Origin: Pseudooceanicola atlanticus
GTDB taxonomy: Bacteria > Pseudomonadota > Alphaproteobacteria > Rhodobacterales > Rhodobacteraceae
Length of the DNA: 64,000 nt
NCBI RefSeq assembly: GCF_000768315.1
Contig: NZ_AQQX01000003.1
Coordinates: 62,001 to 126,000 of the forward strand
Direction: 5' to 3'
Shown piece after piece: positions 1 to 64,000 of the stretch; within the stretch, counting starts at the first letter, position 1, and each line of letters opens with the position of its first letter. The notes beneath the pieces are model-generated. The model ran no database searches, was not told the DNA's origin, and worked only from the letters and a program-made list of their open reading frames with translations. The translations under genes were made by a program, and so were the position numbers.

Positions 1-58
1 CCTCGCCAATTGGACCGCCTAGTCCAGCCGCCAGCGCCAATGTGAGCCGCGCGGCCCT

Positions 59-79
59 TGCCCCTGCCGCACAGGGGCA
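59..79. other. Short perfect hairpin in leader region
   Basis: An 8-bp perfect inverted repeat, TGCCCCTG/CAGGGGCA with a 5-nt loop, lies about 100 bases upstream of the ppiD start. No T-tract follows on either strand, so it is not a convincing intrinsic terminator. It could be the 3' end of an upstream transcript or part of a leader. Bases 1-176 otherwise show no coding signal that I can support. Confidence 0.3.
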
Positions 80-176
80 CTAGACAGTTCCGGCATTGGC
101 CCAGCACGATCATGACACCACGATCAGCATGGGGATCAAGGCGCAGGCAAAGCGCACCAAGGAGGAGCGGCACATC

Positions 177-2018
177 ATGGCGGCAAGCAAGGGCAGCAAG
201 GTAGCGATCTGGATCCTGATGGGTCTGTTGATCCTCGGGCTGGGCGGGTTCGGCGCAACGAACTTCTCCTCCACCGTGCGCAGTGTCGGGTCGGTCGGCG
301 ATCAGGATATCTCCACCATGGAATACGGCCGCGCCCTTCAGGAAGAAATGCGCGCGATCGAGTCGCAGATGGGCCAGTCGCTGTCCTTCGAACAGGCGCA
401 GGCCTTCGGTTTGCCGGGCCGTACGCTGTCCCGTCTCGTGGCCGATGCGTCACTGGACAACGAGGCCGAGCGGATCGGCCTGTCCGTGGGTGACGAGATC
501 CTCGGCCAGCAATTGCAGAACATCCCCGCCTTCCGCGGTATCGACGGCAATTTCGACCGCGAAACCTATTCCTTCGCCCTCGACCGCGCAGGCATGTCCG
601 AGACGGAGTTCGAGAACTCCCTGCGGGACGAAACCGCGCGCACCCTGCTGCAAGGCGCCGTCGTTTCGGGCAAGGCTCTGCCCGACAGCTATATCGACAC
701 GATGCTGACCTACCTGGCCGAACGCCGCCGCGTGACCTGGGCACGGGTGTCGAGCGACGAGATCACCGGCCCGACCTTCGATCCATCCGAGGAAGACCTG
801 CGCACGCTCTACGAGAACGAGATCGACCGCTTTACCCTGCCCGAGCGCAAGATCATCACCTATGCTTGGCTGACGCCCGAGATGATCCTGGACGATGTCG
901 AACTGGACCCGGCCCTGATCGAAGAGGAATACGAGGCGCGTTCGGCGGACTTCAACAAACCGGAACGCCGCCTTGTCGAACGTCTGGTCTATGCCAATGA
1001 CGACGCCGCGCAGGAGGCCGCAACGCGGCTGGAAAAAGGCGAGGTCGGGTTCGAGGACCTGGTGCTGGAACGCGGTCTGGTGCTGGCCGATATCGACATG
1101 GGCGACGTGACCCAATCCCAGCTGGGCGAAGCCGGTGAGGCCGTCTTTGCCGCCGAAAGCGGCGATGTCGTGGGGCCCGAGCAGACCAACCTCGGCCCGG
1201 CCCTGTTCCGCATCAACGGCATCCTGTCGGCCGAAGTCACCCCGCTGGAAGACGCGCAAGCGATGATCCGCGAAGAGCTGGCCTTCGACCGCGCCAGCCG
1301 CCGCGTCTCGGCCGAGGCAGAGCCTGTCGAAGACCTTCTGGCCGCCGGCGCCACGCTCGAAGAGCTGGCCCAGGAAACCGACATGCAGCTGGACAGCGTC
1401 GAATGGGCCGAGGGCCAGACCGAGGGCATCGCGTCCTATGAAGGTTTCGAAGCGGCGGCCAAAGCCCTGCAAGAAGGCGATTTTCCCGAAGTCATGCAGC
1501 TGACCGATGGCGGCATCTTCGCGATGCGCCTGGACGAGGTGATCGCGCCGGAACCGGCCCCCTTCGACGATGTCCGCGACCGTGTGCTGAACATCTGGGA
1601 AACCCGCCGCAACATGGAACGCCTGAATGCCGTAGCCGATGACTACATCGCCAAGCTGGGCGAAGCGGCCGATTTCGCGTCCCTCGGGCTGGAAGCGCAG
1701 ACCGAAGAAGCCCTGATCCGCGACAGCGACGTTCTGGGCACGCCTCCGGAATTCGTCACCCGCGCCTTCCAGATGCAACCCGGCGAGATTTCCAAGGTCG
1801 ATGCCTTCGGGTCCGTCCTGATCCTGAAGCTTGACGAGATCCTGCCGCCTAACCTGGAAGACCCGGACACCGCCGCGCTGCGTGACAACCTGCAACAGCG
1901 TCTGTCGACCTCCGTGTCGCAGGACATCTACCGCGCCTTCGCCGAAGATGCCCGGACCCGTGCCGGCGTCGATATCGACCAGACGGCGATCAACGCGGTG
2001 CACGCGAATTTCCAGTAA
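177..2018 (+). CDS. ppiD: PpiD/SurA-type peptidyl-prolyl isomerase
   Basis: Inner-membrane-anchored periplasmic folding chaperone of the PpiD/SurA class, 613 residues, thought to meet newly exported outer-membrane proteins. The ATG at 177 is chosen because AAGGAGG (159-165) precedes it by 11 bases; the same frame can be read back to a TTG at 96, but that start lacks a ribosome binding site. A single membrane helix lies at about residues 9-30, followed by a SurA-N-like region (to about 150), a divergent parvulin region in the middle, and an acidic C-terminal part. The catalytic parvulin pattern is weak, as in PpiD, so isomerase activity is uncertain. The gene stands alone on this strand; the next gene starts 118 bases on. 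Confidence 0.85.
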   Translation: MAASKGSKVAIWILMGLLILGLGGFGATNFSSTVRSVGSVGDQDISTMEYGRALQEEMRAIESQMGQSLSFEQAQAFGLPGRTLSRLVADASLDNEAERIGLSVGDEILGQQLQNIPAFRGIDGNFDRETYSFALDRAGMSETEFENSLRDETARTLLQGAVVSGKALPDSYIDTMLTYLAERRRVTWARVSSDEITGPTFDPSEEDLRTLYENEIDRFTLPERKIITYAWLTPEMILDDVELDPALIEEEYEARSADFNKPERRLVERLVYANDDAAQEAATRLEKGEVGFEDLVLERGLVLADIDMGDVTQSQLGEAGEAVFAAESGDVVGPEQTNLGPALFRINGILSAEVTPLEDAQAMIREELAFDRASRRVSAEAEPVEDLLAAGATLEELAQETDMQLDSVEWAEGQTEGIASYEGFEAAAKALQEGDFPEVMQLTDGGIFAMRLDEVIAPEPAPFDDVRDRVLNIWETRRNMERLNAVADDYIAKLGEAADFASLGLEAQTEEALIRDSDVLGTPPEFVTRAFQMQPGEISKVDAFGSVLILKLDEILPPNLEDPDTAALRDNLQQRLSTSVSQDIYRAFAEDARTRAGVDIDQTAINAVHANFQ

Positions 2019-2136
2019 CGGCGCGGAATTCCGCAGCACGCCGTTTCCAAACCTTCCAATGCCGCCCGCCACCCTTTCCGGCGGGCGGTTCGCGTTCTAG
2101 TGTCTGCCCGAACCCAAGTGACCACCCGGAGATTTC

Positions 2137-4188
2137 ATGTCCGACCCCAACGATCAGCCCCTCGTGATCTTTACCCCGTCCGGCAAGCGCGGCCGCGTCG
2201 CACCCGGCACAACCGTGCTGGCCGCGGCCCGTCAGCTGGGGGTCGACCTGGATTCGGTCTGCGGCGGGCGTGGCATCTGTTCGAAGTGCCAGATCACGCC
2301 GTCCTATGGGCAGTTCTCGAAACACGGCGTCACCGTGCACGAAGACGCATTGTCCGAATGGAACAAGGTCGAACAGCGCTATGACGACAAGCGCGGCCTG
2401 AAACAGGGCCGCCGCCTGGGCTGCCAGGCCTGCATTCAGCGCGACGTGGTGCTGGACGTGCCGCCCGAGAGCCAGGTGCACCGCCAGGTCATCCGCAAGA
2501 GCGCCGACACCCGTCCCATGGTGATGGACCCGGCCACGCGGCTCTATTTCGTCGAGGTGGCAGAGCCCGACATGCACGAGCCGTCGGGAGATTTCGAACG
2601 CCTCGCCACCGCCCTGAAAGAGCAGTGGAAAGTCGAGGCCGTGACCGCCGATCCGTCGTTCCTGGCCAAGCTTCAGGGCGTGCTGCGCAAGGGCGACTGG
2701 CAGGTGACGGTCGCGGTCCATGCCGACCACACCGGGGCCACGCCGCGGGTTCTGGATATCTGGCCCGGCCTGCATGAAGGCGGCCTGTTCGGGCTGGCGA
2801 TCGACCTCGGTTCCACCACCATCGCCGCGCATCTGACCGACCTGGAAACCGGTGAGGTCAAGGCGGCGTCGGGGCTGATGAACCCGCAGATCCGCTTCGG
2901 CGAGGACCTGATGTCCCGTGTCTCCTACGTGATGATGAACCCCGGCGGCGAAAAGGAACTGACCGCAGCCGTGCGCGGCGCGCTGGCCGATCTGGCCAAG
3001 GCCCTGGCCAAAGAGGCCGGCATTTCGCCCGATCTGATCGTCGAGGCGACCATCGTCTGCAACCCGGTCATGCATCACCTGCTGCTGGGCATCGACCCGA
3101 CGGAGCTGGGCCAGGCGCCCTTTGCCCTCGCCCTGTCCGAAGCGCTGTCCCTGCCCGCCGGCGATCTGGACCTGACCACGATCAACACCCGTGCCCGGAC
3201 CTATATCCTGCCTTGCATCGCGGGCCATGTGGGCGCCGATGCCGCCGCCGTATCTCTGGCCACGGCGCCTGAAATGTCGGACGAGCTGATGCTGGTCATC
3301 GACGTCGGCACCAATGCGGAGATCCTGCTGGGCGACAAGTCCCGGGTGCTGGCCTGTTCGTCCCCGACCGGGCCGGCCTTCGAGGGGGCGCAGATCTCCT
3401 CGGGTCAGCGTGCCGCGCCGGGCGCCATCGAACGGGTCGAGATCAACCCCGAGACCAAGGAACCGCGGTTCCGCGTGATCGGCGTGGATCACTGGTCCGA
3501 CGAGGACGGCTTTGCCGCCGCCGCGGCCTCGACCGGTGTCACCGGCATCTGCGGGTCCGGCATCATCGAGGCGGTGGCCGAGATGCGCATGGCCGGATTG
3601 ATCGACCCTTCGGGCCTGATCGGATCGGCTGAGCAGACCGGCACTGCCCGCTGCGAAGCCGAGGGCCGCACCCATTCCTACGTGATCTATGATGGCACCG
3701 ACGAAGGCGGCCCCAAGGTCAGCGTGACCCAGGGCGACATCCGCGCGATCCAGCTTGCCAAATCCGCGCTCTACGCCGGTGCGCAGCTGCTGATGGACGA
3801 ACGCGGTGCCGAAAAGGTCGACCGGATCGTCCTGGCCGGGGCCTTTGGGGCGCATATCTCGCCGAAACACGCGATGGTTCTGGGCATGATCCCGGATGCG
3901 CCGCTGGACAAGGTGACCTCCGCCGGGAACGCCGCGGGGACCGGGGCACGGATGGCTCTGTGTTCCGTCGCCGCGCGCCGCCAGATCGAGACCGGGGTTG
4001 GCAAGATCACCAAGATCGAGACGGCCATCGCGCCCCGTTTCCAGGAGCATTTCGTAGCCGCCAATGCGATCCCGCACGCCACCGCGCCCTTCCCGGAGCT
4101 GAGTTCCGTCGTCAATCTGCCCACCGTGTCCTTCAACACCGGCGGAGACGGATCGGGCGGCAATCGCAGACGCCGCCGCCGCGGCTGA
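2137..4188 (+). CDS. Ferredoxin-ASKHA protein (RACo-like corrinoid activator)
   Basis: A 683-residue protein with an N-terminal [2Fe-2S] ferredoxin domain (C42, C48, C51 and C96 in the C-x5-C-x2-C...C arrangement) and a C-terminal ASKHA ATPase region of the DUF4445 family. Phosphate-binding signatures are visible at about residue 216 (AIDLGSTT) and 389 (IDVGTNAEI). Relatives use ATP to drive reductive reactivation of corrinoid proteins that serve methyltransferases. No corrinoid protein or cobalamin-dependent methyltransferase lies within the window, so the client is unknown. The ATG is preceded by CGGAGA. The tail is Arg/Gly-rich (GNRRRRRRG), a basic end that could bind nucleic acid or simply be disordered. 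Family assignment is firm; the physiological substrate is inference. Confidence 0.85.
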   Translation: MSDPNDQPLVIFTPSGKRGRVAPGTTVLAAARQLGVDLDSVCGGRGICSKCQITPSYGQFSKHGVTVHEDALSEWNKVEQRYDDKRGLKQGRRLGCQACIQRDVVLDVPPESQVHRQVIRKSADTRPMVMDPATRLYFVEVAEPDMHEPSGDFERLATALKEQWKVEAVTADPSFLAKLQGVLRKGDWQVTVAVHADHTGATPRVLDIWPGLHEGGLFGLAIDLGSTTIAAHLTDLETGEVKAASGLMNPQIRFGEDLMSRVSYVMMNPGGEKELTAAVRGALADLAKALAKEAGISPDLIVEATIVCNPVMHHLLLGIDPTELGQAPFALALSEALSLPAGDLDLTTINTRARTYILPCIAGHVGADAAAVSLATAPEMSDELMLVIDVGTNAEILLGDKSRVLACSSPTGPAFEGAQISSGQRAAPGAIERVEINPETKEPRFRVIGVDHWSDEDGFAAAAASTGVTGICGSGIIEAVAEMRMAGLIDPSGLIGSAEQTGTARCEAEGRTHSYVIYDGTDEGGPKVSVTQGDIRAIQLAKSALYAGAQLLMDERGAEKVDRIVLAGAFGAHISPKHAMVLGMIPDAPLDKVTSAGNAAGTGARMALCSVAARRQIETGVGKITKIETAIAPRFQEHFVAANAIPHATAPFPELSSVVNLPTVSFNTGGDGSGGNRRRRRRG

Positions 4189-4210
4189 TCCTGCCCCCAT
4201 TGCGGCGCCC

Positions 4211-4310
4211 TGATCCAAAGGCGCGCCTGCGGCGCACACCATGTTTTGCGGCTCTTGCTGCGCAAGAGCCGCGGTGCCTCCGGCGGGGATATTTGGCGGC
4301 CAGATGAAAG
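4211..4310 (+). repeat. Intergenic hairpin repeat, copy A
   Basis: Begins with TGATCCAAAGGCGCGCCTGC, continues into a perfect 11-bp stem (GCGGCTCTTGC at 4248-4258 and GCAAGAGCCGC at 4262-4272, 3-nt loop) and ends with GGGGATATTTGGCGGCCAGA plus TGAAAG. The head and stem recur in opposite orientation near 7451-7512, and head and tail recur near 60493-60599. It fills the space between the ASKHA gene and tRNA-Gly. It may double as a transcript 3' end structure, though no T-tract follows. Confidence 0.7.
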
Positions 4311-4333
4311 CCGGGGGCGCCTGACAGGAGGCC

Positions 4334-4362
4334 TTGACCATCCCCAGGGCTTGCCGTACTCA
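4334..4362 (+). promoter_or_regulatory. Putative sigma-70 promoter of tRNA-Gly
   Basis: TTGACC (4334-4339) and TACTCA (4357-4362) are 17 bases apart, and the tRNA begins 11 bases after the -10-like box. The -10 match is only partial; position relative to the tRNA is the main support. Confidence 0.4.
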
Positions 4363-4373
4363 ATCGCCGTATT

Positions 4374-4447
4374 GCGGGTGTAGCTCAATGGTAGAGCAGG
4401 AGCTTCCCAAGCTTAAGACGAGGGTTCGATTCCCTTCACCCGCTCCA
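4374..4447 (+). tRNA. tRNA-Gly (anticodon CCC)
   Basis: Full cloverleaf: acceptor GCGGGTG pairs with CACCCGC, D-stem GCTC/GAGC, anticodon loop TTCCCAA giving CCC, T-arm GAGGG-TTCGATT-CCCTT, and an encoded TCCA end. The anticodon stem carries a G-A mismatch at its first pair and a G-T wobble at the second. Reads the GGG glycine codon. Confidence 0.95.
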
Positions 4448-4470
4448 ATCCTCACCGAACCGGATCCCGC

Positions 4471-5568
4471 GTGAGCCTGACACAGCACATCAAACCGCGC
4501 CTGATCCTTCTTCATATCGGTCTGATCCTCGTTGGCACCCTGGGTGGGCTTGCCGCTCAGGCCATGGGCTTGCCGCTGCCCTTCGTGCTTGGCTCCCTCA
4601 TCCTTGTCGCCATCGTGGCGCAGCTGGATGAGCTGGCCGGGATCCGCGGCGGGTCCTCTCTTCTGGGCGATTTCAAGTTCGACGACCAGTTCCGCGCGCT
4701 CTTCATCGCGCTGATCGGGGTGGCCATCGGCGCGCAGATCACCTGGGCCGTGATCGCGGCCATCCCCCGCGCAGCCCTGTCCTTTCTTGCTCTGACGCTC
4801 TTCGTGCCGATCGCGTTCTGGGTGAATTACCAGATCTTCCGCAGGGTCGGGAAATACGACCACGCCACCGCGCTGTTCTCTGCCTCGCCCGGCGGGCTAT
4901 ACGAGGCGATCATGCTGGGCGAGAAAAGCGGCGCGGATATCCGCCTGCTGACGCTGGCGCAATTCCTGCGCATCATCTTCGTGGTGACGCTGCTGCCCAT
5001 CGGCCTGTCGCTCTATATCGGGCATCCAGTCGGGTCCTCGGGCGGGATGAGCCTCAGCCCCGCCGATGCGGGCTATGAACATGTGCCGCTGGTGATCGTC
5101 ACGGGCCTTGTCGGGCTGTTCCTGGGCTACAGGCTGAACGTACCGGCGCCGCAGCTGATCGGCCCCCTGCTGGCCGCCGCCGTCGTCAGCGTCAGTGGGC
5201 TTGCCGTGCTGGACATGCCGCCCTGGATGCTGAGCGCGGCACAGATCGTCATCGGAACGACGCTGGGCACGCGGTTCACCGGCATCCGGCCCGCCATGCT
5301 GATGCGCGGGGCCTGGCTGGGCTTTCTGACCGTCGGGTCGATGCTGGTGATCGGCGGGATCATGGCCATCGCGGTGATGCCGGTCACGGGCGAATCCTTC
5401 GACGTGCTGCTGATCTCGTTCTCGCCCGGCGGCGTGACCGAGATGGCGCTGATCGCCCTGTCGCTGAACGCAAACCCGGCCTTCGTGACGATGCACCACC
5501 TCTACCGGATCGTGCTGACCGTCTTCGTCATCGTCCGGGCCGCGAAGCGCTTTATACCAGATCTTTAA
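4471..5568 (+). CDS. AbrB-family integral membrane protein
   Basis: 365-residue hydrophobic protein with two similar halves of roughly five helices each, the pattern of the AbrB family (Pfam AbrB, once annotated as ammonia monooxygenase). Each half carries a Gly/Pro-rich segment ending in a small-residue motif (ASPGGLYEA and SFSPGGVTEM), consistent with an internal repeat and an exporter-like fold. Its transport substrate is not known. GTG start at 4471, 23 bases after the tRNA. Ends 9 bases short of the convergent ABC-F gene. Confidence 0.8.
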   Translation: MSLTQHIKPRLILLHIGLILVGTLGGLAAQAMGLPLPFVLGSLILVAIVAQLDELAGIRGGSSLLGDFKFDDQFRALFIALIGVAIGAQITWAVIAAIPRAALSFLALTLFVPIAFWVNYQIFRRVGKYDHATALFSASPGGLYEAIMLGEKSGADIRLLTLAQFLRIIFVVTLLPIGLSLYIGHPVGSSGGMSLSPADAGYEHVPLVIVTGLVGLFLGYRLNVPAPQLIGPLLAAAVVSVSGLAVLDMPPWMLSAAQIVIGTTLGTRFTGIRPAMLMRGAWLGFLTVGSMLVIGGIMAIAVMPVTGESFDVLLISFSPGGVTEMALIALSLNANPAFVTMHHLYRIVLTVFVIVRAAKRFIPDL

Positions 5569-5577
5569 GGGACGGCC

Positions 5578-7398
5578 TCAACCTGCTGAGGTTTCGGCCT
5601 TTTCCTCAAGCTCCAGCCATTCCTCCTCAGCGGCGGCCAGGGCTTTCTGCCGCTCCACCAGCGCCTCGGTGCCCTTGGCGAATTTCACCGGTTCCTCGGA
5701 ATAGAGGTTCGGCTGGGCCAGGAAATCCTCGAGCTTGGCGATTTCCGCGGTCAGGCGGTCGATCACGCCGGGCAGTTCCTCCAGCCGGTGGCGTTCGGTG
5801 AAACTCAGCCCGTCGGCTTCGGCTTTGGGCGTGGCGGCGGGGGTGGTTTCCTTGCGCGGCTTGGCCGTGCCCTTCGCCACCGGTGCATCGGCAGATTTCT
5901 GCGCCTGGTAATCGCTCCACCCGCCGGCATAGACGGTGACGCGCCCGCGCCCCTCGAAGGCAATGGTGGTGGCGGCGACGCGGTCGATGAAATCCCGGTC
6001 GTGGCTGACCAGCAGGACCGTACCGTCATAATCGTCCAGCAATTCCTGCAACAGATCGAGCGTTTCGATATCCAGGTCGTTGGTCGGTTCGTCCAGCACC
6101 AGCAGGTTGCTTTCCCGTGCCATAAGCTTGGCCAGAAGCAGTCGCGCCTTTTCCCCGCCCGACAGGGACCGGACCGGCGCACGCGCCTGCGCCTCGTCGA
6201 AGAGGAACTCCTTGAGATAGCCCACGACATGTTTCGGCTGACCGCGCACCAGCACCTGGTCGGCCTGGCCGGAGACGCGCATTTCCTTGTCGCCGACGAG
6301 GTTTTCCCAAAGGCTCTGATCGGGGTCGAGCGCGGCACGGCTCTGATCGAAGACCGCCGGCAGGATGTTGGAGCCCTGGGTGACCGTTCCCTCGTCCGGT
6401 GCGATTTCGCCCATCAGCAGCTTGATCAGGGTCGTCTTGCCCACCCCGTTCGGCCCGACAAAGGCGACGCGGTCGCCGCGCATGATACGCAGGTCCAGCC
6501 CGTTGACGATGACCTCGTCACCGAAGCGTTTCGTCAGGCCCGTCGCCTCGATCACCTTGCGGCCGGATTTGGGACCGGCGCTCAACTCCATCGCCGCGAC
6601 GCCCTGGCGCTTGATCTGCGCGGCGCGTTCGGCGCGCAGGTCCTGAAGCGCGCGCACGCGGCCCTGGTTGCGCTTGCGACGGGCCGAGATGCCCTCGACG
6701 GCCCAGCGGGCCTCGGCCTTGATCTTGCGGTTCAGCTTGTGGCGGGCAATGTCCTCTTCTTCCCAGAGCTTGTCGCGCCAGGCCTCGAACCCGGCAAAGC
6801 CCTCTTCCTGCCGTCGGACCGCCCCACGATCGATCCAGAGCGTGCCGCGGGTCAGCGCCTTGAGAAACGCGCGGTCGTGCGAGATCAGGACAAAGCCCGC
6901 ACGGGTCTGTTTCAGCTCTGCTTCCAGCCACGCGATCGCCTCGATATCCAGGTGGTTGGTCGGCTCGTCCAGGAGCATCAGGTCCGGCGCCTCGGCCATC
7001 AGCCGCGCCAGCGCCGCCCGCCGCCGCTCCCCGCCAGAGGCCGTGTCGACCGGGCGGGCCGGGTCGAATTTCAGACCTTCGCTGGCCATTTCGACCTTGT
7101 AATGTTCGCTGGGATCCAGGCTGGCAGACGCAAAATCGCCCAGGGTCGCATAGGCGCCCATATCCGGATCCTGCTCCATGTAGCCGACGGACACGCCGGG
7201 CGACACGATCCGGTCGCCGCGGTCGACATCGACAAGGCCCGCCATCACCTTCATCAGCGTGGATTTGCCCGATCCGTTGCGCCCGACCAGTGCCAGCCGG
7301 TCCCCCGGCTGCACGACCAGCGACAAAGCATCAAAGACAGGATCGCCCCCGAAGGTGAGCGAGATTTCAGACAATTGCAAAAGGGGTGTACGTGCCAT
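5578..7398 (-). CDS. uup: ABC-F ATPase, Uup-like
   Basis: 606-residue soluble protein with two ABC ATPase domains and no membrane segments. The first Walker A is GRNGSGKS at residues 39-46 with signature SGGERRR; the second is GPNGVGKTT near 315 with signature LSGGEKAR. A lysine/glutamate-rich linker joins them, and the C-terminal 80 residues look like the coiled coil of Uup. ABC-F proteins act at the ribosome or on branched DNA. Uup rather than EttA is favoured by the C-terminal extension. The start lies 118 bases downstream of the olsB stop on the same strand, with a hairpin repeat between them. Confidence 0.85.
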   Translation of the reverse strand: MARTPLLQLSEISLTFGGDPVFDALSLVVQPGDRLALVGRNGSGKSTLMKVMAGLVDVDRGDRIVSPGVSVGYMEQDPDMGAYATLGDFASASLDPSEHYKVEMASEGLKFDPARPVDTASGGERRRAALARLMAEAPDLMLLDEPTNHLDIEAIAWLEAELKQTRAGFVLISHDRAFLKALTRGTLWIDRGAVRRQEEGFAGFEAWRDKLWEEEDIARHKLNRKIKAEARWAVEGISARRKRNQGRVRALQDLRAERAAQIKRQGVAAMELSAGPKSGRKVIEATGLTKRFGDEVIVNGLDLRIMRGDRVAFVGPNGVGKTTLIKLLMGEIAPDEGTVTQGSNILPAVFDQSRAALDPDQSLWENLVGDKEMRVSGQADQVLVRGQPKHVVGYLKEFLFDEAQARAPVRSLSGGEKARLLLAKLMARESNLLVLDEPTNDLDIETLDLLQELLDDYDGTVLLVSHDRDFIDRVAATTIAFEGRGRVTVYAGGWSDYQAQKSADAPVAKGTAKPRKETTPAATPKAEADGLSFTERHRLEELPGVIDRLTAEIAKLEDFLAQPNLYSEEPVKFAKGTEALVERQKALAAAEEEWLELEEKAETSAG

Positions 7399-7450
7399 TC
7401 CGCTCCGCTACGCCGGTGCCTTGGCGCCGTCAAGGCCGCTTGGCGCCACC

Positions 7451-7512
7451 GCGGCTCTTGCCCCGCAAGAGACGCCATGGATCGCATGCGCCGCAGGCGC
7501 GCCTTTGGATCA
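7451..7512 (-). repeat. Intergenic hairpin repeat, copy B
   Basis: Read on the minus strand it starts with TGATCCAAAGGCGCGCCTGC just after the olsB stop and leads into an 11-bp stem with one mismatch (plus-strand arms 7451-7461 and 7465-7475, 3-nt loop). Head and stem match copy A at 4211-4310; the GATATTT...CCAGATGAA tail of copy A is missing. Confidence 0.65.
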
Positions 7513-7515
7513 GGA

Positions 7516-8253
7516 TCAGCCGGTCGTCGCCCGAAGCAGACGTTTGCGCGCGGGCGGGATCGCGTTGATTTCCAGCCCGGTGAAGACGTGCAGCGTGTTC
7601 ATGTGGCTGTCCACGACCGCATGGTCGCTGACCCAACCGCCCATCAGCAGGTAGGTCCGCAGCAGCGGTGGCATTCGCAGCATCGCAAGCTTGGCATCGG
7701 GCTTGCGGCGCAGTTTCTGGGCAAAGTTGAATACCTTCGGCGCCTTCACCCGCGGCAGCCAGCGTTTCGGCGCGAGGTGGCGTTCCTTCAGCATCGCGAA
7801 GGCATCCAGGTATTGGTCGGCATCCGTGCCGTGGAAGGACGAACAGCCGAACAGCATCTCCACGCCCTGCTCGTCCACATAGGTGGTCATCGCGCCCCAG
7901 GCGACGCGCAGGATGTCAGGGTCCTTGACCGACGGGTCGATGCAGAAGCGGCCCATCTCGACCATCTTGCCGGGAAAGGCCTCCAGCGCGGAAAGCTCGT
8001 AATATTGTGCGGAATAGGATCGGGCGATTTCCTGGCCGCCGGTCAAAGGCAGGATACGGAAACAGCAGACCAGGTCGCCGCTGCGCTGATCCTCGACGAG
8101 GACATGATCGCAGATGTCGTCGAACATGTCGGCATCAAGCTCGGCCTCGCGATCGCCCCGAAACGCCAGGGTGCGCAGGGCCTGGGCCGCGCCGATATCC
8201 TCGGCGGTTTCCGCAAACCGGGCGCGGTAGCGCCCTTTCTTCAGTGACAGCAT
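7516..8253 (-). CDS. olsB: L-ornithine N-alpha-acyltransferase OlsB
   Basis: 245-residue GNAT-fold acyltransferase of the OlsB/hemolysin-like family. It transfers a 3-hydroxyacyl chain from acyl-ACP to the alpha-amino group of ornithine, making lyso-ornithine lipid at the inner membrane. Characteristic segments are LRTLAFRG near residue 30, the central EMGRFCIDP, and the C-terminal LLRTYLLMGGWVSDHAV. The ATG at 8253 is chosen because GGAGGTG lies 6 bases upstream; a longer reading to 8442 adds an unlike Cys/Pro-rich leader. The O-acyltransferase OlsA often follows in this group, but it is not adjacent here. Confidence 0.85.
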   Translation of the reverse strand: MLSLKKGRYRARFAETAEDIGAAQALRTLAFRGDREAELDADMFDDICDHVLVEDQRSGDLVCCFRILPLTGGQEIARSYSAQYYELSALEAFPGKMVEMGRFCIDPSVKDPDILRVAWGAMTTYVDEQGVEMLFGCSSFHGTDADQYLDAFAMLKERHLAPKRWLPRVKAPKVFNFAQKLRRKPDAKLAMLRMPPLLRTYLLMGGWVSDHAVVDSHMNTLHVFTGLEINAIPPARKRLLRATTG

Positions 8254-8377
8254 CAAATCACCTCCACGGAAAGCCCGTGTCTCAAACAGGTAAGCTGCCT
8301 GCGGAATGCCTGCAAGATGTATCGATTTGATGACGCTGCCGCCGCGCGGGCGCGGCGGGCAGCAGAGGCACGGCCAG

Positions 8378-8851
8378 TTACAGCGTAGAGGGCACGAAAT
8401 TGCCGAGGCTGCGCAGCAATTGCTGCAGGATGCCGTCGCCATCGCCTTCGTTCGTCGTCACGCGCCGCGACAGCACGACGGTCTGGCCGTCTTCCAACCC
8501 GTAGCGTTCGATATTCTGCACCACGCCGTCGCCGTCGAAGGTCACCGCGACCAGTTCGCGGTTGATCTCTTTCGGTTCGAGATAGGCGAAGTGACGGAAC
8601 TGGCTGCGCACGTAGTAGAACCCGCTGGCATCCGCGACACCCGAGGTCGACGGCGCGCCCAGCACCTCCTCGACCGTGTCGCGGGTGTCCACGCCGACGG
8701 TGATCTGGGACAGGTCGTCATCGGTGGGCACGTAGCCATGGTTGCGGATACGTTCGGCACAGGCCGCGAGGGCGAACAGCGCCACGCCCAGGACAACCCC
8801 GCGCATCACGCGCCTTGCCGGACCGCGGGTCGTCTGCATTACTTCGGTCAT
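8378..8851 (-). CDS. bamE: Outer membrane assembly lipoprotein BamE
   Basis: 157-residue SmpA/OmlA-family lipoprotein, an accessory subunit of the Bam complex that inserts beta-barrel proteins. A signal peptide (about residues 15-33) ends in the lipobox LAAC, so the mature protein starts at that cysteine. The domain core is the segment VGVDTRDTVEEVLGAPS followed by beta strands FYYVRSQF and VAVTFDGDG. The start at 8851 is supported by AAGGGG upstream; the frame runs further back but would overlap the divergent yceD gene. Starts at 8839 or 8806 are possible alternatives. Confidence 0.85.
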   Translation of the reverse strand: MTEVMQTTRGPARRVMRGVVLGVALFALAACAERIRNHGYVPTDDDLSQITVGVDTRDTVEEVLGAPSTSGVADASGFYYVRSQFRHFAYLEPKEINRELVAVTFDGDGVVQNIERYGLEDGQTVVLSRRVTTNEGDGDGILQQLLRSLGNFVPSTL

Positions 8852-8957
8852 GTCGGCCCCTTCAATTGCCACGCCAAAGCACCCCTTGTCAGGGCCGCGC
8901 ATGGCTTTTATCCCGATTACATCAACTTCTTGCCCCGGTTCAAGAAAGGATCGCACC

Positions 8958-9548
8958 ATGCCCAAGGCTGAGCCAGACCAGACCCGGTTCCGCGTTGCCG
9001 ACCTGCCGGACCGGCGCGAGACCCGGTTCGAGGTCGTTCCGACTGCCGACCAACGCGCCAAGATCGCGGAGCGGCTGAAGATACTGGATATCCGCAAGCT
9101 GCGGTTCGCGGGGTCCTTGCGCCCCGAGGGCAGCCGTGGCTGGGTGCTGGAGGCTGATCTGGGCGCCACCGTGGTGCAAAGCTGCGTCGTCACGCTGGAT
9201 CCGGTGACCACGCGGGTCGAGGAAACCGCGCTGCGCCGCTATACCCCCGATATCGAAGCCGCAGAGGCCGAGGCCCGTGCCCAGGCCGATGCCGATGGCG
9301 TGCCCATGCCCGAAGATGACAGCTTGGAGCCCCTGCCCCAGGTCATCGACGTGGCCGAGGTCATGGAAGAAGCGCTGGCGCTGGCCCTGCCGCTCTATCC
9401 CCGGGCCGACGGAGCCGCCATGGGCGGTGCCACCTTCGCTGAGCCGGGCACCAAACCGCTGGAAGATGAGGACGTGAAGCCCTTTGCCGGCCTTGCTTCC
9501 CTGCGGGACAAGCTGGCAGGTGACAGCGAGGACCCGGAGGATAAATGA
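8958..9548 (+). CDS. yceD: YceD/DUF177 family protein
   Basis: 196-residue cytosolic protein of the DUF177 (YceD) family, associated with 23S rRNA accumulation and found beside rpmF throughout bacteria. The C-V-V-T-L-D-P-V segment (about residues 76-83) followed by an acidic linker and the DVAEVMEEALALALPLYP helix is the family core. AAGAAAGGA stands 8 bases before the ATG. It opens the run yceD-rpmF-plsX-fabH. Confidence 0.85.
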   Translation: MPKAEPDQTRFRVADLPDRRETRFEVVPTADQRAKIAERLKILDIRKLRFAGSLRPEGSRGWVLEADLGATVVQSCVVTLDPVTTRVEETALRRYTPDIEAAEAEARAQADADGVPMPEDDSLEPLPQVIDVAEVMEEALALALPLYPRADGAAMGGATFAEPGTKPLEDEDVKPFAGLASLRDKLAGDSEDPEDK

Positions 9549-9565
9549 GCGGGTCGAAGAATCGC

Positions 9566-9593
9566 TTGCACTTTTGGTGTTCTGAAGTATTTT
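9566..9593 (+). promoter_or_regulatory. Putative promoter ahead of rpmF
   Basis: TTGCAC (9566-9571) and TATTTT (9588-9593) are 16 bases apart in the 165-base gap between yceD and rpmF. The spacing is slightly short but both boxes are good matches for a GC-rich genome. Confidence 0.35.
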
Positions 9594-9713
9594 CGCGCGC
9601 TCATCCGATTTGAACTTGAATGCGTAGCCCATGAAAGATTATGAGCGGCGCATCGACGAAACTCGGGCCCTGCCACATCTTCCGGCTTGGCCCCAATAGG
9701 TAAAGGTTGCGAC

Positions 9714-9920
9714 ATGGCTGTCCAACAGAACAAAGTCTCGAAGTCCCGGCGCAACAACCGTCGCGCGCATGACTCCCTCGTGGCTGCAAACCCGAACGAA
9801 TGCCCCTCCTGCGGGGAACTGAAGCGTCCGCACCACGTCTGCCCGTCCTGCGGCAGCTACGCGGATCGTGAAGTCGTGGCGATGGCCGACGACATCGATC
9901 TGGACGACGACGCGGCATAA
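9714..9920 (+). CDS. rpmF: 50S ribosomal protein L32
   Basis: 68-residue ribosomal protein bL32 of the large subunit. It begins [20 protein letters not shown] and carries a zinc-ribbon pair CPSCG...CPSCG (cysteines at about 36, 39, 49 and 52), the zinc-binding form of L32. The last ten residues are acidic ([10 protein letters not shown]). Sits between yceD and plsX as in most proteobacteria. Confidence 0.97.
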
Positions 9921-9955
9921 GCCAACAAAGGCAAACGGATTTCGGGCATACCCGC

Positions 9956-11086
9956 ATGAGCGACGAGCACAGTCAGACGCCAGCGGGTCCCAGTGAAGGG
10001 GGGACCTCCGTCCCCCTATCCGATGGCCGCATCGTCATTTCCGTTGACGCCATGGGCGGCGACCGGGGTCCGGCCGCCGTTGTAGCGGGTATTGCCCGAT
10101 CGGCCAAGAAGAACCCCCGGGTTGCTTTCATCCTGCATGGCAATGCGGCCGACCTGAAACGGTTGGTGAACCGGCGCAAGCATTTGCGTGGCCGGTGCGA
10201 AATCCGTGACGCCAAGGACACCGTCAAGATGACGGACAAGCCCAGCCAGGTTGTACGCCATGGCCGGGACACCTCTATGTGGTCGACGCTGGAATCGGTG
10301 CGCAACGGCGAGGCGACGGTTGCCGTGTCCTGCGGCAATACCGGGGCGCTTATGGCGCTGTCGATGATCCGCCTGCGCAAGCTGCCCGGCGTGAATCGCC
10401 CGGCCATCGCAGTGCTCTGGCCCTCTCGCAATCCCTCGGGTTTCAACGTCATGCTGGATGTCGGCGCCGATGTCCGCGCGGACGAGGACGATTTACTGCA
10501 ATTCGCGCTGATGGGCGCCTCCTATGCCCGCAACGGCATGGCCATCGAACATCCCCGTATCGGACTGCTCAATGTCGGGACCGAGGAAAACAAGGGCCGT
10601 GCAGAGCTGAAATCCGCCCATGACATGATCGAGGCTGCGGCCCCGAATGCCGGTTTCGAGTTCGTCGGCTTCGTTGAAGGCGGTGATATTCCCGGCGACA
10701 GTTGCGACGTGATCGTCACCGACGGGTTCACCGGCAACGTGGCGATCAAGACCGGTGAAGGCACCGCCAAGCTGATCGGCGACCTGCTGAAAGAAGCGTT
10801 CAAGTTCTCGCCCTTGTCGCGCATCGCGGCGCTGCTGGCGCTGACCTCCATGCGGCGGCTGCAGAAACGCATCGACCCGCGCCGGGTCAATGGCGGCGTT
10901 TTCCTGGGCCTGAACGGAACGGTCGTGAAATCCCACGGCTCCGCCGATGCGACCGGTGTTGCGGCCGCGGTCAAGCTGGCCTTCCAGCTGGCTCAGAAGG
11001 ATCTCGCCAACAAGATCAAAGCACGGGTTGCATCTGCGACGGTCCCAGAACAGGATGCCGCGGCAGTAACTAAGGTAGCAGAATGA
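9956..11086 (+). CDS. plsX: Phosphate acyltransferase PlsX
   Basis: 376-residue enzyme that converts acyl-ACP and phosphate to acyl-phosphate, the first step of phospholipid synthesis through PlsY. The family start motif ISVDAMGGDRGP is at about residues 28-39, so this version has a 27-residue polar leader; GFTGNVAIKTGEG near 258 is the second signature. Overlaps the fabH start by 4 bases (ATGA), giving translational coupling between the two lipid genes. Confidence 0.95.
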   Translation: MSDEHSQTPAGPSEGGTSVPLSDGRIVISVDAMGGDRGPAAVVAGIARSAKKNPRVAFILHGNAADLKRLVNRRKHLRGRCEIRDAKDTVKMTDKPSQVVRHGRDTSMWSTLESVRNGEATVAVSCGNTGALMALSMIRLRKLPGVNRPAIAVLWPSRNPSGFNVMLDVGADVRADEDDLLQFALMGASYARNGMAIEHPRIGLLNVGTEENKGRAELKSAHDMIEAAAPNAGFEFVGFVEGGDIPGDSCDVIVTDGFTGNVAIKTGEGTAKLIGDLLKEAFKFSPLSRIAALLALTSMRRLQKRIDPRRVNGGVFLGLNGTVVKSHGSADATGVAAAVKLAFQLAQKDLANKIKARVASATVPEQDAAAVTKVAE

Positions 11087-12057
11087 CAGTGCGTGCCGTG
11101 CCAACCGGGATCGGGCATTACCTGCCCGAACGGGTTGTCCCCAATCAAGAATTCGAAGCCACCCTCGACACGTCCGACGAATGGATCCGGTCCCGTTCCG
11201 GAATCGAACGTCGTCACTTCGCGGCGGACGGCGAAACCACCAGCCAGATGGCGGCCCATGCGGCGCGCAAGGCGCTGGCCATGGCCGAGCTTGCCCCCGA
11301 CGATATCGACGCGGTGATCGTGGCGACCTCAACCCCGGACCTCACCTTTCCGTCCGTGGCGACCATGGTGCAGAACGAACTGGGCATGACGCGCGGTTTC
11401 GGCTTCGACGTCCAGGCGGTTTGCGCCGGGTTCATCTTTGCTTTGGCCAATGCCAACGGAATGGTGCTGTCGGGCCAGGCGGAACGCGTCCTGGTGATCG
11501 GCGCCGAAACCTTTTCGCGCATCATGGACTGGGAAGACCGGGCCACCTGCGTGCTGTTCGGCGACGGCGCCGGTGCGCTGATCCTCGAGGCGCGGACCGG
11601 GTCCGGGCATAGCGACGATCGTGGCATCCTCAGCACCGATCTGAACTCCGACGGCCGGTATCGCGAGATGCTCTATGTCGATGGCGGGGTTTCCACCTCC
11701 GGCACGGCGGGCAAGCTGCGGATGCAGGGCAACCCGCTGTTCCGCCAAGCGGTCGAGAAACTGACCAGCACCGCGCATCACGCGCTGGAAAAGGCCAACC
11801 TGACCAGCGACGATGTCGACTGGATCGTGCCGCACCAGGCCAATATCCGCATCATCCAGGGCACTGCCAAAAAGATGGGCCTGCCGATGGACAAGGTGAT
11901 CGTCACCGTTCAGGACCACGGCAACACCTCTGCCGCGTCGATCCCGCTGGCCCTGTCGGTCGGCGTGGAACAGGGCAAGATCAAGCCGGGCGACCTTCTG
12001 GTGGCCGAGGCGATCGGCGGCGGACTGGCCTGGGGGTCGGTGGTGATGCGCTGGTAA
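11083..12057 (+). CDS. fabH: 3-oxoacyl-ACP synthase III (FabH)
   Basis: 324-residue beta-ketoacyl-ACP synthase III that starts fatty acid elongation by condensing acetyl-CoA with malonyl-ACP. The catalytic triad is visible: C114 in QAVCAGF, H251 in PHQANIRI and N281 in HGNTSAAS. Length is normal for the family. Directly coupled to plsX. Confidence 0.96.
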   Translation: MTVRAVPTGIGHYLPERVVPNQEFEATLDTSDEWIRSRSGIERRHFAADGETTSQMAAHAARKALAMAELAPDDIDAVIVATSTPDLTFPSVATMVQNELGMTRGFGFDVQAVCAGFIFALANANGMVLSGQAERVLVIGAETFSRIMDWEDRATCVLFGDGAGALILEARTGSGHSDDRGILSTDLNSDGRYREMLYVDGGVSTSGTAGKLRMQGNPLFRQAVEKLTSTAHHALEKANLTSDDVDWIVPHQANIRIIQGTAKKMGLPMDKVIVTVQDHGNTSAASIPLALSVGVEQGKIKPGDLLVAEAIGGGLAWGSVVMRW

Positions 12058-12206
12058 CAGCGTCCCCGCCCCGGTTCGCCGGGCGCGGCGCCTCGCTGAA
12101 GAGCGTCTTCCAAGTACTTGATATTGACTCGGAAAAATCCGTGCCGCAGGATGCCCGTTATGGGAAGTAAAACGGCCCTCTCGGGTCGAACGGTGGAGGT
12201 ACGGGA

Positions 12207-12509
12207 ATGAGCGAAAAGACACTCACACGTCTGGATCTGAGCGAAGCGGTCTTCCGGGAGGTCGGATTGTCTCGCAATGAATCCGCGCAGCTCGTCGAAT
12301 CCATCCTGTCGCATCTGTCCGACGCCCTGGTCGAGGGCGAACAGGTCAAGATCTCGTCCTTCGGGACCTTCTCGGTCCGGGACAAGGCGGCCCGCGTCGG
12401 CCGCAACCCCAAGACCGGCGAAGAGGTCCCGATCTCTCCGCGTCGCGTGCTGACCTTCCGCCCGTCCCACCTGATGAAAGATCGCGTTGCCGAGGGCAAC
12501 CGCCGCTAA
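12207..12509 (+). CDS. ihfA: Integration host factor alpha subunit
   Basis: 100-residue HU/IHF-family DNA-bending protein. Family hallmarks are [17 protein letters not shown] in the first half and [20 protein letters not shown], whose RNPKTG loop inserts at the DNA bend. Forms a heterodimer with IhfB, encoded elsewhere. GGTGGAGG precedes the ATG. The 149-base gap after fabH contains TTGACT at 12124-12129 but no clear -10 box, so a separate promoter is possible but not shown. Confidence 0.95.
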
Positions 12510-12525
12510 GGGGGACGACTGGCGA

Positions 12526-13431
12526 ATGGCAAAATCCGCCGACGCCTTCCGGACCATCAGCGAAGTGTCGGAGTGGCTGGACACTCCCGCACATGTGCTG
12601 CGTTTCTGGGAAAGCAAATTCACGCAGGTGAAGCCGGTCAAACGGGCCGGCGGACGCCGCTATTACCGCCCCTCCGACATGGAGCTTCTGGGCGGTATCA
12701 AACGTCTTCTCCACGATGACGGGATGACCATCAAGGGCGTGCAAAAACTCTTGCGTGACAAGGGCATAGGTCACGTCTCCGCGATGTCGCAACCTTTGGA
12801 CGATGTCACCCAGGCGGTGGCCGAGGCCAGCTTTACCACCCGCAGCACCCCGGAACCGGACGCCCATCCGGCCCCTGTCTCCGCGCCAGAGCCCACGCCT
12901 ATGCCGGAGCCGACCCCGGAACCGGAGATCGCCGCCCTGCCCGATCCGGTCGCCGAAGACACCGTCGAGGCCCCTTCGGAGCCGCAGGTTGCAGTAAGTT
13001 CCGAGCCTGTCGAAACGCCCGAACCGCCCGAAGACGCGCCCAGCAACGTGACCACGTTCGAACCGGTGCAACAGGTGGGAATCGACGCCGAATTCGCCCC
13101 TGATATCAGTGTCGACAGCGAGGAAGACAGCGTCAGCGCGCCTCTCGAAGCGCCTGTCGTTGCAAATATTTTCGCGCCTGAGCCCGAATCCGGTGCCGCG
13201 GAAGAAACGCCAGAGCCGACACCGGCTCCGATGGCTGAGCCGAGACCGGAGCCAGCCCCGCAACCTGTCGCAGCTGCGGCAAGTTCTGCGCCCGTCGCGC
13301 CCCCGCCGATCCCGCATCCGCTTCTGGCCGATATCTGTGAACGCACGGCACCGTTTCCCAAGGCGGATATCGCGGCGATTCGGCAATTGTCGGGACAGCT
13401 TCAGGATTGGCTTGACCGGCAAGGCGTTTGA
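12526..13431 (+). CDS. MerR-family regulator with P/E-rich linker
   Basis: 301 residues. The N-terminal 75 residues are a MerR winged-helix DNA-binding domain ([30 protein letters not shown]). From about residue 100 to 250 the chain is proline-, glutamate- and alanine-rich and looks disordered. A short ordered C-terminal segment ([20 protein letters not shown] onward) ends the protein. There are no cysteines suited to metal or redox sensing, so the ligand is unknown. AAGGGGG lies 11 bases before the ATG. Its place after ihfA is common in this order. Confidence 0.85.
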
Positions 13432-13466
13432 AACGCCGGAAATTCCAAATCAGGCCAGATTGCCCC

Positions 13467-13494
13467 TTGCCCCTCGCGCCGAATTCGATATGAA
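13467..13494 (+). promoter_or_regulatory. Putative promoter of tRNA-Pro
   Basis: TTGCCC (13467-13472) and TATGAA (13489-13494) are separated by 16 bases; the tRNA begins 12 bases after the -10 box. Confidence 0.42.
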
Positions 13495-13505
13495 AGCCGG
13501 ACCGT

Positions 13506-13582
13506 CGGGCTATAGCGCAGCCTGGTAGCGCGTCCGTCTGGGGGACGGAAGGTCGCAGGTTCGAGTCCTGCTAGCCCGACCA
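13506..13582 (+). tRNA. tRNA-Pro (anticodon GGG)
   Basis: 77 bases. Acceptor CGGGCTA pairs with TAGCCCG, D-stem GCGC/GCGC, anticodon loop CTGGGGG giving GGG, T-arm GCAGG-TTCGAGT-CCTGC, with ACCA encoded. Reads CCC and CCT. Confidence 0.95.
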
Positions 13583-13622
13583 TTTACACCGACCGGTAAC
13601 TTCACTGACATGATGGTAGAAT

Positions 13623-13656
13623 AGCCAAAGCTGGCGCACTCGCGCCCGTTTGGCTG
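13623..13656. terminator. Long imperfect hairpin after tRNA-Pro
   Basis: Outer arms AGCCAAA/TTTGGCT and an inner GGCGC/GCGCC stem with a 4-nt loop form one bulged hairpin 41 bases after the tRNA. There is no T-tract, so it may be a processing or Rho-assisted end. A second 7-bp stem (CCGCCCG 13665-13671 with CGGGCGG 13687-13693) lies just downstream of the convergent OB-fold gene. Confidence 0.3.
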
Positions 13657-13699
13657 TCAAAGGGCCGCCCGCCATCACGATGACAACGGGCGGACTGGT

Positions 13700-14089
13700 T
13701 CAGATGAGCTTGGCGAACATCATCGGTTTGTCGTCCTGCACCGGGTGGAACATGATCTTGGCCCGTTTGCCGATGGCCAGGTCGTCATTGTCCTCGGGGC
13801 GGAACTGCACGTAGACGCGCGGCCCCTCGTCGAGCTCGAGGTAGGCCAGCGCAAAGGGCCCGCGGGGCGATTTCCGCATGACCGTCCAGGTGTAGATCGT
13901 GCCTTCGCCCGGGCTTTCCTCCCATTCGGTGTCGGCCTTGTGGCAGAGCGGGCAGATCGTGCGGGGCCAGAAATGCGCCTCTCCGCAGGCGGGGCAGCGA
14001 CGCAGCAGAAACTTTCCCTCGGCGGCGGCATCCCAGAAGGGTTTGCTTTCCGGGTTGATATCGGGGGCGGGTATCTTGTCGTAGCTCAT
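13700..14089 (-). CDS. Zn-ribbon/OB-fold (DUF35) thiolase partner
   Basis: 129-residue protein with a rubredoxin-like zinc ribbon (CPACG and CPLCH, four cysteines at about residues 33-50) followed by an OB-fold, the DUF35 architecture. Such proteins pair with thiolase or ketosynthase-like enzymes, binding acyl-CoA and stabilising the partner. The ATG overlaps the stop of the upstream thiolase by 4 bases, so the two are made together. Confidence 0.9.
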   Translation of the reverse strand: MSYDKIPAPDINPESKPFWDAAAEGKFLLRRCPACGEAHFWPRTICPLCHKADTEWEESPGEGTIYTWTVMRKSPRGPFALAYLELDEGPRVYVQFRPEDNDDLAIGKRAKIMFHPVQDDKPMMFAKLI

Positions 14090-15234
14090 GAAATACGCTC
14101 CAGAACGGCAGAGGCGGCACCGTGGCGCACGGCAAGCGTGCCGCCGATCCCGGTGACGAAGGCGAGGCTGCAATCGGGGACCTGGACGGCCGGATGCGCC
14201 TCTCCGCGCAATTGCCGGACGGCTTCCAGCACCTTGGTCAGACCACCACGATTGACAGGGTGGTTGTTGCACAGGCCCCCACCATCGGTGTTGAAGGCCA
14301 GCTTGCCCTGACCCGAGATCAGGTTGCCATCGGCGACGAACTTGCCGCCCTCACCCTTTTCGCAGAAGCCGCAATCCTCAAGCTGCATCAGCACGGTGAT
14401 GGTGAAACTGTCATAGATCGAGGCGTACTTGATATCGGACGGTTTCACCCCGGCCTCTTCCATCGCCTTCGGACCCGTATGGACCGCGCCGGAATAGGTC
14501 AGGTCGATCTTGCCCCCGCCCTGCCCCTTGATCGCTTGCGCAGCCCCCTGCAGGCGCACGTCGGGCTTGCCCAGCGACTTTGCGATCTCGGGCGTGGTGA
14601 CGATGAACGCGCCGCCGCCTTCCGACACGACACAGCAATCCATCCGGTGCAGCGGGTCGGCGATCATCGGGCTTTCCAGCACCTCTTCGACCGTCACGAC
14701 ATCGCGCAGCATGGCGTGTTCATTGTGTTGCGCATGATGCGACGCAGCGACCTTGATCCAGGCCAGCTGTTCGCTTGTCGTACCGAATTCATGCATGTGG
14801 CGCTGCGCGGCCAGGGCGTAGATGTTCGGCGGTGAGCCACCATAGGGCATTTCCCAACCCGCTTCGGGCCCCTTGGGGCGCGGCATCGGCTTTTCACTGC
14901 GCGGTCGCCCCGCGAGGGTGACCAGAGCCACCTTGCAGCGCCCCATGGCAATCGCCGTCGCGGCGTCGTTCAGATGCGCGATATAGGATGATCCGCCGAT
15001 ATCGGTGGCGTCGAAATAGGTCAGGTTGCGCAGCCCCATGTAATCGACGATCGACATGAACCAACCGGCATCGCCCGCGCAGAAATATCCGTCGACATCG
15101 TCGAAGGTCAGTCCCGCATCCGCCAGCGCGCCCTGGGCACATTCGTAATGCAATTGCGGTGTCGATTTGTCCGGTGCCTTGCGCAACGGGTGCTCGTAGA
15201 TGCCAACGATGCTGGCAACGCCCTTGATGCTCAA
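14086..15234 (-). CDS. Thiolase-family (SCP-x-like) acyl-CoA enzyme
   Basis: 382-residue thiolase-superfamily protein of the lipid-transfer/acetyl-CoA acetyltransferase type. Recognisable segments are MDCCVVSEGGGAFIV in the middle, NTDGGGLCNNHPVNRGG near the C-terminus and FVTGIGGTLAVRHGA at the end. It probably cleaves or condenses an acyl-CoA together with its DUF35 partner; the chain specificity is unknown. The start is a TTG at 15234, supported by AGGAGGAG 8 bases upstream. A 16-bp palindrome 33 bases upstream suggests control by a TetR-type repressor. Confidence 0.85.
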   Translation of the reverse strand: MSIKGVASIVGIYEHPLRKAPDKSTPQLHYECAQGALADAGLTFDDVDGYFCAGDAGWFMSIVDYMGLRNLTYFDATDIGGSSYIAHLNDAATAIAMGRCKVALVTLAGRPRSEKPMPRPKGPEAGWEMPYGGSPPNIYALAAQRHMHEFGTTSEQLAWIKVAASHHAQHNEHAMLRDVVTVEEVLESPMIADPLHRMDCCVVSEGGGAFIVTTPEIAKSLGKPDVRLQGAAQAIKGQGGGKIDLTYSGAVHTGPKAMEEAGVKPSDIKYASIYDSFTITVLMQLEDCGFCEKGEGGKFVADGNLISGQGKLAFNTDGGGLCNNHPVNRGGLTKVLEAVRQLRGEAHPAVQVPDCSLAFVTGIGGTLAVRHGAASAVLERIS

Positions 15235-15266
15235 ACTACTGTCTCCTCCTGAGTTTTCCGGCCCAT

Positions 15267-15282
15267 CTTACCGCTCGGTAAG
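15267..15282. promoter_or_regulatory. Perfect 16-bp palindromic operator
   Basis: CTTACCGCTCGGTAAG is a 7-bp inverted repeat with a 2-bp centre, in the gap between the thiolase (minus) and dcd (plus). TTACCG-type palindromes are typical TetR-family operators. A near-identical site (13 of 14 arm bases paired) stands before the quinone oxidoreductase at 61986-62001. Confidence 0.55.
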
Positions 15283-15379
15283 TAACTGTCCAGACGGGTC
15301 AGGGCATCGGCGTGATTGCAGCCCGTCTTTCCTTCGCCGCGCGTGCAGCGTAACGTGGCCCGCGACCGATGGAGGTAAC

Positions 15380-16456
15380 ATGAGCGGCATTATTCCCAGC
15401 CAGCACCTGCGCCAGATGATCACCCGCGGACAGATCGCCGGCACGCCCGAGATCACTGAAGCGCAGATTCAGCCGGCCAGCATTGATCTGCGTTTGGGAA
15501 CAAAGGCTTACCGTGTCCGCGCTTCATTCCTGGCCGGGTCCGAAGGCACTGTCTCCGACCGACTGGCAGAGTTCGAGATGCATCAGATCGACCTGACCAA
15601 CGGCGCGGTTCTGGAAAAGGGCTGCGTTTACGTTGTCCCGCTGATGGAATCCCTCGCGCTTCCGGGCGGCGTCCAGGCGGTGACCAACGCCAAAAGCTCG
15701 ACCGGGCGGCTTGACCTGCTGACCCGCTGCATTGTCGATGGCGGGACCGAGTTCGACCGCATTCCGCCCGGCTATATCGGCCCGCTCTTTGCCGAGATCT
15801 GTCCGCGAAGTTTCTCTGTCCTCGTCCGTCCAGGGATGCGCCTGAACCAGATCCGGTTCCGCGCGGGCGATGCGGTGCTGGACGATGCCGCGCTGCGCCG
15901 CCTGCACATGGAAACCCCGCTCGTCGATGGCACCCCGGTGATCGAAGGCGGCTTGGGCTTTTCTGTCGATCTGCGCGCGGGTCCGGACGACATTGTCGGC
16001 TACCGCGCCAAACCGCATACCGGCGTGATCGACCTGGATCTGATAAACCATTACGATCCTTCGGATTTCTGGGACCGCGTTCGCACCGACAAGGGCCGCA
16101 TCATCCTCGACCCGGGCGCGTTCTACATCCTGGTCAGCCGGGAGGCGGTGACGATCCCGCCCGACTACGCCGCCGAGATGGCCCCCTACCTCGCCATGGT
16201 CGGCGAATTCCGCGTGCATTACGCGGGCTTCTTCGATCCGGGCTTTGGTCACGATGCCGCGGGCGGCGCCGGGTCCCGCGGCGTGCTCGAGGTGCGCTGT
16301 CACGAGGCGCCCTTCGTGCTGGAACACGGCCAGGTCGTGGGCCGGCTGGTCTATGAACGGATGGCGGAGGCCCCGGAAACCCTGTATGGCGCGGATATCA
16401 AATCCAACTACCAGGGCCAGGGACTGAAACTCGCCAAGCACTTCAAATCGGATTGA
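15380..16456 (+). CDS. dcd: 2'-deoxycytidine 5'-triphosphate deaminase, long form
   Basis: 358-residue dCTP deaminase of the dUTPase fold, turning dCTP into dUTP for thymidylate synthesis. It is about twice the length of the E. coli enzyme and contains two dUTPase-like lobes, the first with QPASIDLRLG and TNAKSSTGRLDLL and the second with DLDLINHYDPSDFWDRV, the form common in alphaproteobacteria. GGAGGT at 15371-15376 sets the ATG; a longer reading to 15200 would overrun the divergent promoter. Confidence 0.9.
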   Translation: MSGIIPSQHLRQMITRGQIAGTPEITEAQIQPASIDLRLGTKAYRVRASFLAGSEGTVSDRLAEFEMHQIDLTNGAVLEKGCVYVVPLMESLALPGGVQAVTNAKSSTGRLDLLTRCIVDGGTEFDRIPPGYIGPLFAEICPRSFSVLVRPGMRLNQIRFRAGDAVLDDAALRRLHMETPLVDGTPVIEGGLGFSVDLRAGPDDIVGYRAKPHTGVIDLDLINHYDPSDFWDRVRTDKGRIILDPGAFYILVSREAVTIPPDYAAEMAPYLAMVGEFRVHYAGFFDPGFGHDAAGGAGSRGVLEVRCHEAPFVLEHGQVVGRLVYERMAEAPETLYGADIKSNYQGQGLKLAKHFKSD

Positions 16457-16513
16457 CCCCCTCAACCGTCGGCGCAGCTTCCCTCCCTACCCCTCTGTTC
16501 TTGCAGGACAAAC

Positions 16514-17671
16514 ATGATCTCACGACCCGTCGCCCTATTGACCGCAGCCATTGCCGTCGTGGGGGCGAATTCCATGGTTCTGGCCCCGATCACCGGGGCG
16601 GTGGCGCGCGACCTTGGTGGCGACCCGGCCGAAATCGTGCAGGCTGCGGCAGCCTACGGCATCACCACGGCGATCTCTGCCATCTTCCTGGCCCCGCGTG
16701 CCGACGTGATCGGGCCGGACAAGGCGCTGAAGCAATCGGTGGTCATCCTGATCCTGTCTATGATCCTGTCGATCCTCGCAGGCAGCAAATGGGCGCTGAT
16801 CGGCGCGCAGGCCCTCGGCGGCATCGGCGCAGGCATGGCCATCCCGGCGATCTATTCTCTGGCACCGCAACTGGGCCCGAAGGGCGAGGAAAAGCGCACC
16901 ATGGGCCTCGTCCTGTCGGGCTGGACGTTGGCACTGGTCGGGGGCGTCGCGGGGTCGGGGTTTCTGGCCGAATGGGCCGGGTGGCGCGCGGTCTACTGGG
17001 CGCTCTTACTGGCCATCGTCGCCGTCTTCATTGTGATGCAACGCATTGATCTGCGGGTGGAAAAGCTGTCAACCAGCCCGACCTCGCCGCTGACCGCGCT
17101 GCGCGTGCCCGGGATTGGGCGCGGGTTATTTGCGGCCATGGCCCTGATGCTGGGTTTCTACGGAACCTACGCCTTCATCGGCGCCCATGTTGACGAGGCG
17201 CTTGGCCTTGGCACCGACCGCGCCGCAGTGGTCACCCTGTTCTATGGAACGGGCTTCGGCCTGGCCGCCCTGATCGACCGCTATGTCGACCGGCTGCCAC
17301 AGCGGCAGGCCGGCATTCTGTCCTTCACTGGCCTGACGATGATCTACCTCGTCCTGGCCGGGTTCGGCGGCACCTTTGCCCTGCTGACCGGCTTTGCCCT
17401 GCTCTGGGGAATTGTGCAGCACCTTGGACTGAACTTCGTCGTCTCGCGGCTGTCTTCGCTGGACGCGTCGCAGCGGGGCGCCGTACTGGGCCTGAACTCT
17501 GCCGTGACCTATATCGCGGTCACCGGCGGCGCGCTGGCCTTCCGCCCGGCTTACGAGGCCGGCGGGCTGATGCTGTGCAACCTGCTTTCGGCGATCTGCG
17601 TCGGCGCAGCGGTGATCGAAAGCCTGACGACCCCGAAGGAAGAGCTCAGAACCGCCCCATCCGACGGGTGA
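16514..17671 (+). CDS. MFS transporter
   Basis: 385 residues with about twelve predicted membrane helices in two halves, the major facilitator layout. The first cytoplasmic loop region reads APRADVIGPDKALKQS in place of the classical G-x3-D-R-x-G-R-R motif. It resembles drug/metabolite efflux members but no substrate can be assigned. Ends convergently 26 bases inside the 3' end of the small basic protein gene on the other strand. Confidence 0.8.
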   Translation: MISRPVALLTAAIAVVGANSMVLAPITGAVARDLGGDPAEIVQAAAAYGITTAISAIFLAPRADVIGPDKALKQSVVILILSMILSILAGSKWALIGAQALGGIGAGMAIPAIYSLAPQLGPKGEEKRTMGLVLSGWTLALVGGVAGSGFLAEWAGWRAVYWALLLAIVAVFIVMQRIDLRVEKLSTSPTSPLTALRVPGIGRGLFAAMALMLGFYGTYAFIGAHVDEALGLGTDRAAVVTLFYGTGFGLAALIDRYVDRLPQRQAGILSFTGLTMIYLVLAGFGGTFALLTGFALLWGIVQHLGLNFVVSRLSSLDASQRGAVLGLNSAVTYIAVTGGALAFRPAYEAGGLMLCNLLSAICVGAAVIESLTTPKEELRTAPSDG

Positions 17672-17855
17672 TCCGCGCGGCCTGCTTGGCCCGTTTCGCG
17701 GTCTGTCGCGCCTGACGGGACTGGGCCTTGTTGCCCTGACCTTGGCCTTGCCCCTTCTTGCCGCCGAACTTGTCGATCCCGGCATCGATACCCCGGTTCA
17801 TGGCCCGCCCGATGAACCGGCGGATGAACATCTGGATCAATCTGTCTACGTTCAT
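17646..17855 (-). CDS. Small basic protein, uncharacterised
   Basis: 69 residues, strongly basic. A short amphipathic N-terminal helix (MNVDRLIQMFIRRFIGRAMN) is followed by a Gly/Gln/Lys-rich stretch (GKKGQGQGQGNK) and an Arg/Lys/Ala helix. GAGGAG stands 8 bases before the ATG. It starts 5 bases after the scpB stop and is likely cotranscribed with scpA-scpB. I know no function; the composition would suit nucleic-acid or ribosome binding. Its 3' end overlaps the convergent MFS gene. Confidence 0.7.
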   Translation of the reverse strand: MNVDRLIQMFIRRFIGRAMNRGIDAGIDKFGGKKGQGQGQGNKAQSRQARQTAKRAKQAARITRRMGRF

Positions 17856-17860
17856 CTGAG

Positions 17861-18538
17861 TCACTCCTCGAACATTTCGCCCTGGCCCTCGTCGCCATCG
17901 TCCTCGTCGTCGTCGACCTGGTCCAGCTCGGCCAGCCCGGGGGGCGGACGATTGTCCAGCAGGCCAGCCGCCCTCAGCTCTTTCAACCCCGGAAGATCGC
18001 GCGCCGTTTCCAGCCCGAAATGATCCAGGAAGCCGGGAGTCACCACGAAGGTGACGGGTCGGCCCGGTGTCATGCGGCGGCGGCCAAAGCGGATCCATTC
18101 CATCTCGATCAACAGATCGATCGTGCCGCGCGACACCGACACGCCGCGGATCTCTTCGATCTCGGCGCGGGTCACAGGCTGATGATAGGCGATAATGGCC
18201 AGGGTTTCGATGGCCGCGCGGGAAAGTTTCCGTGTTTCGGTGGTTTCCTTCTGCATCAGGTAACCCAGATCCGGCGCCGTGCGGATCGCATAGGCCTCAC
18301 CGACGCGCACCACGCGGACGCCGCGCCCCTCGTAGCGATTGTGCAGATGTTCCACCGCCTCCTTCGCGTCGCAGCCATGTGGCATGCGCGCGTTCATGTC
18401 GGCGATCGTCACCGGATCGGCAGAGGCAAAGAGGATCGCCTCGACCATACGCTCCTGTTCCGCCATCGGTGGCGTCTCGAACAGCGATTCATTGGCCGGC
18501 TTGCTCTGGTGCGGGCGGACATCCGTCTCCTCAGCCAT
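17861..18538 (-). CDS. scpB: Segregation and condensation protein B
   Basis: 225-residue ScpB, the paired winged-helix subunit of the SMC-ScpA-ScpB condensin that organises and segregates chromosomes. Signature pieces are VEAILFASADPVTI near residue 32 and LSRAAIETLAIIAYHQPVTR mid-protein, followed by RGTIDLLIEMEWI. The C-terminal 20 residues are very acidic. Overlaps scpA by 8 bases. Confidence 0.95.
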   Translation of the reverse strand: MAEETDVRPHQSKPANESLFETPPMAEQERMVEAILFASADPVTIADMNARMPHGCDAKEAVEHLHNRYEGRGVRVVRVGEAYAIRTAPDLGYLMQKETTETRKLSRAAIETLAIIAYHQPVTRAEIEEIRGVSVSRGTIDLLIEMEWIRFGRRRMTPGRPVTFVVTPGFLDHFGLETARDLPGLKELRAAGLLDNRPPPGLAELDQVDDDEDDGDEGQGEMFEE

Positions 18539-19328
18539 CTCGGTTGGTCCTGTGTCTCAGCTGGATCGGCGAGAACGTCTCGCTCTGCCGGATCTCCGCA
18601 TGGCCTTCCTTCACCAATTCCAGCGCCGCTGCGAAGGTCGCCGCCGTGGCCGAGCGCCGGCGCGACGGGTCGTTGTCCCAACCGCCGGGCAGATAGGACA
18701 TGATATCGGTCCAGGACCCGGCAAAGCCGATCATGCCGCGCATCCGGTCCAGCGCCTGTTCCATGGTGAAGACGTTATCGCGATCCATGACATAGGGGCG
18801 AAACTCGTCCTTCGTGCGGATCCGCGCATAGGCCTGCATGAGGTCCAGCAGTGTGGCGGAATATTCGACATTCTTGATCCGCTCCACGTCCTCGGTGATC
18901 CCCCGCGCAAAGAAGTCACGCCCCTTCTGGTCCCGCGCCATCAGCCGCGCCGCCGCATCGCGCATCGCGGCCAGCCGTTCCAGCTGAAACGCCAGGTGCG
19001 CGGCCAGTTCATCGCCCGACGGCCCTTCCGCTTCGGGATCGGGGGGCAGCAACAGGCGGCTCTTCAGGAAGGCGAGCCAGGCCGCCATGACGAGGTAATC
19101 CGCGGCCAGTTCGATCCGCAGTTCCTTGGCCTTTTCCACGAAGATCAGGTACTGCTCCGACAATTGCAGCACCGAGATCTTCAGCAGATCGACCTTCTGG
19201 GTCCGTGCCAGCGTCAGCAACAGGTCCAGCGGGCCTTCGAACCCGTCGACGTCGATGATGAGAGCCTCGGCCGCAAGGCGGTCCGACACGCTCAGCTTGT
19301 CTTCCTGGAATAAGTCGTCCTCAGCCAT
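18531..19328 (-). CDS. scpA: Segregation and condensation protein A
   Basis: 265-residue kleisin subunit of SMC condensin. The N-terminal kleisin signature FEGPLDLLLTLARTQKVDLL is near residues 29-48 and the helical C-terminal region ends with the winged-helix that contacts the SMC head. Overlaps nagZ by 8 bases upstream and scpB downstream, so nagZ-scpA-scpB form a coupled operon. Confidence 0.95.
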   Translation of the reverse strand: MAEDDLFQEDKLSVSDRLAAEALIIDVDGFEGPLDLLLTLARTQKVDLLKISVLQLSEQYLIFVEKAKELRIELAADYLVMAAWLAFLKSRLLLPPDPEAEGPSGDELAAHLAFQLERLAAMRDAAARLMARDQKGRDFFARGITEDVERIKNVEYSATLLDLMQAYARIRTKDEFRPYVMDRDNVFTMEQALDRMRGMIGFAGSWTDIMSYLPGGWDNDPSRRRSATAATFAAALELVKEGHAEIRQSETFSPIQLRHRTNRDG

Positions 19329-20325
19329 CGCCCCGACCGTTCAAGAGAGCTTCCAGCTTCTCTTCGACGGCGTGAATGTCAACCTCGCTGGCCTGATTGC
19401 GCAGCGCGAGCGCCCTCTCGGCACGCTCCTGCGCAATCGGCGTCATCAGCCCGGCGGCCTCTGCGACTTCGATCTTCTCGACGAGCGTGGCATTGCACAG
19501 CAGCACGACATCGCACCCGGCGGCAAGCGAGCCCTGGGTGATCTCGGCATAGCTGCCCTGCAGCGCCTTCATCGAGATATCGTCGGTCATCAGCAGATTG
19601 TCGAAGCCGATCTCGTTCCGGATCACCTGGATCATGCGCGGCGACATCGTCGCCGGCAGCGGACCATAGGCTTCGTAGACGACATGGGCGGTCATCGCCA
19701 TCGGCAGGTCGTTCAGCACCTTGAAGGGCGCGAAATCCACCTGGTCCAGCTCGCTTTCCGAGGCCGAAACGATGGGCAGGTCATGGTGGCTGTCCTGCGT
19801 CGCCAGGCCATGGCCGGGAATGTGTTTCAGCACCGGCAGAACGCCGCCCGCCATCAGCCCCATCGACACGGCCCGGCCAAGCGCCGCGGCATCGGCCGGT
19901 GTGCGGCCATAACAGCGGTCGGTCAGGAAATCATGGGTATTTTCGCGCGGCACGTCGACCATCGGCGCGCAATTCACGTCGATCCCGTAGCTGCGCAGTT
20001 CCAGCGCGATCAGCAGGTAGCGCAGGTACATCGCCTTGTGCGCTTCTGCTCCGGCGGCCTGGGCGAAATCCAGCGGCGGGGTCCAGTCGCGCGCAAGTGG
20101 CGGCCGCAGGCGCTGAACCCGTCCGCCTTCCTGGTCGATCAGGATCGGCGCATCACGGCCCACGGCCTCGCGCATCTCGTCACAGAGCGCGCGCAGCTGG
20201 TTGCCGTCCTCGATATTGCGGGCAAACAGGATGAAGCCAAAGGGATCGGCTTCGCGGAACAGGGTCTTTTCATCCGCGCTCAGCCGTGTGCCTTCGGCAT
20301 CGAGTATCGTCGCGCCGAATGTCAC
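19321..20325 (-). CDS. nagZ: Beta-N-acetylglucosaminidase NagZ
   Basis: 334-residue family-3 glycoside hydrolase that removes N-acetylglucosamine from recycled muropeptides in the cytoplasm. KHIPGHG carries the catalytic His of NagZ enzymes and LLMTDDISMKAL the nucleophile Asp; IDQEGGRVQRLRPP is the substrate-binding signature. The start is taken as the GTG at 20325, overlapping the stop of the SPOR gene (GTGA). Neighbouring a SPOR protein, it points to cell-wall turnover. Confidence 0.93.
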   Translation of the reverse strand: MTFGATILDAEGTRLSADEKTLFREADPFGFILFARNIEDGNQLRALCDEMREAVGRDAPILIDQEGGRVQRLRPPLARDWTPPLDFAQAAGAEAHKAMYLRYLLIALELRSYGIDVNCAPMVDVPRENTHDFLTDRCYGRTPADAAALGRAVSMGLMAGGVLPVLKHIPGHGLATQDSHHDLPIVSASESELDQVDFAPFKVLNDLPMAMTAHVVYEAYGPLPATMSPRMIQVIRNEIGFDNLLMTDDISMKALQGSYAEITQGSLAAGCDVVLLCNATLVEKIEVAEAAGLMTPIAQERAERALALRNQASEVDIHAVEEKLEALLNGRGDG

Positions 20326-21359
20326 TTGGTCACCACCGGGATGCAGTCGGCATTGGCGGCAACGAGAGCGGCGCAGAAATGGCGTGCGGCGGACATGTCG
20401 GTGAAGCCCATGACCCGCAGCCGGTAGAAGGTTCGACCACCGGAAGAGGCCTTTTGGATAACCCGCTGTTTTCCGGCCATATAGTCCTGGAACCGCGTGT
20501 TGAAACGGTCCCATTCCTTGCGCGCGGTCGCCTCGCTGTCATAGGCGCCCAGCTGGGCCAGGCGGGTGCCGGCGGGGATGGTTTCGGGGGCGACGTCCAG
20601 CCCGGCCTCAATCGGCGCAGGCGCGGTGATCGGCAGTTCTTCTTCCGCCTGGGCGACCTGCGTCACCTGGTCCGCCTCGGTCGTGGTAGCGGCGGCGCGA
20701 ATGACCGCCGGGCGCATCTTGGGCCGCAGGGACCGGGCCGGCACGTTGCGGGCGGTGATCGTCTTGATCGTGGGTTCCTCTGCCACGGCGGTTTCAGTGC
20801 CGGAGGCCGCGACGTTCTGGGCATTGCGCAGCGCTTCGGCAATCGCGCCATCGGCAGAGCTTTCGATCTCCTCGCCCGACAGTGGCGTCGCGCCTTCCAG
20901 CAGGCTGGCCGTCAGTGCGGCAATGGCATCGTCGTCAGCACGGTCATCGGCGGCAGGCGTTTCGGCTTCTGGGCGCGCGGCGGCCTCGGTCGGGCGATCG
21001 ACCTTGTTCAACACCAGCGCGTCCTGCGGGGAATCCTCCAGCGTCAACTGAACCGGCGGCGGCGCCAGCACAAGCCGATCCGCGGGTTTCTCGGCCACGC
21101 CTTCCGCGGCAACCTTGTTCACCGCAAGCCCCATGTTGTTGGAAAGGGTGCCACCCGGGTTCTCTGGCGCCACACGCATCGCACCAGAGGCCGCACGCAC
21201 CACGGGAACGCCACTGACATCACGGGCCACCATCTTGTAGCCCCAGACGCCGATGCCGATGACAAGCGCGATGGACACAAGCCCACCTGCAGCGTTGATC
21301 ATCGTCCCAACGGACATGGAAGGGTGGTCCGGACCGGACTCCGCCTGATAGTCTGCCAT
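20322..21359 (-). CDS. SPOR-domain membrane protein
   Basis: 345 residues: a cytoplasmic N-terminus, one membrane helix at about 20-42, a long Ala/Pro/Glu-rich periplasmic linker, and a C-terminal SPOR domain from about 262 to the end (LAQLGAYDSEATARKEWDRF and YRLRVMGFTDMSAARHFC). SPOR domains bind denuded glycan strands at the division site. Lies between argS and nagZ; coupled to nagZ. Confidence 0.88.
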   Translation of the reverse strand: MADYQAESGPDHPSMSVGTMINAAGGLVSIALVIGIGVWGYKMVARDVSGVPVVRAASGAMRVAPENPGGTLSNNMGLAVNKVAAEGVAEKPADRLVLAPPPVQLTLEDSPQDALVLNKVDRPTEAAARPEAETPAADDRADDDAIAALTASLLEGATPLSGEEIESSADGAIAEALRNAQNVAASGTETAVAEEPTIKTITARNVPARSLRPKMRPAVIRAAATTTEADQVTQVAQAEEELPITAPAPIEAGLDVAPETIPAGTRLAQLGAYDSEATARKEWDRFNTRFQDYMAGKQRVIQKASSGGRTFYRLRVMGFTDMSAARHFCAALVAANADCIPVVTK

Positions 21360-21428
21360 TTTCGCCTCACACCGCGCGCCTGTTCCGGCGCGTTCATCTT
21401 TGACTGCTCGTCCCGGCGCGGCGGTGCG

Positions 21429-23174
21429 TTAGCGCATCTCTTCCGCGGGGGTTACGCCAAGGATAGCAAGACCTGCGGAAATCACAACATTTGTGGCCCG
21501 TGCGAGAGCCATTTTGCTTTGCGACAGCGCCGGATCGTCCTCCTGAAGGAAGCGCAGGCCCGGATTTTCGTTGCCCTTGTTCCACAGCGAATGCAGATCG
21601 CTGGCCAGTTCATACAGGTAGAAGGCCACCCGATGCGGTTCGTTGGTCCGCGCCGCGATCTCGACCAGGCGCGGCCATTCGGCCAGCTTCTTGGCCACCG
21701 ACAGCTCTGCATCGTCAGTCATGCCCGACAGATCCGCGTCGCCCAGCGTGGCGTCGTCATGGGCAATCCCGGCCTCTGTCGCCTTGCGCAGCACCGAACA
21801 GACGCGGGCATGGGCGTATTGCACGTAGAAGACCGGGTTCTCGCGCGATTGCTCGAGCACCTTGTCGAAATCGAAATCCAGCGGCGCATCGTTCTTGCGG
21901 GTCAGCATGACAAAACGGGTCACGTCAGGGCCGACCTCGTCCACCACGTCGCGCAGGGTGATGAAGGTCCCTGCCCGCTTGGACATCTTGAAGGGCTCGC
22001 CATCCTTGAACAGCTTCACAAGCTGGCACAGCTTGATATCGACTGGAACGCGGGTATCCGACAGCGCCGAAACCGCAGCCTTCATCCGTTTGACATAGCC
22101 ACCGTGATCAGCACCGAACACGTCGATCAGAAGGTCGTAACCCCTTGAAATCTTGTCATAGTGATAGGCGATGTCGGGGGCAAAATAGGTCCAGGACCCG
22201 TCCGATTTCATGATCGGCCGATCCACGTCGTCGCCATGTTCGGTCGACTTGAACAGCGTCTGTTCGCGCGGCTCCCAATCCTCGGGAACCTTGCCTTTCG
22301 GCGGCTCCAGCGTGCCGCGATAGATCAGGCCCTTGGACCGCAGGTCGTCGATCGCGGATTCAATCCGCCCCGTCCCGTAGAGCGATTTCTCGGAGAAGAA
22401 GTGGTCCATCTCGACGCCCAGAACCTTCAGGTCCTCGCGGATCAGGGCCATCATCGCGTCGGTGGCGTATTCGCGCACCTCGGTCAACCAGACCTCTTCG
22501 GGTTGGTCGACATAGGCATCGCCGACCTTGGCCTTCAGCGCTTCACCGACCTCGATCAGGTAATCGCCGGGATAGGTGCCGCCTTCGAAGGTGACTTCCT
22601 GCCCATGCGCTTCGAGGTAGCGAAGGTAGACGGACCGGGCCAGTACATCGACCTGCGCCCCGCCATCGTTGATGTAATATTCCCGCGTGACGTCGTAGCC
22701 GGCATAATCCAGCAGGCTGGCCAAGGCGTCGCCGAAGACCGCCCCGCGCGTGTGGCCCACATGCAACGGTCCGGTCGGGTTGGCCGAGACATATTCGACG
22801 TTGACCTTCAGCCCCTGCCCCATATCGGAACGGCCATAGGCCACGCCATCGGCCAGAACCGTCTTCACGACCCCCGCCCAGGCGGACCCGTCCAGCCGCA
22901 GGTTCAGGAAGCCCGGCCCCGCAACCTCGGCCGAGGTGATGCGCGGATCGTCGGCCAGCTTGGCGGCCAGCGCCTCCGCGATATCGCGCGGCTTGGACTT
23001 GGCGGGTTTGGCCAGCACCATCGCCGCATTGGTCGCCATATCGCCATGGCCGGGATCGCGCGGCGGCTCAACCGTGACATTGGCAAAGTCCAGCCCCTCG
23101 GGCAGCTGCCCCTCGCCCTGCATCGCGGCAAGGCTGTCGAGGACGAGAGCACGGATATCGGCAAAGAGGTTCAT
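21429..23174 (-). CDS. argS: Arginyl-tRNA synthetase
   Basis: 581-residue class I aminoacyl-tRNA synthetase. The HIGH motif is HVGHTRG in [13 protein letters not shown] and the KMSK motif is PFKMSKRAG; the C-terminal DALR anticodon-binding domain ends the protein, with the N-terminal Add1 domain (first ~90 residues) specific to ArgS. Followed after 69 bases by the SPOR gene. Confidence 0.97.
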
Positions 23175-23291
23175 GAAGTGATCCTAGCAGGCATTGCGGG
23201 CGTTGTGTTGCGGGCGGTTTACCACCCGCAGGGTGAAGGTCAATGGATCGTGCGGCCTTGCTGTGCGGGCGTTCGGCCGACCGGTGTGGCC

Positions 23292-24503
23292 TCAGCCCTC
23301 GCCGATCCGGTCCTTGTAGCGGATATGACCGGGGCCTGAGGCGCGCAGGCCCGGTTCGGGGTCCTGTCCCGTCAGGCGCGCATGTTCGACGATGGCGAAC
23401 CGGTCCGTCATGCCCGAGATATAGTCGCTCACGATCCGCGCCAGCGCCGTATCGTCGCCTTCGACATCTTCGACATCCTTGCGCCATTGCTTGGGCATCA
23501 GGTCCGGCTGCTGCATGAACAGCGGGAACAGTTCTCGCACGATCATCGTGACTTTTGCCCGCATCTCAACGACTTCCGGTGCGCGGTACATGCGATGGAA
23601 GAGGAATTCGCGGATCTGTTTCAGGTCTTTCCAGACCTCGGGCGAAAACTGCACCAGCATCCGCCCGGCCAGGCGGATATCGGTGACCGATTGCGGCCCC
23701 AGCTCCGCGATATTCGCCCGGCTGACATCGATCACGTCCTCGACCAGCACACCAAAGAAGCGCCGCAGCGCCTCGTGGCGGCGTCGGTAGTAGTTCAGAT
23801 CGGGGTAACGCGCGTCCACCTCGCCAAAACAACGGTCGAGGATCGGCAATTCGGCCAATTCGTCGGTCGAAAACAGCTCTGCCCGCAGCCCGTCATGCAG
23901 ATCGTGGTTGTTGTAGGCGATGTCATCGGACAACGCGGCCGCCTGCGCCTCTGCGCTGGCATGGGTGTGCAGCTCTAGATCGTGCAGGGCGTTGTATTCG
24001 GCCAGGGCATAGGGCACGTCGCCTGTCACCGGGCCATTATGCTTGGCAATGCCTTCCAGCGTGTCCCAGGTCAGGTTCAGGCCGTCCCATTCGGCGTAAT
24101 GGCGTTCCAGCTTGGTGACGATGCGGATCGCCTGGGCGTTGTGATCGAACCCGCCGTAAGGGGCCATCAGCTCCGACAGCGCGTCCTCGCCCGTATGGCC
24201 GAACGGCGGATGGCCAAGGTCGTGGGCCAGCGCGACGGCCTCGGTCAGTTCTGGATTGAGGCCAAGCGCCCCGGCAATCGTCCGTGCCACCTGTGCGACC
24301 TCGATCGAATGGGTCAGCCGGGTGCGGAAGTAATCGCCCTCATGTTCGATGAAGACCTGCGTCTTATGCTTCAGCCGCCGAAAGGCCGAGGCGTGAATGA
24401 TCCGGTCGCGATCCCGCTGATAGCAGGAGCGAAAGGTGCTTTCCTCCTGCGGAAAAAACCGCCCCCGCGACTGATCCGCGTGGCTGGCATAGGGCGCAAG
24501 CAT
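23292..24503 (-). CDS. dgt: dGTPase-like HD phosphohydrolase
   Basis: 403-residue deoxyguanosinetriphosphate triphosphohydrolase-like protein (type 2 dGTPase). HD-domain ligands are H65 in RLTHSIEVAQ, H94-D95 in ALAHDLGHPPFGHTGE, and a later Asp in SDDIAYNNHDLHDG. Hydrolyses dNTPs to nucleoside and triphosphate, trimming nucleotide pools. Divergent from the Fe-S carrier gene; argS follows 117 bases on. Confidence 0.93.
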   Translation of the reverse strand: MLAPYASHADQSRGRFFPQEESTFRSCYQRDRDRIIHASAFRRLKHKTQVFIEHEGDYFRTRLTHSIEVAQVARTIAGALGLNPELTEAVALAHDLGHPPFGHTGEDALSELMAPYGGFDHNAQAIRIVTKLERHYAEWDGLNLTWDTLEGIAKHNGPVTGDVPYALAEYNALHDLELHTHASAEAQAAALSDDIAYNNHDLHDGLRAELFSTDELAELPILDRCFGEVDARYPDLNYYRRRHEALRRFFGVLVEDVIDVSRANIAELGPQSVTDIRLAGRMLVQFSPEVWKDLKQIREFLFHRMYRAPEVVEMRAKVTMIVRELFPLFMQQPDLMPKQWRKDVEDVEGDDTALARIVSDYISGMTDRFAIVEHARLTGQDPEPGLRASGPGHIRYKDRIGEG

Positions 24504-24638
24504 GGCGCCTCCTCATCAATTATGTCCCGACGAAGCCCGAAGTTGATCCCCGGTGCTCCTTGTCGCCTAGTCTGGGTCTGCATATATTGCACGGTGATGA
24601 CAGGCAAACCCTGTCTCCCCGATCGAAGAGAGGCCCCC

Positions 24639-24962
24639 ATGCAATTGCCCCCCAAAGTGACCGACCGCGCCTTCGAACGCCTTGCCGAAATCGGTGCCGG
24701 CGACCAGGGTCAGGCCCTGCGCGTCGCCGTGGAAGGTGGGGGATGTTCCGGCTTTCAATACGAGATCAAGCTGGACGACATCGCCGATGGCGACCTCGTC
24801 CTGGAAGGCAACGGGCAGAAGGTCGTGGTCGACGACGTGTCCCTGCCCTTCCTGTCCGGCGCCGTGATCGATTTCGCGGATGAACTGATCGGCGCGCGTT
24901 TCGTGATCGAGAACCCGAACGCCACCAGTTCCTGCGGCTGCGGCACGTCCTTTTCCATGTAA
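24639..24962 (+). CDS. erpA: A-type Fe-S carrier (ErpA/IscA)
   Basis: 107-residue HesB/IscA family protein that carries assembled Fe-S clusters to apo-enzymes. The three ligand cysteines are C36 (GGGCSGFQY) and C99/C101 (SSCGCGTSF). ATG at 24639 follows a purine-rich GAAGAGAGG. The name erpA is used by family; IscA or SufA cannot be excluded. Lies alone between dgt and the EamA-type gene. Confidence 0.9.
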   Translation: MQLPPKVTDRAFERLAEIGAGDQGQALRVAVEGGGCSGFQYEIKLDDIADGDLVLEGNGQKVVVDDVSLPFLSGAVIDFADELIGARFVIENPNATSSCGCGTSFSM

Positions 24963-25028
24963 GACGGGCTTTTCCGTGTCAGACGGGACGGCGGGACCAC
25001 CCCCGCCGCAACCGTCGGTCCGCAACCT

Positions 25029-25955
25029 TTATTCCGCCGGCGGCATGACCGCTGCGGCGCGGTTCTGAATGCGTGCCTCGCGCCGTTTCTGCCCTGCGAA
25101 TTGCTCGTAGACCAGGTACACGCCCGAGGCGACGACGATCGCGGCCCCCAGGAACACGTTGCTGCCCGGAACTTCGCCAAAAAAGACGAGCCCGATCAAC
25201 ACCATCCAGACGAATTGCAGGTTCATCAGCGGTGTCGCCGTATAGGCGGGCAGCAGGCGCAGCGCGACGACCAGCAACCAGCGCGCGCCGAAAAGCAGCG
25301 CCGCATAGGCAACTGCCAGCCCGAGATCCGTGAGTGGCATGGGCTTGAAGACAAAGGGCAGGATGGCGGCCATCACCACCATGTTCGTGAGGTTCGGGAA
25401 GAAGACCAGCGCAAGCGAATTGCATTCATACCGGCCCACATATCGCGCCATGACCATGGACAGCGTGCCCGAGAAACAGGCCAGCAACGCCACCGCATGA
25501 CCCAGCGTTATTGCCTGCACGCCTTCCGGGAACAGGCACATCACGCCGACGAACCCGGCGGCAAGCGCCGCCCAGACCCGCATCGGCACACGTTCCCGCA
25601 GGATCGGGCCGGACATCAGGCCGGACATGATCGGCATCAGGCCGATGAAGATGAAGACCTCCGCGAAGGCCAGCAGACGGAACGCATAGAAAAAGGACAC
25701 GCCCGCCACGACCGTCGCAACGGACCGGATCGCCATGGCATAGGGCCGCGTCGTGCGCAGCCCGCCCTCTACGGGACGCGCGCGATTGGCCAGAACACAG
25801 AACAGCGCCACCAGCCCGCCGGAAACGGCGTAAAGCTGCGGCGCTGCATAGCCCCCGGCCAGAAGCTTGGTGATCCCGTCCGCGGACGAGATCAAAGCAG
25901 TGTAGATAAGAACCAGGGTCGCCCCGGTCAGTGCTGCGACAGAGCCTGCCTTCAT
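25029..25955 (-). CDS. EamA-family (DMT) transporter
   Basis: 308 residues with about ten membrane helices in two EamA repeats, the drug/metabolite transporter layout. Members usually export small metabolites, amino acids or peptides-like compounds. The ATG at 25955 overlaps the stop of the upstream 363-residue gene by 4 bases (ATGA), so it is translationally coupled to it and, through it, to the FASGSAP repeat gene. This coupling is the reason to suspect that it moves something made by that operon; the substrate is unknown. Confidence 0.85.
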   Translation of the reverse strand: MKAGSVAALTGATLVLIYTALISSADGITKLLAGGYAAPQLYAVSGGLVALFCVLANRARPVEGGLRTTRPYAMAIRSVATVVAGVSFFYAFRLLAFAEVFIFIGLMPIMSGLMSGPILRERVPMRVWAALAAGFVGVMCLFPEGVQAITLGHAVALLACFSGTLSMVMARYVGRYECNSLALVFFPNLTNMVVMAAILPFVFKPMPLTDLGLAVAYAALLFGARWLLVVALRLLPAYTATPLMNLQFVWMVLIGLVFFGEVPGSNVFLGAAIVVASGVYLVYEQFAGQKRREARIQNRAAAVMPPAE

Positions 25956-27043
25956 GCCCTCAGAACCTCCGTTCTTGGTGCGGACATGCCCGTCCGGGCG
26001 AAGCCGGCAAAGAAGTCCTCGAAACAATCGGTGGCGGCCTCGGCCCGCAGCAGCATGTCGGCGCAATCCTCGCTGACATTCTCGCAGACATAGTCGCGCA
26101 TCAGGTGCCAGTCCGACGACCGACGCGTCTGAAGGCCGTAAATGATTTCGGACAATTCGCGCAGCGGCGCCGCGGTCATCCGATCGGAATGGAAGCTGAC
26201 AGGTCCCGCCTGGATCGGCGCCTGGAAGCTCTTGCCTCCCGCTTCACTCAACGCCCAGTTGCAAACCAGGTATTCGTGGTAGTCGTCTTGCCGCACCGCG
26301 TGCTCCCCTTCCGCGACGGCAAAACGCCCCGTCACATTGGCGACCGCATCATCCCAATCGGAGGGCGGCACAGCCCCACAGTAGCGCATCGCGACACAAA
26401 CTTCAGCAAGCAAATCCCAGTTACAGTCCAAAAATGCGAGTGTTCCCGTGAATTTAAGGCTTTGCAGAAATGCAGCGTCCACGTGCGGATCCTTGCGACC
26501 ATACTCGCTCAGATAGAAGGCAATGTGGGTCAATTCGTAGGCCGCTTTCTTGTTCGGGATCGAAAACGTCGCGCTTCGGCGTCCGAAGTTTTTCAACTTG
26601 TCGTTGACCAGCGTCACGTCATCACCGCAATTGACGCCAACACGCGTCAAAAGGCGAATGGCCTCGCCACGCTGAAGGTCGGACAGCTCTGCTTCGACCA
26701 GTCCCTGGTTGGCCACCCATTGGGCCAGCGCCTCGCCCTTGCCGGCGCCCAGGCCGAGGGATTCGAGGTCCATGCAGATCGACAAAAGGAATCGGTAATA
26801 TTGGGGGAAGAACTCCAGCCGTTCGCCTATCGTGTCGTAGAACGCCTCGTGGGCGATCAGCGCGTCACGGTCGACTTCCTGGCCGGTGCATTCCAGGATG
26901 TTCAGGATCTCGGCGTTTTCCTTGAGCCAGAACACGTCTCCTTCGTCGCGGCGATGCTGCGCGAAGGTTTCCAGCAGGGCCGCGTGTCGCGCGGCCCGCT
27001 GTTCGCTGCGGGAGGGGAAGGTGAGGTGGATGACATTGGACAT
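25952..27043 (-). CDS. Uncharacterised helical protein, partner of repeat protein
   Basis: 363 residues, no signal peptide or membrane helix. I cannot assign a function. It looks mostly alpha-helical, with a conspicuous motif YELTHIAFYLSEYG at 169-182 and two CNW triads, in LDCNWDLLAEV (about 205-215) and HEYLVCNWAL (about 256-265), which suggest an internally repeated helical toroid with His/Cys/Asp residues lining a site. AAAGGAG stands 8 bases before the ATG. It starts 60 bases after the repeat gene and is coupled to the EamA gene. Base composition in the middle (26390-26480) is noticeably less GC-rich than that of neighbouring genes. An enzyme acting on the repeat protein is a hypothesis only. 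Confidence 0.75.
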   Translation of the reverse strand: MSNVIHLTFPSRSEQRAARHAALLETFAQHRRDEGDVFWLKENAEILNILECTGQEVDRDALIAHEAFYDTIGERLEFFPQYYRFLLSICMDLESLGLGAGKGEALAQWVANQGLVEAELSDLQRGEAIRLLTRVGVNCGDDVTLVNDKLKNFGRRSATFSIPNKKAAYELTHIAFYLSEYGRKDPHVDAAFLQSLKFTGTLAFLDCNWDLLAEVCVAMRYCGAVPPSDWDDAVANVTGRFAVAEGEHAVRQDDYHEYLVCNWALSEAGGKSFQAPIQAGPVSFHSDRMTAAPLRELSEIIYGLQTRRSSDWHLMRDYVCENVSEDCADMLLRAEAATDCFEDFFAGFARTGMSAPRTEVLRA

Positions 27044-27063
27044 TGTAGTTCTCCTTTGATCAT

Positions 27064-27082
27064 CGGGGCCAGACCAGCCCCG
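27064..27082 (-). terminator. Intra-operon hairpin after repeat gene
   Basis: CGGGGC and GCCCCG arms (6 bp, 7-nt loop) lie between the repeat-protein stop and the ribosome binding site of the next gene. No T-tract follows, so it is more likely a partial terminator or an RNA-stabilising stem that lets the repeat gene be expressed above its partners. Confidence 0.4.
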
Positions 27083-27103
27083 TCCCGTCAGATGCGTCGC
27101 GAC

Positions 27104-28120
27104 TTAGCTGCCCGAAGCGAAGGCCTGGACTTCGTCGCCCGCGTTCACGTCGGCGCCGGCCGTCGGTGCGGAACCCGAAGCGAAGGCTTCGACTGCATCG
27201 CCGGAGGTCACGTCGGAAGCCGTCGGAGCGGAACCGGAGGCGAACATCTCGGTCGCGTCGCCGGAGGTCGCGTCGGAAGCGGTCGGTGCGGAGCCCGAAG
27301 CAAACATCTCGGTCGCGTCGCCGGAGGTCGCGTCGGAAGCGGTCGGTGCGGAGCCCGAAGCAAACATCTCGGTCGCGTCGCCGGAGGTCGCGTCGGAAGC
27401 GGTCGGAGCGGAACCGGAAGCAAACATCTCGGTCGCGTCGCCGGAGGTCACGCTGGAGGCAGTCGGAGCCGAACCGGAAGCAAACATCTCGGTCGCGTCG
27501 CCGGAGGTCGCGTCGGAAGCGGTCGGAGCGGAACCGGAAGCAAACATCTCGGTCGCGTCGCCGGAGGTCACGCTGGAGGCAGTCGGAGCCGAACCGGAAG
27601 CAAACATCTCGGTCGCATCGCCGGAGGTCACGTCGGAAGCGGTCGGTGCGGAGCCCGAAGCAAACATCTCGGTCGCATCGCCGGAGGTCACGTCGGAAGC
27701 GGTCGGTGCGGAGCCCGAAGCAAACATCTCGGTCGCATCGCCGTTGCCCATTTTGGAAGCGCTCGGAGCGGAACCGGAGGCGAACATTTCGACTGCATCG
27801 CCGTTACGAGCGTCGGAAGAGCCGACCGGGGCGGAACCGGAGGCAAACATCTCGACCGCGTCGCCGGACTGAGATTCGGACTTGACAGCCGGCGCAGAGC
27901 CCGAAGCGAACATCTGAACAGCGTCACCGGACAGGGCGCGAACCGAGGCCGAAGGGGCCGAACCCGAGGCGAACATTTCGACCGCGTCGCCGGTCAGGGA
28001 AGAGGACGCGACGGGCGCCGAACCGGAGGCAAACATCTCGAGACCCTCGCCATCGAGCAGCGTGTTTTCCTCAACGATGACAGAAGCTTGGCGGGTGTTG
28101 TTTTTGCGAATTGCAGACAT
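27104..28120 (-). CDS. FASGSAP tandem-repeat protein
   Basis: 338 residues, no cysteine, signal peptide or membrane helix. A 26-residue head (MSAIRKNNTRQASVIVEENT, then LLDGEG) is followed by 15 full repeats of 20-21 residues, consensus EMFASGSAPTASDxTSGDAT, and a final truncated copy ending in FASGS. The first four and last repeats diverge; the middle ones are nearly identical at DNA level. Each unit has one acidic pair and many Ser/Thr/Ala, so the protein should be acidic and disordered. The ATG at 28120 fits GGGAGACC upstream; an in-frame start at 28195 is less likely. It opens an operon with the 363-residue protein and an exporter. A multi-core peptide precursor is one reading; a disordered structural or surface protein is another. 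Confidence 0.85.
   Translation of the reverse strand: MSAIRKNNTRQASVIVEENTLLDGEGLEMFASGSAPVASSSLTGDAVEMFASGSAPSASVRALSGDAVQMFASGSAPAVKSESQSGDAVEMFASGSAPVGSSDARNGDAVEMFASGSAPSASKMGNGDATEMFASGSAPTASDVTSGDATEMFASGSAPTASDVTSGDATEMFASGSAPTASSVTSGDATEMFASGSAPTASDATSGDATEMFASGSAPTASSVTSGDATEMFASGSAPTASDATSGDATEMFASGSAPTASDATSGDATEMFASGSAPTASDATSGDATEMFASGSAPTASDVTSGDAVEAFASGSAPTAGADVNAGDEVQAFASGS
27241..27780 (-). repeat. Nine-unit 60-bp in-frame tandem repeat
   Basis: Nine consecutive units of exactly 60 bp, most differing at only a few positions. 27361-27480 is repeated identically at 27481-27600, and 27601-27660 identically at 27661-27720. All units are in frame inside the FASGSAP gene. Further diverged 60-63 bp units flank the block on both sides. 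Confidence 0.95.
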
Positions 28121-28488
28121 CTTCGTGGTCTCCCAGTTGGTGTTGGATGACCAAACGTTTGCCCGGAAATCGCGATCCGAAAAGCCCAAATTCAACCTAT
28201 ACGTGTGCAGGATTTTGTGGCACGCGAGGCGATTCGCGTTAACCCGTTGAAACGATTAAATCGGGCGTGATCGAATTTTTTTCTTAACTTCGACACAAAG
28301 GTGCTCCATTGCGGTCCCCAGGAGCATCATGAGCTACGAATCGACTCGAATCATCGGGGTTGCGTGACTCAACATCGGACAGCTCGACCGAGAATCTGAC
28401 GCTGATTTGAACAACTTAGACGCTACTCAGCGTCGCTTGCCCCGGAACCGGGGATGCGCGATAGATGGGAAAACCATCGGAGTCGGCC
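28121..28488. promoter_or_regulatory. AT-richer divergent intergenic region
   Basis: 368 bases between the repeat gene (minus) and xthA (plus), clearly richer in A/T than its surroundings, with a T7 tract near 28277. It should hold promoters for both genes, but I cannot pick convincing -35/-10 pairs. Structures seen: GACGCT/AGCGTC hairpin (28419-28434, 4-nt loop), and an AGGAG-led 12-codon ORF at 28329-28367. Confidence 0.4.
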
Positions 28489-29271
28489 ATGCGTATCGCC
28501 ACGTTCAACATCAACGGCATCAAGGCGCGGCATGCCGCGCTCACCGATTGGCTCGACGAGGCCTCTCCGGATGTCGTCCTCCTGCAAGAGATCAAGTCCA
28601 TCGACGAGAGCTTCCCCCGCGAGATATTCGAAGAACGCGGCTACAATGTCGAAACCCACGGACAGAAAAGCTTCAACGGCGTCGGCATCCTGTCAAAACA
28701 TCCGCTCGAAGACGTCACCCGCGGCCTGCCCGGCGATGACGAGGACGAACAGGCCCGCTGGATCGAGGCGACGGTCGTCGGCGAAAAGACCGCCCTGCGG
28801 CTCTGCGGGCTCTATCTGCCGAACGGAAACCCCGCGCCGGGGCCGAAATACGATTACAAACTGTCCTGGATGGAACGCCTGAAGGCCCGCGCGCAGGACC
28901 TGCTGGAGCAGGAAGAACCCGCGCTTATGGCGGGTGACTACAACATCATCCCCCAGGCCGAAGACGCCGCCCGCCCCGATGCCTGGCGCGAGGACGCGCT
29001 GTTCCGCCTCGACAGCCGGCAGGCCTGGCGGCGGATCCTGAACCTCGGCTTCACCGAGGCATTCCGCACCCGCAACCCGGCGCCCGGTCAGTATTCCTTC
29101 TGGGATTACCAGGCCGGTGCCTGGCAGCGGAACGACGGGATCCGTATCGACCATGTGCTGATGACGCCGCAATGCGCGGACTTGCTGACCGATGCGGGCA
29201 TCGAAGCCGGTCTGCGCGGACGGGAAAAACCCTCGGACCACGTGCCCGTCTGGGTCGACCTCGACGTCTAG
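28489..29271 (+). CDS. xthA: Exodeoxyribonuclease III
   Basis: 260-residue EEP-superfamily nuclease, AP endonuclease and 3'-5' exonuclease of base-excision repair. Motifs: MRIATFNINGIKAR at the N-terminus, the metal-binding Glu in LLQEIKS, AGDYNIIP, and the terminal catalytic His in SDHVPVWVD. The ATG at 28489 begins right at the conserved N-terminus; an upstream ATG at 28465 would add eight residues. Confidence 0.95.
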   Translation: MRIATFNINGIKARHAALTDWLDEASPDVVLLQEIKSIDESFPREIFEERGYNVETHGQKSFNGVGILSKHPLEDVTRGLPGDDEDEQARWIEATVVGEKTALRLCGLYLPNGNPAPGPKYDYKLSWMERLKARAQDLLEQEEPALMAGDYNIIPQAEDAARPDAWREDALFRLDSRQAWRRILNLGFTEAFRTRNPAPGQYSFWDYQAGAWQRNDGIRIDHVLMTPQCADLLTDAGIEAGLRGREKPSDHVPVWVDLDV

Positions 29272-29287
29272 CGGCCCCGCCCTCCGG

Positions 29288-30454
29288 TCACCCCTCGGTC
29301 ACGTCGTGATCGTAAAGCCATGAAAAACTGCGGGAAATCGCAGATGGGGCCAGCGTGCCGATCATCCGCATCCCCATATGCGCGCCCAGGGCAAAGGGTC
29401 CGCGCAGATGGTATTTCCACGCATTGCCGTTTGCCGCCCCGATGACCCGCCGCGCCCGGGCACGCCGGCGCGATTGATAGAGCGCGAGGCCCGTTGCCGC
29501 GTCATCTGCGCGCGACAGGCTGTCGGCCAGAACCCAGGCATCTTCCAAAGCCATGGACGCGCCCTGCGCCAGGAAAGGCAGCGTCGGATGTGCCGCGTCG
29601 CCCAGCAAGGCCACGTTTTCCCCGGTCCATTGCGCCGCGACCTCGTGCCGGAAAAGCCCCCACAGATGCACATAGCGCACGTCGTCCAGCATGCCGCGCA
29701 CCGCCGGGCCCATCCCGGCGAAAGCCACGCGCAGGTTGTCCGGATCGTCCTTCTGGGACCAGCGCGCCTCGACCCAGGATCGCCGTTCCTCGACCGCCAC
29801 GATATTGCGGACCGCGCCGCCGCGCAGTGGGTAGGTCACCAGGTGCCGCCCCGGCCCCATGAAGACCTCGGCCTCGGCCGGGCCGCCATCGCCGGGGATC
29901 AGTGCGCGCCAGGCCACCTGCCCGGTGAAGAACGGATCCGCCCCCGGGTTCAGCTGCGTCATCAGCGAGGAATGCAGACCATCGGCCGCCACGACAAGGT
30001 CCGCCTGGACCCGTGCGCCCTGGCTCAGCCGGACGCAGGGACGCGGGCCGGGATCGATCTGGGCCACGTGCTGCAACAGGTTGATCCGGACCCCGGCCTG
30101 CCGCGCACCCTGTGCCAGCACGTCGATAAGGTCGGCGCGATGCACGAAGAGGTAATCCTCGGGTCGCTTCAACCCGTCCAGCGCCATCCGCGCCACGACG
30201 CCGCCATTGCGGTTGCGCAGGGTCACGCCCTCGGCCCGCGGTGCACCGGTGGCGCGCAGCTCGTCCTCCAACCCGATGGCGCGCAGCACGGCCATGCCGT
30301 TGGGCGACACCTGCAGGCCCGCCCCGACCTCAGCGATCTCGGGCGCCTGTTCCAGGACGGTGACGCTGGCCCCGCGCAGCGCCAGCGCCCGGGCACAGGC
30401 CAACCCGCCGATGCCGGCGCCGACCACGGCGATATGTTGTCCGATCAGGCTCAT
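29288..30454 (-). CDS. FAD-dependent aromatic-ring-type monooxygenase
   Basis: 388 residues, group A flavin monooxygenase of the salicylate hydroxylase/UbiH type. The FAD Rossmann motif VVGAGIGGLACARAL is at about 10-24 ending in VTVLEQ, and the second FAD motif LLGDAAHPTLPFLAQGASMA is near residue 284. It should use NAD(P)H and oxygen to hydroxylate an unknown aromatic or similar compound. It stands alone, with dksA and its terminator upstream, so context gives no substrate. Confidence 0.85.
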   Translation of the reverse strand: MSLIGQHIAVVGAGIGGLACARALALRGASVTVLEQAPEIAEVGAGLQVSPNGMAVLRAIGLEDELRATGAPRAEGVTLRNRNGGVVARMALDGLKRPEDYLFVHRADLIDVLAQGARQAGVRINLLQHVAQIDPGPRPCVRLSQGARVQADLVVAADGLHSSLMTQLNPGADPFFTGQVAWRALIPGDGGPAEAEVFMGPGRHLVTYPLRGGAVRNIVAVEERRSWVEARWSQKDDPDNLRVAFAGMGPAVRGMLDDVRYVHLWGLFRHEVAAQWTGENVALLGDAAHPTLPFLAQGASMALEDAWVLADSLSRADDAATGLALYQSRRRARARRVIGAANGNAWKYHLRGPFALGAHMGMRMIGTLAPSAISRSFSWLYDHDVTEG

Positions 30455-30472
30455 GCGCCGGCTATTGCTACG

Positions 30473-30504
30473 AAAAACGCCGGAGGAAAACCCCCGGCGT
30501 TTTC
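30473..30504 (-). terminator. Intrinsic terminator of dksA
   Basis: AAAACGCCGG (30474-30483) pairs perfectly with CCGGCGTTTT (30494-30503), 10-nt loop, and the minus strand continues with T5. It lies 24 bases past the dksA stop. Confidence 0.85.
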
Positions 30505-30527
30505 GAATTTCAGAATGTCACCGGCGC

Positions 30528-30950
30528 TCAATCGTCGCGGTGGACTTTCTCACGGCGCTCATGACGCTCCTGCGCCTCGAGGCTCATGGTCGCGATCGGA
30601 CGCGCATCAAGGCGCTTGAGCGAAATCGGCTCCCCGGTCACTTCACAATACCCATACTCACCTTCGTCGATGCGGCGCAGCGCGGAGTCGATCTTGGACA
30701 CCAGCTTGCGCTGGCGATCTCGCGTCCGCAGTTCCAGGGCGCGATCCGTTTCCTCGGAGGCACGGTCGGCCACATCGGGGATGTTACGGGTGTTTTCCTG
30801 GAGACCTTCGACAGTGTCGCGGCTTTCCGAGAGGATCTCTTCTTTCCAGGAAAGCAGCTTGCGCCTGAAATATTCGGTCTGGCGCTCGTTCATGAAGGGT
30901 TCGTCCTCAGCCGGACGGTAATCCTCGGGCAGAAAAGTCTCTGCTTTCAT
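30528..30950 (-). CDS. dksA: DksA-family transcription factor, one-cysteine type
   Basis: 140-residue DksA/TraR protein that enters the RNA polymerase secondary channel and works with ppGpp. The coiled-coil tip has the conserved D-x2-D-x-A (D59, D62, A64). The zinc-finger region YCEVTGEPISLKRLDARP retains only C102; the other three zinc ligands of E. coli DksA are replaced, so it cannot bind zinc in the usual way. Such non-zinc DksA proteins are known in alphaproteobacteria. Preceded by a GGGAGCC-type ribosome site and divergent from the MoxR gene. Confidence 0.92.
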   Translation of the reverse strand: MKAETFLPEDYRPAEDEPFMNERQTEYFRRKLLSWKEEILSESRDTVEGLQENTRNIPDVADRASEETDRALELRTRDRQRKLVSKIDSALRRIDEGEYGYCEVTGEPISLKRLDARPIATMSLEAQERHERREKVHRDD

Positions 30951-31173
30951 TATTGGCTCCCTACTAAAGCCGTGACCCGCCAGTGCAGCCTGGCTTTCCA
31001 CGGGCCCCTTACGCTGCGGGGCTTACTCCCTTTGGATAGCAATGTCACTACACATTTCTCAAAGTTGTTAACCCGGTTGGATCGGTGAATACCCGTCGGT
31101 ATGCATCGCATTGCACCCATTTGCGGAACATATTATCGTCCTGCGGAATGCGGGAGAGAGAGGCTTCAAGAGC

Positions 31174-32013
31174 ATGAAATTTCAGGGAACCGACAGCTAC
31201 GTCGCCACCGAGGATCTGACCGTTGCCGTCAACGCCGCCGTCACGCTGGAGCGTCCGCTCCTGGTTAAGGGCGAGCCCGGCACCGGCAAGACCGAACTGG
31301 CGCGGCAGGTGGCCGAAAGCCTCGGTCTCAAGATGATCGAGTGGAACATCAAGTCCACCACCAAGGCCCAGCAGGGTCTATACGAATACGACGCCGTGTC
31401 CCGCCTGCGCGACAGCCAGCTGGGCGAGGAAAAGGTGCATGACGTCAAGAACTACATCAAGAAGGGTAAGCTCTGGCAAGCCTTTGATGCGGATGAGAAA
31501 GTCGTTCTTCTGATCGACGAGGTCGACAAGGCCGACATCGAGTTTCCGAACGACCTTCTGCAGGAACTCGACAAGATGGAATTCCACGTCTACGAGACCG
31601 GAGAGACCATCAAGGCCAAGCAGCGCCCGATCGTCATCATCACCTCGAACAACGAAAAGGAACTGCCCGACGCCTTCCTGCGCCGCTGTTTCTTCCACTA
31701 CATCCGCTTCCCCGACATGGAGACGATGAAGCAGATCGTCGAGGTCCATCACCCCGGCATCAAGGCCGAGCTTCTGACCTCTGCGCTGACGCAATTTTTC
31801 GAACTGCGCGAAACGTCGGGCCTGAAGAAAAAGCCGTCGACCTCCGAGGTTCTGGACTGGCTCAAGCTGCTTCTGGCCGAAGACCTCAGCCCCGCCGACC
31901 TCAAGCGCGACGGTGCCAACGCTTTGCCCAAACTGCACGGTGCCCTGCTGAAAAATGAGCAGGATGTGCACCTGTTCGAACGCCTCGCCTTCCTCGCGCG
32001 CGGCCAGCGGTAA
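31174..32013 (+). CDS. MoxR-type AAA+ ATPase
   Basis: 279-residue AAA+ ATPase of the MoxR class, thought to remodel partner proteins and aid metal-cofactor insertion together with a VWA protein. Walker A is GEPGTGKT at 33-40, Walker B VVLLIDEVDKAD at about 110-121, and the sensor-1 region is VIITSNNEKELPDAFLRRC. The ATG at 31174 follows a GAGAGAGAGG tract. The likely partner, a VWA protein, lies 2.3 kb downstream on the same strand instead of directly adjacent. Confidence 0.9.
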   Translation: MKFQGTDSYVATEDLTVAVNAAVTLERPLLVKGEPGTGKTELARQVAESLGLKMIEWNIKSTTKAQQGLYEYDAVSRLRDSQLGEEKVHDVKNYIKKGKLWQAFDADEKVVLLIDEVDKADIEFPNDLLQELDKMEFHVYETGETIKAKQRPIVIITSNNEKELPDAFLRRCFFHYIRFPDMETMKQIVEVHHPGIKAELLTSALTQFFELRETSGLKKKPSTSEVLDWLKLLLAEDLSPADLKRDGANALPKLHGALLKNEQDVHLFERLAFLARGQR

Positions 32014-32032
32014 ACCAGATCAACAATTGCAG

Positions 32033-32074
32033 AAAGGCCCCGGGGCAATTCCGCCGCCGGGGCCTTTTTCTTTT
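32033..32074 (+). terminator. Intrinsic terminator of the MoxR gene
   Basis: AAAGGCCCCGG (32033-32043) and CCGGGGCCTTT (32057-32067) form a perfect 11-bp stem with a 13-nt loop, followed by TTCTTTT. Textbook structure 20 bases after the stop codon. Confidence 0.92.
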
Positions 32075-32215
32075 AAATGCACCTGCCCTGCGGTGAAAAT
32101 CTCTGCAAGGGCGTGACAAGTCAGCCGTTTTCCCGCACATTGTGGATAATTTCTGATTCAGGGAATAGCCGCGCAAAAGACGCGGTGCCTGATCCGAGCA
32201 GTACGGAGTGAAAAT

Positions 32216-32668
32216 TTGGCGGATGACGTGATCATCCGGCCCATCGAACCGGGTGACCGGGCCGAGTGGGGCCGGTTGTGGCAGGGCTATCTTGAATTCT
32301 ACAAGACCACCCTGCCCGACGACATGTACGACCTGGCCTTCAGCCGGCTTCTGTCCGGCGAAACCGGCGAATTCCAGGGCTTCCTGGCGCTGGTGGGCGA
32401 CAAGCCCGTGGGCCTCGTGCATTACCTCTTCCATCGGCACGGCTGGCGCCCCGAACCGGTCTGCTACCTGCAGGACCTTTATGCCGACCCCGATGTCCGC
32501 GGCAAAGGACTGGGCCGGGCGCTGATCACGGCGGTCTACGCCGCGGCGGACAAAGCCGGCGCGCCGTCGGTCTACTGGCTCACGCAAGAGGGCAACACGA
32601 CCGCCCGTCAGCTGTATGACCGGATCGCCACCCCGACCGACTTCATGAAATACCAGAGGCCTTTGTGA
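32216..32668 (+). CDS. GNAT-family N-acetyltransferase
   Basis: 150 residues with the GNAT acetyl-CoA motif DPDVRGKGLGRALITAVYA (about residues 90-108) and VCYLQDLYADP before it. It probably acetylates a small amine or protein N-terminus. No ATG lies near the domain start, so a TTG at 32216, 7 bases after GGAGTG, is chosen. Its stop overlaps the next gene (GTGA). Confidence 0.85.
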   Translation: MADDVIIRPIEPGDRAEWGRLWQGYLEFYKTTLPDDMYDLAFSRLLSGETGEFQGFLALVGDKPVGLVHYLFHRHGWRPEPVCYLQDLYADPDVRGKGLGRALITAVYAAADKAGAPSVYWLTQEGNTTARQLYDRIATPTDFMKYQRPL

Positions 32669-34065
32669 GCCTGCGCGGGGTCCTGCGGTACATTCCGATG
32701 GCCTTCGCGCTGTCGGCCTGTATCGGTCCCGTGGACGCACCCCGCACCTCGCTTCCGGTCTCGTCGGAAACACCGACCCGGATGGCGCAGCCCGCGCCAA
32801 CCTCCCTGCCCGCGATGAAGGTCTTTGCCCGCGCCCTGCCCCAGGCCCCGCTGCGGGCCAACAGCGACATGGCGCGGGATTTCCTCGATCTGTCCTTCCA
32901 GTTGGAATCAGGCCGCGATCTGCCGGTCTTCACCCGGTTCGAAGGCCCCATTCGCGTCTCCGTCAGCGGCACCCCGACGCAAGGCATGGTCGACGATCTG
33001 GGCCGTTTGCTGAAACGCCTGCGCGCCGAGGCCGGGATCGATATCGACTTCGGAAAGAGCGCCTCGCAGATCACGGTTCAGGCCGTATCTTCCGCCCAGA
33101 TCCGTCGCTACCTGCCCCAGGCCGCCTGTTTCGTCGTGCCCGGCATCACCCGGCTCAGCCAGTATCACGCTGCCCGTCGGCGTGGCGATACCGACTGGGC
33201 GCGGCTCGACACACGGCGTCGCATCGCAATCTTCGTGCCCGTCGACGTGACCCCGCAAGAGGCCCGCGATTGCCTGCACGAGGAACTGGCCCAGGCGCTC
33301 GGCCCGCTCAACGACCTTTACCGGCTGCCCGACAGCACCTTCAACGATGACAACATGCATGCGGTCCTGACCGGGTTCGACATGCTGATGCTGCGCGCGA
33401 CCTATGCGCCGGAATTGCGGTCGGGCATGACGCGGGCGCAGGTCGCCTCCGCCCTGCCCGCGCTGCTGTCGCGCCTGAACCCCGAGGGGGACGGCCGCCT
33501 GTCCCGTCCGCTGGGCCGCACGCCCGAGGACTGGACCCGCGCGATCCAGACCGCACTTGGCCCCGATGCCGATGACCGCGACCGCATTCGCGCCGCGCAA
33601 CAGGCTCTGACCATCGCCGGGCGCGAGGGCTGGCAGGATCATCGCCTGGCCTTTGCCCATTTCGTCATGGCCCGCATGGTGCAGCCGACCGACCGCCGCG
33701 CCGCCCATGCCCATCTGACCCATGCGCTCAAACTCTACCGTGCGCGTCCCGACACCGCGCCGCACGCCGCCCATGTCGCCGCCCAGCTGGCCGCCCATGC
33801 GATCCGCGGCCAGGATGGCGACCGCGCGCTGGCCCTGCTTCAGGGACAGGCCGATGTGGCCCGCCGCGGCGAGAATGCCGCGCTTCTTGCCTCGATCCAA
33901 CTGCTGCGGGCCGAGGCTCTGGACCTGACCGGGCGCAGCCCCGCCGCGACTTCGGTTCGGCTGGACAGTCTGGGCTGGGCGCGATACGGCTTTGGTCCGG
34001 ACTGGGCCGTGCGCGCGAAACTGAACGAGATCGCCGCCCTGCGCCCGAACGATATCCGGGGCTGA
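32665..34065 (+). CDS. DUF2927 lipoprotein
   Basis: 466 residues. A signal peptide ends in the lipobox LSAC at about residue 19, so the protein is probably an outer-membrane or periplasmic lipoprotein. Residues about 65-260 form the DUF2927 region (DLSFQLESGRDLPVFTRFEG, CLHEELAQALG), whose HEELAQ motif looks like a degenerate metalloprotease helix. The C-terminal half is Ala/Leu-rich and resembles TPR-like helical repeats. GTG start, coupled to the GNAT gene. Function unknown. Confidence 0.8.
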   Translation: MSLRGVLRYIPMAFALSACIGPVDAPRTSLPVSSETPTRMAQPAPTSLPAMKVFARALPQAPLRANSDMARDFLDLSFQLESGRDLPVFTRFEGPIRVSVSGTPTQGMVDDLGRLLKRLRAEAGIDIDFGKSASQITVQAVSSAQIRRYLPQAACFVVPGITRLSQYHAARRRGDTDWARLDTRRRIAIFVPVDVTPQEARDCLHEELAQALGPLNDLYRLPDSTFNDDNMHAVLTGFDMLMLRATYAPELRSGMTRAQVASALPALLSRLNPEGDGRLSRPLGRTPEDWTRAIQTALGPDADDRDRIRAAQQALTIAGREGWQDHRLAFAHFVMARMVQPTDRRAAHAHLTHALKLYRARPDTAPHAAHVAAQLAAHAIRGQDGDRALALLQGQADVARRGENAALLASIQLLRAEALDLTGRSPAATSVRLDSLGWARYGFGPDWAVRAKLNEIAALRPNDIRG

Positions 34066-34112
34066 AAGCATCCACCGGGGCCACGCCCCGGCTGCCAGGG
34101 GGGAACGACCGC

Positions 34113-34280
34113 ATGATCGTGATCGCAGGAGCCTTGTTCGGCGCCATCTTCGGGGCCTGGCGCGCCAAGAGCCGCAAGGGCAAGACCGCCGACATTTTGC
34201 AATACGCCGTGGTTCATGCGATGATTTTCGCATTGCTGGGTCTCTTCGTGACCCTTCTCATCCACCGCGCGGCGATCTGA
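34113..34280 (+). CDS. Small two-helix membrane protein
   Basis: 55 residues: MIVIAGALFGAIFGAWRAKS, a short basic polar stretch (RKGKTADI), then a second hydrophobic helix (MIFALLGLFVTLLI). AGGGGGGAACG precedes the ATG. It starts 47 bases after the DUF2927 gene and ends 2 bases before the VWA start, so it is translated with it. Function unknown; a membrane anchor for the VWA protein is a guess from position. Confidence 0.7.
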   Translation: MIVIAGALFGAIFGAWRAKSRKGKTADILQYAVVHAMIFALLGLFVTLLIHRAAI

Positions 34281-34282
34281 TC

Positions 34283-35467
34283 ATGTTCATACCTTTCTTC
34301 CAGACCCTAAGGGACCATGCCATTCCCGTTTCCCTGCGGGAATATCTCAGCTTTCTGGAAGCGATGCGGGCCGACCTGATCACCTATGACCCCGAGGGGT
34401 TCTACTACCTCGCCCGTGCCGCGATGGTGAAGGACGAACGCAACCTCGACAAGTTCGACCAGGCCTTTGCCAAGACCTTCGAGGGGCTCGACCAGATCAG
34501 TTTCGACGAGATGCTGGAAAAGGTCGACCTGCCCGCCGACTGGCTGCAATCCATGGCCGAGAAACACCTCTCCGAAGAGGAAAAGGCCGAGATCGAGGCC
34601 CTTGGCGGCTTCGAAAAGCTGATGGAGACGTTGAAGAAGCGCCTCGAAGAGCAGAAGGAACGTCACGAGGGCGGGTCCAAATGGATCGGCACCGGCGGCA
34701 CGTCCCCCTTTGGCGCGGATGGCTACAACCCCGAAGGCGTCCGTATCGGGCAAGAGAAATCACGTCACCAACGTGCCGTAAAGGTCTGGGACAAAAGAGA
34801 ATTCAAAAATCTCGACGATACGGTCGAACTGGGCACGCGCAACATCAAGGTGGCGCTCAAACGGTTGCGCAAATGGGCCCGCGACGGCGCCCAGGAAGAG
34901 CTGGACCTGAACGGAACGATCCGGGCCACCGCCGAACATGGCTATCTCGACGTGAAAACCCGCCCCGAGCGGCGCAACGCGGTCAAGGTGCTGCTGTTCC
35001 TCGATGTCGGCGGCTCCATGGACCCGCATATCAAGGTGGTCGAGGAGCTCTTTTCCGCCGCCAAGTCCGAGTTCAAGCACCTGGAGCATTTCTACTTCCA
35101 CAACTGCCTGTACGAAGGCGTATGGAAGGATAACCGCCGGCGCTGGACCGAACAGACACCCACATGGGAAGTGCTGCGGACCTACGGGCCGGACTACAAG
35201 TGCATCTTCGTCGGGGACGCGTCCATGTCACCTTACGAGGTCGCCTATCCCGGCGGCGCGAACGAACACTGGAACGAGGAAGCGGGCCAGGTCTGGCTGG
35301 AACGCTGCCGCAATCAGTGGTCGTCGAACCTGTGGATCAACCCGGTGCCGGAAAAGTACTGGGGCTACACCCATTCCATCAAGCTTATCAAAGAGATATT
35401 CGAGGACAACATGGTTCCGATGACGCTTGCCGGGCTGGAAAAGGGCATGAAGGACCTGACCCGCTAG
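34283..35467 (+). CDS. VWA-domain protein (CoxE-like)
   Basis: 394 residues. The N-terminal 230 residues are helical with a charged coiled region (EEEKAEIEALGG, LKKRLEEQKERHEGG), and a von Willebrand A domain follows from about 235. The metal-site loop reads FLDVGGSMD, D-x-G-G-S where the usual form is D-x-S-x-S, and VGDASMSPYE supplies a later acidic ligand. VWA proteins of this type work with MoxR ATPases; the candidate is at 31174-32013. Overlaps the convergent Nudix gene by 4 bases. Confidence 0.85.
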   Translation: MFIPFFQTLRDHAIPVSLREYLSFLEAMRADLITYDPEGFYYLARAAMVKDERNLDKFDQAFAKTFEGLDQISFDEMLEKVDLPADWLQSMAEKHLSEEEKAEIEALGGFEKLMETLKKRLEEQKERHEGGSKWIGTGGTSPFGADGYNPEGVRIGQEKSRHQRAVKVWDKREFKNLDDTVELGTRNIKVALKRLRKWARDGAQEELDLNGTIRATAEHGYLDVKTRPERRNAVKVLLFLDVGGSMDPHIKVVEELFSAAKSEFKHLEHFYFHNCLYEGVWKDNRRRWTEQTPTWEVLRTYGPDYKCIFVGDASMSPYEVAYPGGANEHWNEEAGQVWLERCRNQWSSNLWINPVPEKYWGYTHSIKLIKEIFEDNMVPMTLAGLEKGMKDLTR

Positions 35468-35871
35468 ACCACGCGGGCCCGCAGGAACGGCACGATCTGG
35501 TCCTGCACCACAGCCGACAGGTTGCGATCCGTCGCGCCGCCCAGGTCCAGCCAGAGCAATTCCTCGATCTCCGAACAGGCGGCGACCTCTCCGGGTGCGC
35601 CGCCTTCGTAAAGTTTCACCTGCACGATCCGGTGGCTCTGTCCCGCGGCGGGGGCGGAAAACGTGCCGACATAGCTCAGGCCGCCCCGGTCCAGCCGCAT
35701 CCCCAACTCTTCCTCGATCTCACGCTCCAGCGCGGCGATGTCATCGGCATCCCCGGCCTCGACCTTGCCGCCGGGGATCTGGAACACGTCGCTGCCCCGG
35801 CTGCGCGCCAGCAGCAGCCGGCCCTCGCGCAGAACGCAAAGGCCGACCTTGTTGATCGGGGTCCGGCTCAT
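35464..35871 (-). CDS. Nudix hydrolase
   Basis: 135 residues. The Nudix box is GGKVEAGDADDIAALEREIE followed by EELGM: compared with G-x5-E-x7-R-E-x2-E-E-x-G, the first Glu is Asp and the spacing to R-E is one residue longer. MutT/NTP-pyrophosphatase type; substrate unknown. It is the last of nine closely packed minus-strand genes (9 bases after the DUF3830 gene), but a housekeeping role independent of the catabolic genes is possible. Confidence 0.82.
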   Translation of the reverse strand: MSRTPINKVGLCVLREGRLLLARSRGSDVFQIPGGKVEAGDADDIAALEREIEEELGMRLDRGGLSYVGTFSAPAAGQSHRIVQVKLYEGGAPGEVAACSEIEELLWLDLGGATDRNLSAVVQDQIVPFLRARVV

Positions 35872-35880
35872 GCCCGCCCC

Positions 35881-36294
35881 TCAGGCCAGTTCGAAAGAGA
35901 TGTCATGCGCGCCCTTCCACAGCACGGAATTGCCCAGCGTCTTGAGGTTCTCCAACCCGCTGGTCAGGGTGATGAAGTGGTTGCCCGCCAGTTGTCCCAT
36001 CTTGGACGAGAAATCGACCCCGCCATAGGCCAGCAGGATCTCGGTCTCGCTGATCCCGCCGGGATACAGGATGATGTGGCCGGGCGCCGGGTGGCTGGTG
36101 TGGTTTTCGTAGCCGACGCCGAAATCCTCGTCGCCCAGCGGGATCCACACGCCCTCGCCCGACCAGCGCACATGCACGATCTTGCCCTTGTAGGGCATGA
36201 CCTTGCGAAAGGCGGCGACGGTCTGCGGCGCGTCGGCCTCTTCGAAATGGCCGCCGAAGGTAAAGTCTCCGGCTTTGACGATCAGGTTGCTCAT
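35881..36294 (-). CDS. DUF3830 cyclophilin-like protein
   Basis: 137-residue DUF3830 protein with a small cyclophilin-like beta barrel and no signal peptide. Conserved-looking pieces are HVRWSGEGVWIPLGD, SHPAPGHIILYPGG and ILLAYGGVDFSSKMG. Family members are often found with catabolic hydrolases and transporters, and the SHPAPG loop is the likely ligand site. It starts 12 bases after the ring-opening amidohydrolase, so a direct role in the same pathway is probable, but the reaction is not known. Confidence 0.8.
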   Translation of the reverse strand: MSNLIVKAGDFTFGGHFEEADAPQTVAAFRKVMPYKGKIVHVRWSGEGVWIPLGDEDFGVGYENHTSHPAPGHIILYPGGISETEILLAYGGVDFSSKMGQLAGNHFITLTSGLENLKTLGNSVLWKGAHDISFELA

Positions 36295-36306
36295 GGTCCT
36301 GTCCTT

Positions 36307-37389
36307 TCAGGAAGTCTTGTAAATCATTGCGCAGGGCCCGCCACCGGACGGCCCCTGATGTTCCGCCCCGCCCGAGACGAAAAGCTCTGTAAACCCGGTC
36401 AGGCCTGCCAGCAAACCGCCGGTGAAGCCACGGGCATGACGCGTCGCCGACAGGTCGCTGTCCTCCAGCATGACATGCCGCGCGCCCCGGATCATCCCGT
36501 CGGGTGAGGCTTCGGTCTTGGCCAGGACGGCCAGAACCTGCGTCTGCGAGGGTGGCGTCAATTGCGCGCGGAACCCCGGCTCGACCAGGTCCAGCAGGTC
36601 TGCCACGGACCCGGCATCTATGGCATCCCGCATCACCGCGTGACCGATCCTGAGATCGCCGGCCCAATCCGCGGACTGGCCCATCACCACGACCTCGCAG
36701 GCGGTCAGCTCGACCCCCGCGGAACAGGAGGCACGGGCGGACCACAGGGACCAATCCTGCCCGATCACCGCGTCGCTCAGCTGCTCCGGCGCGACCTCTC
36801 CCAGGGCCAGTGCGACACCCAGGGCGGACGCCCCGCGCGACAGCCCCATGCTTTTCAACGTATCCGTCGTGGCCACGTCCCCGCCCGCCGCCGCGATCCG
36901 CTCGGAGGTCAGCAAGGGGCACTTGATCTGCACGAAATGCACGTCGGCGGCATAGGTAATCCCGGCCTTGCGCATGGCGTCGCGGGTGGCATCCCGCACC
37001 GCCTGGACCTGCGCCATCCGACCGATGGCCTGCGGCGGCAGCGACGCGGTCAGGCTTGCGGCAAAGGCCAGGGCGGGCGGGCCATCCGGCCCCTCGCCCT
37101 CTTCCAGCACGATCCAGTGCGGGGACAGACCGCCTTCTGTTCCGCCTGACATGACCATGGGCAGTGCCCCCAGCACGTCATCCGACAGGTAGGGCGCCAG
37201 GGCCAGCCGAAGGCTCTGCACCGCGTAGCCACGGGTGAAATCGTTCACGCAGCCATTGCCCTCGGTCTTGCCCAGCACCGCGCGGAGGCCGGCAGGGTCG
37301 ATCCGCCCCGCCTCGATCTCCGCCACCAGGGCCGACGCATCGTCCGGCCCCGCCATCGGCAGGCGATGCACGATCGCCCGGCGTTTCAT
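36307..37389 (-). CDS. Ring-opening amidohydrolase (barbiturase/cyanurate hydrolase family)
   Basis: 360 residues of the barbiturase/AtzD family, which opens cyclic imide rings such as barbituric or cyanuric acid. Three internal repeats each supply a Lys and a Ser: K41 (GKTEGNG) with S81 (MSGGTEGG), K156 (QIKCPLL) with a Ser in SCSAGVE (221-223), and K291 (AKTEASPDG) with S339 (VSGGAEHQGP). All expected dyads are present, so it should be active. Barbiturase and cyanurate hydrolase cannot be separated from the sequence alone. Start overlaps the permease stop (ATGA). Confidence 0.88.
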   Translation of the reverse strand: MKRRAIVHRLPMAGPDDASALVAEIEAGRIDPAGLRAVLGKTEGNGCVNDFTRGYAVQSLRLALAPYLSDDVLGALPMVMSGGTEGGLSPHWIVLEEGEGPDGPPALAFAASLTASLPPQAIGRMAQVQAVRDATRDAMRKAGITYAADVHFVQIKCPLLTSERIAAAGGDVATTDTLKSMGLSRGASALGVALALGEVAPEQLSDAVIGQDWSLWSARASCSAGVELTACEVVVMGQSADWAGDLRIGHAVMRDAIDAGSVADLLDLVEPGFRAQLTPPSQTQVLAVLAKTEASPDGMIRGARHVMLEDSDLSATRHARGFTGGLLAGLTGFTELFVSGGAEHQGPSGGGPCAMIYKTS

Positions 37390-38147
37390 TGCACCTCCTT
37401 GCGCATCGCCCAGCCGGCCATGCGGCGTTCGATGACCGAAAAGATCGCGTAAAGCGACATGCCCATCACCGCCAGCACCATCAGCCCGGCAAAGACCAGC
37501 GGCACGTTGAAGGACGACGCGGCGATCATCATCAGGTTCCCCACCCCCTTGTTGGAGGCCACGGTTTCCGCGATCACCGACCCAACGAAGGACAGCGTGA
37601 TCGCCACCTTCAGCGAGGCGAAGAAATAGGGCATCGACCGGGGCAGCCCGACATTGCGCAGGATCTCCATCTTCGTGGCCTTGAGCGAGCGCATGACGTC
37701 TTCCAGCTCCGGCTCGACCGTGGCGATGCCGGTGGCGACGTTCACCACGATGGGGAAGATGCAGATGATCATCGCGGTCAGGATCGCGGGTACCGTGCCG
37801 GCCCCGAACCACAGAACGAAGATCGGCACGACCGCGACCTTGGGCACAGACGAGATCCCAACGAGCAGCGGATAGGCCGTCTTGTAGGCCAGTTTCGAAG
37901 ACCCGATCAGCACGCCGAGGCTCAGCCCGATGGCCACGCCGAAGGCAAAGCCCACCATCGTGGTGTAGAAGGTCTGCCAGGCATGAGGCCAAATGGCCGG
38001 CGCATATTTGACCAGCGCCGCCACGATCTGGGTCGGGCGCGGCAGGACCAGTTCGGATATCCCCGCCATCAGGCAGAAGAGTTCCCAGACGACAAAGACG
38101 CTGACAATCAGCAGCGCGGGCGCGATTTTTTCCATTGTGCGGGTCAT
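37386..38147 (-). CDS. ABC transporter permease (SsuC/TauC-like)
   Basis: 253-residue inner-membrane permease with about six helices, BPD-type. The coupling loop to the ATPase is the EPELEDVMRSLKATKMEILRNV region with the family's EAA-like pattern, and KVAVVPIFVLWFGAG is typical of the nitrate/sulfonate/pyrimidine branch. Works with the adjacent ATPase and the periplasmic binding protein three genes upstream. Starts inside the ATPase stop (4-base overlap). Confidence 0.9.
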   Translation of the reverse strand: MTRTMEKIAPALLIVSVFVVWELFCLMAGISELVLPRPTQIVAALVKYAPAIWPHAWQTFYTTMVGFAFGVAIGLSLGVLIGSSKLAYKTAYPLLVGISSVPKVAVVPIFVLWFGAGTVPAILTAMIICIFPIVVNVATGIATVEPELEDVMRSLKATKMEILRNVGLPRSMPYFFASLKVAITLSFVGSVIAETVASNKGVGNLMMIAASSFNVPLVFAGLMVLAVMGMSLYAIFSVIERRMAGWAMRKEVQ

Positions 38148-38959
38148 GCCGCGTCCTCCGTCCGGCCGACCGGCGCATGGACGATCTGGCCGCGCAAATC
38201 CTGCACGAGAGAGACGAAATCGCTCTCGAAGGTGATGTCGATGGGCCGCGGCCGGGCAAAGGGCACGGCGCGATCCTCGATGATGCGGCCAGGGCGTGCG
38301 CTCATCACGCAGACCCGGCTGGCCAGGTAGGCGGCCTCGCGCAGGTCGTGGGTGACCAGCATCACGGTGATGCCCCGGTCCAGCCAAAGCGCCTGCAATG
38401 TCTGCCACAGCTCTTCGCGGGTGAACTGGTCCAGCGCACCGAAGGGTTCGTCCAGCAGCAGCAGATCCGGGTCATGGATCAGCGCCCGGCACAGGTTGGC
38501 GCGCTGCATCATCCCGCCCGACAATTGCCAGGGGCTCTTGTCGGCGAAATCCAGCAACCCGACCTGGGCCAGCAGGTCATCCACCCGGTCGCGATATTCC
38601 CCGCCCTTCTTGGCGCGGAAATCGGCCTTGAAGGGCGGCACGATCTTCAGCGGCAGCATCACGTTTTCCCGCACACTCATCCAGGGCAGCAGCGACGCGC
38701 TCTGAAAGGCCATTCCGACGCGCATGGGCTTCGCACCCAGCTCGCGCCCGCCGAACAGGATGGTGCCGCTGGTGGGCTCCAGCAATTCGCTGACCAGCTT
38801 CAGGATCGTGGACTTGCCACAGCCCGACGGGCCGACCAGCGCCACGAAATCGCCTTTCGCGATGGTCAGGTCCGTGGGCACCAGTGCCTCGGTCTGGTCG
38901 GGGCCCTGACCATAGGTCACCCCCACCTTCTGCAATTCGACAATCGGCACCTGTTTCAT
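38144..38959 (-). CDS. ABC transporter ATP-binding protein (SsuB/TauB-like)
   Basis: 271 residues. Walker A GPSGCGKST, Q-loop FQSASLLPW, signature LSGGMMQRANLCRAL (Met where Gln is usual), Walker B LLLLDEPFGALD and H-loop VTHDLREA are all present. Energises the permease for uptake of an organic nitrogen or ring compound. Start overlaps the amidohydrolase stop. Confidence 0.93.
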   Translation of the reverse strand: MKQVPIVELQKVGVTYGQGPDQTEALVPTDLTIAKGDFVALVGPSGCGKSTILKLVSELLEPTSGTILFGGRELGAKPMRVGMAFQSASLLPWMSVRENVMLPLKIVPPFKADFRAKKGGEYRDRVDDLLAQVGLLDFADKSPWQLSGGMMQRANLCRALIHDPDLLLLDEPFGALDQFTREELWQTLQALWLDRGITVMLVTHDLREAAYLASRVCVMSARPGRIIEDRAVPFARPRPIDITFESDFVSLVQDLRGQIVHAPVGRTEDAA

Positions 38960-40374
38960 GTCACACCTTCCGTCAGCAGGGTTGCGAGGGTCTGGTCCAC
39001 GTTCTTCGGTTCGGGGGTCGGCATCGACTGGATGTCGGTCACCTGCCGGCCATGGCCCACCATGCCGGGACACAGCATGCGGTCCCGTTGCACGAAACGG
39101 CCACGGACCAAAGTGTGAACCGGAGCGCCGACGGTCTTGCGGCCCTCGAAGGGGGTGATCTTGCCGAGGCTGTGCAGATTTTCAGCGCGAATGACCTCTT
39201 CGCGGGCCATGTCGACAGCGGCGATATCCGCATGGGCGCCCACGGCGATCCGGCCCTTCATCGGATACATGCCGAAGGACCGCGCCGGGTTGGCCGAAGA
39301 GATCTTGACGTAATGCTCCAGGCTCATCCGGCCGGCGGCGACCTCGGTCAGCATCAGCGGCATCTGGGTCTCGACCCCCGGAAAGCCGCAATCGGCCTTC
39401 CAGATGATGTCGTTGTGCTTTTCCTCGGGCGTATGGGGGGCGTGGTCGGTGGCGATCATGTCCACCACGCCGGTTTGCAGCGCCTCCCAGATCGCCTTGG
39501 CATCCTTGGGCTCGCGCACCGGCGGGTTGACCCGGATGACGCTGCCCAGCCGGTCGTAATCCTCGGTCGTCAGAAACAGGTAGCAGGGGCAGGTCTCGCC
39601 GGTGATGTCGACCCCGCGCGCCTTGGCCTCGGCCAGCGGCCGCAGCTCTCCGGCCGAGGAGATATGCAGCACATGCACCCGTGCGCCGGTCCATTCCGAC
39701 AGGATCGCGGCGCGGGCCACGGCCTCGATCGCGACGACCTCCGGGCGGGCGGCGATGTGATCCAGCGGCGCATGGCGCCCCGCCGCATCCAGCCGGGCTT
39801 GACGCCATGCCATGATCGACGCGGTTTCCGCATGCAGGGAGATCCGCAGCCCCGAGGGTGCGACGATCTCGAACCCTTCCAGCATCGCCCCGGTCGAGGG
39901 CGACGGCAGGTTGCCGAACGTGTTGCCCATGAAGCATTTGAACGCGTTCACGCCACCATCGATCAGGCCCTGAAGCTCGTCGATATTATCCTCGGCCAGC
40001 AGGCCGTAGATGCCGAAATCGACGCTCGCCTTCTTCGCGCAGTCCTGCTTCTGGCGCAGTTCGGTGACCGACCGCGTTGGCGGGTTCGTGTTGGGCATTT
40101 CAAAGACAGTGGTGACACCGCCCATGGCCGCGGCCTTGGTCCCGGTTTCCCAGTCTTCCTTGTGGGTGTAGCCCGGTTCGCGAAAATGCACATGCGTGTC
40201 GATGGCACCCGGGATCAGGTGCAGGCCGGTGACATCCACCACCTCTGCCCCTGTCCCGTCCAGCGTGCCGGGGGCGGCAATGGCGCTGATCAGCTCACCG
40301 GTGATGGCCACGTCGGCGACCTGCCGGCCGGTCTCGTTCACGACCGTGCCGCCCTTCAGAATAAGGTCTGTCAT
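38956..40374 (-). CDS. Dihydroorotase/allantoinase-like cyclic amidohydrolase
   Basis: 472-residue amidohydrolase with a two-metal TIM barrel. Ligands seen: HVHFREPG (61-68), carboxylated-type K146 (NAFKCFMG), H181 (LHAET), H237 (VLHISS) and D310 (ATDHAPH). The fit is to allantoinase, hydantoinase and type I dihydroorotase, enzymes that open or close cyclic ureides. In this operon it probably acts on a cyclic ureide upstream or downstream of the ring-opening amidohydrolase; housekeeping PyrC is less likely given the context. Starts 7 bases after the SDR gene. Confidence 0.88.
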   Translation of the reverse strand: MTDLILKGGTVVNETGRQVADVAITGELISAIAAPGTLDGTGAEVVDVTGLHLIPGAIDTHVHFREPGYTHKEDWETGTKAAAMGGVTTVFEMPNTNPPTRSVTELRQKQDCAKKASVDFGIYGLLAEDNIDELQGLIDGGVNAFKCFMGNTFGNLPSPSTGAMLEGFEIVAPSGLRISLHAETASIMAWRQARLDAAGRHAPLDHIAARPEVVAIEAVARAAILSEWTGARVHVLHISSAGELRPLAEAKARGVDITGETCPCYLFLTTEDYDRLGSVIRVNPPVREPKDAKAIWEALQTGVVDMIATDHAPHTPEEKHNDIIWKADCGFPGVETQMPLMLTEVAAGRMSLEHYVKISSANPARSFGMYPMKGRIAVGAHADIAAVDMAREEVIRAENLHSLGKITPFEGRKTVGAPVHTLVRGRFVQRDRMLCPGMVGHGRQVTDIQSMPTPEPKNVDQTLATLLTEGVT

Positions 40375-40381
40375 ATTGTCC

Positions 40382-41173
40382 TCACAAAGATGCCCAGCCA
40401 CCGTCGACCGGCAGGTCGACCCCGGTGATCTGGCGCGCGCGATCCGAGGCCAGGAACAGCGTGGCCGAGGCGATATCCTCGTCCGTGCTGACCCGCCCGA
40501 GCGCGTAATCAGAGGCGTGCTTGGCCGCCGCCTCGTCTTCACTGATGCCGTATTGCGCCGCGACCTGCGGCACGACCTTGTCGCGGAACCGCGGCCCGTC
40601 GACCATGCCCGGCGCCACGAGGTTCACGTTGATGTTGTCCGGTCCCAGTTCCAGCGCGAAACTCTTGGTCAGCCCGCGCAGCCCCCATTTGGAGCTGGAA
40701 TAGGCCAGTCGCATCGCCCGCCCGCGCATCCCGAACGTGCCGCCGACATTGACGATCTTGCCTCCGCCCTGCCCCTGCATCACCGGCGCCACGGCGCGGA
40801 TCAGGTTGAAGGGGCCGCGCATGTTCAGGTGCACGATCTCGTCGAACTCCGCCGCCGTCGTTTCGACCCCGGTCTTGCCGATGGGACCAGTTCCGCCGGC
40901 CACGTTGACCAGCACGTCGATCCGGCCAAACCGTGCCAGCACCGCCGCGACAACCTGGTCGACGGCCGCACTGTCGGTCACGTCGCAGGCAAAGATCTCG
41001 GCCGCGACGCCCAGGGTGCCGGCCTCGCCCTGCACCGGCGCGATGGCCTCGACATCCCGGCCCAGAAGGGCGAGGTTCGCGCCTTCGCGCGCGAACCCCA
41101 GGGTGATGGCGGCCCCCATGCCCTTGGCCGGGCCGGTGACCACCACCACCTTGTCTTTCAAGTTCAGTTCCAT
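40382..41173 (-). CDS. Short-chain dehydrogenase/reductase
   Basis: 263-residue classical SDR. Cofactor motif TGPAKGMG at about 14-21, NVAGG in the fourth strand, and the active-site Tyr-x3-Lys in YSSSKWG. Ends with ITGVDLPVDGGWASL, typical of FabG-like enzymes. The aspartate after the second strand is not in the NAD-type place (LLGRDVEA), so cofactor choice is unclear. An oxidoreductase step within a hydrolytic pathway suggests that the imported compound is first oxidised or reduced. Confidence 0.9.
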   Translation of the reverse strand: MELNLKDKVVVVTGPAKGMGAAITLGFAREGANLALLGRDVEAIAPVQGEAGTLGVAAEIFACDVTDSAAVDQVVAAVLARFGRIDVLVNVAGGTGPIGKTGVETTAAEFDEIVHLNMRGPFNLIRAVAPVMQGQGGGKIVNVGGTFGMRGRAMRLAYSSSKWGLRGLTKSFALELGPDNINVNLVAPGMVDGPRFRDKVVPQVAAQYGISEDEAAAKHASDYALGRVSTDEDIASATLFLASDRARQITGVDLPVDGGWASL

Positions 41174-41180
41174 CTTGGCG

Positions 41181-42218
41181 TCACAGCAGCTTGTAGATCC
41201 GGTCTTCCGCCGGCGGCAGGAACTCGGGGGTGAACACCTCGGACATGTCCGGCGTGCGCGGCAGGCCGCGTGCTTCGACGACGATGCCGATGGCCCGCTT
41301 GAACCGCTCCTCGTCGGGATTGCCCAGGCCGGTTTCGGCGATCTCGGGCGCGTTCATCTCGTCCTGCAGGGTGGCGATCAGGCGCAGCTTCTCGACCTCC
41401 TTGTCGATCAGCGGTTCGCGCGAGGCGACGGCGTCGATCGCCGCATCCATGTCGGCCAGCGTGTCCTTGATGCCCTCGTTGATCGCCCAGTTCATGCCCT
41501 TGACCAGCTCGGGGTTCTCGGTGGCCAGCGTCTTGGACACGATCATCGCGTTGGAATAGAGGTCCATCCCGTAATCCGAGAACTTGATGAAGCGGATATC
41601 CTCGTCCGGGTTCATCCCCGACAGCATCGCCGAGAACCGGATCGTGTTGACGTAGCCGAAGACGCCCTCGACCTGTTCGGTGCGCAGCATTTGTTCGCGC
41701 AAGTTCGACTTGAAGTTCATGATCTCCACGCCGGACGTGTCGATTCCCGCGACACTGGCGAAGGCCGGGAACAGCTTCAGCGCGCCGTCATTGGCGGACC
41801 CGCCCAGCAGGCGCCCCTCCAGGTCCTTCGCCGTCTTGATGTCGGACGAGGACAGCACCCCCACGGTGAAGGGCGGCGTGTTGTACATCTGGTAGACGTT
41901 GATCGGAGCCTCTTCGGGTTTTTCGGCGGCCAGCTGGATCAGCGCATTCACATCGCCAAAGCCCACGTCATAGGCGCCACCGGCCACCTGGCCCACGGCC
42001 GCGCCGGACCCGCTGCCCTGGTCCATCACCATCTCGATGCCGACCTCGTCGAAATAGCCCTTGTCCTGCGCCAGGAAGAACCAGGCCTGCGGGCCCTGGT
42101 AGCGCCAGTTGAGGATCATGTTCAGCTTGGTCTTGCCCTGCGCGATGGCGGGTGCGGCCAGCGTGGTGGCAAGGCTCGCCCCCGCAAGCTGGGTGAATTG
42201 ACGGCGGTTCAGTTTCAT
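41181..42218 (-). CDS. ABC substrate-binding protein (NMT1/THI5-like)
   Basis: 345 residues. A twin-arginine-style N-terminus (NRRQFTQLAGAS at 4-15) leads to a cleavage site near APAIA-QG, so the protein is periplasmic and may be exported folded through Tat. The body is of the NMT1/THI5 fold, with LNWRYQGPQAWFFLAQDKGY as the family opening and DVGFGDVNALIQLA in the ligand region. Relatives bind pyrimidine precursors, nitrate, sulfonates or riboflavin. Starts 4 bases after the isochorismatase gene. Confidence 0.9.
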   Translation of the reverse strand: MKLNRRQFTQLAGASLATTLAAPAIAQGKTKLNMILNWRYQGPQAWFFLAQDKGYFDEVGIEMVMDQGSGSGAAVGQVAGGAYDVGFGDVNALIQLAAEKPEEAPINVYQMYNTPPFTVGVLSSSDIKTAKDLEGRLLGGSANDGALKLFPAFASVAGIDTSGVEIMNFKSNLREQMLRTEQVEGVFGYVNTIRFSAMLSGMNPDEDIRFIKFSDYGMDLYSNAMIVSKTLATENPELVKGMNWAINEGIKDTLADMDAAIDAVASREPLIDKEVEKLRLIATLQDEMNAPEIAETGLGNPDEERFKRAIGIVVEARGLPRTPDMSEVFTPEFLPPAEDRIYKLL

Positions 42219-42222
42219 TGGT

Positions 42223-42990
42223 TTACTCCTTGTCGGATCTGTCCAGCGCTCTGAGAAGGTCGGCACTGTTTGTGGTGAAGCCATAGAGAAGGCGGATGAG
42301 GTAGAGGATCGCTTCGCCGACCTCGGCCGGCGAAACGGTGGTCGTGGCGTCTTGGACCAGAACGGCGTCATAGCCCTGGAAACAGCCATCCATCAGGGTG
42401 GCGAACACACAGCGGTCGAGATTGACGCCCGCGTAGAATAGCGTCTCGACGCCGTAACGGCGCAGAACCTGGTCCAATTCGTTGTCCCGAAACCCCGACA
42501 GCCGGTGTTTCGAAACCGCGATATCGCCAGGCGCGCGGGTGATGAGGGGATGCGAGGCCGCGCCCCAACTTCCCTCGACCAGGACGGGGCCGGTGGCGAT
42601 CTCGTCGCCATAGCCGGGCAGCGCCCCGCAGCCCGTCGCCTTGTCCAGCACGTTGGCCGGCAGGTTGGCGACATCGGCGCGCACGCCCCAGTTCAGGTGG
42701 ATGACCGGCGCCCCCATCTTGCGGAAGGCATCGGCCACGGCGTTGATGCGCGGCACGATCTCCAGCAGCGGCTCCGGATCGGTGCCACGTTCGGGAAACC
42801 ATCCCCCGTCCGAGAGAAAATCGTTCTGCATGTCCACGATGACAAAGGCGGCGCGCGCCATGTCGATGCGCACCGGGTCCGGCTGTGCGTCAAACGCCAC
42901 GGGGCGCGGCGCGGGACGGTTCCGCAGCAGGGACACGTGATCCCCGTCACGGTGCCATCTGTCGTCATGTCGGGTCGTCGTCGTGGTCAT
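42223..42990 (-). CDS. Isochorismatase-family cysteine hydrolase
   Basis: 255 residues with the Asp-Lys-Cys triad of the cysteine-hydrolase superfamily: D53 (IVDMQNDF), K161 (VSKHRLSGF) and C194 (NLDRCVFATL). Relatives include ureidoacrylate hydrolase RutB, biuret hydrolase and N-carbamoylsarcosine amidase, all of which cut carbamoyl or amide groups from open-chain ureides. That suits a step after ring opening. About 40 extra polar residues precede the core (MTTTTTRHDDRWHRDGD). First gene of the operon, 105 bases from the divergent LysR gene. Confidence 0.88.
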   Translation of the reverse strand: MTTTTTRHDDRWHRDGDHVSLLRNRPAPRPVAFDAQPDPVRIDMARAAFVIVDMQNDFLSDGGWFPERGTDPEPLLEIVPRINAVADAFRKMGAPVIHLNWGVRADVANLPANVLDKATGCGALPGYGDEIATGPVLVEGSWGAASHPLITRAPGDIAVSKHRLSGFRDNELDQVLRRYGVETLFYAGVNLDRCVFATLMDGCFQGYDAVLVQDATTTVSPAEVGEAILYLIRLLYGFTTNSADLLRALDRSDKE

Positions 42991-43059
42991 CGATCTCTCC
43001 TGGTCCTGATCATGGGCAAAGCAGTGCGTAGCTGTCGTCTGCTAAATTTCCACCTCCCC

Positions 43060-43076
43060 GTTGCCGAAAACGCAAC
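43060..43076. promoter_or_regulatory. LysR-type operator between regulator and operon
   Basis: GTTGCCGAAAACGCAAC is an inverted repeat (GTTGC, 7-bp centre, GCAAC) holding the T-N11-A signature of LysR sites. It lies in the 105-base divergent gap, 20 bases before the regulator start. Confidence 0.55.
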
Positions 43077-43095
43077 ACGGGGCTAAGGCTGTGTC

Positions 43096-44025
43096 ATGAG
43101 ACACCTGACCACGTTCCGCACCATCGATGAAATCGCCCGCACCGGTTCGATCCGTGCCGCGGCCGAAATCCTGTCGCAAACGCCCTCAGCGGTGCAGCGG
43201 CGGCTACAGGGATACGAGGACGAGCTGGGCTACCCGATCTTCGAACGCACCTCCAAGGGCGTGCGCCTGAACACGGCGGGTGAATTGGTGATCCTGCATA
43301 TCCGCGAGACGCTGGCCGAAACCGAGCGACTTCAATCGCGCATCGCCGATCTGTCAGGGGTGCGCCGGGGTCATGTCAGCATCGGGTGCAGCCAGGCGCT
43401 CGCCCCCTACTTCCTGCCCCGCGAAATCGCCAGGTTCCAGGCCGACTCTCCCAACGTGACCTTCAGCGTCGAGATCATGGAACATATTGATGTTGCGCGG
43501 AAACTCGACAGTTACGAGATCGACCTGGGAATCGTCTTCGACGAACGCAGCGCGCCGGATTACAAGGTTCTGATGGGGGTGCCGCAATCGCTGCGCGCGG
43601 TGATGGCGCGGGACCATCCGCTGGCGCAATACGACATGCTGCGCCTGCGCCAATGCTACCAGTACCGCCTGATCCTGCCCTTCCGCTGGTTCGGCGGCCG
43701 TGCCCTGATCGAACGCGCGCTGGTCGGCAAGACCTTCGTCAAACCGCCGGTGCTCGAGGCAAATTCCTTCGAGATGCTCAAGGCCCATGTGGCCCTCAGC
43801 GACGCCATCACCTTCCAGATCGAAATCGGCGTGCCCGGCGAGGCCGGTGGAACCGGCGCCGGAGAGGGCGACCTCGTCAGCCGCCCCATTGACCCGCGGG
43901 ACGTGTCCAGCGGGATGCTTTTCGTGGGGCAGAAATGGGAACGCCCCCTGCCCGTCGCGGTCTCGCGGTTTTCCGAACAGATCATCCGCGAATTGGCGGA
44001 CCGTTACGGCACGATCGAGACCTGA
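43096..44025 (+). CDS. LysR-family regulator of the catabolic operon
   Basis: 309 residues: an N-terminal winged helix (FRTIDEIARTGSIRAAAEIL, then PSAVQRRLQGYEDELG) and a periplasmic-binding-like effector domain from about 90. Divergent transcription from the nine-gene operon with a T-N11-A palindrome in between is the usual arrangement for a regulator that senses the pathway substrate or an intermediate. Which one cannot be told. Confidence 0.9.
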   Translation: MRHLTTFRTIDEIARTGSIRAAAEILSQTPSAVQRRLQGYEDELGYPIFERTSKGVRLNTAGELVILHIRETLAETERLQSRIADLSGVRRGHVSIGCSQALAPYFLPREIARFQADSPNVTFSVEIMEHIDVARKLDSYEIDLGIVFDERSAPDYKVLMGVPQSLRAVMARDHPLAQYDMLRLRQCYQYRLILPFRWFGGRALIERALVGKTFVKPPVLEANSFEMLKAHVALSDAITFQIEIGVPGEAGGTGAGEGDLVSRPIDPRDVSSGMLFVGQKWERPLPVAVSRFSEQIIRELADRYGTIET

Positions 44026-44031
44026 GCGACC

Positions 44032-46260
44032 TCAGCGCTTGCGCTTCGGCGGCTGCGACCCGCCGGGTTTGCCGCCCTTGGGCGGCGTGAACCGCTTCGA
44101 GGTATCCGACGCGGCAGAGCGTTTCGGCGCGCCCTTGGGCGCTCCCGGCTTCCCGCCACCGGGCTTGCCGCCCGTGGGCTTGCCACCCGGTTTGCCGCCC
44201 GAAGGTTTACCCCCCGGCTTGCCGCTCCAGGGTTTGCCGCCCCCCTTGCCCGGCGCCCCTTTGCCGCCGCCGCGTGCGTCACCGCGATCCTGGCCGCGCG
44301 GCTTGGCATTGCCATGGGCGCCGTCATCGCCCCGGTCGGCTTTGTCGCGCTTCCATTTCGGGGCCGCCTCGCCACCGCGGGCGGTCTTGGGCTTGGGTTT
44401 GCCCTCGGGCTTGCCCTCGTATCTGCGCGGCTCGTCCTCTTCGTAACGCGGAGGACGCGGCGCACGCACCTTGCCCTCGTCCCAGACCTTCTTGGAGGAC
44501 GGTTTGCGCGCCGGGGCCGGACGCTCTGTCCGGGCCACGGGCGCCTCGGATTGCGCGGACTCCGCCGGGGCGGCCTCGGCCGCGGGCGCGGCGTTCACCG
44601 GCGCCTCCCGGCGCGGCTTGTCCTTGTAGGGTTTGCCACCCGACGGCCGGCGGTCGTCCCATTCGGGGCGCGGGCCACGGCTGTGATCCGGCGGGCCGTC
44701 TGCGGGCCGAACCGTCACGCCGTCTTCCAGCGTCTTGCCGTCGCCCAGCGAGGCAAGGAAATTGTCGACCGCAGGCTCTGCCAATTCGACGAACGTCTCC
44801 TTGGGCTGCACCCGGATCGCGCCGATGGATTCCTTGGTCAGGTTGCCCGCGCGGCACAGCATCGGCAGGATCCAGCGCGGCTCTGCCCGGTCGTCGCGGC
44901 CCACGGACAGGGCGAACCAGCGGCTCGGGCCGAAAGGCGCACGTTCCTTCCGCTCGGGGCGGGCATCCGGCGCCGACAGCTCTTCGGGCGCGGAATTGTT
45001 GGCACGGTAGAGCCGTAGACAGGCCGCCGCGATGGCTTCGGGCGATTGCAGGCCCAGCAGGCGCTCGGCGAATTCGGCTTCTTCTGGGGTGATTTCCTCG
45101 GTCCAGGCGGGATCGGCCAGAAGGCGTTCCTCATCCTTGCGACGGATGTCTTCCGCGCTCGGCGCGGTGATCCACTCGGCGGTCACGCGCGAAGACTTCA
45201 GCAGCCGCTCCGCCCGTTTCGCCAGCTTCGGCGGCACGACCAGAGCCGAGATCCCCTTGCGCCCGGCACGACCCGTCCGGCCCGAACGGTGCAGCAGGCC
45301 TTCGGTGTTCTTCGGCAGTTCGGCATGGATCACCAGTTCCAGGTTCGGCAGGTCGATGCCCCGCGCCGCCACGTCGGTGGCCACGCAGACCCGCGCCCGC
45401 CCGTCCCGCATCGCCTGAAGCGCGTGGGACCGTTCGGTCTGGCTCAGCTCGCCCGACAGGCAGACGACCTGGAACCCACGGTTGGCAAAGCGCGCGGTCA
45501 GCCGGTTCACCGTCGCCCGCGTATTGGCAAAGACGATGGCGTTCTGCGCCTCGTGGAATCGCAGCACGTTGATGATCGCGTTTTCCGCATCATGCTGCGC
45601 CACCGTCAGTGCCTGGTAGGTGATGTCGCTGTGCTGGGATTTCTCCGACACCGTCGTGACCCGCACCGCGTCGCGCTGGTATTTCTGGGCCAGCGTCGCG
45701 ATCATCGGCGGCACCGTGGCCGAGAACATCAGCGTGCGCCGGTCCTCCGGCGCCTCGCCCAGCATGAATTCCAGGTCCTCGCGGAAGCCCAGGTCCAGCA
45801 TCTCGTCGGCCTCGTCCAGCACCACCGCCCGCAGGCTGGCCATGTCCAGCGATCCGCGCTTGATATGGTCGACCAGGCGCCCCGGCGTGCCCACCACGAT
45901 ATGCGCCCCACGTTCCAGCGCCCGGCGTTCGTCGCGCATGTCCATGCCCCCCACGCAGGAGGTCACACGCGCCCCGGCCTTGGCATAGAGCCAGTCAAGC
46001 TCGCGTTTTACCTGGAAGGCCAGTTCCCGCGTCGGCGCGATCACCAGTGCCAGCGGCGTCGCCGCCGGGCCCAGCCGGCCCGCCTCGTCCAGCAACGTCG
46101 GCCCGATCGCCAGGCCGAACCCCACCGTCTTGCCCGACCCGGTCTGGGCCGAAACCAGCAGGTCCGCGCCCTCCAGCTCAGGATCGGTCACCGCCTCCTG
46201 TACCGGGGTGAGCGTGTCATATCCGCGCTCGGCGAGCGCATCGGAGAGGGTCTGGATCAT
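44032..46260 (-). CDS. DEAD-box RNA helicase (DeaD/DbpA-like)
   Basis: 742 residues. Helicase motifs: I AQTGSGKT (38-45), Ia PTREL, TPGR (125-128), II DEAD (149-152), III SAT (180-182), V ARGID and VI HRSGRTGR (324-331). A DbpA-type RNA-binding domain follows at about 460-540 (FALSVGRDDRAEPRWILPML). The last 200 residues are low-complexity and basic, ending in repeated GGKPxGGKPGG units. Likely acts in ribosome assembly or mRNA turnover; the DbpA-like domain favours rRNA. Confidence 0.9.
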   Translation of the reverse strand: MIQTLSDALAERGYDTLTPVQEAVTDPELEGADLLVSAQTGSGKTVGFGLAIGPTLLDEAGRLGPAATPLALVIAPTRELAFQVKRELDWLYAKAGARVTSCVGGMDMRDERRALERGAHIVVGTPGRLVDHIKRGSLDMASLRAVVLDEADEMLDLGFREDLEFMLGEAPEDRRTLMFSATVPPMIATLAQKYQRDAVRVTTVSEKSQHSDITYQALTVAQHDAENAIINVLRFHEAQNAIVFANTRATVNRLTARFANRGFQVVCLSGELSQTERSHALQAMRDGRARVCVATDVAARGIDLPNLELVIHAELPKNTEGLLHRSGRTGRAGRKGISALVVPPKLAKRAERLLKSSRVTAEWITAPSAEDIRRKDEERLLADPAWTEEITPEEAEFAERLLGLQSPEAIAAACLRLYRANNSAPEELSAPDARPERKERAPFGPSRWFALSVGRDDRAEPRWILPMLCRAGNLTKESIGAIRVQPKETFVELAEPAVDNFLASLGDGKTLEDGVTVRPADGPPDHSRGPRPEWDDRRPSGGKPYKDKPRREAPVNAAPAAEAAPAESAQSEAPVARTERPAPARKPSSKKVWDEGKVRAPRPPRYEEDEPRRYEGKPEGKPKPKTARGGEAAPKWKRDKADRGDDGAHGNAKPRGQDRGDARGGGKGAPGKGGGKPWSGKPGGKPSGGKPGGKPTGGKPGGGKPGAPKGAPKRSAASDTSKRFTPPKGGKPGGSQPPKRKR

Positions 46261-46624
46261 CAGGTAACCGATCTAGAGAGCGTGACGGCCACGGCCTGCC
46301 AGCACGACAGGGATTTCAACGAGGCCGGGAAAAAGGGTCCCCTAACGCATCATGCGGGCTCTGTATACTCCGGATTGCGCCGCATCCGGCGGAATATGCG
46401 CCAAACGGCGGGATTCAGCGCTGTGACCGGCCCGACCTATGCTTTTGCTCGGGTCCCGCCCTGCGCGCCGCCTTCGCGGTCCCGGCGCAATGGGCCGCGC
46501 GTCAGCCGGAAACCTCTTCGGATCGACTGTAATTCCAGCGCCGCCCGCCGCAAAATGGTCCAGCCCGCCGCCGCCCCTTGACCCGGACGCGCACAGGCTC
46601 ACACTCAACCGGAAGGAGGCCCCA
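46261..46624. promoter_or_regulatory. Divergent region before helicase and membrane genes
   Basis: 364 bases without a gene. It should carry the helicase promoter on the minus strand; TATACA (minus, around 46363-46369) is a good -10 candidate but no -35 stands at the right distance. On the plus strand TTGACC near 46578 is followed at 17 bases by a poor -10. AAGGAGG just upstream of 46625 is the ribosome site of the next gene. Otherwise nothing specific is visible. Confidence 0.3.
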
Positions 46625-47032
46625 ATGCCCGGCCCGCTGCGCCATCTCTGGCGGCATCACCCGATCGCCCTGTCGCTTTTCGCGGCCGCCGCGCTGGCCG
46701 CGTTGGTGCTGGCCGTACGCCTGACGCTCTTCACCGCCTACTGGGCCGACCCCGAGCATCGCCGCCAGCATCCCGAACCCTGGATGACGCCGGGCTATGT
46801 CGCCCATTCCTGGCACCTGCCCCCCGACATGGTGCTGCGGCAGATCGGGCTGGACCAGCCGCCAAAGAAACACCGTAGTCTCAAGGACATCGCCGACGAC
46901 CTTGGCGTGCCCGCGGATGTCCTCATTGCCGACCTGGCCGCTTTCCTGGCTGAACAGTCCCAATCCGGACAGGCCCCAAACACGCATGCTCCAACGGAAG
47001 AGCCCCCAACGGAACAGGCCCCGTCCGAATGA
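46625..47032 (+). CDS. Single-pass membrane protein, uncharacterised
   Basis: 135 residues: one membrane helix at about 14-36, then a soluble part containing PPDMVLRQIGLD and the helix IADDLGVPADVLIADLAAFL, and a Pro/Glu/Thr-rich tail. The middle resembles a small helix-turn-helix-like fold but no family is recognised. AAGGAGG 5 bases before the ATG is strong. Its stop overlaps the DedA start (ATGA), so the two are coupled and probably act together. Confidence 0.75.
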   Translation: MPGPLRHLWRHHPIALSLFAAAALAALVLAVRLTLFTAYWADPEHRRQHPEPWMTPGYVAHSWHLPPDMVLRQIGLDQPPKKHRSLKDIADDLGVPADVLIADLAAFLAEQSQSGQAPNTHAPTEEPPTEQAPSE

Positions 47033-47652
47033 CGGAATGGCTGCTCAACGCCCTGGCCACCGGCGGTGTCCCCATCCTTGCCGTCATCACCTGCCTCAGC
47101 TGCCTGGCCATGCCGGTGCCGGCCTCGCTGATGATGCTGGGCGCGGGTGCGCTGGCCGTGTCCGGCGACCTCTCCCTACCCGGCGCGATGGCGGGCGCGT
47201 TCCTCGGCGCCGTACTGGGGGATCAGCTGGGCTACCGGATCGGCCACGCCGGGGGCCGATGGCTCGACAATCGCCTGCGCGATGGCACCAAACCCGCCCT
47301 CGCCTTCACCCGCGCGCAAGCCATGCTGCGCAAACGGGGCGCGGGGGCCGTGTTCCTGTCGCGCTGGCTGCTCTCCCCGCTCGGGCCTTACGTGAACTTC
47401 GCCGCTGGCTCGGCCCGTCTGCCCTGGCCGCGCTTCACCCTCTGGGCCGCCGCCGGAGAGGTCATATGGGTCGCGACCTATGTCAGCCTGGGCTATTTCT
47501 TCGCCACCCGCATCACCATGCTGGCCCAGATCAGCCAGGCGCTGGTCGGCCTGCTAGCCGCTGTGGCGGTGATGGTCGTCGCGGGGCTCTGGCTGCGGCA
47601 GGCGCTGCGTCGCGCACGTCGGGCCGGTGACCGGGACGCCTCGACCTCCTGA
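47029..47652 (+). CDS. DedA-family membrane protein
   Basis: 207-residue DedA/SNARE-associated protein with about five helices, including two re-entrant ones. The family segments are GAFLGAVLGDQLGYRIG and RWLLSPLGPYVNFAAGSARL followed by WAAAGEVIWVATYVSLGYFF. DedA proteins flip lipid carriers such as undecaprenyl phosphate or phosphatidylethanolamine. Coupled to the upstream membrane protein. Confidence 0.88.
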   Translation: MTEWLLNALATGGVPILAVITCLSCLAMPVPASLMMLGAGALAVSGDLSLPGAMAGAFLGAVLGDQLGYRIGHAGGRWLDNRLRDGTKPALAFTRAQAMLRKRGAGAVFLSRWLLSPLGPYVNFAAGSARLPWPRFTLWAAAGEVIWVATYVSLGYFFATRITMLAQISQALVGLLAAVAVMVVAGLWLRQALRRARRAGDRDASTS

Positions 47653-47712
47653 GACTTGAAATCCCGCGCCGCCGCACTCCCCTTCCTTCCAACGCAAAGG
47701 AAAGGAAACACC

Positions 47713-48141
47713 ATGATCAAGAAATTCGGCTCCGCCATCTGGAACGGCACGATCAAGGGCGGCTCCGGCATCGTCTCCACGGAATCGGGCGTGCTGGACA
47801 AGGCGCAATACGGTTTCAAGCAACGTTTCGAAGGCGAACCCGGCACCAATCCCGAGGAACTGGCCGGCGCCGCACATGCCGCCTGCTTCTCCATGGCGCT
47901 CTCGCTGCAACTGGAACAGGCCGGCATGGAGGCCGAGGAGATCTCGACCAAGGCCACCGTCGCCATGGACCAGGTCGAAGGAGGGTTCGAAATCAAGTCG
48001 GTGCACCTGGACCTGACCGCCAAGATACCCGGTGCGGACGAGGCCAAGTTCAAGGAAGCGGCGGAAAACGCCAAGGCCGGCTGCCCCATCTCCAAGCTCT
48101 ACAAGGGCGCGGATATCACGCTCGACGCGAAGCTCGCCTGA
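47713..48141 (+). CDS. OsmC-family peroxiredoxin
   Basis: 142 residues with the two reactive cysteines of OsmC, C58 (AAHAACFS) and C124 (KAGCPISKLY), which reduce organic hydroperoxides. NPEELAGAAHAACFSMALS is the family's central helix. GGAAACACC precedes the ATG. Stands 60 bases after the DedA gene. Confidence 0.92.
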   Translation: MIKKFGSAIWNGTIKGGSGIVSTESGVLDKAQYGFKQRFEGEPGTNPEELAGAAHAACFSMALSLQLEQAGMEAEEISTKATVAMDQVEGGFEIKSVHLDLTAKIPGADEAKFKEAAENAKAGCPISKLYKGADITLDAKLA

Positions 48142-48239
48142 GCGGAGACCGGGCTTACGCCGTAAGCTCACCAATTCGGGACGCGCTTCGGGCATGGCTT
48201 CGGCTTGTGCCCGGGCGCGTGCCGTCCCATATCTGAGAC

Positions 48240-48926
48240 ATGTTGCGGTTCACCCCGATCCTTCTGGCCATCCTCTACGGCATCGTCGCCTGGCAATTCT
48301 CGTCCTGGCGGCTGAAGAAGGAATTGGACGCCAAGTCCACCCGCCTCGCCGATCCGCGGCTCAAGGCGATGACCGACAAGATGGCCCAGGCGCTCGACCT
48401 GCCCCGGATCGAGGTCCATGTCTACGAGATCGAGCCCGTCAACGGCATGGCCGTGCCTGACGGCCGCATCTTCATCACCCGCGGATTCCTCAACAAGTAC
48501 AACGCGGGCGAGGTCACGGCCGAGGAACTCGCCTCCGTGATCGCGCATGAATTGGGCCACGTCGCGCTCAACCACACCCGCCGCCGGCTGATCGACTTTT
48601 CCGGCCAGAACGCCCTGCGCTCCGCGCTTGGCATGGTGCTGTCGCGCATCCTTCCGGGCATCGGCGGCTGGATCGCGGGGCTGCTGACCTCCCTCCTGGC
48701 CGCGCGCCTGTCGCGCAGCGACGAATACGAGGCCGACGCCTATGCCGCGGCCCTGCTGACCAAGTCCGGCATCGGCGTGCAGAACCAGATCAGCCTGTTC
48801 GAAAAGCTCGCCGCGCTGACCAAGTCGAACCATGGCGCAGCCCCTGCCTGGCTGCTCAGCCACCCGAAACCCGAAGAACGGATCGCCGCCATCCGCCGCC
48901 TCTCGGACGGCTGGCAGCAATCCTGA
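48240..48926 (+). CDS. M48-family membrane metalloprotease
   Basis: 228 residues, short for M48. An N-terminal membrane helix (5-21) precedes the peptidase domain with the zinc motif HELGH (103-107) and third-ligand region [15 protein letters not shown]; a second hydrophobic stretch ([19 protein letters not shown]) lies between. HtpX/Oma1-like membrane quality control is the likely role. [14 protein letters not shown] at the C-terminus is also typical. Confidence 0.88.
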
Positions 48927-48937
48927 GAAAGTCCCAG

Positions 48938-49942
<1,005 letters not shown>

Positions 49943-50092
49943 CCGCTCCGCCTGAGCTCCGCAAGCCGAGCGGCCCCAACAAGCCCGTAATTTTGCTGCC
50001 CGGCGCTGCCGCCGGGCCGGTCATTCGAGTCAAACACGGCACTCACCTGCCATACTCGCCTGACCGCAGGCTACGCCTGCCAAACTGAAAAA

Positions 50093-50638
50093 TCAGGCCG
50101 CCACCAGCGCCTTGCCCAGCCTCGGCATCCGCGCCTTCTTCATCAGGGCCCGCATGGTCCAGTCCTCGCCGGACAGCCTTCGCGCCTCGGCAAGAACCGC
50201 GTCGCAGGCACTGCGCATCACCTCCGGCTGCGCCTCGAAGAAGCCCAGCAGAAGCGTATCCGGGTCGGCCCGGGTCAGCCCCTCTTCGGCCAGGATGTTG
50301 CGCGGGAAATCCTTGGCGTTCATCGTCACGATCCCGTCCGCCGATCCCGCCACCGCGGCGGCCAGCACATGGATGTCGGCCGGGTCGGGCAGCCACAAAC
50401 GCGCCTCCATCCCCTCGGGCACCGTCACGCGGGCCCGCGGCCAGGCCGCCGACAGGCTCGCGATCTCGCCCCGGGCAAAGACCTCCTGCCCCGGTTCATT
50501 GCGGGCGACGGCGCGGGCCCATTCCTCCAGCACACGCTCGGACCAGAGCGGCTGGTAGAGGCCCGCCGAGGCCGCCCCCATCAGCACTTCGCGCATCACC
50601 GTCGGATACAGGACGCAGGCATCCAGCAGCAGTTTCAT
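50093..50638 (-). CDS. PIN-domain protein
   Basis: 181 residues with the PIN-fold acidic site: D7 in LLLDACVLYP, the ERVLEEW Glu, and PDPADIHVLAAA with a later TMNAKDFP. Most single-domain PIN proteins are toxin ribonucleases (VapC), yet this one is longer than VapC and has no antitoxin gene beside it. Instead its ATG overlaps the stop of rlmI, which suggests a role in RNA maturation or a stable chromosomal fusion of unrelated functions. Confidence 0.8.
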   Translation of the reverse strand: MKLLLDACVLYPTVMREVLMGAASAGLYQPLWSERVLEEWARAVARNEPGQEVFARGEIASLSAAWPRARVTVPEGMEARLWLPDPADIHVLAAAVAGSADGIVTMNAKDFPRNILAEEGLTRADPDTLLLGFFEAQPEVMRSACDAVLAEARRLSGEDWTMRALMKKARMPRLGKALVAA

Positions 50639-51840
50639 AGCCGGAAGAACAGTGCCTTGAGATAGCCGCTCTCGGCCAGTTGCGGATGCATCGGATGATC
50701 CGGCCCGGCATAGCCCGTATGGATCAGCTGTGATCCTCGGCCCGTGCCGTGCAAGCCCCGCCCGATCCCGCGGATACAGGCGGTGCGGAACTTCTCCAGA
50801 TCGGCCGCATGGGAACAGGAACACAGGCCCAGATAGCCGCCCTCCGCCACCAGCGGCGCAGCCAGTCGTGCCACGCGCTCATAGGCGCGCAGCCCGGCAT
50901 CCAGCGCCTTTTTCGACGGCGCGAAGGCCGGCGGATCGCAGATGACGACATCGAACCTCTCGCCAGCCTCGCCCAACTCGGTCAGCACGTCGAAAGCGTC
51001 GCCCTTGCGGGTCTCGAACCGGTCCGAAAGCCCTGCGGCCTCCGCTCCGTCCCGCGCCAGCGACAGCGCCGGGTCCGATCCGTCCACCGCCAGGGCCGAA
51101 GTCGCGCCCCCCGCCAGGCAGGCCAGGCCGAACCCGCCCACATGGGAAAACACGTCCAGGACCCGCGCGCCCTGCGCCAGCCTTGCGGCAAAGGCATGGT
51201 TGGGCCGCTGGTCGTAGAACAGCCCTGTCTTCTGGCCGCCGGTCAGGTCGGCCATGTAGGTGGCGCCGTTCATCTGCACCGGCACCGGGGCCCCGGGCGC
51301 CGTACCGACCAGCACGGCATCCTTGTCGTCCAGCCCCTCCAGCACCCGCGCCCGACCGCCCGCGCTTTTCAGCACGCATGTGACGCCCGTCACCTCGACC
51401 AGGGCCGCGACCAGAACCTCAAGATGGGTTTCCGCCCAGGCGGCATTGGGCTGGATCACGCAGGCATCGCCGAACCGGTCGATGATGACGCCGGGAAATC
51501 CGTCGGCCTCGGCATGGACGAGGCGGTAAAACGGCTGGTCGAACAGCCGTTCGCGCAGCGCCAACGCCCGCGCCAGCCGCGCCCTGAACCAGCCCTGGTC
51601 CAGCGCGGTCACCCCCGGCGCATCCAGAACACGGCCCGCGATCCGCGATCCCGGCGTGACCGCGACCAGCGCCATCGGCTCGCGCCCGGCATCCTCCAGC
51701 ACCGCCAGCGACCCGGGCGCAATCGCCTTGGTCCGGCGGTCCATCACCAGTTCGTTGTCATAGACCCAAGGGTATCCGAACCGGATACGGCGCGGGTCCA
51801 TCTTGGGCTTCAGGCGGATCGAGGGGAGATCATCAGACAT
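50635..51840 (-). CDS. rlmI: rRNA cytosine-C5 methyltransferase RlmI-like
   Basis: 401 residues: an N-terminal PUA domain (RLKPKMDPRRIRFGYPWVYD), a middle RlmI region and a Rossmann SAM-dependent methyltransferase (VLDVFSHVGGFGLACLAGGA, then FDVVICDPPAFAPSKKALDA, the catalytic-loop equivalent). Methylates a 23S rRNA cytosine in E. coli. Overlaps the downstream PIN gene by 4 bases and is divergent from edd. Confidence 0.9.
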   Translation of the reverse strand: MSDDLPSIRLKPKMDPRRIRFGYPWVYDNELVMDRRTKAIAPGSLAVLEDAGREPMALVAVTPGSRIAGRVLDAPGVTALDQGWFRARLARALALRERLFDQPFYRLVHAEADGFPGVIIDRFGDACVIQPNAAWAETHLEVLVAALVEVTGVTCVLKSAGGRARVLEGLDDKDAVLVGTAPGAPVPVQMNGATYMADLTGGQKTGLFYDQRPNHAFAARLAQGARVLDVFSHVGGFGLACLAGGATSALAVDGSDPALSLARDGAEAAGLSDRFETRKGDAFDVLTELGEAGERFDVVICDPPAFAPSKKALDAGLRAYERVARLAAPLVAEGGYLGLCSCSHAADLEKFRTACIRGIGRGLHGTGRGSQLIHTGYAGPDHPMHPQLAESGYLKALFFRL

Positions 51841-52142
51841 GGCGCTGCTCTAGCGCGTTGTCAGGTCCGGGGGAAGATCCCTCGCGCAGCCGGCCGGTTC
51901 ACCGCCGCTTTCCTGACCGCCCGGCCCTCCGGTCCGGAAAGATGCGCCGCATATGCCGCTTGAGGGTCGCGCTCACCGTCGCAACCTGTAGACTGGCGGT
52001 ACAGGCGGTGCGATGCCCCGGACGATTTGCGCCCGGCGGCGCCCTTGTTAGCGCCAACACCGCCTGTTAAGCTTTACCTGCCCCCGCGCGCCGGATGGTC
52101 CGGTGCCCTGCGGCGACAGCCGATTGCCAGACAGGAGATCCC
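51841..52142. promoter_or_regulatory. Divergent rlmI/edd region with LacI-type palindrome
   Basis: 302 bases. TGTTAGCGCCAACA (52046-52059) is a palindrome in 12 of 14 bases with a central CG, the shape of LacI-family operators, 84 bases before the edd start; a related TGTTAAGC half lies 19 bases on. This would fit sugar-dependent control of edd-eda. No convincing -35/-10 pair was picked, and no regulator gene is nearby. Confidence 0.45.
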
Positions 52143-53948
52143 ATGCCGCTCAACTCCGTCATCGCCGAAGTCACCGACCGCATCATCGAACGCTCCGCCG
52201 GCCCGCGCCAGGGCTACGAGGATCGCATGGCCCGCGCCGCCGAGGCCGGACCGGTGCGTGCCCATCTCAGCTGCGGCAACCAGGCCCACGCCTATGCGGG
52301 TGTGCCCGACGACCAGGACGCGCTGGCCACCGGCAAGGCCGCGAACCTCGGCATCGTCACCGCCTATAACGACATGCTCTCGGCCCATCAGCCCTTCGAA
52401 CGGTTTCCTGACCTGATCCGCGCCGCCGCCCGCGCCAAGGGGGCTACCGCGCAGGTCGCCGGCGGCGTGCCCGCCATGTGCGACGGCGTCACCCAGGGCC
52501 AGCCGGGGATGGAGCTGTCGCTGTTTTCGCGGGACGTCATCGCGCTGTCCGCAGGGGTCGCGCTGTCGCACAATTGCTTCGACGCCGCGCTCTATCTCGG
52601 GGTCTGCGACAAGATCGTGCCGGGCCTTGTCATGGCCGCGGCGACCTTCGGCCATATCCCCGCGGTCTTCCTGCCCGCCGGGCCGATGCCCTCGGGCCTG
52701 CCCAATGACGAAAAGGCCAAGGTCCGCCAGCAATTCGCTGCCGGAGAGATCGGCCGGGACGAGCTGATGGCCGCCGAGATGGCCTCCTACCATTCGCCCG
52801 GCACCTGCACCTTCTACGGCACCGCCAATTCCAACCAGATGCTGATGGAATTCATGGGGCTGCACCTGCCCGGCGCGTCCTTCGTCAATCCGAACACCCC
52901 GCTGCGCGACGCCCTGACCGTCGCCGGGGTCGAACGCGCGATCGAAATCACAGCGCTCGGCAACGATTTCCGCCCGGCGGGCCAGATCCTCGACGCCAAG
53001 GCCTTCGTCAACGGCATCGTCGGGCTGATGGCCACTGGCGGCTCGACAAACCTCGTGCTGCACATGCCGGCCATGGCCAAGGCCGCCGGCATCATCCTGG
53101 AGCTTGACGATTTCGAGGCGATCTCCTCGGTCACGCCGCTGATGGCCAAGGTCTATCCCAACGGGCTGGCGGACGTGAATCACTTCCACGCGGCGGGTGG
53201 CCTGGGCTACCTGATCGGCCAGTTGCTCGATTCCGGGCTGCTGCATGACGACACCGAGACCATCGCCGGAGAGGGCCTTGCCGCCTATGCCCGCGAACCC
53301 AAGCTGTCCGAGGGGCGCGTGACCTATGAACCCGGCCCCCGGCAATCCGAGAATGACAAGATCGTGCGCCCGGCCACCGATCCCTTCCAGGCCACCGGCG
53401 GACTGAAATCGCTCGACGGCAACCTTGGCCGCGGGATCATGAAGGTCTCCGCCGTTGCCTCCGAACGGCATGTGATCGAGGCCCCGGCCCGCGTCTTCGA
53501 AGACCAGGAAAGCGTCAAGGCGGCGTTCAAGGCGGGCGAGTTCACCTCCGACACCGTGGTCGTCGTCCGGTTCCAGGGCCCCCGCGCCAACGGCATGCCC
53601 GAACTGCACTCCCTGACGCCGACGCTGGCCGTGCTGCAGGATCGCGGGCTCAAGGTCGCGCTGCTGACCGACGGGCGGATGTCCGGCGCCTCCGGCAAGG
53701 TGCCCGCCGCGATCCACGTCGCCCCCGAGGCCGCCGATGGCGGGCCGCTCGCCAGGATCAAGGATGGCGACGTGATCCGCGTCGACGCGGTCGCGGGCAC
53801 GATCGACGTGCTGACCGACGGCGCGCTGGATCGTCCCGCCGCCACGCCCGACCTGTCGGCCAACAGCTTCGGCATCGGTCGCGAATTGTTCGAAATCTTC
53901 CGCCAGAATGCCGGGCCCTCCAGCGCCGGCGCGGCCAACGTCGTTTGA
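52143..53948 (+). CDS. edd: Phosphogluconate dehydratase
   Basis: 601-residue Edd of the IlvD/Edd family, converting 6-phosphogluconate to 2-keto-3-deoxy-6-phosphogluconate, the first committed step of the Entner-Doudoroff pathway. Fe-S cluster cysteines are expected in [15 protein letters not shown] and [26 protein letters not shown] near the C-terminus is the family signature. GGAGATCCC precedes the ATG. Followed 8 bases later by eda. Confidence 0.96.
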
Positions 53949-53956
53949 GGTCCCAG

Positions 53957-54607
53957 ATGAGCATCACCCCCCAGGACGCCAGCATCGCCGCGGAAAAGCT
54001 CTGCCGCACCGCCCCCGTCATCCCCGTTCTCACGGTCGAGGATGTCGCCCATGCCGCACCGCTCGCCAAGGCGCTGGTCGCCGGCGGCCTCCCGGTGCTC
54101 GAGGTGACGCTGCGCACCCCGGCCGCGCTAGACGTGATCCGGGAGATGTCCGGCGTCGAAGGTGGCATCCCCGGGGCCGGCACCATCCTGTCCCCCGCCG
54201 ATGTCGAAGCCGCGCTCGAGGCGGGGGCCAAGTTCGGCGTCTCGCCCGGCGCCACCGACCGCATCCTGGACGCGGCCGAGGAAATGGGCCTGCCCATGCT
54301 GCCCGGCGCCGCCACGGCGAGCGAGGCGATGGCTCTGCTGGAACGCGGCTACACCACCCAGAAGTTCTTTCCGGCCGAGGTCGCGGGCGGCGCCAAGGCG
54401 CTCAAGGCGATCGGTGCCCCGATCCCGCAGATCCTCTTCTGCCCGACGGGTGGCGTCACGCCCTCCAACGCGGCCGATTACCTGTCGCTGGCCAATATCG
54501 CCTGCGTCGGCGGGTCCTGGGTCGCCCCGGCGGACAAGCTTGCCTCGGGCGATTGGGCCGGGATCGAGGCACTGGCGCGCGAGGCATCGATGCTGGGCGC
54601 AAGCTGA
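53957..54607 (+). CDS. eda: KDPG aldolase
   Basis: 216-residue class I aldolase that cleaves KDPG to pyruvate and glyceraldehyde 3-phosphate. The Schiff-base lysine is K136 in [13 protein letters not shown] and the catalytic Glu is E49 in [19 protein letters not shown] and FCPTGGVT bind phosphate. The ATG at 53957 is preferred to a TTG four codons upstream. Forms the edd-eda operon. Confidence 0.95.
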
Positions 54608-54690
54608 GGGTTCTTTAACCCCTTTCCTTTAGACCCCTGGTCAAAGGCGGAAGAACTCCGTCCGGCAGCCAGGCCAGAAAGGAAAGCAAC

Positions 54691-55314
54691 ATGCCGCGTA
54701 CAGACCTGATTTCTCAAGATTTTCAGGGACCGCCACCGGGATTCGCACGGTCCAGGGGCGCCCGCAGCACCCTGCCCGCCTTCACCTCCCGGATGCGGAC
54801 CCAGGGCAGCCCCGTCACCGCCCGCGCCCTTGCCGATCATGGCCATCCGCCCGTGCCGACCGCCGGCCTTGCCCAGATGCAGACCCTGTCGCTGCGCCGA
54901 CTGCTGGCCCGGCTCGCCGCCCGCGACCCGGCCCTGCCGCGCATCGAATGCTGGATCGAAAGCGACGAGGTTCATGGATGCCCCGACCGGCTCTCCGATC
55001 TCTTCCAGCACCTGCTGCTGACGGCCGTGCGCGCCCGCGGCACCGCCCATGGCCCGGTCTGGCTGACCTCGGATGGTGGGCCGCCGCTGCTCTCCATCCA
55101 CTTCCTGCCGCATCAACCCGGCAAGCCCGGGTATCAGGGCTACAAGCGCGCCACCGACCACGCCCTGCGGATCGACCTGCTGCTGGCGCGGCGCCTGGCG
55201 AACCAGGCGGGCGGTGTGCTGACCCTCGCCCCGACCGACGGGCCGCTGGGCAGCTGGGCGCGCCTCGATCTGCCCGGCGCGCCGGGCCGCGCCGACATGC
55301 ACGACTACATGTGA
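54691..55314 (+). CDS. Uncharacterised protein, possible degenerate kinase fold
   Basis: 207 residues. The N-terminal 50 residues are Pro/Arg-rich and probably disordered. The rest recalls a histidine-kinase ATPase domain in outline: a helix with LSDLFQHLLLTAVRARG in the N-box place, a strand VWLTSDGGPPLLSIHFLP, helix RIDLLLARRLANQAGGVLTL and the closing strand GSWARLDLPGA. The ATP-binding Asn and G-box glycines are not clear, so any kinase activity is doubtful. AGAAAGGAAAG precedes the ATG. Lies 84 bases after eda. Function unknown. Confidence 0.6.
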   Translation: MPRTDLISQDFQGPPPGFARSRGARSTLPAFTSRMRTQGSPVTARALADHGHPPVPTAGLAQMQTLSLRRLLARLAARDPALPRIECWIESDEVHGCPDRLSDLFQHLLLTAVRARGTAHGPVWLTSDGGPPLLSIHFLPHQPGKPGYQGYKRATDHALRIDLLLARRLANQAGGVLTLAPTDGPLGSWARLDLPGAPGRADMHDYM

Positions 55315-55508
55315 CGCGCCACCCGGCCCGGATCGCGCAGCCGATCCCGGGCCGGCCCCCCGCATCGCAACCACGCACCCGCGCGCCCCGCTTCGCCCGC
55401 GATGCAGCAAGGTCGCGCTCTCACACGGATTTTCCCGGCACCACCGCTTTCGCTTGGCCCCCGGCCCGGCTGTTCCTATAAGACCCCCGAACAGCAAGCG
55501 GAGGCGAT

Positions 55509-56096
55509 ATGCGCAGCGCCGAAATCAGCCGTCAAACGGCCGAGACCGAGATCAAAGTCAGTGTCGATCTGGACGGCACCGGCCGCTATGACATGCAGAC
55601 CGGGATCGGGTTCTTCGACCACATGCTCGACCAGCTGGCCCGCCATTCGCTGATCGACATGACCGTCACCTGCAAGGGCGACACCCATATCGACGACCAC
55701 CACAGCGTCGAGGATTGCGGAATCGCCCTGGGCCAGGCCCTGACCAAGGCCCTGGGCGACAAGCGCGGCATTCGCCGCTACGGCTCCTGCCTGCTGCCGA
55801 TGGATGACGCGCTGGTGCGCGCCGCGCTCGACCTGTCGGGGCGGCCCTTCCTGGTCTGGGATGTCGACCTGACCACCGACAAGATCGGCACCTTCGACAC
55901 CGAACTGGTCCGCGAATTCTTCCAGGCCCTGTCGACTCATGGCGGCATCACCCTGCATGTCAGCGCGCTGGCCGGGCTGAACTCGCACCATATCGCCGAG
56001 GCCGCGTTCAAGGCCGTCGCCCGCGCCCTGCGCGAAGCGGTGGAGCCCGATCCGCGCAAGGGCGATGCGATCCCCTCCACCAAGGGGACGCTCTGA
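55509..56096 (+). CDS. hisB: Imidazoleglycerol-phosphate dehydratase
   Basis: 195-residue HisB, sixth step of histidine synthesis. Metal-binding histidine motifs [27 protein letters not shown] and [13 protein letters not shown] are all present. AAGCGGAGG lies just upstream. First gene of the his cluster, with no HisN-like phosphatase fusion. Confidence 0.96.
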
Positions 56097-56202
56097 CCGG
56101 CGCGGGGCTTGACCCCGCGACGCTTTCACGGCACCCCGCCTCTGGCCGGCCCCGCGCCGGCCCGACAGACTGGCCCCGGACCGAGTGATCAAGGACATCG
56201 CG

Positions 56203-56841
56203 ATGCTTACCGTGCTCATCGATTACGAAAGCGGCAACCTGCATTCCGCCGAAAAGGCCTTCCAGCGGATGGCCCGCGAAACCGATGCCGGAGAGGTCAT
56301 CGTCTCGGACAAGGCCGAGGACGTGGCCCGCGCCGACCGCATCGTCCTGCCCGGTGACGGCGCCTTCCCGGCCTGCGCCAAGGCCCTGAAAGGACGCGAA
56401 AATGTCTACGACGCCCTGCGCGAGGCCGTCGAAGAGCGCGGCCGCCCCTTCATGGGCATCTGCGTCGGCATGCAGTTGATGGCCCGGATTGGCCATGAAT
56501 ATGAGGAAACCCGCGGCCTCGGCTGGATCGATGGTGAAGTCACCCGCATCACCCCCGCCGATCCAGCGCTGAAAGTGCCGCATATGGGCTGGAACGACCT
56601 GGTCGTGGATCAGCCGCACCCCGTCCTCGCGGGTATCGAAACCGGGCAACACGCCTATTTCGTGCATTCCTACCACATGGCTGTCGCCGCGCCCGACCAG
56701 TTGCTGGCCCATGTCGAATACGGCGCGCCGGTCACTGCCATCGTCGGCCGTGACACCATGATCGGCACCCAGTTCCACCCGGAGAAAAGCCAGGCCACCG
56801 GCCTGCGCCTCATCGCCAACTTCCTGACCTGGACGCCCTGA
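56203..56841 (+). CDS. hisH: Imidazole glycerol phosphate synthase, glutaminase subunit
   Basis: 212-residue class I glutamine amidotransferase that feeds ammonia to HisF. Triad: C87 (FMGICVGMQ), H192 and E194 (FHPEKSQATGL). The ATG at 56203 matches the family N-terminus (LTVLIDYESGNL); a GTG 18 bases upstream is less likely. Confidence 0.95.
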   Translation: MLTVLIDYESGNLHSAEKAFQRMARETDAGEVIVSDKAEDVARADRIVLPGDGAFPACAKALKGRENVYDALREAVEERGRPFMGICVGMQLMARIGHEYEETRGLGWIDGEVTRITPADPALKVPHMGWNDLVVDQPHPVLAGIETGQHAYFVHSYHMAVAAPDQLLAHVEYGAPVTAIVGRDTMIGTQFHPEKSQATGLRLIANFLTWTP

Positions 56842-56944
56842 GCACAGACCCCGCGGACCAGCCGCCACCGGCCAGGGCCTGCGATCACCGCGCCCTACAG
56901 TCCCCTCAGGCAAAACCCGAACCTCTCCGCCCAACCCACGGGCA

Positions 56945-56978
56945 AGAAAAGAAAAACCCCCGCGCCAGACACGGGGGC
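56945..56978 (-). terminator. Intrinsic terminator of the DUF2147 gene
   Basis: CCCCCG (56957-56962) and CGGGGG (56972-56977) with a 9-nt loop, followed on the minus strand by TTTTTC and TTTTC. Sits 30 bases after the DUF2147 stop. Confidence 0.8.
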
Positions 56979-57007
56979 TTACACGGTCCCGACCGGGAAA
57001 TCGCGGA

Positions 57008-57394
57008 TTACTGAACCTTCGCCCAGGTCTGGCTTGAACAGATCAGGCCGCCCGCGACACAGCCCTTCAGCTCCAGCCGGTTGCCCGACAGGTTCATCTT
57101 GCCGATGTAGATCTTGTTGTTGGACGGGCGCCAGACCTTGCCCTCGTACTTGCCGCCGCCCTGGGGCGACATGTCCCGCACCAGCTGCTTGCCGATATTG
57201 GCCGACTTGTACTCCCCGTCGGAATTGAACGTCCGCGAGATCACGCCGCAATAATTCGACCCGCAGGGCGACATGGTGACATGGGCATAGGCCCCGTCAT
57301 CCACCTGCGTCTGCCAGACGCCCTCCACAGGATCGGCCAGGGCCGCGCCTGCGCTCAGCGCCATGGCCGCAAGACTTGCCAGGATATTCCGCAT
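57008..57394 (-). CDS. DUF2147 periplasmic protein
   Basis: 128 residues. Signal peptide of about 20 residues ending in AGAALA-DP. The mature part is a DUF2147 beta barrel: [20 protein letters not shown], the [10 protein letters not shown] pair of cysteines and [20 protein letters not shown], with a second cysteine pair near the end, so one or two disulfides are likely. Function unknown. It is inserted antisense between hisH and hisA with its own terminator. Confidence 0.85.
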
Positions 57395-57514
57395 GATTAC
57401 TCCTCCACTGCGTTTGCGCCGATCCTGCCCGCAGCGCCCCGTCCGGGCAAGCCCGCGTTGCAATTCCCCCCGCGTCATGCAAAACGGCGCGAAAGCAGAC
57501 AAAGGGCCCGCGTG

Positions 57515-58240
57515 ATGATCCTCTACCCCGCCATCGACCTCAAGGACGGCAAGGCCGTGCGTCTCTTCAAGGGGGACATGGACAAGGCGACCGTCTTCAA
57601 TGACGACCCTGCCGCCCAGGCGATGGAATTCGTGGAGGCGGGCTGCGAATGGCTCCACCTCGTGGACCTGAACGGCGCCTTCGCCGGTGAACCGGTCAAC
57701 GCCGCCCCGGTCGAGGCGATCCTCGCCGCCACCAAGGTCCCCGCCCAGCTGGGCGGCGGCATCCGCGACATGGCCACGATCGAGGCCTGGCTGTCCAAGG
57801 GCCTGGCCCGCGTGATCCTGGGCACCGTCGCGGTCGAGAACCCCGCGCTGGTGCGCGAAGCGGCCCGCGCCTTCCCCGGCCAGGTCGCCGTCGGCATCGA
57901 CGCCCGCAACGGCCGCGTCGCCACCAAGGGCTGGGCCACGGAAACCGATGTCATGGTCACCGACCTCGCCCGCTCCTTCGAGGATGCCGGCGTGGCCGCG
58001 ATCATCTACACCGACATCAACCGCGACGGCGCGATGCAGGGCCCCAATATCGCCGCCACCGCCGAGCTGGCGAATGCCGTGTCGATCCCCGTGATCGCCT
58101 CGGGCGGCGTCTCCTCGCTCGAGGACCTGGTCGCGCTCAAGACCTGCGGCGCACCGCTCAACGGCGCGATCTCGGGCCGGGCGCTCTATGATGGCGCGCT
58201 CGACCTGAAAGAGGCGCTGGAGGCCCTGAAGGATGGGTGA
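57515..58240 (+). CDS. hisA: Phosphoribosyl-ProFAR isomerase HisA
   Basis: 241-residue (beta/alpha)8 isomerase of histidine synthesis. Catalytic Asp in [16 protein letters not shown] near the N-terminus and the second in [12 protein letters not shown]; phosphate loops QLGGGIRD and ASGGVSS. An in-frame GTG one codon upstream is an alternative start. Confidence 0.95.
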
Positions 58241-58580
58241 TCTCTTCGTTCCGCTGCTGCTCAGCGTGGCCTCCTTCGCCGCCGGGTTCTACGCCAAGAA
58301 CCGCGGCTCCCGCTGGTTGCTGCTGATCCTGGGCGGGGCCACCGCCGTCGGTCTGATCCTCATCATGGGGGCCGAGGCCATGGCAGTCGCCGCCGATTGC
58401 ACTGGCCCGTCGGTGCGGGAAATGACCTGCCCCAGCCCCTCCGTCGATACCTCTGCCGCGCTGGCGATCGGAAAGTTCGGCAGCCTGGCCTCCCTGCCCG
58501 GTCTGATCGCCGGCCCGGTCGCCGTGCCGATTGCCGCGCTCGCCGAATACTGGACCCGCCGCAACGCAAGGCGCGGCTGA
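58233..58580 (+). CDS. Small membrane protein in his cluster
   Basis: 115 residues with two or three hydrophobic stretches (residues 5-20, 27-47 and about 82-100) and a short cysteine-containing loop ([18 protein letters not shown]) that could be disulfide-bonded outside the membrane. It overlaps the hisA end by 8 bases, so translation is coupled. No family recognised; a link to histidine synthesis is unlikely. Confidence 0.65.
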
Positions 58581-58719
58581 ACCACGCCCAAAAGCGCAGC
58601 CAGGCCACGACACCCGGCGCAGCCAAGCCACAAGACAATTCGCAGCCAAGCCACGACACATACCCGCGGGACTGCGCAAATCGTTGCGCCGCCCCGCGGC
58701 CCGGCGTAAGACACGAACC

Positions 58720-59477
<758 letters not shown>

Positions 59478-59481
<4 letters not shown>

Positions 59482-59789
59482 GCATTCTCGACGACCTCGC
59501 CGCCACGATCGAGGCCCGCAAGGGCGCCGATCCCGACACCTCCTGGACAGCAAAACTGCTCGCCAAGGGGCCGGAGAAATGCGCCGAGAAATTCGGCGAG
59601 GAAGCGATCGAGGCGATCATCGAGGCCACCAAGGGCGACCGCGATCGCCTGACGTCGGAGGCCGCGGACGTGCTCTACCACCTGCTGGTCATGCTGGCCG
59701 CGCGGGACGTGTCCCTCGCCCAGGTCCTGGCCGAGCTGGAACGCCGCGAAGGCACCTCCGGCATCGCCGAAAAGGCCAGCCGCGGCTGA
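59478..59789 (+). CDS. hisE: Phosphoribosyl-ATP pyrophosphatase
   Basis: 103-residue HisE, second step of histidine synthesis, an all-helical MazG-like hydrolase. [20 protein letters not shown] and [15 protein letters not shown] carry the Glu/Asp magnesium ligands. Separate from HisI, as usual in alphaproteobacteria. Confidence 0.95.
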
Positions 59790-59792
59790 ACC

Positions 59793-60266
59793 TCACAGCT
59801 TCGACGAGATTACCCCGGTATTGAATCCGCCCATCCGCAGCTCTCCGAACAGGCGCTGATATTCGATCTTCGGGCAACGGTTCATGATCACGTCGATCCC
59901 CTTGGCCTGCGCCGCCGCCGCGGCCTCTTCGTTGACCACGCCGATCTGCATCCAGACGGTCTTGAGGGTCGGGAACGCGGCCATCGCCTCCTCGACGATG
60001 GGCGGCACATGTTCGGACCTGCGGAAGATGTCCACCATGTCGACCGGCGCCTCAATCTCCGACAGGCTGGCCCGGACCGTCTGGCCGAACAGCACTTCAC
60101 CCGCCGCGACCGGGTTGACCGGGATCACCTTGAACCCTTTCAACGACAGGTAGCGCGCAACGTAATAGCTGGGCCGGACGGGATTCGTCGACACGCCCAC
60201 CACGGCAATCACCTTGGTGCGGCGCAGGATGTCCCTGAGGAACGGGTCGGTATAGGTCTCGCTCAT
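59793..60266 (-). CDS. CoA-binding domain protein (YccU-like)
   Basis: 157-residue Rossmann-type CoA-binding protein. Segments IAVVGVSTNPVRPSYYVARY, FKVIPVNPVAAGEVLFG and VDMVDIFRRSEHVPPIVEEA are typical, with the C-terminal MNRCPKIEY. Role unknown beyond possible CoA binding or regulation. Convergent with hisE, 3 bases apart. Confidence 0.9.
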   Translation of the reverse strand: MSETYTDPFLRDILRRTKVIAVVGVSTNPVRPSYYVARYLSLKGFKVIPVNPVAAGEVLFGQTVRASLSEIEAPVDMVDIFRRSEHVPPIVEEAMAAFPTLKTVWMQIGVVNEEAAAAAQAKGIDVIMNRCPKIEYQRLFGELRMGGFNTGVISSKL

Positions 60267-60322
60267 GGGGCCAAGATGATCCAGCCTCCGCCAGGCCGCA
60301 ATGCCCAATCGTCACGCGCCCC

Positions 60323-60408
60323 GATCCGTTTCGCAGCAGGGGCTCTGCCCCTGGCGCCCAAAGCTGCGCTTTGGGCGCTACCCCGGAGTATTTCCGGCAA
60401 GATGAAGC
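60323..60408 (+). repeat. Intergenic hairpin repeat, copy D
   Basis: Two stacked hairpins (CAGGGGC/GCCCCTG at 60337-60353 and the perfect 11-bp GCGCCCAAAGC/GCTTTGGGCGC at 60354-60378, each with a 3-nt loop), then the tail GGAGTATTTCCGGCAAGATG that matches the tail of copies A and C. Confidence 0.65.
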
Positions 60409-60492
60409 AGGGGATCAGCGCGGAATCGGTCCCCGTGCGCCCGGTAGTCCGCAAAAGTGAGTGCGCAGGATCGAAACCCGCGCCCCGCCCCC

Positions 60493-60599
60493 TATTCATC
60501 TGGCCGACAAGTATCCCGGGATTCTCAAGGGCAGCGCCCTTGAGGGCCCTTGCGGCCCGAGCAAGATAAAATCGTGTGCGCCGCAGGCGCGCCTTTTGG
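60493..60599 (-). repeat. Intergenic hairpin repeat, copy C
   Basis: On the minus strand: AAAGGCGCGCCTGCGGCGCA head as in copies A and B, a CTCAAGGGC/GCCCTTGAG stem with 3-nt loop (60524-60544), and the tail GGGATACTTGTCGGCCAGAT plus GAA. It faces copy D, the two tails pointing at each other. Confidence 0.65.
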
Positions 60600-60624
60600 C
60601 GGACGGGTTTTAGTGGACGGGTCG

Positions 60625-60653
60625 CAAAAAAACGCCCGGGCAGAACCCGGGCG
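60625..60653 (-). terminator. Intrinsic terminator downstream of the methyltransferase
   Basis: CGCCCGGG (60633-60640) and CCCGGGCG (60646-60653), 5-nt loop, followed on the minus strand by T7. It lies about 150 bases after the methyltransferase stop and could end that transcript or a separate small RNA. Confidence 0.85.
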
Positions 60654-60800
60654 CAGTGCGGAACGAGGGACAGTGAAAGGGATGCCGGAGTTCCGGTCCA
60701 GCATCTCAGGACTTCAGATAGGAAGCCTTGGGCAGGCTAGGGAGAGGTTGTAATACGAATGTGAACGAAGCGTTAACATCGGCGCGAATGCGGTGGCCGT

Positions 60801-61586
60801 TCAGGCCGGCCGCACCGCGTAGAGCGCCACGGCGGCCGCGTTGGACACGTTCAAAGAACCAAAACTTCCGGCAAAGTCGATCCGGACCAGCGCATCGCAG
60901 CTGTCCTTCGTCTTGGGCCGCAGCCCCGGTCCTTCAGCGCCCAGCACCAGCGCAATCGGGCGGTCCAGCTTGCCCTCCGCCGCCTGCTCCAGCGTGATAT
61001 CGGCCTCGCCGTCCAGCCCCAGCACCAGGTAGCCCATGGATTGAAGCTCTCCGATCGTGTCGGCCAGGTTGCGCACGCGCAGATAGGGTTGCCGTTCCAG
61101 CGCGCCGCTCGCCGTCTTGGCCAGCGCGCCGGTCTCGGGCGCCGCATGGTGGCGCATGCCGATCACTGCCAGCGCGCCAAACACCTCGGACGAGCGCAGA
61201 ATTGCGCCGACATTATGCGGATCGGTCACCCGGTCCAGCAGCACGACCCTCGGCACGCGTTCGCCGTCGCCAAGGCAGCGCTCGGCCACCGGGCCCCAAT
61301 CCAGCGGCTTCACCTCCAGCGCGGCCCCCTGGTGCACCGATTGCGGGTCGATCGGCGCGGTGAACTTGCGCGGATCGGCCATTTCCGGCTCGATCCCGGC
61401 CGCTCCGATCGCGTCACCCAGCTTGTCGGCGGCATTTCGGGTCACGATCAGCCGCAGCTTTTCCCGCGCCGGGTTCATCAGCGCGTCGCGCACCGCGTGC
61501 AACCCGAAGAGCCAGACCGTCTCGGCCTCCGTCGCCTTGCGCTGGCGTTCCTTCTCGACCACCCATTTCGGCTTTTTCATCGTCAT
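60801..61586 (-). CDS. rlmB: 23S rRNA 2'-O-methyltransferase (TrmH/RlmB family)
   Basis: 261-residue SPOUT methyltransferase. An N-terminal substrate-binding domain (VWLFGLHAVRDALMNPARE) precedes the knotted catalytic domain with motif 1 LLDRVTDPHNVGAILRSSEV, motif 2 IALVLGAEGPGLR and motif 3 GSFGSLNVSNAAAVALY. RlmB-type rRNA guanosine 2'-O-methylation is likely, though other TrmH-family targets are possible. ATG at 61586; a start two codons on is equally good. Confidence 0.9.
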   Translation of the reverse strand: MTMKKPKWVVEKERQRKATEAETVWLFGLHAVRDALMNPAREKLRLIVTRNAADKLGDAIGAAGIEPEMADPRKFTAPIDPQSVHQGAALEVKPLDWGPVAERCLGDGERVPRVVLLDRVTDPHNVGAILRSSEVFGALAVIGMRHHAAPETGALAKTASGALERQPYLRVRNLADTIGELQSMGYLVLGLDGEADITLEQAAEGKLDRPIALVLGAEGPGLRPKTKDSCDALVRIDFAGSFGSLNVSNAAAVALYAVRPA

Positions 61587-61632
61587 GTCCCGATCCCGCG
61601 CCGTGTCCTGTGCCCCGATCCGGCGCCGTTCC

Positions 61633-61676
61633 GGCACCGATGCGATACCGACGTTGCACCGACGTGATACCGACGC
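61633..61676. repeat. Four 11-bp direct repeat units
   Basis: GGCACCGATGC, GATACCGACGT, TGCACCGACGT and GATACCGACGC follow each other without gaps, 46 bases upstream of the rlmB start. The period equals about one helix turn, so the units face the same side of the DNA. Confidence 0.55.
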
Positions 61677-61757
61677 CCGTTTTCGCCCCGTTCGAGGCCC
61701 CACGCAACATGCGCCGCCACGACCGCGACGACAAGGGCGGTAAGTCGAGATTTCCTG

Positions 61758-61786
61758 TTGACGCCCCCCGGGCAGCTTAGTAATGA
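61758..61786 (+). promoter_or_regulatory. Putative promoter of tRNA-Tyr
   Basis: TTGACG at 61758-61763 is a strong -35; candidate -10 boxes are AGTAAT (15-base spacing) or TAATGA (17-base spacing). The tRNA begins about 42 bases later. Confidence 0.4.
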
Positions 61787-61828
61787 CCCCCTCACGATCA
61801 GCGCCGGATTGCATATCGGGCCAGATCA

Positions 61829-61912
61829 GGGCGACGAGCTGCAAGGTGCGGCAGCGGACTGTAACTCCGCCGGGGAGACCCATGCCTGGTTCGATTCCAG
61901 GGTCGCCCACCA
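61829..61912 (+). tRNA. tRNA-Tyr (anticodon GTA)
   Basis: 84 bases, class II with a long variable arm (GGG-GAGA-CCC). Acceptor GGGCGAC pairs with GTCGCCC, D-stem GCTG/CGGC with one G-T pair, anticodon stem GCGGA/TCCGC with loop CTGTAAC giving GTA, T-arm CCTGG-TTCGATT-CCAGG, encoded ACCA. Confidence 0.95.
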
Positions 61913-61985
61913 TCTCCTCTCAGAACAGTTCTGATGGTGGTCGCCAGGGCCCTGACCACGGCTTTGCCAGTGTCTTCTCTTGCAA

Positions 61986-62001
61986 CTTACCGCACGGTCA
62001 G
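61986..62001. promoter_or_regulatory. Imperfect palindrome like the thiolase operator
   Basis: CTTACCGCACGGTCAG, 28 bases before the quinone oxidoreductase start. Arms CTTACCG and CGGTCAG differ from a perfect palindrome at one position and from the site at 15267-15282 at two positions. Confidence 0.45.
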
Positions 62002-62029
62002 GTCACTCTCGAACCGGGAGGAGACCATC

Positions 62030-63010
62030 ATGACCATGCGCGCATTCGTACAATCCGGAACCGGGGTAACCCTAGCCGAGGTGCCCGTGCCCTCGCCCGG
62101 CCCCGACGACATTCTGACCCGGGTCACCGCCGCCGGGCTGAACCGCGCCGATCTGGGCATGGCGGCGGGGCATGCCCATGGCGCGGCCGGCGGGGCGGGC
62201 ACGGTGCTGGGGCTGGAATGGGCCGGGGTCGTGGAAGAGGTCGGCGCGAACGTCACCCGCTTCAAGCCCGGCGACCGCGTGATGGCGTCGGGGCTGGGCG
62301 GCTTTGCTGAAAAGGCGCTATCCGATCATCGCCGCACCTTTGCCTACCCCGATGAAACCATGAGCGAAATCGAGGGCGCCACCCTTTCCGTCGCCCTGCG
62401 CACGATGCATGACGCACTGGTGCTGAACGGCGGCTTGAGCAAAGGGGAATCGGTGCTGATCCTCGGGGCCTCCTCCGGCGTGGGGATCATGGGGCTTCAG
62501 ATCGCAGGGCTGATGGGCGCGGGCCAGGTGCTGGGCTCGTCGACCAATCCGACGCGCCGTGACCGGCTGGCCGAGTTCGGCGCGCAGGGGGTGATCGACA
62601 CCTCCGCCTCCGGCTGGGCCGACCAGGTGTTGCAGGCCACCGGCGGGCGCGGCGTCGACCTGGTGGTCGACATGCTCTCGGGCCCTGGAACCAACGAAAC
62701 CCTGCGCGCCACGGCCATCGGCGGGCGGATCGTCAATGTCGGGCGGCTGGCCGGGACCCGCGCCGAGTTCGATTTCGACCTGCACGCCCTGCGCCGCATC
62801 CAGTATATCGGCGTGACCTTCCGCACCCGCACCGCCGACGAGGTGGGCGTGATCACCGAGGCCGTGGAACGCGATCTCTGGCCAGCCCTGCGCGAGGGCA
62901 AGCTGCGCCTGCCCATCGACCGTGTCCTGCCCTTCACCGACACGCCCAAGGCGCTTGAGGAGATGGCCGCCAACCAGCATTTCGGCAAGATTGTCGTGAA
63001 GATGGAGTGA
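62030..63010 (+). CDS. Quinone oxidoreductase-like zinc-type dehydrogenase
   Basis: 326-residue MDR-superfamily protein of the NADPH:quinone oxidoreductase branch. Substrate/cofactor segments: GLNRADLGMAAG, VLGLEWAGVVEEVG, the nucleotide loop ILGASSGVGIMGLQIAGLMG and VDLVVDMLSGPGTNETLRA. The catalytic zinc cysteine of alcohol dehydrogenases is absent, as expected for this branch. GGGAGGAG precedes the ATG by 6 bases. A palindromic site lies in its promoter region. Confidence 0.88.
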   Translation: MTMRAFVQSGTGVTLAEVPVPSPGPDDILTRVTAAGLNRADLGMAAGHAHGAAGGAGTVLGLEWAGVVEEVGANVTRFKPGDRVMASGLGGFAEKALSDHRRTFAYPDETMSEIEGATLSVALRTMHDALVLNGGLSKGESVLILGASSGVGIMGLQIAGLMGAGQVLGSSTNPTRRDRLAEFGAQGVIDTSASGWADQVLQATGGRGVDLVVDMLSGPGTNETLRATAIGGRIVNVGRLAGTRAEFDFDLHALRRIQYIGVTFRTRTADEVGVITEAVERDLWPALREGKLRLPIDRVLPFTDTPKALEEMAANQHFGKIVVKME

Positions 63011-63011
63011 G

Positions 63012-63599
63012 TTACGGCATCAGCACCTGGTTGCGCTGAAAGGTGGCCTCGTCCGCCGTCAGGTCGTCATAGACCACCAGCACATTCACCTGCTCAACCG
63101 ATCCCAGAGGATAGCTGCGGTACGGCAAACCGTCATCGGGGGTCAGCGCATTGGGAGCCGCGGTATCCTCGTGACAGGGCGGAAGCTGCCAATCCGCCGT
63201 CTCTTCCCCGTTGACCGAGAACCGCAACGCAACCAGCCCGCAGCGCCAGGCCATGATCTGGGTGACGTAGACCAGGTCGCGCCCGTCATATTCCCGCACC
63301 GCCACCCAGCTGGATTTCGTGGCGGTCAGGATCGGCTTGACCTCGGTTGCGGTGGTGAATTTTCCGGTCGGGATCTGCGGCTCTGCCGTATAGACGGGGC
63401 CTCCGGCTGCGGCCGGCGCATCCGGGCTGGCGGGTGACGCCGGAGCAGCGGGGCTGGCCGGTTCCGACGGTGTGGCGGGCCGCGAAATCGTGCTGGTGAC
63501 CGACCTGTCAGACGGCACCGAAACGGCCATATCCGTCCCCGATCCGCCCGAAAAACCGGCGGCCCCTGCGATGAATAAGATCCAGATCCAAAAGAACAT
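63012..63599 (-). CDS. Uncharacterised secreted or anchored protein
   Basis: 195 residues. An N-terminal hydrophobic helix (FFWIWILFIAGAAGF) may be a signal anchor. A Pro/Ala/Ser-rich linker (about residues 40-68) leads to an ordered domain with two cysteines (AWRCGLVALRFSVNG and LPPCHED) that could form a disulfide. The C-terminal part reads VNVLVVYDDLTADEATFQRN. Function unknown. Convergent with the quinone oxidoreductase, 1 base apart. Confidence 0.7.
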   Translation of the reverse strand: MFFWIWILFIAGAAGFSGGSGTDMAVSVPSDRSVTSTISRPATPSEPASPAAPASPASPDAPAAAGGPVYTAEPQIPTGKFTTATEVKPILTATKSSWVAVREYDGRDLVYVTQIMAWRCGLVALRFSVNGEETADWQLPPCHEDTAAPNALTPDDGLPYRSYPLGSVEQVNVLVVYDDLTADEATFQRNQVLMP

Positions 63600-63720
63600 A
63601 AGCGAAAACTCCGTTGCGGCGCGACGTCACAAGACTCTGCCTTTATTTTGCCATTATCTTTGCTACGGTCGGCCTCGCCAAGCTTTGATAATTTACAAAT
63701 AATTTAGGGTAGAAACTGCG

Positions 63721-64000
63721 ATGGCAAAGCAAGGGGCTGTGACACCCGACTTCAATATCATGATTGTCGGCCAGTCCGGCCGTCTTCAATACGAGGCGAT
63801 CATGTTCGCCGCCTCGCTTTTCGCCAACACAAAGGGCAAGCCGCGGCTTTTCGTGGCCGAACCTCAGCCGGGCCCGAACTGGGACGGCAACCCGACCATG
63901 CAGGGCCCCGTACGGCAATTGCTGACAGATCTGGGCGCCACGATTCTTCCTTTTGAAAACAAGGTTTTCGGCCAGACTTACCCCTATGGCAACAAGATCG
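63721..64000 (+). CDS. Uncharacterised protein, cut by window end
   Basis: 93 codons from the ATG at 63721 are open to the window edge with no stop. The N-terminus reads DFNIMIVGQSGRLQYEAIMF, then ASLFANTKGKPRLFVAEPQP and LLTDLGATILPFENKVFGQT. The opening looks like a Rossmann-like strand-loop-helix, which would suit a glycosyltransferase or nucleotide-binding fold, but no family is recognised. The region upstream is A/T-rich and probably carries its promoter. Confidence 0.7.
   Translation, partial: MAKQGAVTPDFNIMIVGQSGRLQYEAIMFAASLFANTKGKPRLFVAEPQPGPNWDGNPTMQGPVRQLLTDLGATILPFENKVFGQTYPYGNKI

Follow-up and report, generated by a model that had tools for sequence, protein, structure and literature searches.

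The window, a stretch of 64,000 nucleotides of Pseudooceanicola atlanticus (contig NZ_AQQX01000003.1, positions 62,001 to 126,000), shows an operon of three genes on the minus strand, encoding a repeat protein, a 363-aa helical protein and an EamA-type protein, and the gene coordinates bear out this arrangement, which the earlier note had described. The first gene (27104..28120, minus strand) encodes a Cys-free protein of 338 aa, a putative multi-core precursor, with 16 exact copies of FASGS at a spacing of 20-21 aa, and its stop codon is directly after the last copy. Across 2000 shuffled versions of this protein the most frequent 5-mer reached five copies, versus the 16 FASGS copies of the real sequence. 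The repeat array (27107..28051, minus strand) has a period of 60-63 nt and the unit G-D-A-x-E-M-[FASGS]-AP-spacer; all 16 cores are FASGS, encoded by two to four codons per position, and the spacers show no dibasic site. The array is preceded by a leader-like head (residues 1-23, MSAIRK..., 28052..28120, minus strand); M1 and Gly24, the first Gly of the unit frame, are invariant in 41 aligned precursors, and Ala3 is present in at least 90% of them. A head of 26 residues had been proposed: a short head is present, and its length is about 23-29 aa, judged by Gly24 and by the first FASGS, which begins at residue 30. Six repetitive precursors were compared with Pfam, and three gave matches above the curated cut-offs (PF02089, PF13509 and PF07016). 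These matches were judged to be artefacts of repetition because each spans 15-22 residues of one repeat, two of the three do not contain any single stretch that passes, and the families differ from protein to protein.

The repeat gene and the second gene are separated by 60 nt (27044..27103, minus strand), as first read, and this gap shows a possible GC-rich hairpin. A conserved RNA hairpin, plausible by eye, was dropped after folding: none of 12 single folds of the gap stood out (z from -1.80 to 1.06), and RNAalifold found zero base pairs in 36 gap sequences, with no consensus structure across the 36 loci. The second gene (25952..27043, minus strand) encodes the 363-aa protein, a predicted alpha/alpha toroid enzyme and candidate maturase, and its stop does overlap the start of the third gene, by 4 nt (ATGA). 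The third gene (25029..25955, minus strand) encodes an EamA/DMT-type exporter of 308 aa (PF00892), of the subfamily hereafter called operon-type. The borders are a gene encoding an Fe-S biosynthesis protein on the left (erpA-like, 24639..24962, plus strand) and a gene encoding an exonuclease III-type protein on the right (xth-like, 28465..29271, plus strand). By Pfam, the seven neighbours of the operon are of housekeeping type: arginyl-tRNA synthetase, HD phosphohydrolase, Fe-S biosynthesis, endonuclease/exonuclease family, FAD-binding, DksA and AAA; the short names argS, dgt, erpA and xth are labels that we assigned to such genes. The operon contains no peptidase gene. PADLOC gave no match to the three operon proteins at E <= 0.01, and on this negative result a defence system was ruled out.

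The 363-aa protein, which had been assigned to no known family, is a member of Pfam DUF6902 (PF21843; residues 1-351, E 4.8e-147, 489.9 bits, cut-off 27), and it also passes the cut-off of DUF6895 (PF21836; residues 17-230, E 6.5e-18, 65.6 bits against 23.8), both being families of unknown function. The profiles of the two families align in hhalign with a probability of 88.9% over 184 columns, a remote relationship that covers only part of the sequence, and the DUF6902 profile gives five DUF6895 proteins either a score under its cut-off or no score. DUF6902 shows an enzyme-like set of invariant residues, and it keeps those that are invariant in the five DUF6895 proteins: Y169, H173, G182, D210, E214, Y255 and H256. 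The protein models as a putative alpha/alpha toroid, the arrangement that defines the LanC-like, terpene cyclase and AGE epimerase folds, to which the model may be related. A Foldseek search of the model against the PDB gave 586 matches, none with E <= 0.001, and the top, non-significant ones include peptide-binding ARM-repeat proteins; in phmmer no PDB sequence matched at E <= 1. Neither a cofactor domain nor a protease family was recognised in this protein by Pfam or NCBIfam. One DUF6895 member is a lasso-peptide epimerase according to the title of Shi et al. (2026, ACS Catal., cited in PMC13352647). The earlier statement that no known maturase is present needs correcting, because the 363-aa protein is related to this family with a reported peptide epimerase. 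The literature searched contained no paper on DUF6902 or its accession, nor the strings FASGSAP, FSSGSAP, FTSGSAP and FTSWSGP, and among the matches listed for multi-core or epimerase RiPPs there was no paper on a DUF6902 repeat system.

DUF6895 genes above the cut-off are present in three of 398 phylum genomes outside the window's family (G398, G474 and G635) and on two plasmids, of Streptomyces sp. NBC_01243 and Pseudalkalibacillus hwajinpoensis. These five genes, from three phyla, are each preceded by a small precursor-like ORF that passes no Pfam cut-off. All five ORFs share the leader-like stretch L-x-[KQT]-[SA]-[GN]-[IL]-[ILV]-[ND], and four carry segments such as GPWYAYHT, GPWFVLAG, GPWYIYKE or DWTFVSPNYVYKG, two of these four holding two such segments. 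Within the window's family, a DUF6895-like gene (G242, L131) shows no visible precursor. Two DUF6895 matches were below the cut-off (G370 and G381), and a search of viral contigs with one Streptomyces query gave six candidate stretches, none of them confirmed. The position of the five genes beside precursor-like ORFs gives independent support to a DUF6902/DUF6895 superfamily acting on small ribosomal precursors.

DUF6902 was found in 82 of 295 genomes of the window's family (294 genera), in none of 14 control genomes and in four of 299 phylum-wide genomes, all four from the window's family. A GTDB scan with the DUF6902 family alignment showed 386 relatives among 419 candidate stretches, and the best 80 of the 386 were kept. 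Genera among these 80 include Pseudooceanicola, Roseovarius, Shimia, Ruegeria and Phaeobacter, which we take to be the Roseobacter group, together with Rhodobacteraceae and Alphaproteobacteria bins; among the named ones, the DUF6902 proteins of Pseudooceanicola batsensis (77%) and of Primorskyibacter flagellatus (75%) are close to that of the window. No DUF6902 match was found in 72,556 plasmid records, which speaks against a plasmid cassette. A precursor profile was made from 41 precursors, the window repeat protein as a whole and the first 85 residues of those at 40 of the 80 named loci, and it matches 73 of the 295 family genomes. The earlier note had asked whether the repeat protein and its partner always occur together, and all 73 profile-positive genomes are within the 82 that carry DUF6902, while repeats without the partner occur in none of the 213 DUF6902-negative genomes; a probability drawn from this co-occurrence overstates independence because the sampled genomes are related. 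Among the nine DUF6902 genomes without a profile match, six show divergent precursors by eye (G041, G099, G174, G264, G283 and G293), and in the ninth (G139) DUF6902 is a contig-end fragment. The repeat ORF is not visible in two of 80 fetched loci, both DUF6902-positive (G288 and G039), and the DUF6902 of G039 is the most divergent full-length match. At the named loci the repeat ORF is directly upstream of DUF6902 in 80 of 80, and in the two fetched sets, of 80 loci each, xth is upstream on the opposite strand at 74 and 75 loci. Thirty of the 213 DUF6902-negative genomes were picked by hand: in 25 of these, erpA and xth are no more than about 1.5 kb apart, and in 16 the gap is below 450 nt (count from the table). 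Because erpA adjoins xth in these 25, the precursor-DUF6902 unit is a cassette that is either present or absent at one fixed place in the chromosome, and it is a compact two- or three-gene unit carried by many marine Roseobacter-group bacteria.

The frame G-x5-[FYM] served to pick out core units without reference to residues +1 to +4, and codons were compared in 117 arrays with at least four such units. The nonsynonymous share of differing codon pairs is 0.126, 0.089, 0.146 and 0.133 at positions +1 to +4, 0.375 at +5, 0.273 at +6, and 0.60-0.82 at -5 to -1 and +7. At position 0 it is 0.335, a figure that is not independent because the spacer frames require F, Y or M there. Between arrays, positions +1, +3 and +4 vary by about 1.7 bits each, and +2 is Ser in 104 of the 117 arrays and Thr in 10. 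The cores are rich in Ser and Thr; at +4, a Cys majority occurs in only five arrays of the 117. With a stricter spacer frame, 789 of 803 units carry the dominant tetrapeptide of their own array, and the 14 exceptions include L142 and mixed Ruegeria-type arrays (STSC with SSGS). Repeat number varies, as had been expected of such a precursor, from about two to 21 copies across 132 arrays, ten of which have only two or three. The stop is exactly after core +4 in 101 of 133 arrays; of the 32 not scored as ending there, 18 show Trp cores, most extending three to seven residues further.

From species to species the dominant core varies, and all copies of an array can change to another core. A FastTree phylogeny of 127 DUF6902 proteins requires at least 50 changes of the complete core. 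The residue at +3 tracks this phylogeny: it needs 18 changes, versus a shuffled mean of 51.2, and none of 200 shuffles was as low. The DUF6902 proteins of loci L153 and L150 are 95% identical, yet their cores are FTSGS in seven of seven copies and FSSGS in six of six, respectively; those of L168 and L198, 81% identical, go with FTSSM and FTSSL. A selfish or neutral tandem repeat was rejected on this codon pattern, because the cores vary synonymously and hardly by residue whereas the spacers vary freely, and because the copies switch together with mixed codons. Uniformity along the array, differences between species and switching in all copies are, at the level of sequence, what marks a multi-core precursor from which one short peptide is made. 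Each array would give one product of four or five residues with its C-terminus at +4, and Phe0 would be either the first residue of the product or the P1 residue of a cleavage. This pattern does not agree with the peptides of 2 kDa expected in the earlier note.

The third gene is less regular. EamA is within 400 nt in 71 of the 80 named loci, and the operon type was delimited at 188 bits or more against the window EamA, the next EamA having 162. This type is present in 35 of 149 genomes, all of them among the 45 that are DUF6902-positive, and it is absent from the other ten, so that the exporter is not a universal companion of DUF6902. A nearby operon-type EamA is missing at 29 of 160 fetched loci (eight of the 80 named loci and 21 of the 80 in the other set), some of these because of contig ends, and many loci without EamA show, by eye, an erpA- or dgt-like gene next instead. 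Where EamA is present, it probably exports the peptide product.

The repeat protein is very probably a multi-core precursor with its own maturase, and co-occurrence, copy-number variation and a core that is uniform in the array and variable between species give strong support to the multi-core peptide reading, with the exporter as its inconstant part. The reading preferred for the whole, with fair confidence, is a multi-core ribosomal peptide system in which DUF6902 acts on each core, perhaps epimerising it, and the cleaved cores are exported by EamA. The repeat gene would provide a short head and many copies of one core (F-ASGS in the window); DUF6902 would recognise the head, the G-D-A-x-E-M-F frame or both, and would act on every core copy inside the toroid cavity. 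The reaction may be an L-to-D epimerisation of a core residue, the most conserved candidates being Phe0 and Ser/Thr at +2. Unlinked proteases would next cleave on one or the other side of Phe and again after +4, release by proteolysis being suggested because the arrays end at +4, and many identical peptides of four or five residues would result, which EamA, where present, may export. Epimerisation is the likeliest chemistry because DUF6902 is homologous to the DUF6895 family, whose epimerase is known here from a title, and by this analogy it is proposed only tentatively.

Three other explanations were weighed. DUF6902 may carry out another reaction of a multi-core system in its toroid, such as dehydration, cyclisation, acyl or prenyl transfer or hydrolysis, the epimerase being only a distant functional neighbour. 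The toroid fold is common to terpene cyclases, protein prenyltransferases and a lanthipeptide cyclase, and the Ser/Thr-rich cores and the partial DUF6895 alignment (184 columns) would suit this; however, the Tyr/His/Gly/Asp/Glu/Tyr-His set invariant in the five DUF6895 proteins is retained and the sole DUF6895 function reported, in the title of Shi et al. (2026), is epimerisation, so that another reaction is considered rather unlikely. Its thioether variant is unlikely because the window precursor is Cys-free and Cys is rare at +4.

The even spacing of 20-21 aa, the uniform short motifs and the ARM-repeat proteins among the non-significant Foldseek matches would also fit a self-assembling sticker-and-spacer scaffold, which needs identical stickers, with DUF6902 as a chaperone or binding partner. 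Such a scaffold is improbable in view of the arrays of two or three copies, the arrays that end exactly at core +4, the EamA subfamily at most loci and the enzyme-like invariant set of DUF6902. Equally improbable are repeats cut into unmodified signalling peptides, with DUF6902 as a binding protein or protease and no modifying enzyme: species-typical cores with concerted switches would suit a pheromone, and no cofactor domain is recognised, but DUF6902 is homologous to a family with an epimerase reported by title and matches no protease family of Pfam or NCBIfam.

The preferred multi-core system shows likenesses to several known ones. As in RiPPs, a gene-encoded precursor with head and cores lies beside a dedicated partner gene. 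Cyanobactins are further RiPPs with multi-core precursors. The window system is not of lanthipeptide type, with no Cys in the precursor and none of the three genes matching a Lan family (Pfam and NCBIfam). It resembles the fungal Kex2-processed repeat peptides, as presented in the excerpt of PMC7329392, in its head, repeated cores, spacers and variable copy number; it differs from them in cores of four or five residues, nearly identical per array, in another partner enzyme and in the lack of a dibasic site. DUF6902 would carry out on a ribosomal peptide the same type of reaction as the lasso-peptide epimerase MslH, whose target in the excerpt of PMC10406935 is the C-terminal Trp of MslA, but no sequence link to MslH was seen, the 363-aa protein having no phmmer match in the PDB at the threshold given above. 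A further likeness is to the DUF6895 epimerase of a lasso-peptide cluster (title of Shi et al., 2026), a homologous family in which the Y/H/G/D/E/YH set is kept and whose genes adjoin small precursor-like ORFs. In contrast, the substrate in the window would be a repeat protein with many copies of a core of four or five residues, the activity is predicted, and RRE, leader peptidase and macrolactam cyclase genes of lasso peptides are absent from the operon and its seven neighbours (Pfam, within the window).

The system is probably a new multi-core RiPP type, perhaps epimerised. A wider reading, possible but somewhat less likely than not, would join DUF6902 and DUF6895 in one superfamily of toroid-fold maturases, epimerases or enzymes of a new chemistry, and thereby in a new widespread RiPP type; each Roseobacter array would then give a single D-residue tetra- or pentapeptide, switched in all copies between species, as a species-typed signal or small metabolite with dedicated EamA export. 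If the proposed system is right, it would offer a simple test system of one substrate gene and one enzyme gene and a further way to D-residue peptides that is not of the radical-SAM kind; the precursor ORFs beside DUF6895 genes would open the wider superfamily to mining. A common marine lineage would derive a very short peptide of ribosomal origin from a precursor with many copies, and behind this peptide would be an enzyme family without a recognised cofactor domain, not named in the literature searched.

The DUF6895 genes of two plasmids (L246 and L247) and of three loci from the window's phylum (L126, L127 and L128) are directly preceded by small precursor-like ORFs, and the hosts of these pairs belong to Streptomyces, Bacillota and the window's phylum. 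The small ORFs have no Pfam family; they share a leader-like stretch, and four of them contain GPW[YF] or WTF[VI] segments, two of these four having two. In L246 the small ORF (5602-5862) is followed by the DUF6895 gene (5929-6873), and in L247 the ORF at 6747-6953 by the gene at 6956-7825. Both plasmids show a second protein encoded after DUF6895 (L246, 6874-7521; L247, 7888-8373). The L246 protein has a QQQPDGTFG stretch. The DUF6895 protein of L127 (8422-9855) is extended at its C-terminus, and this extension contains a similar stretch, QQKLDGSIG, as though the second protein had been fused there.

Another repeat-containing protein of the window, DEAD-box-helicase-like from the reading of its translation (44032-46260, reverse strand), has a Lys/Gly/Pro-rich tail with GGKPG-type repeats at 44155-44271.

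Among the precursor arrays, those of two related genomes (L129 and L130) show a shifted core (FSTSSF or LSTSSF). The reading frame of DUF6902 in L130 stays open upstream across the precursor gene, which uses another frame. The array of locus L161 repeats FTSGSTAL, and since its spacer is down to three residues, about eight residues per unit seem to be enough. Ruegeria-type arrays (L075, L173, L181 and L182) mix two cores, FSTSC internally and FSSGS at the ends, and therefore one precursor may give two products.
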